Shown: in pieces, positions 1-35,856 of the stretch
Numbering within the stretch: the first letter of the stretch is position 1
Layout: every line of letters begins with the position of its first letter
Assembly (NCBI RefSeq): GCF_001650635.1
Contig: NZ_LWQU01000140.1
Location: 1-35,856 of the forward strand
DNA from: Magnetospirillum moscoviense
GTDB lineage: Bacteria; Pseudomonadota; Alphaproteobacteria; Rhodospirillales; Magnetospirillaceae
Reading direction: 5' to 3'
DNA: 35,856 nucleotides
Notes under the pieces: model-generated
Databases searched by the model: none
What the model saw: only the letters and a program-made list of their open reading frames with translations
What the model was told of the DNA's origin: nothing
Made by a program: the position numbers and the translations under genes

Positions 1-1
1 G

Positions 2-205
2 CTGATGCTCACCCTCCGTGACGCCATCCCCAAGACTCATGCCCTGGCCAACGCGGAGTTCACCACCATCCGGCTCCGGCTGCTGAAATTGGGCGCCCGC
101 GTCATCGAGACCGCCTCGCGCATCCGTCTCGCCTTCGCCGCAGCCTGCCCCGAGGCTGCCCTGATCCGCCACCTCGCCTCGGCGCTGATGCCCGCCGGAC
201 CGTGA
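2..205 (+). pseudogene. C-terminal end of an IS1380-like DDE transposase (cut by window edge)
   Basis: The frame is open from the left edge to the TGA at 203-205 and codes about 67 residues. The text resembles the extreme C-terminus of IS1380/IS4-group DDE transposases: a run like LANAEFTTIRLRLLKLGARV, then an IETASRIRL stretch and ACPEAAL close to the stop. The catalytic residues would lie upstream, outside the window, so I cannot tell whether the element is intact. No inverted terminal repeat could be fixed in the 167 bases that follow. An insertion sequence probably ends somewhere between 206 and 372. Family assignment rests on remembered similarity of the C-terminal text. Confidence 0.6.
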
Positions 206-372
206 CCGACGGGGCCGTCATTGCCCCGATCAATCCCGCCCGACAACTCCAGACCCCGTCCGCCTGCCCATCACATCACCCAGACGACCGGAAGGCCGTC
301 GTGGTCAGACGCCCCAAACGTCAGGCGACTACGGTTGCATACAATTCTGAGCGCCCTGGTGAATAGGACGGG
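206..372. other. Non-coding stretch between the transposase end and the dsrE-like gene
   Basis: These 167 bases lie between two converging stop codons. They probably contain the right end of the insertion sequence, but without the left end I cannot match an inverted repeat or a target duplication. I see no hairpin followed by a T-run and no convincing small gene. Confidence 0.4.
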
Positions 373-793
373 CTAAACGAACACCATCGCTCCATTCTTG
401 CTGGCGTCGGCCAGGAAGGTCACCACGCCGCCCTTGGCGACGGGGACGTCGGGGCGCAAATCGTCGGGGTCCATGCCCAGCGCCTTCAGGCCCATCTCGC
501 ACACCATGAAGGTGACGCCCAGGGCGACGCAGGCCTCCAGCAATTCCTCGAAGGTGGCGACGTGGCGCGCCTTGAACTGGGCATCCATCTGTTCGGCGGT
601 CTGACCGCCTTCCGATACGGGTAGTCGCGCCCAGCCGGCATCCTTTTCCAGCGCGCGGCCGGCCCACATGGTGAAGAACAAGGTGACGGGCGTGTTCGAC
701 GCCACGGCGGCCGCCGCCATCACCAGGGCGTAATGAACGCGGTCGAAGGCGCCCGAAAACACCACGATCGACAACTTGTCGGGCGAGCTCTTG

Positions 794-807
<14 letters not shown>
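373..807 (-). CDS. DsrE/DsrF-like small sulfur-relay family protein
   Basis: The 144-aa product has the compact alpha/beta layout of the DsrE/DsrF/DrsH family: an opening strand KLSIVVFSGAFD, a helix with YALVMAAAA, strand VTLFFTMWA, and a late strand GVTFMVCEMGLKALG carrying Cys103. A second cysteine is Cys93. Proteins of this family move or sense persulfide sulfur, and a cysteine in the VCEMG region is where sulfur is usually carried. The start ATG lies inside the end of the moeB-type gene (14-bp overlap), so the two are translationally coupled. Next to an E1-like adenylyltransferase and cysK, a role in sulfur transfer is a reasonable inference, but no substrate can be named. It is the last gene of the long minus-strand series, and no terminator is visible after it. 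Confidence 0.75.
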
Positions 808-1594
<787 letters not shown>

Positions 1595-1619
1595 GAATGG
1601 ACACGCATTCCTGAGGATC

Positions 1620-1702
1620 GTCACCCTCGGGCTTGACCCGAGGGTCCATACTGCCGAAGGCGGTTTCGAACCATGGATGGCCGGGTCAAGCCCGGCCATG
1701 AC
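1620..1702. repeat. Alphaproteobacterial interspersed dyad element (two GGG-cttga-CCC type palindromes)
   Basis: Two palindromes sit head to head between cysK and moeB. The first is ACCCTCGGG (1623-1631), CTTGA, CCCGAGGGT (1637-1645). The second is ATGGCCGGG (1677-1685), TCAAG, CCCGGCCAT (1691-1699). The outer ends are GTCA and TGAC, and GGGTCCA / TGGATGG face inward. The translations read GLDPRVH and AGSSPAMT on one strand and AGLDPAIHG on the other, which is the signature that spurious ORFs from this widespread alphaproteobacterial repeat show. It probably lies in the cysK-moeB transcript, where the hairpins could attenuate or stabilise the message. Confidence 0.75.
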
Positions 1703-1718
1703 GGGTTGGCGACGGGGC

Positions 1719-2663
<945 letters not shown>

Positions 2664-2680
2664 CTTAATTCCCTCGTCCC

Positions 2681-2708
2681 AAGTGTTAATCTCTATCTAT
2701 TCACACTT
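2681..2708 (-). promoter_or_regulatory. Dyad in the cysK promoter, possible Rrf2 operator
   Basis: The inverted repeat is AAGTGTTAAT (2681-2690), an 8-base spacer, and ATTCACACTT (2699-2708), pairing 9 of 10 positions. It lies 18-45 bases upstream of the cysK ATG in an AT-rich patch of otherwise GC-rich DNA. Rrf2-family proteins bind dyads of about this length. Because the rrf2 gene is directly upstream, this is the most likely operator. That assignment is inference. Confidence 0.5.
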
Positions 2709-2737
2709 TCTCATGGAAAGCGGGGCGGCGGCAAGCT

Positions 2738-3193
2738 TCAGATGATGAAGTCCAACTTTTGGTGTGCCTCGGATGGGATACCCGCCTTGTACGACCGCAT
2801 GCACAGATCATCGACGGTGATGGCGTCGAGCTGGTTCATGATCTCGTCGGACAGTTCGGTCCACATCGGGCGGATGACGCTTTTGCCCAACTCGCTGGCC
2901 GGCACGTCCTGATAGGGGTCTTCCGCCGTTTCCATGGCGCGGACCACGCGCACGATCTCGCCGACCGAGATGCGGCGTCGTTCGCGGGCCAGGCGGTAGC
3001 CGCCGCGCGGCCCGCGCACCCCCATCAGGATGCCCGATCGCACCAATTGCTGCAGGGTTTGCTCCAGATAGCGCCGGGGAATGCCCTGGCGCCTCGTGAT
3101 CTCGCGGCTTTGCACCGGTTCGCCGCCGGCATGGTAGGCGATGTCCAGCACCGCCTCGATGGCGAACAGCATCTTCTTCGACGGTCGCAGCAT
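2738..3193 (-). CDS. Rrf2-family transcription regulator without a cluster-binding cysteine set (cysteine-metabolism type)
   Basis: The 151-aa product begins with the Rrf2 winged helix: an MLFAIEAVLDIAYH helix, the recognition helix region GIPRRYLEQTLQQLVRSG at about 38-55, and the wing GVRGPRGGYRLAR at about 58-70. IscR and NsrR hold three cysteines near residues 90-106. This protein has only one cysteine (in VDDLCMRS near residue 130), so it should not carry an Fe-S cluster. That fits the CymR-like branch, which controls cysteine metabolism and in Bacillus subtilis works as a complex with CysK. Adjacent cysK supports this by context. It follows dut after 7 bases, so it may be cotranscribed with coaBC-dut. 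Confidence 0.85.
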   Translation of the reverse strand: MLRPSKKMLFAIEAVLDIAYHAGGEPVQSREITRRQGIPRRYLEQTLQQLVRSGILMGVRGPRGGYRLARERRRISVGEIVRVVRAMETAEDPYQDVPASELGKSVIRPMWTELSDEIMNQLDAITVDDLCMRSYKAGIPSEAHQKLDFII

Positions 3194-3200
3194 GGTCGTG

Positions 3201-3659
3201 TCACTCTCCGCGTCGTTCGGTTCCGGTCGAGCCGAAGCCGCCGGCCCCCCGGTCGGTCTCGGTCAGTTCGGTGGCTTCGATCCAATGGGCCTGCTCGACG
3301 CGGGCGACCACCAATTGGGCGATGCGCATGGCCCGGGTCACCGTGAAGGCGGTGTCCCCCAGATTGACCAGGATCACCCCGATCTCGCCCCGGTAATCGG
3401 CATCGATGGTGCCGGGCGCGTTCAGGACGGTCACGCCATGGCGGGCGGCGAGCCCTGAGCGCGGCCGCACCTGCGCCTCGAACCCGGCCGGCAGGGCGAT
3501 GGCGAAGCCGGTGGGAATCACGGCGCGTCGCCCCGGGGCCAGGGTGATGTCGGCCGGGATGCAGGCCATCAGGTCCAGGCCGGCGGCATGGGTGGTTTCG
3601 TAACGCGGCAGCGGCAGGTCGTCGGCGTGCGGCAGACGCAGGATGGGTATGGCGATCAT
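3201..3659 (-). CDS. dut: dUTP pyrophosphatase
   Basis: The 152-aa product is a trimeric dUTPase converting dUTP to dUMP, which keeps uracil out of DNA and supplies dTMP synthesis. The family motifs appear in order: AGLDL near 26-30, [12 protein letters not shown] near 65-76, [18 protein letters not shown] near 83-100, and the C-terminal phosphate-binding arm [10 protein letters not shown] near 137-146. The ATG at 3657-3659 overlaps the coaBC stop as ATGA. The much longer open frame upstream is a coaBC shadow. The coaBC-dut pairing is common in Alphaproteobacteria. Confidence 0.95.
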
Positions 3660-4888
3660 TCGGCCCCCCCGGGCTTCAGGAAATCGGCGATGCGCCAGGC
3701 CAGCCGCTCGGCGACGTCGGCCTTGGCGATGCGCGGCCAGTCCTCGGTGCCCGAGGCGCTGATCAGATGGACGCTGTTGAAATCGCCACCGAAGGTGCCG
3801 GTGGCCGGCGAGACATCGTTGGCGACGATCCAGTCGCAGCCCTTGCGGGCCAGCTTGGCCTTGGCGTGCTCCAGAACCTTCTCGGTTTCGGCGGCAAAAC
3901 CGATCACCAGGCGCGGCCGGGCCGATCCGGCCTCGGAAAGCGTCGCCAGGATGTCGGGGTTGGCGGCCAGCTCGATGGCGGGCGGCGGCGCGCCCGGGTA
4001 CTTCTTGCGCTTTTCCTTCGAGGCGTTCGACACCGTCCAGTCGGCCACGGCCGCCGCGCACACCGCCACGTCGGCCGGCAGGTTGCCCAGCGCGGCGCCC
4101 AGCATCTCGCGCGCGGTCTCGACATGGATGGTGCGCACCCCCGACGGATCGGCCAGCCGCACCGGGCCGGTGATCAAGGTGACGTCGGCGCCCAGGCGAG
4201 CCAGGGCGGTGGCGATGGCGTGGCCCTGCTTGCCCGACGAACGGTTGCCGATGAAGCGGACCGGGTCGATCGGCTCGAAGGTCGGGCCGCTGGTGACCAG
4301 GGCCTTGATCCCGGCCAGCGGTCCCTTGGCCAACAATCCCTCGATGGCGGCGACGATCTCGCCCGGTTCGGCCATGCGGCCGATTCCCGATTCCCCTTCG
4401 GCCAGCGGCCCGGCATTGGGGCCGACGGTGTGAATCCCGCGCCCCTTCAGGGTCGCCAGGTTGGCCCGGGTGGCCGGATGCTCCCACATGCGGAAATTCA
4501 TCGCCGGCGCCACCAGGATCGGCTGGTCGGTGACCAACAGCGCGGTCGAGGCCAGATCGTCGGCCAGACCGTGCGCCATCTTGGCCAGCAGGTTGGCGGT
4601 GGCCGGCGCGACAACCACCAGATCGCAATCGCGCGCCAGGGTGATGTGGCCGATCTCGTGTTCGTCGGTCAGCGAGAAGGTGTCCTGGAACACCTTGTTG
4701 CCCGACAGGGTCTGCACCGCCAGCGGCGTGACGAACTGGGTGGCGTTGTGGGTCAGCAGGCAGCGCACGTCGGCGCCGCGTTCGCGCAGGCGACGAATCA
4801 CCTCGAGCGATTTGTACGCGGCGATGCCGCCGGAGATGACGAGCAGGATACGGCGGCCGTCGAGCACGGAAAATCCTTGGGAAATCAC
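3656..4888 (-). CDS. coaBC: Bifunctional phosphopantothenoylcysteine decarboxylase / phosphopantothenate-cysteine ligase
   Basis: The 410-aa fusion makes 4'-phosphopantetheine for coenzyme A. The N-terminal FMN decarboxylase (about 12-185) has the ISGGIAAYK loop, the active-site His81 in GHITLAR, and APAMNFRMW with Asn131. The C-terminal ligase (about 190-405) has [28 protein letters not shown] and the lysine-rich KEKRKKY. One oddity: the flap that usually reads AxCG with a catalytic Cys here reads PLAEGESG, with Glu164 (codon at 4397-4399) in the Cys position. I checked the codon on the DNA (GAA). It could be a lineage-wide variant or impair the reduction step. It is followed by dut with a 4-bp overlap. 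Confidence 0.95.
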
Positions 4889-4951
4889 CGAAGATAAAGT
4901 GTGGTTAGCCTAGACCGGGCCATGATTTCCCGCAAGACCCAAGTGATATGG

Positions 4952-5845
4952 TCAGCTTTTTCCGGCCAACGGGTGGTGCTGCTGCACCAGCCTGACCTTG
5001 GGTGCGTCCAGGACGTGGGTATAGATCTCGGTGGTGGCGATGTCGGCATGGCCCAGCATCTCCTGGACCACGCGCAAATCGGCGCCGTGGGCCAAAAGGT
5101 GGCTGGCGAAGGCGTGGCGCAGGACGTGGGGCGACAGCCGGCGCGGATCGATGCCGGCCTTCATGCCGACCCGAAGCAGCATAGCGGCGAAGCCCGAGCG
5201 GGTCAGGTGGCCGCTGTGGCCCGAGGACGGGAACAGCCAGCGCGAGCTTTTGCGGCCCAGCAGCTCGGCCCGCAGCGGCAGCCAGGCGGCCACCGCCGCT
5301 CGGGCCGGATCGGATAGCGGCACCATGCGTTCCTTGTCGCCCTTGCCGCGCACCACCAGCACCGCCGGGTCGCGGGCCAGGCTGGCGAACGGCAGGCCGA
5401 CCAGTTCCGACACCCGCAGGCCGGTGGCGTACAGAAGTTCCAGAAGCGCGGTGACCATCAGCCCGTGCGGCGGGGCGACGGCGCGCGCCGCCTCCAGCAA
5501 AAGATCGACCTCGGCTTCCGACAGCACCTTGGGCAGCGGCCGGCCCAGCCTGGGCATGGCGACCCGGCTGGTGGGATCGTCGGGGCGCCAGCCCTCGGCG
5601 AAGGCGAAGCGGAAGAACTGGCGCAGCGCCGACAGCCGCCGCGCCTGGGTCCTGGCCGCCATGCCGGCATCGGCCAGATCGCGCAGGAAGGCGGCGACGT
5701 TCTGGGGCGTGGCCGCGACCACGCTGCCACCCTTCAGGAATTCGGCGAAGCGGTCGAGATCGCGGCGATAGGCATCCAGGGTATGGGGGCTGGCGCCGCG
5801 CTCGACCGCCATCATTTCCAGGAAGGCCTCGACGTGGCGGCTCAT
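4952..5845 (-). CDS. xerD: Site-specific tyrosine recombinase XerD
   Basis: The 297-aa product is a tyrosine recombinase of the XerC/D type, which resolves chromosome dimers at dif. An N-terminal SAM-like core domain (about 1-100) is followed by the catalytic domain with the full set Arg144 (ATGLRVSEL), Lys168 (RGKGDKER), His240 and Arg243 (HVLRHAF), His266 (LGHADI) and Tyr275 (IYTH). Each is four residues lower than in E. coli XerD as I recall its numbering, so domain lengths agree. The ATG at 5843-5845 overlaps the preceding stop (ATGA), which decides the start. It could be XerC, but the spacing favours XerD. No dif-like site was seen. Confidence 0.9.
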   Translation of the reverse strand: MSRHVEAFLEMMAVERGASPHTLDAYRRDLDRFAEFLKGGSVVAATPQNVAAFLRDLADAGMAARTQARRLSALRQFFRFAFAEGWRPDDPTSRVAMPRLGRPLPKVLSEAEVDLLLEAARAVAPPHGLMVTALLELLYATGLRVSELVGLPFASLARDPAVLVVRGKGDKERMVPLSDPARAAVAAWLPLRAELLGRKSSRWLFPSSGHSGHLTRSGFAAMLLRVGMKAGIDPRRLSPHVLRHAFASHLLAHGADLRVVQEMLGHADIATTEIYTHVLDAPKVRLVQQHHPLAGKS

Positions 5846-7380
5846 GATAGGAAGCGGTCCAACTCGGCACGCACCGCCTGCAATCCCTTGGTCCAGCCGC
5901 AGCCGTCGGGCTGGCGGATCAGGCGGGCGCTGTCGTACCACGGCGTGGTGTCCTCGGCCTCGAACCACCGCCAGTCGGCGCCGTGGTTCAGCAGCACCAG
6001 GCAGGGCACCCCCAGACCGCCGGCCACATGCACGGTGACGGTATCGACGCTGATCACCAGATCCAGCTGGGCGACGATCGCGGCGGTGTCGGCGAAATCG
6101 CCCAGCCTTTCTTCCAGGTCGATGGCGAAGGGGGCGAGTGCCGCCTTTTCCTCGGCCGCCAGACCCTTTTGCAGCATGAAGAACGACGCCCCCGGATGAT
6201 CCTTCAGCACGATGTCGGCCAGCTCGGCGCCGGGGACGAAGCGGTGCGGATCGACATCCTTGCGGGTCGAGGACCAGGACAGGCCGATCCGCTTCTTGCC
6301 CTCGGCCGGCCCCAGATCAAAGCCGGCCCCGGCCGGCACCGACAGATAAGGCGCACCTTTGATGTCGGCGGTGTCGGCGACGAAGAAACCCGGCAGGCTC
6401 ATGACATAGCAGAAGCGGTCGCCCTTGGGGCGTCGGCGATCATCGGTGGCAACGAACTCGATGCCGGAGAAGGATGAATCCAGCAGGCGGACCAGCGGCG
6501 CCTGGCAGACGAACACCACCCGGTCGCAGCGGGCGCGGGCCTGGGGCAGGAAGCGGGCGAACAGCAAGGAATCGCCCAGGCCGATCTCGGCATGGACCAC
6601 CAGCGTCCCCTTGAAGGGCGTGCCGTCCCAATAAGGCGCGGTCGGCTTGGGCTCGGCGAAGCGGGCGCGGCGGGTGCGCCATTCCCATTCGGGCCAGCCC
6701 TCGGCGAAGCGTTTGGCCCCCAGCAGCAACTGGGCCAGGCCGTAATGGGCGTCGGCATAGTCGGGCTGGCGGGCGAGGGCCTGACGGAACAGGGCCTCGG
6801 CTTCGGCCCAGCGGCGCTGCAGCACCAGGGTCGAGCCCAGATTGTTCAACACGTCGGGGCTGCCCGGCGCCAGTTGGACCGCCCGGGCATGGGCCTGCTC
6901 GGCCCGGATCAGGTCGCCCAATTGCTGCCAGGCCACCCCCAGATAGGACCAGGCCAGTGGATCGTTCGGCACCAGCTCGCCCAGGCGGGTGAAGGCCGCC
7001 ACCGCGCCCTTTCCGTCGCCCAGATCCAGCCGGCACACCCCCAGATTCTTCCACGCCGCTGCGGACTCGCGTAAGCCCAGGGCGCGTTCCAGCAAAAGGG
7101 CGGCGGCAGCCGGGCGCCGCCCATCCATGTCCAGCTTGGCTAGGTTGAACAGCAGATCGGGATTGGCCGGCTCGAGGACCAGGGCGCGATCATAGGCGGC
7201 GCGGGCGCCCTTGATGTCGCCCAGGGCCTTTTTTGTGATGGCGATGGCGTTCAACAGCGCGGCGTCGGCCCCCAGCTTCAGCGCGCGTTCCAGTATTTTT
7301 AGCGCCTCGGAATGGCGGCCGGCCTTGGCCTTGGCGATCCCCGCCGCCAACAGACCGGACCGGTCGGCCGCCTTTCCCAT
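5842..7380 (-). CDS. TPR protein with a C-terminal GT9/GT41-like glycosyltransferase domain
   Basis: The 512-aa product has about six or seven tetratricopeptide repeats over residues 8-235; a typical one is LLNAIAITKKALGDIKGARA, and PNDPLAWSYLGVAWQQLGD is another. A Rossmann-like half (about 245-512) follows, with VVHAEIGLGDSLLFARFLP near its start, then IGLSWSS, and late LDLVISVDTVTVHVAGGLGVPC and WYDSARLIRQ. This resembles bacterial TPR proteins ending in an ADP-heptosyltransferase (GT9)-like or OGT-like fold. The nucleotide-sugar donor and the acceptor are unknown. No signal peptide is present, so it is probably cytoplasmic. Its ATG overlaps the preceding stop by one base (TGATG). Confidence 0.7.
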   Translation of the reverse strand: MGKAADRSGLLAAGIAKAKAGRHSEALKILERALKLGADAALLNAIAITKKALGDIKGARAAYDRALVLEPANPDLLFNLAKLDMDGRRPAAAALLLERALGLRESAAAWKNLGVCRLDLGDGKGAVAAFTRLGELVPNDPLAWSYLGVAWQQLGDLIRAEQAHARAVQLAPGSPDVLNNLGSTLVLQRRWAEAEALFRQALARQPDYADAHYGLAQLLLGAKRFAEGWPEWEWRTRRARFAEPKPTAPYWDGTPFKGTLVVHAEIGLGDSLLFARFLPQARARCDRVVFVCQAPLVRLLDSSFSGIEFVATDDRRRPKGDRFCYVMSLPGFFVADTADIKGAPYLSVPAGAGFDLGPAEGKKRIGLSWSSTRKDVDPHRFVPGAELADIVLKDHPGASFFMLQKGLAAEEKAALAPFAIDLEERLGDFADTAAIVAQLDLVISVDTVTVHVAGGLGVPCLVLLNHGADWRWFEAEDTTPWYDSARLIRQPDGCGWTKGLQAVRAELDRFLS

Positions 7381-9128
7381 CAGATGCCGTTGGCCAGCAT
7401 CGCCTCGACGGCGAGGCGGCGGGCATCCTCGCCCAGTCCGACCACGCTGAGAGCGCTGATCGCCTCGGACAAGGTGATCGGGTCCAGCTTGTCGAGCCCG
7501 CTATCGCCGGTGGCGGCCAGCACCGCCAGCACGGTGCCGCCCAGGCGGGCATCCAGCGCCGCGCCCTGCATCATGGCGAACAGGCCGAATTTCGGACCTC
7601 CCGCCGGCAGGGCCAGGGTGTCCAGCCACAAGGAATCGGGAATCTTGGCGCCCAGTCCGGCCAGAGTGCCCAGCACCACCGCGACGCGCCGCGCCGCCAG
7701 TTCGGGCGCCAGCCCGGTCAAGGACTGGCGCCAGCCGGCCAGGCCGGCCAGCGACAGCTCGCGCCCCGGTTCGGTGCCGGCGATGGCGGCGAGCGGCCAC
7801 AGCCGCGCGGCAATGGTGGCTCCGGCCGCCGGGTCGGCCTGGACGATGTCCAGCCACTTGGCCGCCGCCTCGGGCTTGCCCAGGGCGTAAAGGGCGCGGG
7901 CGAAGGACGGGGCCTGAGCGGCCAGCAAGGAATCGGGCCGGGTGGCCAAGATCACCGGCTCGAACAGTCGGGCGGCCCCGGCCAGTTCGCCCTTGGCCCC
8001 GGCCAGTTCCAGCGCCTTGGCGGCGAACTGGGCCTTCAGCACCGGGTCGGGCTGGTCGGTGGCGGCGCGGAACAGCAGCGCCCGGGCTCGCGGGCCGGCG
8101 GTGTCGGCACGGGTCAGGGGCGCCGACATCTCGTCGGGGGCGAAGATTTGGGCCAGATACAGGGACCGCAGCGAATCGATGGGCAAGGCCCCGGCCGCTT
8201 CGGCCCGTTCGCCGGCCATCAGCCGCAACTCGGGCGGGTTCGAGGCGGTCAAGGCGACCGCCCGGTTGACTGACGCGGACGCCTTGGTCAGCGACGAAGC
8301 CGGCAGGGGCAGCTTGGCGGCGGCGAAGGCGGCGACATGCAGGGGGTTCGCCTCGTCCAGGCGGATCTTGTCGAGCGCGGGGGCCGGCACGCCGCCCAGC
8401 ACCTCGGCGGCGGTGATGAAGGCGCCGTCCGGGTCCTTCTTCTCACGCAGCAGGTCCAGGCCGAAATTGCCTTCCAGGGTGCGGCCCTGGGTCAGGTTGC
8501 ACAGGACCAGCATCTTGGGCTGCAGCGGGTCGGACGGATCGGGGGCCTGGCGGCCGGCATCGGCGCAGGCGCCGGTCAGGTCGCCGCCCAGCAGCTTGGC
8601 TTCTCGCCGGACGCGGTCGAGCATCGGACCCGAGGCCTGGGCCGGCACCGCCTTCAGCAGGGTCAACAGGCCATCGACCTCGCCCATGGCCAGCAGGCGT
8701 TCGGCCCTGAGTTCGACCAGGCCGGGCTTCTCGCCTTCCCTGGCATCGTCGGGCGGCGGCGCTGCGGTCAGCAGCAGGCGGCGCTCGATGCCGGCCAGCG
8801 CCCGCGAACCCGACGCCGCCGGCAACAGCGGAATCAAGGCGCGCAGCGTCCGGGCCGAGGTATTGGCCCACAAGGTTTCGGGCAAGCCGCCCTGGCGGGA
8901 ATCCAGCACGCCGATGCCGTCGGGGTTGGGCGCCTTCAGGGCGTTGACGTCGATCTTGCCCACCGGCTCGGCTAGCGGCGGATCGATCCGTTCCATGGTC
9001 TCGGGGTCGAAGGGCTGCGACAAGGGCGACAGCCGGCCGCTTTGGGCCAGGGCCAGACCCGGCACCAGGGTCAGCGCCAGGGCGCAACCCAGCAGCCGCA
9101 AGCGGCGGTCAGCGCGGCAGACGGTCAT
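7380..9128 (-). CDS. Exported alanine/leucine-rich helical-repeat protein of unknown function
   Basis: The 582-aa product starts with a signal peptide: basic MTVCRADRRLRLLG, hydrophobic core CALALTLVPGLALA, and probable cleavage before QSG. The mature part is almost all predicted helix, with many short amphipathic segments such as GLVELRAERLLAMGEVDGLL and RALLFRAATDQPDPVLKAQ, suggesting an alpha-solenoid in the periplasm. I recognise no catalytic motif. The ATG follows AGGTGA at good spacing and lies 20 bases inside the upstream 46-aa ORF, so translation is probably coupled. Conserved neighbours on both sides (aroK divergent, xerD downstream) suggest a Rhodospirillales core gene. I do not assign a function. 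Confidence 0.7.
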   Translation of the reverse strand: MTVCRADRRLRLLGCALALTLVPGLALAQSGRLSPLSQPFDPETMERIDPPLAEPVGKIDVNALKAPNPDGIGVLDSRQGGLPETLWANTSARTLRALIPLLPAASGSRALAGIERRLLLTAAPPPDDAREGEKPGLVELRAERLLAMGEVDGLLTLLKAVPAQASGPMLDRVRREAKLLGGDLTGACADAGRQAPDPSDPLQPKMLVLCNLTQGRTLEGNFGLDLLREKKDPDGAFITAAEVLGGVPAPALDKIRLDEANPLHVAAFAAAKLPLPASSLTKASASVNRAVALTASNPPELRLMAGERAEAAGALPIDSLRSLYLAQIFAPDEMSAPLTRADTAGPRARALLFRAATDQPDPVLKAQFAAKALELAGAKGELAGAARLFEPVILATRPDSLLAAQAPSFARALYALGKPEAAAKWLDIVQADPAAGATIAARLWPLAAIAGTEPGRELSLAGLAGWRQSLTGLAPELAARRVAVVLGTLAGLGAKIPDSLWLDTLALPAGGPKFGLFAMMQGAALDARLGGTVLAVLAATGDSGLDKLDPITLSEAISALSVVGLGEDARRLAVEAMLANGI

Positions 9129-9249
9129 CGGGAATCACCTTTTCAACCTTGGCGGCCGGTGCCGGAATATCCGACGAGGCCAGGAAGATGCCACCACCGA
9201 CGATGACGGCCAGCACCACAAGCATCAGAATTCCGGCTATCTTTCCCAT
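9109..9249 (-). CDS. 46-aa single-pass membrane protein
   Basis: This reading frame encodes MGKIAGILMLVVLAVIVGG at its start, with a membrane helix over about residues 5-24. A 22-residue polar tail follows, with IPAPAAKVEKVIP and then DDRLPR before the TGA at 9109-9111. No long frame competes here. The last 20 bases overlap the start of the exported 582-aa protein. The N-in, C-out layout would place the tail in the periplasm, next to the product of the following gene. The Shine-Dalgarno is weak (AAGG about 14 bases upstream), so expression is not certain. A TATAGC just upstream could be a -10 element. Confidence 0.55.
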   Translation of the reverse strand: MGKIAGILMLVVLAVIVGGGIFLASSDIPAPAAKVEKVIPDDRLPR

Positions 9250-9421
9250 GCGCTATAACCAACCTTGATCTGTGATTTGATGGACAGGCCCCGGCCCGGA
9301 CGGATACAAGCGGCGATAAGGGATGCTGGCGGGGCCGGCTTTACGAAGACGGTGTTGCGAAGACGGGGCAGTGTATCGGCCTCGCCTTCCGGGATCAACG
9401 GCGGGGCGTGGACGGGCTTCG
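9250..9421. other. Divergent intergenic region between the 46-aa gene and aroK
   Basis: These 172 bases separate two diverging units and must hold at least one promoter for each. I can point only to a short direct repeat, CGAAGACGG, occurring twice 13 bases apart near 9347-9368. No sigma-70 hexamer pair at proper spacing stands out, and there is no clear operator. Confidence 0.4.
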
Positions 9422-9976
9422 ATGACGGCGGATGAGGAACTGGCGGAGCGGTTGGGGCGCTCGATCGTATTGGTGGGCCTGATGGGCTCGGGCAAATCCT
9501 GCGTCGGTCGCCGGCTGGCGGCGCGGCTGAAGGTCGCCTTCATCGATTCCGACGCCGAGTTCGAGGCCGCCGCCGGCTGCACCATCAGCGATTATTTCGC
9601 TCGCTTCGGCGAGCCGTCCTTCCGCGACGGCGAGCGCAAGGTGATCGCCCGGCTGATGGAGGGCGAGCCCAAGGTGCTGGCCACCGGTGGCGGCGCCTTC
9701 GTCGATCCCGAGACCCGCGCCCGCATCAAGGACGAGGCCATTTCGGTGTGGATCCGGGCCGATCTGGACCTTCTGGTCAAGCGTACCTCGGGCCGCGACC
9801 ACCGGCCGCTGTTGAAGACCGGCGACCCGCGCGAGATCCTGGCCCGGCTGATGGAAGCCCGCTACCCCCTGTACGCCGAGGCGGACATCGTCGTCGATAC
9901 CACCGACGAGCCGCCGGAAGTCACCGTCGCCAAGATCATCGACCAACTGGCGATTCTGTCGGAGCCGAAAGCATGA
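9422..9976 (+). CDS. aroK: Shikimate kinase
   Basis: The 184-aa product phosphorylates shikimate at the 3-OH with ATP in the chorismate pathway. It has Walker A GLMGSGKSCVG (about 19-29), the shikimate-binding FIDSDAEFE strand, FRDGE with the substrate arginine, the glycine-rich ATGGGAF segment, and the lid region RTSGRDHRPLL. The ATG at 9422 starts a typical N-terminal extension. The open frame back to 9323 has no family-like text. It overlaps aroB by four bases (ATGA). Confidence 0.93.
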   Translation: MTADEELAERLGRSIVLVGLMGSGKSCVGRRLAARLKVAFIDSDAEFEAAAGCTISDYFARFGEPSFRDGERKVIARLMEGEPKVLATGGGAFVDPETRARIKDEAISVWIRADLDLLVKRTSGRDHRPLLKTGDPREILARLMEARYPLYAEADIVVDTTDEPPEVTVAKIIDQLAILSEPKA

Positions 9977-11079
9977 GTGCCGAAATCATTCGCGTCGAAT
10001 TGGGCGAGCGTTCCTATGACATCGAGATCGGCGCCGGGCTGATCGACCAGGCCGGCCCGCGCATGGTTCCGGTGATGGCCGGCAAGCGCGCCTTCGTGGT
10101 CACCGACGACGTGGTGGCGCCGCTTTATCTCGACCGCGTGCTGGCCTCGCTGGACCGGGCCGGCATCGCCCACGGCCATGTGGTGGTGCCCCATGGCGAG
10201 CATTCCAAATGCTTCGCCCAGTTGGAAGAGCTGACCGAAACCATGCTGGACGCCCGCTGCGAGCGCTCGACCATGGTGGTGGCGCTGGGCGGCGGCGTCA
10301 TCGGCGACCTGACCGGCTTCGCAGCCGCCATCTTGCAGCGCGGGCTGGATTTCGTGCAGATCCCCACCACCTTGCTGGCCCAGGTGGACAGCTCGGTCGG
10401 CGGCAAGACCGGCATCAACACCCGCCAGGGCAAGAATCTGGTGGGTTCCTTCCACCAGCCACGCCTGGTGCTGGCCGACATCGACACCCTGAACAGCCTG
10501 GACCGGCGCCAGATGCTGGCCGGCTATGCCGAGGTGGTGAAGTACGGAATCATCGACGACGCGCCGTTCTTCGCCTGGCTGGAAGAACAAGGCCCGGCCC
10601 TGATCGACGGCGACCAGGCCGCGCGCGCCCAGGCGGTGGCGGTATCGTGCCGGGCCAAGGCCCGCATCGTCGCCGCCGACGAGCGTGAAGGCGGCGTGCG
10701 CGCCTTGCTGAATCTGGGCCACACCTTCGGTCACGCCCTGGAAGCAGAGACCGGCTTCTCCGAGGAATTGCTGCATGGCGAGGCGGTGGCCATCGGCATG
10801 GTGATGGCGCTTCGGCTGTCGGCCCGGCTGGATCTGGCCCCGCCTGATGATTGCGCCCGGCTGGAACGCCATTTGGCCCGGCTCGGCCTGCCCACCGGCC
10901 TGTCGCGCCAGCGCCACTGGGATGTGGATGCGCTGGTCCACCACATGGCCGGCGACAAGAAGGTGAAGGACGGCAAGGTGACCTTCGTGCTGGCCAAGGG
11001 CATCGGCCGCTCGTTCCTGACCCGCGAGGTGCCGGCATCCGCCGTGCGCGACATGCTGGCCGAGTTCGTGGCGGGCTGA
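9973..11079 (+). CDS. aroB: 3-dehydroquinate synthase
   Basis: The 368-aa NAD- and metal-dependent enzyme closes DAHP to 3-dehydroquinate. The NAD-binding GGGVIGDLTGFAAA segment lies near 102-115. PTTLLAQVDSSVGGKTGIN follows near 130-148, and the metal-ligand region NLGHTFGHALE near 245-255, with LHGEAVAIGM after it. The ATG overlaps the aroK stop, which fixes the start over the longer upstream frame. The aroK-aroB pair is a classical shikimate operon, and the CorC-type gene follows after 5 bases. Confidence 0.95.
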   Translation: MSAEIIRVELGERSYDIEIGAGLIDQAGPRMVPVMAGKRAFVVTDDVVAPLYLDRVLASLDRAGIAHGHVVVPHGEHSKCFAQLEELTETMLDARCERSTMVVALGGGVIGDLTGFAAAILQRGLDFVQIPTTLLAQVDSSVGGKTGINTRQGKNLVGSFHQPRLVLADIDTLNSLDRRQMLAGYAEVVKYGIIDDAPFFAWLEEQGPALIDGDQAARAQAVAVSCRAKARIVAADEREGGVRALLNLGHTFGHALEAETGFSEELLHGEAVAIGMVMALRLSARLDLAPPDDCARLERHLARLGLPTGLSRQRHWDVDALVHHMAGDKKVKDGKVTFVLAKGIGRSFLTREVPASAVRDMLAEFVAG

Positions 11080-11084
11080 CGGCG

Positions 11085-12353
11085 ATGGAAGCAATGTCCC
11101 TTTCGCTGGCGATCATCCTGGGATTGCTGGTGCTATCGGCCTTCTTCTCGGGGTCGGAAACCGCGCTGACCGCGGTGTCGCGCCCCTATATGCACCAACT
11201 CGAGCAAGACGGCAGCCGCCGCGCCCGCCGGGTCAACCATCTGATCGCCACCCGCGATCGCCTGATCGGGGCGCTGTTGGTTGGCAACAATCTGGTCAAT
11301 ATCCTGGCCTCGTCGCTGGCGACCGGCGCGCTGGTGACCATGTTCGGCGAGGCCGGCATCGCCTATGCCACCGCCGGCATGACGGTGATCGTGGTGTTGT
11401 TCGGCGAGGTGCTGCCCAAGACCTACGCCATCTACAACGCCAACAAGGTGGCGCTGATGGTGGCCATCCCGGTGACCGGCCTGGTCACGATCCTGTCGCC
11501 GGTGGTGCGCGGCCTGGAAGTGGTGACCCGGCTGATTTTTCGGATGTTCGGCGCCAAGTACGCCACCGATGCCTCGATCGAGACCGCCATGATGGAGTTG
11601 CGCGGCGCCATCGAGGTCCACACCACCCAGGAGGCGGTGCAGGACGAACGGCGCATGCTGCGCTCGATCCTCGAGCTCGACGATGTTGAGGTCGGCGAGG
11701 TGATGACCCACCGCCGCAAGGCCTTCACCATCGATGCGGGCCTGCCGCCGGCCGAGATCGTCGACCTGATCCTCAAAAGCCCCTATACCCGCATCCCGCT
11801 ATGGCGGGGCGAGCCCGACAACATCATCGGCGTGGTCCACGCCAAGGACGTCCTGCGCGCCGTGCGCGCGCTGGACGGCGATGTCGCCCAGCTCGATGTC
11901 GGCGAACTGGCCGGCACCCCGTGGTTCATCCCCGATTCCACCACGCTTCTGGAGCAATTGCGCGCCTTCCGCGAACGGCGCGAGCATTTCGCCCTGGTGG
12001 TCGATGAATACGGCGCCCTGATGGGGGTGGTGACGCTGGAAGACATCCTGGAAGAGATCGTCGGCGACATCACCGACGAGCACGATGTCGCCGTCGCCGG
12101 TGTCCACCCGCAGGAAGGCGGCGATTACGTCGTCGATGGCGGCGTCACCATCCGCGATCTCAATCGCGAATTCGAATGGCGCCTGCCCGACGAGGACGCC
12201 AACACCATCGCCGGCCTGCTGCTGCACGAAAGCCGCCAGATTCCCAATGTCGGCCAGGTGTTCCGCTTCCACGGCTTCCGCTTCGAGGTGTTGCGCAAGA
12301 ACCGCAACCAGATCGCCTCGATCCGCATCACCCCGCCGAATTCAGCCCCTTAG
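11085..12353 (+). CDS. CNNM / CBS-domain membrane protein of the HlyC/CorC family
   Basis: The 422-aa product has a CNNM (DUF21) membrane domain (about 1-175) with SAFFSGSETALTAVSR in the first helix, GNNLVNILASS in the second and FGEVLPKTYAI later. A CBS pair follows (about 210-325, including RIPLWRGEPDNIIGVVHAKD and FALVVDEYGALMGVVTLEDILEEIVGDI), then the CorC_HlyC C-terminal domain with DEDANTIAGLL. Relatives are implicated in Mg2+ or Co2+ efflux; the haemolysin name is historical. It is the third gene of the aroKB unit in Rhodospirillales. Its TAG stop uses the first base of the palindrome that follows. Confidence 0.88.
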   Translation: MEAMSLSLAIILGLLVLSAFFSGSETALTAVSRPYMHQLEQDGSRRARRVNHLIATRDRLIGALLVGNNLVNILASSLATGALVTMFGEAGIAYATAGMTVIVVLFGEVLPKTYAIYNANKVALMVAIPVTGLVTILSPVVRGLEVVTRLIFRMFGAKYATDASIETAMMELRGAIEVHTTQEAVQDERRMLRSILELDDVEVGEVMTHRRKAFTIDAGLPPAEIVDLILKSPYTRIPLWRGEPDNIIGVVHAKDVLRAVRALDGDVAQLDVGELAGTPWFIPDSTTLLEQLRAFRERREHFALVVDEYGALMGVVTLEDILEEIVGDITDEHDVAVAGVHPQEGGDYVVDGGVTIRDLNREFEWRLPDEDANTIAGLLLHESRQIPNVGQVFRFHGFRFEVLRKNRNQIASIRITPPNSAP

Positions 12354-12404
12354 TGTGGTGATTCCGAAGTTCGCATCAAAATGCGGACATCGGAATCACC
12401 ACAC
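12353..12404. repeat. Long imperfect palindrome, MITE-like, next to a TA dinucleotide
   Basis: The left arm starts GTGTGGTGATTCCGA at 12353 and the right arm ends with its complement at 12404. The arms pair over 24 positions with one A/A mismatch and one G-T pair, closing on a CAAA tetraloop at 12377-12380. The left flank is TA and the right flank AA. It has no T-run, so it is not an ordinary intrinsic terminator, but it could stop transcription or act in both directions between the convergent genes. Confidence 0.7.
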
Positions 12405-12418
12405 AATTCAACAGATTA

Positions 12419-12464
12419 GTGTCCTGCCCCAGAAATTCACTTGCGAATTTCTGGGGCAGGACAC
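12419..12464. repeat. Perfect palindrome, MITE-like, flanked by TA on both sides
   Basis: A 20-bp arm (12419-12438, beginning GTGTCCTGCCCC) pairs perfectly with 12445-12464 around a six-base loop ACTTGC. TA occurs immediately outside each end (12417-12418 and 12465-12466), the pattern of an element inserted into a TA target as IS630/Tc1-type elements do. The nth stop codon (TAG on the minus strand) is built from this TA plus the terminal G. It carries no coding sequence. Confidence 0.7.
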
Positions 12465-13087
12465 TAGCCCCCGAACGCGCACAGATCGGGGACCGCGCAG
12501 CCGTCGCATTCCGGTTTCCTGGCCTTGCAGACATAACGGCCGTGCAGGATCAGGTAATGGTGGGCGTCGTGGGCGAAGCGGGCCGGCGTGACCCGCAAAA
12601 GCCCTTCCTCGACCGCCAGCACGGTCTTGCCGGGTGCCAGGCCGGTGCGGTTGGCGACGCGGAAGCAATGGGTATCGACGGCGATGGTCGGCTGGCCGAA
12701 GGCGACGTTCAGCACCACGTTGGCGGTCTTGCGCCCGACGCCGGGCAGGGCTTCCAGCGCGTCGCGCTCGGCCGGCACCTGGCCGCCATGGCGCTCGATC
12801 AAAAGCCGCGACAGCGCCATCACGTTCTTGGCCTTGGTCTGGTAAAGGCCGATGGTGCGGATGTGGTCGCGTAAGCTCTCTTCGCCCAGCTCCAGCATGG
12901 CCTGGGGCGTGGTCACCTTGGCGAATAGCGGGCCGGTCGCCTTGTTGACGCCGACATCGGTGGCCTGGGCCGACAGCACCACCGCCACCAGCAAGGTATA
13001 GGCGTTGACATAGTCCAGCTCGCTTTTCGGGCTGGGATGGGCGGCGGCCAGGCGGGCGTAGAATTCGTCGATCTGGGCGGGCTTCAT
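12464..13087 (-). CDS. nth: Endonuclease III (DNA glycosylase/AP lyase)
   Basis: The 207-aa product removes oxidised pyrimidines from DNA in base-excision repair. The catalytic Lys120 lies in LPGVGRKTANV and Asp138 in IAVDTHCFRV. The C-terminal 4Fe-4S loop has Cys187, Cys194, Cys197 and Cys203 at spacing 6, 2, 5. These positions are the same as I recall for E. coli Nth. The ATG at 13085-13087 is preceded by AGAGG and starts MKPAQIDEFY; the frame beyond it has no family-like text. It stands alone on the minus strand, convergent with the corC-type gene. Confidence 0.95.
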   Translation of the reverse strand: MKPAQIDEFYARLAAAHPSPKSELDYVNAYTLLVAVVLSAQATDVGVNKATGPLFAKVTTPQAMLELGEESLRDHIRTIGLYQTKAKNVMALSRLLIERHGGQVPAERDALEALPGVGRKTANVVLNVAFGQPTIAVDTHCFRVANRTGLAPGKTVLAVEEGLLRVTPARFAHDAHHYLILHGRYVCKARKPECDGCAVPDLCAFGG

Positions 13088-13126
13088 CGCATCCTCTGGC
13101 AGGCGGCTCTTAACCATTTGCCCCAT

Positions 13127-13155
13127 GGCGCGATGCGCAAAATGTGCATTGCGCC
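13127..13155. repeat. 13-bp hairpin with AAA loop in the nth-ampG intergenic region
   Basis: Arms 13127-13139 and 13143-13155 pair over all 13 positions if two G-T pairs are allowed, with loop AAA. It is the first of three structured segments in this 165-bp divergent region. Function unknown; it could be an operator for one of the two genes. Confidence 0.5.
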
Positions 13156-13156
13156 A

Positions 13157-13196
13157 GCCGCCATTGCGGCGGCGGCCAAGCAAGCGGTGCTTGCGC
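13157..13196. repeat. Two-hairpin REP-like element, copy 1
   Basis: The first hairpin is GCCGC-CATT-GCGGC (13157-13170). A GC-rich linker GGCGGCCAA leads into the second hairpin GCAAGC-GGT-GCTTGC (13180-13194). Its first 25 bases (13157-13181) are identical to 35810-35834. The second stem differs between copies in a base-paired way. It lies upstream of ampG and outside any gene. Confidence 0.6.
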
Positions 13197-13212
13197 CCGG
13201 CGAGGGCAAATA

Positions 13213-13235
13213 GTGATGCAGATTTTCTGCATCAC
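13213..13235. promoter_or_regulatory. Perfect 10-bp dyad upstream of ampG
   Basis: GTGATGCAGA (13213-13222), TTT, TCTGCATCAC (13226-13235). The dyad ends 17 bases before the ampG ATG, at a place where a repressor or an RNA hairpin could block initiation. It also begins with TAGTG like the palindromes at 12353 and 12419, so it could instead be a short repeat. Its regulator, if any, is unknown. Confidence 0.45.
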
Positions 13236-13252
13236 GAACTAAAGTGTCGCCC

Positions 13253-14548
13253 ATGACCGGGGATGTCACCGAAAAAAAGCCAAGCTGGCGCGACGCCTTC
13301 GCCGTCTATGGCGACCGCCGCATCGTCACCATCCTGCTGCTGGGTTTTTCCAGCGGCCTGCCGCTGGCCTTGACCGGATCGACCCTAGCGGTGTGGCTGA
13401 CCGAGGCCGGGGTGTCGCTGAAGACCATCGGCCTGTTCGCCCTGGTCGGCACGCCCTATACCTTCAAGTTCGTGTGGGCGCCGCTGGTCGATCAGATGCG
13501 CCTGCCCGGCCTAACCGGCGCGTTCGGGCGCAGGCGTGCGTGGATGCTGGCGACCCAGGCCGCCCTGATCGGCGCGTTGCTGGCGCTGGGTGCCACCGAC
13601 CCGGCCCTTCAGACCGAGCGGGTGGCGCTGCTGGCCCTGCTGGTGGCTTTCTGCTCGGCCAGCCAGGACATCGTCATCGATGCCTACCGGGTCGAAATCC
13701 TTGATAAGCCGCAATATGGCGCCGGTGCCGCCGCCGTGCAGTTCGGCTATCGCGTCGCCATGCTGGTGTCGGGGGCCGGCGCCTTGCTGCTGGCCCAGTT
13801 CAGCGGCTCGTGGGCGGTGACCTATGTCGCCATGGCCGGCCTGGTGGGGGTCGGCATGGTCACCGTGCTGGCCAATCCCGAACCGAACGCTCCGCCCCTG
13901 GTCCTGGCCGCCACCATCGCCGGCCGGCTGCGCCAGGCGGTGATCGAGCCGTTCGCCGACATGGCCCGGCGCAGCGGACGCTTCATCCTGGCGGTGCTGG
14001 CCTTCGTGCTGCTGTACAAGCTGGGCGACGCCTTCGCCGGGGTGATGGCCAATCCCTTCTACATCATGATCGGCTTCACCAAGGCCCAGGTGGCGACGGT
14101 GTCGAAGCTGTTCGGCTTCGGCGCCACCATCCTGGGGACCTTCCTGGGCGGCGTGGTGGTGGCGCGCTACGGCCTGTGGAAAAGCCTGCTGGGCTGCGGC
14201 CTGTTGCAGATGCTGTCCAACCTGATGTTCGCATGGCAGGCATCCGTCGGCGCCGACGTCTATGCGTTGACCTTGACCATCGCCGTTGAGAATCTATCGG
14301 GAGGATTAGGGTCGGCGGCTTTCGTGGCCTACATATCCGGCCTGTGCAGCCTTAGATTCACAGGGACGCAATATGCGTTGCTGAGTTCGTTGGCGGCGGT
14401 GGGGCGGACCCTGGTCGCCTCGAGTGCCGGCCAACTGGCGGAAAGCCTGGGCTGGGTCGATTTCTTCCTGGTCTCGACCCTGGTGGCTTTGCCTGGCCTG
14501 ATCTTGCTGGTGGCGTTGCGCCGCAGGTTGCTGCCGCCCGACCCATAG
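13253..14548 (+). CDS. ampG: AmpG-family muropeptide permease (MFS)
   Basis: The 431-aa product has about 12-14 hydrophobic helices. Family signatures are FSSGLPLALTGSTLAVWL near residue 27, GTPYTFKFVWAPLVD near 63, ASQDIVIDAYRVE near 140, and SGGLGSAAFVAYISGLC followed by TGTQYALLSSL near 345-375. AmpG imports anhydromuropeptides from the periplasm for cell-wall recycling and can feed beta-lactamase induction; no ampR/ampC lies here. An in-frame GTG at 13244 is an alternative start. I chose the ATG at 13253. The Shine-Dalgarno is weak at both. Confidence 0.87.
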   Translation: MTGDVTEKKPSWRDAFAVYGDRRIVTILLLGFSSGLPLALTGSTLAVWLTEAGVSLKTIGLFALVGTPYTFKFVWAPLVDQMRLPGLTGAFGRRRAWMLATQAALIGALLALGATDPALQTERVALLALLVAFCSASQDIVIDAYRVEILDKPQYGAGAAAVQFGYRVAMLVSGAGALLLAQFSGSWAVTYVAMAGLVGVGMVTVLANPEPNAPPLVLAATIAGRLRQAVIEPFADMARRSGRFILAVLAFVLLYKLGDAFAGVMANPFYIMIGFTKAQVATVSKLFGFGATILGTFLGGVVVARYGLWKSLLGCGLLQMLSNLMFAWQASVGADVYALTLTIAVENLSGGLGSAAFVAYISGLCSLRFTGTQYALLSSLAAVGRTLVASSAGQLAESLGWVDFFLVSTLVALPGLILLVALRRRLLPPDP

Positions 14549-14557
14549 GAGAGTGCC

Positions 14558-15685
14558 GTGAAGATTGGCGTTCCCAAGGAAATCAAGACCCACGAATACC
14601 GCGTGGCCATGATTCCGGCGGCCGTGCGCGAGCTGACCCGGCACGGCCATCGGGTGATGGTGCAAAAAGGCGCCGGCGCCGGCATCGGCTGCTCGGACGC
14701 CGATTACCTGGCCGCCGGGGCCAGCCTGGGGGCCGACGCCCAGGACGTCTTCGCCACCGCCGATCTGGTGGTCAAGGTCAAGGAGCCGCAGGCATCGGAA
14801 TTCGCCCTGCTGCGCGACGGCCAGGTGCTGTTCACCTACCTGCATCTGGCCCCCGATCCGGCCCAGGCCAATGCCCTGGTTGAACGGGGCGTCACCGCCA
14901 TCGCCTATGAAACCGTCACCGACGCCCGGGGCGGGCTGCCATTGCTGGCCCCGATGAGCGAGGTGGCCGGCCGGATGTCGATCCAGGTCGGCGCCCATTG
15001 CCTGGAAAAGGAACAAGGCGGCGCAGGCGTGCTGCTGGGCGGCGTGCCCGGCGTGCCGCCCGGCCGGGTGGCCATCCTGGGCGGCGGCGTGGTCGGGACC
15101 AATGCCGCGCGCATGGCGGTCGGGCTGGGGGCCAGGGTCACCATCATCGACCGCTCGGCCGCCCGGCTGGCCCAGTTGGACGAAATGTTCGCCGGCCGGG
15201 TCGAGACCGCCTATGCGACGCTGGATGCCATCGAGCAGGCGGTCGCCTCGGCCGATCTGGCGGTGGGTGCGGTGCTGATCCCCGGTGCGGCCGCGCCGCG
15301 GCTGGTGTCGCGCGAACTGGTGGCCGCCATGCGGCCCGGTTCGGTGGTGGTCGATGTCGCCATCGACCAGGGCGGCTGCTTCGCCACCTCGCGCCCGACC
15401 AGCCACGCCGAGCCCACCTATGTCGCCGAAGGGGTGGTGCATTACTGCGTCACCAACATGCCGGGCGCGGTGGCGCGCACCTCGGCGATCGCCCTGGGCC
15501 ATGCTACGCTGCCCTTCATCCTGGACCTGGCCGACCGGGGTTGGGGCCCGGCCCTGGCGGAAAATCCCCATCTGGCCGCCGGTTTGAACGTCCATAATGG
15601 AAAAATCACCCATCCAGCGGTGGCACGCGCGCTCGGAATGGCGTATGAGGATGCCGCAAAGTTTTTAGAGCGGTTCCGAAGCTGA
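14558..15685 (+). CDS. ald: Alanine dehydrogenase
   Basis: The 375-aa NAD enzyme interconverts L-alanine and pyruvate plus ammonia. It opens [20 protein letters not shown], typical of the family, carries the substrate lysine in [10 protein letters not shown] (near 75) and the catalytic histidine in YLHLAPD (near 96), and has the NAD Rossmann loop [16 protein letters not shown] (near 170). The start is GTG at 14558, preceded by AGGAGAG at 14548-14554, so the codon choice is firm. It follows ampG by 9 bases and may be cotranscribed with it. Linking alanine from recycled muropeptides to pyruvate would be a sensible pairing, but that is inference. Confidence 0.95.
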
Positions 15686-15727
15686 CCGCATCGCAAAAGA
15701 ACACACAAGGGAACAAGGACAGCAACC

Positions 15728-16264
15728 ATGGACCTCAAGAAGATCCCGATCGGCAAGAATCCCCCGACCGACATCAACGTCGTGGTCGAAATCCCGCTGC
15801 GCGGCGACCCGGTCAAGTACGAGATCTGCAAGGAATCCGGCGCGATGTTCGTCGACCGCTTCCTGCACACCGCCATGTACTACCCGACCAATTACGGCTT
15901 CGTGCCGCACACCCTGTCCGACGACGGCGATCCGGTCGACGTGATGGTGGTGGGCAAGCATGGCGTGGCGGTCGGCTCGGTTCTGCGCTCGCGCCCGATC
16001 GGCGTGCTGCTGATGGAAGACGAATCCGGCCAGGACGAGAAGATCCTGGCGGTGCCGCACGCCAAGCTGCACCCGTTCTACGACGAAGTGCAGTCCTACA
16101 AGGACCTGCCCGACGTGCTGATCAAGCAGATCGAGCACTTCTTCGCCCACTACAAGGACCTGGAAGAGGGCAAGTGGGTCAAGGTGATCGGCTGGGGTGA
16201 TGCCGAAAAGGCCGGCGAGATCATCAAGGACGCCATCAAGCGCGCCGAGAAGAAGAAGAAGTAA
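15728..16264 (+). CDS. ppa: Family I inorganic pyrophosphatase
   Basis: The 178-aa product hydrolyses PPi to two phosphates and pulls biosynthetic reactions forward. The metal-binding motif DDGDPVDVMVV (near 65-75) is complete, YPTNYGFVPHT precedes it, and DLPDVL and KVIGWGDAEKA follow, all typical of family I. The C-terminus is lysine-rich. It is transcribed on the plus strand after ald and closed by the strong terminator at 16284-16318. Length is normal for the prokaryotic hexameric type. Confidence 0.96.
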   Translation: MDLKKIPIGKNPPTDINVVVEIPLRGDPVKYEICKESGAMFVDRFLHTAMYYPTNYGFVPHTLSDDGDPVDVMVVGKHGVAVGSVLRSRPIGVLLMEDESGQDEKILAVPHAKLHPFYDEVQSYKDLPDVLIKQIEHFFAHYKDLEEGKWVKVIGWGDAEKAGEIIKDAIKRAEKKKK

Positions 16265-16283
16265 GGCGAATTCGCCAAGAAGA

Positions 16284-16318
16284 CGGCCGGGGAAGGCGAT
16301 TCCCCGGCCGCTTTTTTT
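16284..16318 (+). terminator. Rho-independent terminator of ppa
   Basis: An 11-bp GC-rich stem (16284-16294 with 16300-16310) around loop GGCGA is followed directly by C and seven T residues (16312-16318). It starts 20 bases after the ppa stop. On the other strand the stem is followed by TCTTCTT, so it might weakly stop phoU transcription as well. Confidence 0.88.
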
Positions 16319-16486
16319 GAGCCTGCGGAAACAAGCCTGCGCGGTGATTGAGCGGGGCCGGCACGGCCCGCGCCACGCCCTATGGCGCCAGACCTTCGCT
16401 TTTTTTGAGCCTGCGGAAACAAGCCTGCGCGGCGATTGAGCGGGGCCGGCACGGCCCGCGCCACGCCCTATGGCGCCAGGCCTTCG
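16309..16486. repeat. 88-bp tandem duplication covering the ppa T-tract and the 3' end of phoU
   Basis: Copy 1 starts at 16309-16310 and copy 2 at 16397-16398. Over 88 bases I count two differences (16344 T versus 16432 C; 16392 A versus 16480 G). Each copy holds a T7 run, two AGCCTGCG boxes and a GGGCC/GGCCC hairpin, and ends in the last phoU codons. Only copy 2 is joined to the phoU gene. The event looks recent, and no transposase is near. Confidence 0.85.
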
Positions 16487-17184
16487 GTGTTGGAACGGTC
16501 GCCCTTGGGGCGCTGGTCGGCCAGCGACTGGCCGGTGATCAGGAAATAGCTCATCTCGGCGATGTTGGTGGCGTGGTCGCCGATGCGCTCGATGTTCTTG
16601 GCCATGAACATCAGGTGCGAGCAGGCGGTGATGGTGCGCGGGTCTTCCATCATGTAGGTCAGGATTTCGCGGAACAGGCTGGAATAAAGCGCGTCCACCT
16701 CCTGGTCGCGGGCGCGCACCGCCAGGGCCTGGGCCGCGTCGTGCTGCAGATAGGCGGCCAGCACCTGGGCCAGCAATTCCTGCACCAGCCGGCCCATGCG
16801 CAAAAGCGTGCGCACCGGCGCCAGCGGCGCGGTCTGGTTCAGCACCAGCGTCCGCTTGGCGTTGTTGGCGGCGTGATCGGCGATGCGTTCCAGGTCGGCG
16901 GCGATCTTCAACGAGGCGATCACCGTGCGCAGATCGTCGGCGACGGGGGCGCGCAGCGCCAGCAGCCGCACCGTCTGCTCGTTGACGAAATGCTCGTCGG
17001 CGTCGATGGCGGCGTCCGAGGCGACCACCTCGCCGGCCAGTGTGTCGTCGCGGGTCTCGACCGCCTTCATCGACAGCTCCAACTGGCGTTCGGCCAGGCC
17101 GCCCATGCGGGAAATGGCGTCGTGCAGTCGCTTCAATTGCTCGTCATAGGATTTGACGATGTGATGTTCGCCCACGGTCGGCAT
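16468..17184 (-). CDS. phoU: Phosphate-transport regulatory protein PhoU
   Basis: The 238-aa product has two PhoU three-helix domains. Each has its metal-binding helix: DLERIADHAANNAKR near residue 100 and NIERIGDHATNIAEM near 200. PhoU links the Pst transporter to the PhoR/PhoB pair and keeps the Pho regulon off when phosphate is plentiful. The ATG at 17182-17184 has an AGGAG upstream. The frame above it is pstB shadow. It follows pstB by 14 bases. The last codons lie in the tandem duplication, so the C-terminus (TEGLAP) is defined by copy 2. Confidence 0.94.
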   Translation of the reverse strand: MPTVGEHHIVKSYDEQLKRLHDAISRMGGLAERQLELSMKAVETRDDTLAGEVVASDAAIDADEHFVNEQTVRLLALRAPVADDLRTVIASLKIAADLERIADHAANNAKRTLVLNQTAPLAPVRTLLRMGRLVQELLAQVLAAYLQHDAAQALAVRARDQEVDALYSSLFREILTYMMEDPRTITACSHLMFMAKNIERIGDHATNIAEMSYFLITGQSLADQRPKGDRSNTEGLAP

Positions 17185-17198
17185 GCTTGCTCCTATGA

Positions 17199-17975
<777 letters not shown>

Positions 17976-18005
17976 GGTGGGGTCCGGTTGGAAAGGGGCG
18001 GGGAA

Positions 18006-18040
18006 GGTATAGCGCGAAAGCCGTGACAGTTTTGTGAAAT
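18006..18040 (-). promoter_or_regulatory. Pho-box promoter of pstB-phoU
   Basis: On the minus strand the 18-bp block at 18040-18023 reads ATTTCAC-AAAA-CTGTCAC. This is two 7-bp PhoB half-sites spaced by 4, with the second matching the CTGTCAC/T consensus fully. Eleven bases downstream is TATACC (18011-18006), the distance at which PhoB-dependent promoters carry the -10. The box begins just after the cobN stop and lies about 50 bases before the pstB ATG. Confidence 0.6.
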
Positions 18041-18041
18041 G

Positions 18042-21000
18042 TCACAACAGGGCATGGATGGAATTGCGCCGGGGCGTCCACAGGCCGCGCCGGATGGCCT
18101 CGGTGAAGCGGGCCTTCATCTCGGCCAGGGCGGCCGGGTTGTGTTGCTCCATGAAGTCGCGCACGCGATCGTCGGCCAGATAGGCGTCGGCCAGCAGGTC
18201 GAAATGGTGGCTTTTGACCGCATGGGTGGTGGCGGCGAAGGCGAACAGGTAATCGACCGTGGCGCTCATCTCGAAGGCGCCCTTATAGCCGTGGCGCATC
18301 ACGCCTTCGATCCATTTGGGATTGGCGGCACGCGCGCGGACCACCCGGGCGATTTCCTCTTCCAGGGTCTTGATGCGCGGGCTTTCGGGGCGGGAATGGT
18401 CGGGGTGATAGATCGCCGGCTGGGCGCCCGAGGCTTGGGCCACCGCCGCGCTCATGCCGCCCTCGAACTGATAGTAATCGTCGGAATCCAGCAAATCGTG
18501 CTCGCGGTTGTCCTGGTTTTGCACCACCGCCTGGACCTGGGACAGCCGGGTGGTGAACAGATCGTGCGCGGCTTCACCTTCCTTGCCGCCGCCATAGACC
18601 CAGCCGCCCCAGGCGACATAGGCGGCGGCCAGGTCGGCCTGCTCGTTCCAGCCGCCCTCGTCGATCAGGGCCTGCAATCCAGCCCCATAGGCGCCGGGCT
18701 TCGAGCCGAACACCCGCGCCGCCGCCAGGCCCTCGCCCAGCCGGGCCTGTTCCTCGCGCACCCGGGCGGCCAGGGGGTTGGTGTCGGCGGGCTCAATCAG
18801 CTTGGCGACCGCGCGCACCGCCTGATCGAACAGATTGATCAGATCGGGGAAGGCGTCGCGGAAGAAGCCCGAGACGCGCAGGGTGACATCGACCCGCGGG
18901 CGGTCCAGCAGGCCGGCCGGCATCACCTCGAAGCCCGACACCCGGTTCGAGCCGACATCCCAGGTCGGCCTGACCCCCATCAGGGCCAGGCCTTGGGCGA
19001 TATCGTCGCCGCCGGTGCGCATGTTGCTGGTGCCCCAGGCGGTCAGGGCCATGGTGCGCGGCCACTCGCCATGGTCCTGCAGGTGGCGTTCCACCAGCAA
19101 TTGCGCCGATTTCCAGCCCAGGGCCCAGGCCGCCGGCGTCGGCACCATGCGGGTATCGACCGAGAAGAAATTCCGCCCGGTCGGCAGCACGTCGGGCCGG
19201 CCCCGGGTCGGCGCCCCCGACGGGCCGGGGCCGACGAAGCGGCCGTCCAGCCCGGCCAGCAGGCCGTCCAGTTCGGCCTGGCCACAGGCATCGACGGCAG
19301 GGGCCAGGTGGTGGTGGATCGTCTTCAGCACCTGAATGGTGCGCGTCCAGGTGGGCTCGCAGGCGCGCTCTTCCGCCACCAGGGCCAGGGCCAGGGCTTC
19401 CAGCCGCTCGACAGAGTCGCCCATGGTCCGCCACGGATCGGGGCCGGCCAAAACAGCCGGGTGGGGGCCGGGCCATGCCGCGCCCAGGTCGCAATCCAGC
19501 GGATCGAAGCCCAGGCCCAGGTCGTCGGCCAGGGCGCGCAGCAGCGAGGAATTGCCGTCACCCGATCCGCGCGGCACCCGGGCCAGCGCCACCAGCAAGG
19601 TCTGACGCTGCAGGCCGGTCGGGCTTTGGCCGAAGATGTGCAGGCCGTCGCGGATCTGCAATTCCTTCAGCTCGCACAGATGGGAATCCAGCTTGGCCAG
19701 GGCCTGGTCGGCATCGTCGGCGAAGGTGATGCCCAGATCGGCATCCAGGCCGATGGTGGCGGTCAGCGCCAGGATCTCTTTCTTCAAGGGCACCAGCCGG
19801 CGCGGGTCCAGGCCGGCGGCGTCGTAATATTCATCGACCAGCCGTTCCAGCTCGCGTAAGGGGCCATAGCTTTCCGCCCGGGTCAAAGGCGGCGTCAGAT
19901 GGTCGATGATCACCGCGCCGGTCCGCCGCTTGGCCTGGGTGCCCTCGCCGGGATCGTTGACGATGAAGGGGTAAAGGTTGGGCAGCGCGCCCAGGCAGGC
20001 CTGGGGGAAGCAATCGGCCGACAGGGCCAAAGCCTTGCCCGGCAGCCATTCCAGATTGCCGTGCTTGCCCATATGGATGATGGCGTCGGCACGGAATTGC
20101 CAGCGCATCCAGGCGTGGAAGGCCAGATAGGAATGGGGCGGCACCAGCGCCGGGTCGTGGGCCGACGCCGCCGGGTCGATATTGTAGCCGCGCGCCGGCT
20201 GGACGCCGATGGCGACATGGCCCAGCCGCAGCACCGGCAGCAGGAAGCGGCCGCAAGTCAGCTCGCCCGGGCGAAAGAACGGATCGCCCTCGGGCGGGCC
20301 CCAACGGTCCAGCACCGCCTGGCGCACTTTGTCGGGCAGCGAGCCGAAGAACAGGTGATAATCGGCCAGCGACAGGGATTCGCGTTCCTCGCGCTGGTCC
20401 AACTGGCGCCAATCGTTGGTCGGGCCTTGTTGCAGCAGGGCCAGAAGCGCGTCGCCGTCGGCCGGAATGTGACCGACATCATAGCCGGCGGCCTGCATCG
20501 CCTGCAGCACCCGCACCGTGCCGGCCGGGGTATCGAGGCCGACGCCGTTGCCCAGCCTGCCGTCGCGGTTGGGGTAATTGGCCAGCACCACCATCACCCG
20601 GCGCTGGCCCGGTTCCTTGCGGCGCAATCTGGCCCAGGCGGCGGCCAGGTCGGCGGCGAAATCGACGCGGTCGGCCACCGGCTGGTGGCGGGCCAGGTCG
20701 CATTGGGTGGCGTGGTCGCGGCTGGCCCCCTTGAACGAGATGGCGCCGGCCAGCACGCGGCCATCGACCTCGGGCAGGGCCACGTTCATGGCGATGTCCT
20801 TGGGTCCCAGCCCATGGGTGCCGTCGCGCCAGGCCGCTTCCGAGACGCCGGCCAGCACCACCTGCAGCACCGGGCAATCGGCGCGGCCCAGCGGCGAATC
20901 CTCGGGCCGGCCGGGGGTGGCGACGGCGAAGCCGGTGGCGTTGACGATGATGGCGGGCGGGTCGGCCTCGATGGCCTGCTCGACCAGCGCCGCCGAGGCG

Positions 21001-21695
21001 GCCTCTTTCAACGACGAGACATAAAGCGCGCAGGCATCCAATCCGCGCCCGCGCAAGGCGGACAGCAGGGAATCGATGGGGGCGGTGTCGCCGGCCAGCA
21101 CCAGGGCGCGGTAGAACACCACCAGGGCCAGCGGCCGGGTGGGGTCGCGCGGCTGTGGGTCATAGGGGCCGGCCGGCGGCAGCGGCCGGGGTTCCAGCCA
21201 GGGGGTGGGCTGGCCGGTCAATTCCGCGCAAAAGCCGATGAAGGACCGGGCATTGTCGGGCCCGGCGAAGATCAGCCAGCGCCACAGACGCTGCACGTCT
21301 TCCGGGCCCAGGTTGGTTTCGGCCAGCAGGTCGGAATCGGGGCGGTCGTCGCCGGGAAGGATGGCGAAGCCGATGCCCTGCTTGCGGCAGGTCCGGGCGA
21401 TCTGCTCGATGCCATAGGGCCAATAGGCCCGCCCGCCCAGAAGGCGCACCACCACCAGCTTGGCATGGGCCACCACCTGATCGACATAAAGATCGACCGA
21501 CATGTGGTGGGCCAGGCGCATCAGGTTGGCCAGGCGCAGGCTGACCGGCGCCCCCAGGGCGGCGTGGGCGGCGGCCAGGGCCGCCAGCTCGGAATCGGCG
21601 GCCGACAGGAAGACGATGTCGGCCGGGTCCTGGCCAAGGTCGATGGCCTCGGCCCCGTCGGAAACGCTGCCGGGTTGGGCGGCAAGAAGATGCAA
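18042..21695 (-). CDS. cobN: Aerobic-type cobaltochelatase large subunit CobN
   Basis: The 1217-aa product is the large subunit of the ATP-dependent chelatase that inserts Co2+ into hydrogenobyrinic acid a,c-diamide in vitamin B12 synthesis. Family text runs throughout: MHLLAAQPGSVSDG at the start, HMGKHGNLEWLPGKALALS in the middle, and GGMSAAVAQASG and ATVDYLFAFAATTHAV near the C-terminus. The start is TTG at 21693-21695, supported by GGAGG at 21704-21708 with 8 bases between. cobS and cobT, its ATPase partners, are not in the window. It follows cobW by 4 bases. MgChlH-like chelatases are related, but the opening text and cobW-cobU neighbours favour CobN. Confidence 0.93.
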   Translation of the reverse strand: MHLLAAQPGSVSDGAEAIDLGQDPADIVFLSAADSELAALAAAHAALGAPVSLRLANLMRLAHHMSVDLYVDQVVAHAKLVVVRLLGGRAYWPYGIEQIARTCRKQGIGFAILPGDDRPDSDLLAETNLGPEDVQRLWRWLIFAGPDNARSFIGFCAELTGQPTPWLEPRPLPPAGPYDPQPRDPTRPLALVVFYRALVLAGDTAPIDSLLSALRGRGLDACALYVSSLKEAASAALVEQAIEADPPAIIVNATGFAVATPGRPEDSPLGRADCPVLQVVLAGVSEAAWRDGTHGLGPKDIAMNVALPEVDGRVLAGAISFKGASRDHATQCDLARHQPVADRVDFAADLAAAWARLRRKEPGQRRVMVVLANYPNRDGRLGNGVGLDTPAGTVRVLQAMQAAGYDVGHIPADGDALLALLQQGPTNDWRQLDQREERESLSLADYHLFFGSLPDKVRQAVLDRWGPPEGDPFFRPGELTCGRFLLPVLRLGHVAIGVQPARGYNIDPAASAHDPALVPPHSYLAFHAWMRWQFRADAIIHMGKHGNLEWLPGKALALSADCFPQACLGALPNLYPFIVNDPGEGTQAKRRTGAVIIDHLTPPLTRAESYGPLRELERLVDEYYDAAGLDPRRLVPLKKEILALTATIGLDADLGITFADDADQALAKLDSHLCELKELQIRDGLHIFGQSPTGLQRQTLLVALARVPRGSGDGNSSLLRALADDLGLGFDPLDCDLGAAWPGPHPAVLAGPDPWRTMGDSVERLEALALALVAEERACEPTWTRTIQVLKTIHHHLAPAVDACGQAELDGLLAGLDGRFVGPGPSGAPTRGRPDVLPTGRNFFSVDTRMVPTPAAWALGWKSAQLLVERHLQDHGEWPRTMALTAWGTSNMRTGGDDIAQGLALMGVRPTWDVGSNRVSGFEVMPAGLLDRPRVDVTLRVSGFFRDAFPDLINLFDQAVRAVAKLIEPADTNPLAARVREEQARLGEGLAAARVFGSKPGAYGAGLQALIDEGGWNEQADLAAAYVAWGGWVYGGGKEGEAAHDLFTTRLSQVQAVVQNQDNREHDLLDSDDYYQFEGGMSAAVAQASGAQPAIYHPDHSRPESPRIKTLEEEIARVVRARAANPKWIEGVMRHGYKGAFEMSATVDYLFAFAATTHAVKSHHFDLLADAYLADDRVRDFMEQHNPAALAEMKARFTEAIRRGLWTPRRNSIHALL

Positions 21696-21699
21696 AGGC

Positions 21700-22704
21700 C
21701 TAGCCTCCGATCGCCCTTTCGATGGCGGCGCGGTCCAGCCCGGTGCGGCCGATCACCACCAGATGGCCGGTGCGGACCTCATCACTTTTCCACGGCCGGT
21801 CGAACCAGCGCTCCAGCCGGGTGCCGACCGCCTGGATCACGGCGCGCGCGGGCTTGCCCTCGACCGCCAGGAAGCCCTTCAGGCGCAGGATGTCGTGGGT
21901 GGCGATGGCGTCCAGGATGCGTTCCTCCAGCGCCTCGATGTCGGCGATCGAGGCAAGCGCGATGGCGAAGCTGGTGAAATCGTCGTGGTCGTGGCCGTCC
22001 TCGGCATCGTGATGGCTGGGGCGCGCCGCCAGATCGTCCTCGGCGGCAGCGCTTAAGCCCAGCACCACCCGGGGGTCGATGGCGCTTTTGCTGGTGCGCA
22101 CCACCTTGATGCCGGCGCGCAGATCCTGCGCCACCTGCTGATGGACCTGGGCGACGGTGTCGGGATGCAGCAGGTCGGTCTTGTTCAACAGCACCAGATC
22201 GGCGCAGGCCAGCTGGTCCTCGAACACCTCTTCCAGCGGATTGTCGTGGTCGGGCTGGGCCATGGCCTCGGGGCTGTCGGCGAAGCGGCCATCGGCGACG
22301 GCGGCCGCATCGACCACGGCGATCACCCCGTCGACCGTCACCTTCGAACGGATTTCCGGCCAGTGGAAGGCCTTGACCAGCGGCTTGGGCAAAGCCAGGC
22401 CCGAGGTCTCGATCAGGATGTGGTCGGGCGGGTTGGCCCGCTCCAGCAGGGACTGGATGGTCGGCAGGAACTCGTCGGCGACGGTGCAGCACAGGCAGCC
22501 ATTGGCCAGTTCGATGATCGCGTCCTCGGCGCAGCCGGTGATGCCGCACGAGGCCAGCAACTCGCCATCGACGCCCTTGTCGCCGAACTCGTTGACGATC
22601 AGGGCGATGCGCTTGCCCTGGTTGTTTTCCATCAGGTGGCGGACCAGGGTGGTCTTGCCGGCCCCCAGGAAACCGGTGATGACGGTGGCAGGAACCTTGG
22701 ACAT
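21700..22704 (-). CDS. cobW: CobW-type G3E GTPase (cobalamin metallochaperone family)
   Basis: The 334-aa product has Walker A GFLGAGKTT at about residues 10-18, the zinc/cobalt CxCC site in GCLCC near 73-77, the SGLALPKP switch, and NKTD for guanine recognition. A histidine/acid-rich segment with HHDAEDGHDHDD lies near 240, a typical metal reservoir. The C-terminal CobW_C domain follows with the GTRLERWFDRPW region. Family members load metals with GTP hydrolysis; next to cobN the likely cargo is Co2+. The ATG at 22702-22704 overlaps the cobU stop by one base, so it is part of cobU-cobW-cobN. Confidence 0.93.
   Translation of the reverse strand: MSKVPATVITGFLGAGKTTLVRHLMENNQGKRIALIVNEFGDKGVDGELLASCGITGCAEDAIIELANGCLCCTVADEFLPTIQSLLERANPPDHILIETSGLALPKPLVKAFHWPEIRSKVTVDGVIAVVDAAAVADGRFADSPEAMAQPDHDNPLEEVFEDQLACADLVLLNKTDLLHPDTVAQVHQQVAQDLRAGIKVVRTSKSAIDPRVVLGLSAAAEDDLAARPSHHDAEDGHDHDDFTSFAIALASIADIEALEERILDAIATHDILRLKGFLAVEGKPARAVIQAVGTRLERWFDRPWKSDEVRTGHLVVIGRTGLDRAAIERAIGG
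21704..21708 (-). promoter_or_regulatory. Shine-Dalgarno that fixes the TTG start of cobN
   Basis: GGAGG on the minus strand, inside the last codons of cobW, eight bases before the TTG at 21695. No nearby in-frame ATG would keep the conserved CobN N-terminus. Confidence 0.7.
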
Positions 22705-23213
22705 CAAAGCGTATCCTTCATGATCAGCGGCAGGCCGGCGGCGACGAATACCACGCGGCGGCAGACCGAGGCGAGTTTCTGGTTGACCCGGCCCTGATGG
22801 TCGCGGAATTCGCGGGCCATCTTGTTGTCGGGCACCAGGCCCAGCCCGACCTCGGAACTGACCAGCACCACCGGCCCGGCCGGGTCGCGCAGCAATTCGG
22901 CCAGGCGGTCGGTCTGGTGCCCGACATCCAGGCCGGCATGCATCAGGTTGCTGATCCACAGGGTCAGGCAATCGACCAGGATCGGGCGCTCGGGCGACAA
23001 ATGGCGGTCCAGGCATGCCGCCAGTTCCAGCGGTTCCTCGATGGTGGTCCAGTCCGGCCCGCGCCGGTCGCGGTGGTCGCGGATACGTTCGGCCATCTCG
23101 TCGTCGAAGGCCTGGCCGGTGGCGACGTACAGCGCTGGACCACCCGCCAGCAACCCTTCCGCATAGACGCTTTTGCCCGAGCGGGCACCGCCCAGGACCA
23201 GGGTCGAGCTCAC
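22704..23213 (-). CDS. cobU: Adenosylcobinamide kinase / adenosylcobinamide-phosphate guanylyltransferase
   Basis: The 169-aa product has the P-loop GGARSGKS near residues 8-15, then ALYVATGQAFDDEM, DCLTLWISNL near 80-90 and VSSEVGLGLVP, which is the CobU/CobP signature. It phosphorylates adenosylcobinamide and attaches GMP for the nucleotide loop of B12. The start is GTG at 23211-23213, overlapping the dehydrogenase stop as GTGA. No other lower-ligand assembly genes (cobT, cobS, cobC) are visible here. Confidence 0.93.
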   Translation of the reverse strand: MSSTLVLGGARSGKSVYAEGLLAGGPALYVATGQAFDDEMAERIRDHRDRRGPDWTTIEEPLELAACLDRHLSPERPILVDCLTLWISNLMHAGLDVGHQTDRLAELLRDPAGPVVLVSSEVGLGLVPDNKMAREFRDHQGRVNQKLASVCRRVVFVAAGLPLIMKDTL

Positions 23214-24370
23214 GCCGCCGCCTCCAGGATGGCACGCACCTCGGCGGCGCCGATGGCCCCGTCCTCGCCCAGCGGCAGGCCGCCCCGTTCGCTTAAGCGG
23301 GCCGAGACCAACTGCGCCGCTTCGGCCGGAATGCCGGCGGCAATGGTGCCGGCCGGCACGCCGACGGATTCGAAGAAGGCGCGGGTCTTGGCCACCGCCT
23401 GGTCGATGCGCTGATCCTCGGACCCCTCGGTCAGGCCCCAGACCCGGGCGGCGAATTGCAGCAGCTTGGCCCGCTTGGCTTCACGGCGCACGGCCACCAC
23501 GCCCGGCCACACCGCAGCCAGCGAGCGGGCATGGTCGATGCCGTAAAGGGCGGTCAGTTCATGGCCGATCATGTGGGTCGACCAATCCTGCGGCACGCCC
23601 TGGCCGATCAGTCCGTTCAAGGCCATGGTGGCGCACCACATCAGATTGGCGCGGGCCTGATAATCGGGCGGCGTGGCCATCACCTTGGGGGCGATCTCGA
23701 CCAGGGTGGCCAGCACCGCTTCGGCCAGGCGGTCCTGCAAGGGCGCGTCGGCCGGCTGTGTCAGGTACTGTTCCAGCACATGGACGAAGGCATCGACGAT
23801 GCCGTTGCCCAATTGGCGGGGCGGCAGGGAATAGGTGGATTCCGGGTCCAGCACCGAGAAGCGCGGCATGACGGCGGGCGAGCCGAAGCCCAGCTTCTCG
23901 CCGGTTTCCTCGCGGCTGACCACCGAGAAGGCGTTCATTTCCGACCCCGTCGCCGGGAGCGTCAGCACCACGCCCAAGGGCACCGCCGATTTCAGCCGGG
24001 CGCGCTTGGCGACGATGTCCCAGCAATCGCCCTCGAAGGGGATGGCGGCGGCGATGAACTTGCAGCCATCCACCACCGAGCCGCCGCCGACGGCCAGGAT
24101 GAAATCCAGCTTCTCGGCCCGGGCCAGTTCGACCGCCTTCATCAGCGTCTCGTAGCGGGGATTGGGCTCGATGCCGGAAAATTCGACGAAGGTCAGGCCG
24201 GCCTGGCCCAGGGCGTCCACCACCTGGGCATGGATGCCGTTGGCCTTGATCGAGCCGCCGCCGAAGGCGAACAGCACGCGGGCTCCCTTGGGGATGTCGC
24301 GGCCCACTTGCGCGATCTGGCCCTTGCCGAAGATCAGCTTGACCGGGTTGTGATAGGTGAAATTGTCCAT
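23210..24370 (-). CDS. yqhD: Iron/zinc-containing alcohol dehydrogenase of the YqhD (NADPH aldehyde reductase) type
   Basis: The 386-aa product follows E. coli YqhD closely from memory: MDNFTYHNPVKLIFGKGQI at the start, then RVLFAFGGGSIK, AVGGGSVVDGCKFIAAA with the NADP-binding GGGS, and LTLPATGSEMNA. The metal ligands lie in NGIVDAFVHVLEQY (Asp and His near 193-197) and in DWSTHMIGHELTALYGIDHA (two His near 267 and 281). YqhD reduces toxic aldehydes. Its location between tsaD and cobU has no obvious pathway logic and may reflect simple cotranscription. The ATG at 24368-24370 matches the family start. Confidence 0.88.
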   Translation of the reverse strand: MDNFTYHNPVKLIFGKGQIAQVGRDIPKGARVLFAFGGGSIKANGIHAQVVDALGQAGLTFVEFSGIEPNPRYETLMKAVELARAEKLDFILAVGGGSVVDGCKFIAAAIPFEGDCWDIVAKRARLKSAVPLGVVLTLPATGSEMNAFSVVSREETGEKLGFGSPAVMPRFSVLDPESTYSLPPRQLGNGIVDAFVHVLEQYLTQPADAPLQDRLAEAVLATLVEIAPKVMATPPDYQARANLMWCATMALNGLIGQGVPQDWSTHMIGHELTALYGIDHARSLAAVWPGVVAVRREAKRAKLLQFAARVWGLTEGSEDQRIDQAVAKTRAFFESVGVPAGTIAAGIPAEAAQLVSARLSERGGLPLGEDGAIGAAEVRAILEAAA

Positions 24371-24387
24371 CGTGTCGGTCTCCGGGT

Positions 24388-26435
<2,048 letters not shown>

Positions 26436-26438
26436 GGC

Positions 26439-28319
26439 ATGGTCACGGCGGACGTGACCCCAGCCCGAGCGGCGTCTGAGCCACCCGGCACGGGTGCGGC
26501 ACGGCCAAAACGCGCGTTAGTGACTCGCCCGCGGGAAGACAGCCATGGAATCGCCCAGGCGCTGACCGAGCTGGGTTTCGCCGTCCAGGTCGAGCCGCTG
26601 CTGGAGATCCGCGCGGTCGAGGACGCCCACATCGATACCGACGGGCTGCAGGGCATCCTCGCCACCTCGGCCAACGGCATCCGCGCCTTGGCCCGCGCGC
26701 TGGCCGATCGCGACCTGCCGGTATGGGCGGTGGGCGACGCCTCGGCGCGGGCGGCGCGGGATTTGGGCTACCGCAATGTGGCCAGCGCCGGCGGCGACGT
26801 CGACAGCCTGGCCGCCCTGGTGGCCGAACGCTGCCGGCCGGAAGACGGCGCGCTTTTGCATGCCGCCGGCTCGGTCACCGCGGGCGATCTGTCGGGCCGG
26901 CTGGGCCAGGCCGGCTTCACCGTCCGCCGGGTGGTGCTGTACCGCGCCGAAACCGCCGAGCGCATCTCCGACGAGCTGGCGCAATCCCTGAAAGATGGCA
27001 CTATCGACGTCGCCTTGTTTTTCTCTCCCCGCACGGCGGCGACCTTTGCTACCTTGGTGGCGGCGGCCGGTCTGTCCGATACCACCGGGCGCATCGCCGC
27101 CTATGCCCTTAGCCAGGCGGTGGCGCGGGAATTGGCCGCCCTGCCGTGGGCGGGGGTCCATGTGGCCGCCGCTCCCACCCAAGCCGCCCTGTTGGCGGCG
27201 CTTCAGCCCACGACCGACCGGGGACCTTCCATGACCGAGACCGACGTGCCCAAGCCAGCCACGCCCGCATCCGGCGACCCGGCCAGCCCGGAACCGGAAA
27301 ATGCGGCGCCCGCCAAGGGCTCGTCGGCCTGGGCGCTGGTCCTGGCGGTGATCCTGGCCGCCCTGATCGGGGCGGCGGCGCTGACCTATGAATCGTGGAA
27401 GTCGGTGCTGGAGATGGTGGTTCCCACCGCGACCCTGGCGCCGCCGACCAATCCGGCTCCGGCCAATCCGGCCCCGGTGGCGCAGAACCCGGTTCCGGCT
27501 CCGGTGGCGCAGGCCGCCGATTCGGTGCGGGCCGAGTTGGCCGCCCTGCAGGGGCGCCTGGCCCAGTTGGAAGCCCGTCCCGCCGCCGATGCGCGCCTGG
27601 ACCAGGCCGAAGGCCAGATCAAGGCGCTGCAGGCGCAGATCCCGGCCCGTCTGGCCGCCGAGATGCAGGAGCTGGCGGCGCACGTGGCCGAGCTGAAGCG
27701 CACCAGCGCCGACGCGGCCGCCGTCTTGCGCATGACCGACCGGCTGGAGAAGGCCGAATCCCGCCTGGCCGAGCTGGAATCGAAGCGGAGCTCGGCGGTG
27801 GCGCTGCTGCTGGCGGTCGGGCAATTGCGCGAGGCGCTGGCCGCCTCGCTTCCCTATGATTCGGAACTGCGCGCGGTCAAGGCCCTGGCCGGCACCGACC
27901 AGGACATCCTGCGCGGCGTCGAGATCCTGAAGGCCCGCGCCGTCGCCGGCCTGCCGACCCGCGCCGTGCTGGTGTCGCGGTTCCACGCTTTGGCCCCGGC
28001 CATCGTCCGCGCCGACATCCTTCCGGCCGAGATGAGCTGGTGGCGCCAGACCCTGGACCGGCTGGCCACCCTGGTCATCGTGCGCCGCGAGGATGGCGAT
28101 GCGGTGGGCGAGGACAGTCCGGCCCTGGTGGCGCGCGCCACCGCGCGGCTGGGCGAGGGCGACCTGGCTGCCGCCCTGGCCGAATTGTCGCGCCTGACCG
28201 GTGGCGCCGCCACAATTGCCGCCCCCTGGCTGGCCGACGCAAGCGACCGGCTGGCCGCCGACCACGCGGTGTCCGAGATGACCGCCCATGTGGTGGCCGC
28301 CATCGGGGCCAAGCCATGA
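26439..28319 (+). CDS. hemD: Fusion of uroporphyrinogen-III synthase (HemD) with a mitofilin/Mic60-like membrane protein
   Basis: One uninterrupted frame of 626 codons. Residues about 20-258 are HemD-like (RALVTRPREDSHGIAQAL opening, ILATSANGIRALA, LLHAAGSVTAGDL, VALFFSPRTAATFA), closing hydroxymethylbilane to uroporphyrinogen III. Residues 298-318 are one membrane helix. A Pro/Ala-rich linker (about 323-350) and a coiled coil (about 353-445) follow, then a C-terminal block with EMSWWRQTLDRLATLVIVRR and VARATARLGEGDLAAALAEL, typical of alphaproteobacterial mitofilin (COG4223). I read through the junction codons (27210-27233) and found no stop. An internal ATG at 27231 (residue 265), with GGGGA 7 bases upstream, could also start a separate 362-aa mitofilin. 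In relatives these are usually neighbouring genes, as far as I recall. Confidence 0.85.
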   Translation: MVTADVTPARAASEPPGTGAARPKRALVTRPREDSHGIAQALTELGFAVQVEPLLEIRAVEDAHIDTDGLQGILATSANGIRALARALADRDLPVWAVGDASARAARDLGYRNVASAGGDVDSLAALVAERCRPEDGALLHAAGSVTAGDLSGRLGQAGFTVRRVVLYRAETAERISDELAQSLKDGTIDVALFFSPRTAATFATLVAAAGLSDTTGRIAAYALSQAVARELAALPWAGVHVAAAPTQAALLAALQPTTDRGPSMTETDVPKPATPASGDPASPEPENAAPAKGSSAWALVLAVILAALIGAAALTYESWKSVLEMVVPTATLAPPTNPAPANPAPVAQNPVPAPVAQAADSVRAELAALQGRLAQLEARPAADARLDQAEGQIKALQAQIPARLAAEMQELAAHVAELKRTSADAAAVLRMTDRLEKAESRLAELESKRSSAVALLLAVGQLREALAASLPYDSELRAVKALAGTDQDILRGVEILKARAVAGLPTRAVLVSRFHALAPAIVRADILPAEMSWWRQTLDRLATLVIVRREDGDAVGEDSPALVARATARLGEGDLAAALAELSRLTGGAATIAAPWLADASDRLAADHAVSEMTAHVVAAIGAKP

Positions 28320-29584
28320 TCCGCCGCCTGCTGACCTTCGCCGTGCTGGCCGGGCTCTTGGTCGCCGCCACGGTATGGCTGGCCGACCGGCCCGGTTCGG
28401 TGACCCTTCGCTGGGAAGGCTGGCGGGTCGATACCACCGTCCCGGTGCTGGTGCTGGCCATGCTGGCCCTGATGATCGCCGTCAACCTGCTGCTGCGCCT
28501 GGCCGGCGCTTTGGTGGGCGGGCCGGGACGCTTTTTGGCCGGCCGCCGGGCCAAGCGCACCCAGGCCGGCTATCGGGCGCTGTCCGACGGCATGGCCGCC
28601 CTGGCCGCCGGCGATTCGCGCCAGGCCCGCAAATTGGCCACGCGGGCCGACCGCCTGCTGGCCGACAGCTCGCTGACCGCCTTGTTGTCGGCGCAGGTGC
28701 ACAGCGGCGCCGATGCCGAACGCCATTACCAGCGGCTGGCCGAACGCCCGGAAACCGCCGTGCTGGGTCTCAAGGGCCTGACCGAAATCGCGATCAAGCA
28801 GGGCGACAAGGCCAAGGCGCTGGAACTGGCCGCGCGGGCCTGGTCGCTGGGCGGTACCACCGACGGGCTGGCCGCCACCTTGTTCGACCTGCAGGCCGGC
28901 GCCGGCCAATGGATCGAGGCCGACGCCACCCTGGCCGAGGCCAAGCGCCGCAAGCTGCTGTCGGGCGCCGATCTGTTGCACCGTCAGGCCCTGGTGGCCC
29001 TGGCGCGCGCCGATCAGGCCGAACGCGACGGCAATGCCGCCGCCGCCCTGGACTTCGCCCAGGCCGCGCACCGCGCCGATCCGATCCTGGTGCCGGCGGC
29101 GGTCAAGGCCGCCGCCGCCCTGCATCGCGCCGGCAAGACCCGCAAGGCGGAATCGGTGCTGGCGGCGACATGGGAAGCCTTGGCCCACCCCGAACTGATC
29201 GAGGCGGCCCTGACCCTGGCGCCGATGGAAAGCCCGCTCGATCGCGTCAAACGGGTCGAGAAGCTGGTGCGCCTGAACCCTGACAGCGCCTGCGGCCATG
29301 CCGCCCTGGCCGAGGTCGCCCTGGCCGCCAAATTGTGGGGTCAGGCCCGCACCCATCTGGAAAAGGCCGTGGAGTTGCGGCCCAGCGCCGGGCTTTACAT
29401 CCTGCTGGCCCGGCTGGAGCGCGAGGAAAAGGGCGACGAAACCGCCGCCCGCGACTGGCTGGTGAAGGCGGCGGGTGCCGGGGCCGAGCCGGCCTGGACC
29501 TGCCAGGTCTGCGCCAAACCGGCCGATTCGTGGGCAATCGCCTGCCCGGCCTGCGGCGCGGTGGATTCGCTGGTCTGGCGGTGA
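28316..29584 (+). CDS. hemY: HemY-like TPR membrane protein with a C-terminal zinc ribbon
   Basis: The 422-aa product has two membrane helices within the first 65 residues (LLTFAVLAGLLVAATVWLA and VPVLVLAMLALMIAVNLLL), a basic loop GRFLAGRRAKRTQ, then TPR-type helices over most of the length (QGDKAKALELAARAWSLGG; WGQARTHLEKAVELRPSAGL). It ends with paired CxxC motifs at Cys396/399 and Cys410/413, a rubredoxin-like ribbon. HemY of E. coli has the same front but, as I recall, no ribbon. The ribbon recalls LapB. The function in late heme synthesis is not established. The ATG overlaps the previous stop (ATGA), so it is coupled to the hemD-mitofilin gene. Confidence 0.87.
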   Translation: MIRRLLTFAVLAGLLVAATVWLADRPGSVTLRWEGWRVDTTVPVLVLAMLALMIAVNLLLRLAGALVGGPGRFLAGRRAKRTQAGYRALSDGMAALAAGDSRQARKLATRADRLLADSSLTALLSAQVHSGADAERHYQRLAERPETAVLGLKGLTEIAIKQGDKAKALELAARAWSLGGTTDGLAATLFDLQAGAGQWIEADATLAEAKRRKLLSGADLLHRQALVALARADQAERDGNAAAALDFAQAAHRADPILVPAAVKAAAALHRAGKTRKAESVLAATWEALAHPELIEAALTLAPMESPLDRVKRVEKLVRLNPDSACGHAALAEVALAAKLWGQARTHLEKAVELRPSAGLYILLARLEREEKGDETAARDWLVKAAGAGAEPAWTCQVCAKPADSWAIACPACGAVDSLVWR

Positions 29585-29650
29585 CGGCTCTGGGCGAATG
29601 GGATATGTTCTTCGTCTAGTTCGGCACCAACCAGAGAGGGGGCCGCGCGG

Positions 29651-32455
29651 ATGACACGCAATCGGTCTTGGTTGGCGGCGGGAATGGTGGCGGCGCTGGT
29701 GCTGGCGCTGGTCAGCCTGGTCGATACCCTGGAATCGGCCCGTCACCATCAGGAAATCCGCGCGCTCGCCTTGGGGCGCCTGGCCACCGTGCGGGCCCGG
29801 CTCGAGGGCGAGCTGGGCGGAACCTTGCTGCTGACCCGGGGCCTGGCGGCGGTGATCGCCACCCGGTTGGAGATCGGCCAAGACGAATTTTCCGCCATCG
29901 CCCGCGAGATGATGCGCCAGAAACGCCACATCAGAAACGTCACCCTGGCGCGCGGCACCACCATCACCTACGTCTATCCGCAGGCCGGCAACAGCCGGAC
30001 GGTCGGGGTCGATTATCGATCATTGCCGCAGCAATGGCCGGCGATCGAGCGGATGTTCGCCCAGCGCGAGCCGGTGCTGGCCGGGCCGGTCACCCTGATC
30101 CAGGGCGGCGTGGCGGTGATCGGTCGCATGCCGGTGTTCGAAAGCCCGCCCGACGGCCCGGCCGGCAGCGGGCGGCCCTGGGGCCTGATCGCCATTCCGA
30201 TCATGCTGCCCGGCCTGTTGGACGAGACCGGGGTCACCGATCGGGAGAGCGGGCTGGATATCGCCATCCGCGGCCGCGACGGACTGGGGGCGGCGGGCGA
30301 GGTGTTTCACGGCGATTCCCGTCTGTTCGACCGTGATCCGGTGCTGACCGACATCATCCTGCCGGGGGGCACCTGGCAAATGGCCGCCGTTCCGGTCGGC
30401 GGCTGGGACCAGCACGCCTCGCCGGTACAGGTGCAATTGCGCACGCTGGGCGTGCTGCTGGCCTTACTGGCGGCGACGGCCGCCTTCACCCTGACGCGGC
30501 GGCGCATCGAGCAGCGCGAATCGCGCGGGCAATTGGCCTTGTCGGAACACCGCCTGTCGACGCTGCTGACCTCGGCGCCCTATCCCCTGGCCCTGCTTCG
30601 GCGCGAGGACGGAAGCGTGCTGTTCGCCAACCGCCGAGCGGCTCGTCTTCTCGGCACCACGGTCGAGCAATTGACCGGCCGGCCGCTTCCGGCCCGCGCC
30701 GCCTCGCGCCGCGACCTGATCCGCCTGCGCGACCGCCTGGCCGAGCGCGGCTTCGTCGATGAATTCGAGGTCCGCCTGCGCACCGTCACCGGCCAGCCGT
30801 TCTGGGCCCTGGTGTCCCTGGCCCTGGTCGACATGGACGAGGCGGCGGTATTGGTGGCCTTGAACGACATCACCGCCCGCAAGGCGGCCGAGCGCGCGCT
30901 TCAGGACCAACTGGCGCTGCATCAGACGGTGATCGACACCATTCCCAACGGCATCTTCTACAAGGATGTCCAGGGCCGCCATCTGGGCTGCAACCGGGCC
31001 TTCCTGGACCTGGTCGGGCTGCCCCGCCATCAGGTGATCGGCGCCGAATTGAAACGGATCAATCCCAATCCCGAGCTGCACCGAAGGGTCGCCAGCACCG
31101 ACCAGGCGCTGATCGAGGGGCGCGAGCGGGTGTGCCAGTTCGAAATGCCGCTGAAGGCCGGCGGTGGGCGCGACATCCACGCCTTGATCCAGAAGGCGGC
31201 CTATCGCAATGCCGACGGTCAGGTGGTCGGCATCGTCGGCTCGATCACCGATGTCAGCGACCATTACGCGGCGGAGGCCCAGCTGAACCGCGCCAAGGAG
31301 GCGGCCGAGGCGGCCAGCCGTGCCAAGTCCGAGTTCCTGGCGGTGATCAGCCACGAGATCAGGACGCCGATGAACGGCATCCTGGGCATGGCCAGCCTGC
31401 TGCTCGACACTCCGCTGGCCGCCGACCAGAAGGATTGCGCCCAGACCATCTTGCAGTCGGGCGAGGCGCTGCTGACCATCTTGAACGACATCTTGGACTT
31501 CTCGCGCATGGAGGCCGGCCAGACCGCCATGGCGATGGCGCCCTTCTCGCTGCGCGAGACCCTGGAGGCGGTCACCGCCCTGCTGAACCCCCGCGCCCGC
31601 GAAAAGGGGATCGAGATCAGCCTGGACACGGCGCCCGACATTCCCGGCCGCCTGCTGGGCGACGGCGCCCGGCTGCGCCAGATCCTGCTCAATCTGGTCG
31701 GCAACGCGGTCAAGTTCACCGAGCGGGGCGGCGTCGCCATCTCGGTGTTCGCCGTCGGCCGACAAGATGGCGGCCCGGTGCTGCGCTTCGACGTTCGCGA
31801 CACCGGCATCGGCATCGAGCCCCAGGCGATCGGCCGGCTGTTCCAGTCCTTCAGCCAGGCCGATTCCTCGGTGTCGCGGCGCTTCGGCGGCACCGGCCTG
31901 GGCCTGGCCATCTCGAAGCGGCTGGTCGAGGCGCTGGGCGGCGAGATCGGGGTCGAGAGCGAGCCCGGGCGCGGCTCGCGCTTCTGGTTCACCCTGCCGT
32001 TCCTGCCGGTGATCGATGACCAGGACGAGGTCGCGGCGACCCAGCCCGCCAGATGCCGGCCGCTGAGCGTGCTGCTGGCCGAGGACAACCCGGTCAACCG
32101 CACGGTGGCGATCGCCCAACTGGAACGGATGGGGCACCATGTCACCGCCGTTTCCGACGGGCGTCAGGCGGTGGCGGCGGTCGAGGCCGGCCGGTTCGAT
32201 CTGGTGCTGATGGACATCCAGATGCCGGAAATGGACGGGCTGGAGGCCACCGCCCGGATCCGCGCCCTGCCGGATGGCGGGGACAGCCTTCCCATCATCG
32301 CCATGACCGCCCACGTCCTGGCCGGCGACGAGGAACGCTGCCTGGCCGCCGGCATGGACGATTATCTGGGCAAGCCGTTCCGCCCGGCCGAGCTTCAGGC
32401 CATGCTGGTCAAATGGGGGGCCGGATCGGGCGAGCAGACCGGGTCGAACGGCTGA
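29651..32455 (+). CDS. Hybrid sensor histidine kinase: CHASE, two PAS, HisKA, HATPase, receiver
   Basis: The 934-aa product starts with a membrane helix (8-26) and a periplasmic CHASE-like domain (about 35-265), then a second helix near 273-291. Two PAS domains follow (about 300-420 with LLRREDGSVLFANRRA, and about 425-545 with IPNGIFYKDVQGRHLGCNRAF). HisKA carries the phospho-acceptor His568 in AVISHEIRTPMNG. The HATPase has GNAVKFTERGG, DTGIGIEP and FGGTGLGLAIS. The receiver (about 810-930) has LAEDNPVNR and Asp855 in VLMDIQMPEMDG. CHASE domains usually sense small molecules outside the membrane; the ligand is unknown. No partner regulator or Hpt is adjacent, and its end overlaps the agt-like gene by 61 bases antisense. 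Confidence 0.9.
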   Translation: MTRNRSWLAAGMVAALVLALVSLVDTLESARHHQEIRALALGRLATVRARLEGELGGTLLLTRGLAAVIATRLEIGQDEFSAIAREMMRQKRHIRNVTLARGTTITYVYPQAGNSRTVGVDYRSLPQQWPAIERMFAQREPVLAGPVTLIQGGVAVIGRMPVFESPPDGPAGSGRPWGLIAIPIMLPGLLDETGVTDRESGLDIAIRGRDGLGAAGEVFHGDSRLFDRDPVLTDIILPGGTWQMAAVPVGGWDQHASPVQVQLRTLGVLLALLAATAAFTLTRRRIEQRESRGQLALSEHRLSTLLTSAPYPLALLRREDGSVLFANRRAARLLGTTVEQLTGRPLPARAASRRDLIRLRDRLAERGFVDEFEVRLRTVTGQPFWALVSLALVDMDEAAVLVALNDITARKAAERALQDQLALHQTVIDTIPNGIFYKDVQGRHLGCNRAFLDLVGLPRHQVIGAELKRINPNPELHRRVASTDQALIEGRERVCQFEMPLKAGGGRDIHALIQKAAYRNADGQVVGIVGSITDVSDHYAAEAQLNRAKEAAEAASRAKSEFLAVISHEIRTPMNGILGMASLLLDTPLAADQKDCAQTILQSGEALLTILNDILDFSRMEAGQTAMAMAPFSLRETLEAVTALLNPRAREKGIEISLDTAPDIPGRLLGDGARLRQILLNLVGNAVKFTERGGVAISVFAVGRQDGGPVLRFDVRDTGIGIEPQAIGRLFQSFSQADSSVSRRFGGTGLGLAISKRLVEALGGEIGVESEPGRGSRFWFTLPFLPVIDDQDEVAATQPARCRPLSVLLAEDNPVNRTVAIAQLERMGHHVTAVSDGRQAVAAVEAGRFDLVLMDIQMPEMDGLEATARIRALPDGGDSLPIIAMTAHVLAGDEERCLAAGMDDYLGKPFRPAELQAMLVKWGAGSGEQTGSNG

Positions 32456-33456
32456 AGATTGGCCAGGAACTGCTGTGTCGCCGCCGCCCAGGAAAATCCC
32501 ATGGCGTGGGCGCGGCAGTCCTCGGGCGATATGGCCAGGGCGGCGCGCGCCGCCTTGCCCAGGTCGGTGTCCAGGATGCCGGCGTCGGACCCGGTCAGCA
32601 CATCCAGCGGCCCCGGCACCGGATAGGCCGCCACCGGCAGGCCCGAGGCCAGGGCCTCCAGCAGCACCAGGCCGAAAGTGTCGGTCATCGATGGGAACAC
32701 GAAGACGTCGGCGGCGGCGTAGTGGCGGGCCAGATCCTCGCCGAAGCGGGCGCCGACGAAATGGGCCTCGGGGTGGCGGTGTTTCAGTTCGTCGGCCAGC
32801 GGGCCGTCGCCCACCACCACCTTCGAACCCGGCAGGTCTAGGGCCAGGAACGCCTCGATGTTCTTTTCCACCGCGACGCGGCCGACCGACAGGAAGATCG
32901 GCCGGGCCAGGCCGGCCAGCGGGCCGTGCTCGCCCCGGCATTCTGGCCGGGGCCGGAACAGATCGGTATCGACGCCGCGCGACCACCGGCCGATGCGACT
33001 GAAGCCGCGCGCGGTCAGTTCGTTCTCGATGCTTCGGGTGGCGACCATCACCCGGGCCGAGGCATCGTGGAAGCGCCGCATCACCCGATAGGACAGGCCC
33101 AGCGGCACCCCGAAGCGGGCGCGGACATATTCGGGGAACTTGGTGTGATAGGCGCTGGTGAAGGGCAGGTGGCGACGGCGGCAGAAGCGGCGCGCCGCCC
33201 AGCCCAGCGGGCCTTCGGTGGCGATGTGGATGGCGCAGGGTTGGGCCGCCTCGATCAGCCGGGCCAGCTTGGCCGATGGCGCCAGGGCCAGGCGGATTTC
33301 CGGATAGGTCGGGCATGCCACCGAGCGGAACAGGTCGGGGGTGACCATCACCACCTGATGGCCGGTCCGTTCCAGCTCGGCCTTTAAGGTGTCGAGCGTG
33401 CGAACCACCCCATTGACCTGAGGAAACCAGGCGTCAGAGACGACGACGATGCGCAT
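32395..33456 (-). CDS. GT4 glycosyltransferase of the Agt (phosphate-limitation glycolipid) type
   Basis: The 353-aa product starts MRIVVVSDAWFPQVNGVVRT, then GHQVVMVTPDLFRS and CPTYPEIRLAL, which I recall from the Agrobacterium/Mesorhizobium Agt subfamily that glycosylates diacylglycerol when phosphate is short. The GT-B second half has FLSVGRVAVEKNIEAFL, VGDGPLADEL and a DTFGLVLLEALASG segment, where the usual first Glu of the EX7E motif is Asp. The ATG at 33454-33456 begins the conserved text. It lies 73 bases inside the end of the plcP-like gene and overlaps the kinase gene antisense at its own end. The sugar donor cannot be told from sequence. Confidence 0.85.
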   Translation of the reverse strand: MRIVVVSDAWFPQVNGVVRTLDTLKAELERTGHQVVMVTPDLFRSVACPTYPEIRLALAPSAKLARLIEAAQPCAIHIATEGPLGWAARRFCRRRHLPFTSAYHTKFPEYVRARFGVPLGLSYRVMRRFHDASARVMVATRSIENELTARGFSRIGRWSRGVDTDLFRPRPECRGEHGPLAGLARPIFLSVGRVAVEKNIEAFLALDLPGSKVVVGDGPLADELKHRHPEAHFVGARFGEDLARHYAAADVFVFPSMTDTFGLVLLEALASGLPVAAYPVPGPLDVLTGSDAGILDTDLGKAARAALAISPEDCRAHAMGFSWAAATQQFLANLQPFDPVCSPDPAPHLTSMA

Positions 33457-34256
33457 GTTTCCTCCTCGGACGGAAGCTCGGCCTGGGCGGGGGTGGCGTT
33501 CAGGTCTTCTTGCCAGCGCAGGATCTCCAGGCGGCCGTCCAGGTGTTCGACCAGCGCGGTGCAGCTTTCCACCCAATCGCCGTCATTGGCGTAAAGGATG
33601 CCGTCGATCTCGTGCAGCTCGGCATGGTGGATGTGGCCGCACACCACGCCATCGACGCCTTGGCGGCGCGCCTCGTCGGCGACGGTGCGCTCGTAATCGG
33701 CCATGAACTGGACGGCGTTCTTGACCTTGTGCTTCAGATAGGCCGACAGCGACCAATAGGGCAGGCCCAATCGGCGCCTGGCCAGATTGACCCAATGGTT
33801 CAAGGCCAGCGCCAGGGTATAGGCGCCGTCGCCCAGCCGGGCCAGCCACTTGGCGTAGGTCACCACCCCGTCGAAGGCATCGCCGTGCAGCACCAGAAGG
33901 CGGCGGCCGTCGGTGGTATAATGGATGGCTTGTTCGGCCACCTCGATGCCGCCGAAGGAATGATCCAGGTAATGGCGGGCGAATTCGTCGTGGTTGCCGG
34001 GGACGAAAATCACCCGGGTCCCCTTGCGCGCCTTGCGCAGCAGCTTCTGCACCACGTCGTTGTGGGCCTGCGGCCAATACCACGATTTCGACAGCCGCCA
34101 GCCATCGACGATGTCGCCGACCAGATAAAGAATGTCGGATTCGGTCTGCTTGAGGAACTCAAGAAGGTATTCGGCCTTGCACCCACGAGTACCAAGGTGA
34201 ATGTCGGAAATCCAGATGGCGCGAAAGCGCCGAGATGGTGCGGCGTCAACAGACAT
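33384..34256 (-). CDS. Calcineurin-like metallophosphoesterase, PlcP-type (annotated elsewhere as UDP-2,3-diacylglucosamine hydrolase-like)
   Basis: The 290-aa product has the metal set of the family: Asp18/His20 in SDIHLG, Asp48 in VGDIVDG, GNHDE at 87-91, His124 in LHGDAFD, and GHIHH at 207-211. YWPQAHNDVVQKLLRKARKG and GDWVESCTALVEH also occur. This is the text I associate with rhizobial PlcP, a phospholipase C that turns phospholipids into diacylglycerol under phosphate limitation. It could instead be an LpxH-like enzyme. The C-terminal tail of 24 residues (267-290) is read in another frame inside the agt-like gene. The ATG at 34254-34256 fits; the neighbouring agt-like and DAG kinase genes favour the lipid role. 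Confidence 0.78.
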   Translation of the reverse strand: MSVDAAPSRRFRAIWISDIHLGTRGCKAEYLLEFLKQTESDILYLVGDIVDGWRLSKSWYWPQAHNDVVQKLLRKARKGTRVIFVPGNHDEFARHYLDHSFGGIEVAEQAIHYTTDGRRLLVLHGDAFDGVVTYAKWLARLGDGAYTLALALNHWVNLARRRLGLPYWSLSAYLKHKVKNAVQFMADYERTVADEARRQGVDGVVCGHIHHAELHEIDGILYANDGDWVESCTALVEHLDGRLEILRWQEDLNATPAQAELPSEEETCASSSSLTPGFLRSMGWFARSTP

Positions 34257-34338
34257 GACGCCCTGATACGTCGAAATAGTGTTGGCATGGTATCGTTAAT
34301 TTGCCGTCATTTCCAAATTTCACTGACCGGAAAAGAAT

Positions 34339-34356
34339 CCGTCACAATTGTTTCAT
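34339..34356 (+). promoter_or_regulatory. Possible Pho box between plcP and the diacylglycerol kinase gene
   Basis: CCGTCAC-AATT-GTTTCAT has two 7-bp half-sites at 11-bp spacing, each with about five of seven matches to CTGTCAT. It lies in an AT-rich 137-bp divergent region and is oriented toward the kinase. A GATATC seven bases downstream is too close for a textbook -10. No comparable minus-strand box faces plcP. Weak but well placed. Confidence 0.3.
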
Positions 34357-34393
34357 TGGAACGATATCACCGTCTTTTGTATCACCTTTCCTC

Positions 34394-35329
34394 ATGCTCG
34401 CTCAGACCATGATCCAACCGGATGCCGCCGCCATCGCCCCGTCCATCCCCCGCCGCGTGCTGGTGATCCACAATCCCACCGCCGGGCGCCGCCACGGCCG
34501 TCGGTTTGAGGATGTGGTCGAACGGCTGGAGGAACTGGGGTGCACCGTCACCTGCCGCGACACCGGCCGGCGCGGCGACGCCGAAAACTTCGCCCGCCAG
34601 TGCGACCGTGACGATTTCGACGTGGTCGCCGCCGCCGGTGGCGACGGCACCGTCAACGAGGTTGTCAACGGACTGATGGCGGCGGCCAAGCCGCCGTCGC
34701 TGGCGGTGGTCCCGCTGGGCACCGCCAACGTGCTGGCGCTGGAAATCGGCCTGGACCCCAAGGATTGCGAGGCCATCGCCCGGACCATCGCCTTCGGCCC
34801 GTCCCAGATCGTCCATCCGGCGGTGGCCAATGGCCGCCATTTCCTGCTGATGGCCGGGGCCGGGCTGGATGCCCAGGTGGTGGCCGGCATCAATCCGGCG
34901 CTCAAGCGGCGCACCGGCAAGCTGGCCTATGTGGTGGAAAGCGTGAAACAGGCGTTCGGCTACGATTTCCCGGAAATCCAGGTCCGCGCCAACGGGCGCA
35001 CCTATCAGGGCCGCATGGCGGTGGCCTGCAAGGGCCGCTATTACGGCGGCCCGTTCGTCGCCGCCCCTGGGGCCAGCCTGGACAAGCCGCAGCTGGACAT
35101 CTGCATCCTGCCGAAATCGGGCATGGCCGGGTTGATGCGCTATGGTCTGGCGCTTCCGATGAACCGCCTGGCCGACCTGCCCGAGGTCGAGCACGTCACC
35201 GCCCGTTCGATGGTCATCCTGGGCCCGCGCGGGGCACCCTTGCAGGGCGACGGCGACATCGTCGCCCGCCTGCCGGCCGAGATCAGCCTGGCGGCGACCA
35301 CCCTGGAGCTGATCATCCCCCAGCCCTGA
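34394..35329 (+). CDS. Diacylglycerol/lipid kinase (DAGK catalytic family)
   Basis: The 311-aa product begins, after a short tail, with RRVLVIHNPTAGRRHGRR (phosphate-binding loop), then the catalytic glycine-rich GGDGTVNEVVNGL (82-94) and PLGTANVLALEIGL (nucleotide binding). GAGLDAQVV and the late ILGPRGAPLQGDGDIV complete the family pattern (YegS/DgkB-like). It would phosphorylate diacylglycerol to phosphatidate. Divergent from the plcP-like gene by 137 bases. The start is uncertain: ATG at 34394 and ATG at 34409 are both possible and neither has a clear Shine-Dalgarno; the upstream 34301 start would lie in the regulatory region. Confidence 0.88.
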   Translation: MLAQTMIQPDAAAIAPSIPRRVLVIHNPTAGRRHGRRFEDVVERLEELGCTVTCRDTGRRGDAENFARQCDRDDFDVVAAAGGDGTVNEVVNGLMAAAKPPSLAVVPLGTANVLALEIGLDPKDCEAIARTIAFGPSQIVHPAVANGRHFLLMAGAGLDAQVVAGINPALKRRTGKLAYVVESVKQAFGYDFPEIQVRANGRTYQGRMAVACKGRYYGGPFVAAPGASLDKPQLDICILPKSGMAGLMRYGLALPMNRLADLPEVEHVTARSMVILGPRGAPLQGDGDIVARLPAEISLAATTLELIIPQP

Positions 35330-35457
35330 CTTCTGCCGCGCTCCGCGCAGGACTCCTATTCCGGAATCGGCCGTGAAACATGCTTGCCGCAATGCAGCGA
35401 AGCGGGCATTGTGCCGGCCATCCAGACCCTGTTGCTTGATCGGTGGGAGACGAACGG

Positions 35458-35769
35458 ATGCGCGTAGCGCTGACGGTGGCGTTAGGATTGGTGGTGATGG
35501 CGGCGCCGGCATGGGCGAATTCCGCCTCGGCCGATGCCGGCGGCGAGCTGGCGGCGCGCTGGTGCGCGGCCTGCCACGTGGTGTCGCCATCGGGTGCCGG
35601 CGGCAATGCCGGCCCCAGCTTCGGGTCCATCGCCAAGGACCGCCGCGCCGCCGACATCCGTGCCGCCCTGACCAAGCCGCACGCCAAGCCGATGAAGGGC
35701 TTCAAGCTCAAGCGCCACGAGGTCGACGACGTCACCGCCTATATCGAAAGCCTGGAAGCCCGGCGGTAG
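35458..35769 (+). CDS. Small periplasmic class I cytochrome c
   Basis: The 103-aa precursor has a signal peptide (MRVALTVALGLVVMAAPAWA, cleavage before NSASA). A heme motif CAACH at 36-40 follows, then GGNAGPSF and a likely distal ligand Met79 in HAKPMKGF, and a C-terminal helix ending DVTAYIESLE. It should be a soluble periplasmic electron carrier; the partner is unknown. The ATG at 35458 follows GGGAGA. An in-frame GTG at 35443 is less suitable, as it would spoil the signal peptide. It stands apart from the DAG kinase gene by 128 bases and is closed by its own hairpin. Confidence 0.88.
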   Translation: MRVALTVALGLVVMAAPAWANSASADAGGELAARWCAACHVVSPSGAGGNAGPSFGSIAKDRRAADIRAALTKPHAKPMKGFKLKRHEVDDVTAYIESLEARR

Positions 35770-35809
35770 TACCGGCCAACCTTTGATGTGACTCGTTGGC
35801 CGGTATTCT
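35770..35809 (+). terminator. Hairpin terminator after the cytochrome c gene
   Basis: An 11-bp perfect stem, TACCGGCCAAC (35770-35780) with GTTGGCCGGTA (35795-35805), around a 14-base loop and followed by TTCT. The T-run is short, so efficiency is uncertain. It starts immediately after the TAG stop codon. Confidence 0.6.
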
Positions 35810-35850
35810 GCCGCCATTGCGGCGGCGGCCAAGCCCGCGGATGCGGGCGC
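35810..35850. repeat. Two-hairpin REP-like element, copy 2
   Basis: GCCGC-CATT-GCGGC (35810-35823) followed by GCCCGC-GGAT-GCGGGC (35833-35848). The first 25 bases equal copy 1 at 13157-13181. The second stem has CC/GG where copy 1 has AA/TT. It lies directly after the cytochrome c terminator, at the right end of the window. Confidence 0.6.
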
Positions 35851-35856
35851 TAAGGC

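Follow-up and report, generated by a model that had tools for sequence, protein, structure and literature searches.

In the window analysed here, a stretch of 35,856 nucleotides from Magnetospirillum moscoviense, hemD and mic60 lie in a single open frame, and the question that this raises is whether the two genes make one protein or two, and what, if anything, their joining is for. The frame (26439-28319, plus strand) runs for 626 codons with no stop across the hemD/mic60 junction, as a preliminary description of this DNA had read it. Its full product of 626 amino acids has a computed mass of 64.4 kDa, and not the 63 kDa first given; the estimate of about 37 kDa for a product of the internal start at 27231 agrees with the 37.4 kDa we compute. 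We consider it probable that hemD and mic60 are coupled genes that by drift come to share a frame and lose it again, and that this locus makes both a tethered HemD-Mic60 protein and a free, internally started Mic60.

The gene order in the window is hemC, hemD-mic60, hemY. The hemC gene, encoding porphobilinogen deaminase, lies directly upstream on the plus strand (25494-26435, scored as 25491-26432; Porphobil_deam E 1.6e-79, Porphobil_deamC E 2.6e-18), and inspection of its ORF places the start at the ATG at 25494. Downstream, hemY (28316-29584, plus strand; HemY_N E 7.1e-24, TIGR00540 116 bits, below the cut-off of 142) begins with an ATG that overlaps the TGA of the fusion (ATGA, 28316-28319), and coupling like that proposed between hemD and mic60 may exist here too. 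The tsaD gene is divergent (24388-25443, minus strand), and the ORFs beside it (21700-24658, minus strand) encode what we take, by eye, to be proteins resembling an iron-type alcohol dehydrogenase, a CobU-like and a CobW/P47K-like protein. The available part of one publication describes an alphaproteobacterial operon hemC-hemD-mitofilin(IMMP)-hemY, placed head to head with an operon containing tsaD, and regards its mitofilin-type protein as a HemX homologue that has diverged (PMC7641849). With the same order and the same divergent tsaD, the window confirms the earlier placing of a mitofilin homologue within the heme operon. In the portion available, the published operon differs from the window in that its genes are described as separate, whereas in the window a single frame holds hemD and mic60, and in having GpsA-YciI-EVE genes at the place of the alcohol dehydrogenase, CobU-like and CobW-like ORFs. 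Within the accessible text of the open-licence PMC literature, this operon was found and no description of a HemD-mitofilin fusion. The operon is a known one, and the fusion a variant of it that recurs.

The first part of the frame encodes a uroporphyrinogen-III synthase domain (26550-27194, plus strand). Pfam HEM4 (PF02602) matches residues 38-252 with E 1.1e-35 (2.1e-36 genome-wide) and 123 bits against a cut-off of 27.5, and the match spans profile positions 3-230 of 231, a full-length domain. The NCBIfam HemD models all score below their cut-offs (best NF006621, E 1.9e-35, 122.5 bits against 223); these models represent narrow subgroups, so they limit the exact naming and leave the HEM4 assignment unaffected. 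When the predicted model is compared to the PDB with Foldseek, HemD structures rank first (4es6, E 5.8e-11, TM 0.69 by target), and the solved HemD structures 3re1 and 3mw8 are matched as well. A search of the genome with PF02602 yields one match, so that HemD is encoded only within the fused frame; being the only HEM4 gene found, the HemD of the fusion is presumably active. Across the genus, 12 of 13 genomes have exactly one HEM4 match, including eight of the nine in which the genes are fused. Contig C2 of G010 carries two HemD genes (317610-318251 and 1234146-1234811; L051), one fused and one separate with a mic60 of its own; identity of the second pair to the window's is 50% for HemD and 41% for Mic60. 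Fused relatives compared in five pairs, which overlap, give dN/dS values of 0.22-0.29 for HemD and 0.13-0.46 for Mic60, pointing to purifying selection on both domains alike.

The second part of the frame is of the mitofilin/Mic60 type, and the in-frame joining of HemD to such a protein, claimed at the outset, is borne out by HEM4 and Mitofilin matches that both exceed their Pfam cut-offs. The mitofilin C-terminal domain (27738-28289, plus strand; PF09731 E 2.9e-14, over the cut-off) corresponds to a match over residues 434-617 with E 1.2e-13 and 51.3 bits against a cut-off of 27.4, which covers profile positions 421-612 of 614, i.e. the C-terminal part only. Genome-wide, the window's own protein is the one Mitofilin match over the cut-off. 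A sequence profile of our alignment A1 matches the Mic60 construct 7pv1 (E 4.3e-08, profile positions 552-623), and a Mic60 structure is absent from the best 50 rows of the Foldseek search of the PDB.

In the AlphaFold2 model (mean pLDDT 76, pTM 0.42, from a 14-row alignment) the HemD domain is confident. It is followed by the junction (27210-27323, plus strand, residues 258-295), which contains the internal start, has pLDDT below 50, varies in alignment A1 and is probably disordered. Next come a hydrophobic helix that probably spans the membrane (27327-27383, plus strand, residues 297-315; 19-residue hydropathy of 2.61 near here), a low-confidence linker, long helices that probably form a coiled coil (27507-27842, plus strand, residues 357-468) and a helical, mostly confident C-terminus. 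Hydropathy and the model thus predict the order by which Mic60 is recognised, a membrane helix and then a coiled coil, and together with PF09731 they uphold the helix, coiled coil and mitofilin block first noticed. With Mic60/mitofilin (PF09731) the protein has in common the membrane helix, the helical middle and the C-terminal mitofilin domain; unlike it, the protein has a complete enzyme domain before the membrane helix. In beta- and gammaproteobacteria there are HemD-HemX fusions, which likewise join HemD to a single-pass membrane coiled-coil protein beside hemY; the difference is that the membrane part in the window scores with Mitofilin. No HemX family appears among the Pfam and NCBIfam matches with E values up to 1, a search in which HMMER filters can drop weak matches, and a HemX identity of the membrane part is unsupported at the level of these profiles.

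The same joining is found in most members of the genus. Reading the junctions from the DNA itself, and not from apparent open-frame length, we find hemD and mic60 fused in nine of 13 genomes (G000-G003 and G008-G012). The other four keep the genes apart, G005 by an in-frame TAA, G006 by an in-frame TAG, and G004 and G007 by an ATGA overlap. G009, the nearest relative, shares 71% identity with the window's protein over residues 7-626; its frame stays open from HemD through the whole of Mic60 and includes the corresponding ATG, and the one TGA listed there precedes the HemD domain. In a quick tree the fused rows of the genus form about three groups, interleaved with unfused ones, and the order of these groups is poorly supported. 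Outside the genus, G043 and G051 look fused by open-frame length, and the DNA shows stops in both.

Comparison of the junctions indicates how little separates the two states. The unfused G007 and G004 read CGG GGA TAT (T/C)CA TGA CC, in which the TGA stop overlaps the mic60 ATG, and the window reads CGG GGA CCT TCC ATG ACC, which is the same pattern with one base more between GGA and ATG and so comes to be in frame. At the same place where the unfused G005 has CGGGGATAATCCATG, the fused G011 has CGGGAAGAACCGATG; around the junction proper these read CGG GGA TAA TCC ATG ACC and CGG GAA GAA CCG ATG AGC, respectively. Fused and separate states are therefore only a few base changes apart. Between fused relatives, junction length differs by 30 bases in one pair (L001/L003) and by 6 in another (L009/L011), both multiples of three.

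How often the two parts are joined beyond the genus, a count proposed in the preliminary description, depends on where one looks. In other genera of the family, none was fused in the 16 of 24 genomes that were read, with 11 separate and five having no mic60 in the roughly 1.5 kb behind hemD; in other families of the order, seven were fused in the 19 of 24 genomes read. Class-wide, 114 genomes were searched, 96 had a match, and 61 loci with both parts listed on one contig were read; among the matches listed, 17 of these 61 pairs are fused and 44 are separate, each of the 17 fusions bearing a different family code. Loci L001-L131 comprise 48 fused, 65 separate, 17 without mic60 behind hemD and one without hemD, the stretches of the 17 ranging from 383 bases (L110, which is uninformative) to 5,090. 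Merging copies identical in the first 600 HemD bases leaves 90 distinct pairs, 38 of them fused and 52 separate, in a sample that is not neutral: of the 434 confirmed hits obtained with an alignment of fused proteins as query, the best 80 make up the named loci (32 fused, 36 separate, and 12 with no mic60 in the stretch covered, the last including L110 with its 383 bases), and 20 further regions were partly chosen for looking fused. At L022, L025, L028, L029 and L031, and at some named loci, L107 (Telmatospirillum siberiense) among them, no mic60 was seen behind hemD in the stretches searched; a HemY-like start follows hemD directly at L022 and L025, judged by eye, and in each of the five genomes of L022-L031 a mic60-like match lies on a different contig.

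On a quick tree built for the distinct pairs from the HemD and Mic60 domains, with the junction excluded, at least 12 changes of state are required, compared to a mean of 29 when states are shuffled, and the starred branches alone force at least four. The tree is silent on direction, that is, on gains versus losses of the fusion. Fused and separate states appear, on this reading of the sequences, to have changed repeatedly among alphaproteobacteria.

What becomes of the mic60 start when its gene is joined to hemD bears most directly on the number of products. That one gene might give two products was the part of the preliminary description best supported by our analysis: the start signals are kept and the mRNA is open at the start, and from these signals expression of both products is inferred. 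The internal ATG at 27231, residue 265, is present and opens a Mic60 frame (27231-28319, plus strand) of 362 amino acids; it is a plausible start, with a Shine-Dalgarno-like GGGGA (27220-27224, plus strand) 6 nt before it. The upstream stretch would form a duplex of -5.7 kcal/mol with an assumed 16S tail, which may differ from the host's own. The internal ATGs of the genus fusions correspond to the mic60 starts of the unfused relatives, and in the eight fused genomes besides the window's the corresponding ATG is likewise in frame.

We counted an ATG within 30 codons after HemD as having a Shine-Dalgarno-like stretch if its duplex with the same tail reached -4 kcal/mol or lower. In the genus this combination is present in nine of nine fusions (codon-shuffled mean 2.2, highest 5 in 300 shuffles), which, as these fall into about three groups, are not nine independent cases. 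At -5 kcal/mol it is present in seven of nine (shuffled mean 1.65, highest 4). The ATG alone is a less telling signal: it is found in all nine against a shuffled mean of 4.9, and nine was reached in one of two sets of 300 shuffles. Duplex energies at the junction ATGs of the genus range from -4.3 to -7.6, compared to a median of -2.1 for 38 other in-frame ATGs (Mann-Whitney p 0.0018), a p value that is a guide only, since the rows share ancestry and each junction value was picked as the best within 30 codons, a choice that favours the junction over the control ATGs. In each of the nine genus fusions, the 40 bases of mRNA around the junction ATG fold more weakly than 85-99% of windows along that ORF; their openness has a mean percentile of 0.90 against the fusions' own linkers (p 0.002) and of 0.77 against shuffles of the same bases (p 0.02), the latter being weak in three of the nine (L004 0.14, L009 0.51, L011 0.67). 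For 14 fused loci outside the genus, the corresponding means are 0.75 and 0.57. When all distinct fused loci are taken, an ATG with a Shine-Dalgarno-like stretch is present in 31 of 55 (shuffled mean 10.4, highest 20 in 500 shuffles). The signal loses strength beyond the genus, where 14 of 29 fusions carry this combination (shuffled mean 5.0). A dual start is well supported, if unproven, for this locus, which probably makes the second product.

These observations are best accommodated by the following model. The genes hemC, hemD, mic60 and hemY would form one operon, in which the hemD-mic60 junction is translationally coupled, ribosomes that end hemD beginning mic60 at an overlapping or nearby ATG. 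In many relatives mic60 begins where hemD stops or shortly after it, the two either overlapping as ATGA or being parted by an in-frame stop with the ATG a few codons farther on. At such a junction a point change or small indel can place both genes in one open frame, and with the stop lost or the frame shifted, read-through would give HemD-Mic60 (64 kDa). The old ATG at 27231, with its GGGGA, would probably still be used to give free Mic60 (37 kDa) from the same mRNA. In the long form, the Mic60 helix would anchor a cytoplasmic HemD at the inner membrane, and the coiled coil and mitofilin domain would presumably be periplasmic, a topology that we assume by analogy with mitochondrial Mic60. The tether to the inner membrane proposed in the preliminary description stands to that extent: the hydrophobic helix between the domains implies one, if the long product is made, and the side of the membrane on which each part lies is borrowed from Mic60. 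The coupling, the making of both products and the topology are what we infer for this locus. Between the domains the model is of low confidence and the chain probably flexible, so that fusion may be close to neutral, which fits the repeated changes of state. Tethering would be harmless or mildly useful and not the reason for the fusion.

It is also conceivable, though rather unlikely, that the fusion is obligate, only the 64 kDa HemD-Mic60 being made and the internal ATG being a relic. Some lineages do look like obligate fusions, as no ATG occurs within the first 30 codons in 14 of 55 fused loci, and an ATG with a Shine-Dalgarno-like stretch is missing from 24 of the 55; in the set of 38, 15 lack this combination, four of them having such a stretch before a GTG or TTG instead, and the linkers of L094 and L100 have neither ATG, GTG nor TTG. 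Since such start-less fused lineages exist, both functions can probably be provided by the fusion protein. Against an obligate fusion in the genus, the ATG and its purine-rich stretch are kept in all nine fusions despite a junction that varies in sequence and length, and the mRNA is locally open precisely there. Another reading, which we think unlikely, would give the nested in-frame starts a regulatory meaning: the ratio of HemD-Mic60 to Mic60 would set the share of the tetrapyrrole branch enzyme that sits at Mic60 assemblies of the inner membrane, and alphaproteobacteria would have toggled this tether many times through small changes at the hemD stop.

An adaptive scaffold, in which the fusion would place uroporphyrinogen-III synthase at curved membrane beside HemY and couple tetrapyrrole flow to membrane shaping, seems improbable to us. 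The recurrence of the fusion would suit it, as would the operon shared with hemY in the accessible part of PMC7641849. According to the portion of a review available to us, alphaproteobacterial Mic60 deforms membranes in vitro, and its deletion slows growth where intracytoplasmic membranes are needed (PMC12136173). Yet in relatives within the genus a stop codon or an ATGA overlap parts the two genes, and the four genus members with Mms6 matches, two of them over the family's cut-off, are split between fused (G000, G009) and unfused (G006, G007). With states that alternate in one genus by a stop or a frame shift, the earlier idea of the fusion as a specific adaptation finds no support, and a link between fusion and magnetosomes, considered for the same four genomes, was dropped. 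That an error of assembly or sequencing removed a stop or shifted the frame, a concern in a draft genome of 207 contigs, is scarcely credible and was rejected, with nine of 13 genus genomes fused, among them the 71%-identical nearest relative and seven more that have the corresponding ATG in frame, and with fusions also in the single-contig genomes G083 and G114 of the class-wide sample.

A second mitofilin-like/HemY-like pair is found on contig C175 of the same genome (L134:4937-5980 and L134:5984-7327), close to Mms6 (264.6 bits in NCBIfam against a cut-off of 200) and MamC (134.6 bits against 100). From gene order and from size (347-349 and 447 aa), the pair fits mms36 and mms48 of the mms6 operon, two genes with effects on how large and how numerous magnetosomes are (PMC8547445). 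Between the Mic60-like member and the window's Mic60 the match has E 3.8e-18; with Pfam Mitofilin that member scores 16.7 bits, below the cut-off of 27.4, and the HemY-like member matches the window's HemY at about E 1e-36. Alignment of ten Mms36-like with ten Mic60 sequences by hhalign gives a probability of 99.9% (E 6e-35, 312 columns); L202 (G003), without a match at 1e-4, is not among the ten. A branch with SH-aLRT 99 sets the Mms36-like proteins apart in a quick tree. An Mms6-like match beside such a pair also occurs in loci of G007, G034, G018, G029, G006, G013 and G039. By these profile, tree and E-value matches, two magnetosome-size proteins appear to be a duplicated Mic60 and HemY, and the sequences suggest that Mms36 and Mms48 arose by duplication of mic60-hemY. 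In the part of the mms36/mms48 literature covered by a word search, neither 'mitofilin' nor 'HemY' was found. This paralogy may outrank the fusion in importance.

For the hemD-mic60 pair itself, a fusion that recurs, and in which the second start is often kept, shows that being physically linked is tolerated by both products and may be of use to them. It also calls for caution in annotation, as one predicted protein at hemD-mic60 may be two. A single genus, with its fused and unfused relatives, offers natural material for testing what it means to have heme synthesis tethered to a crista-type protein.
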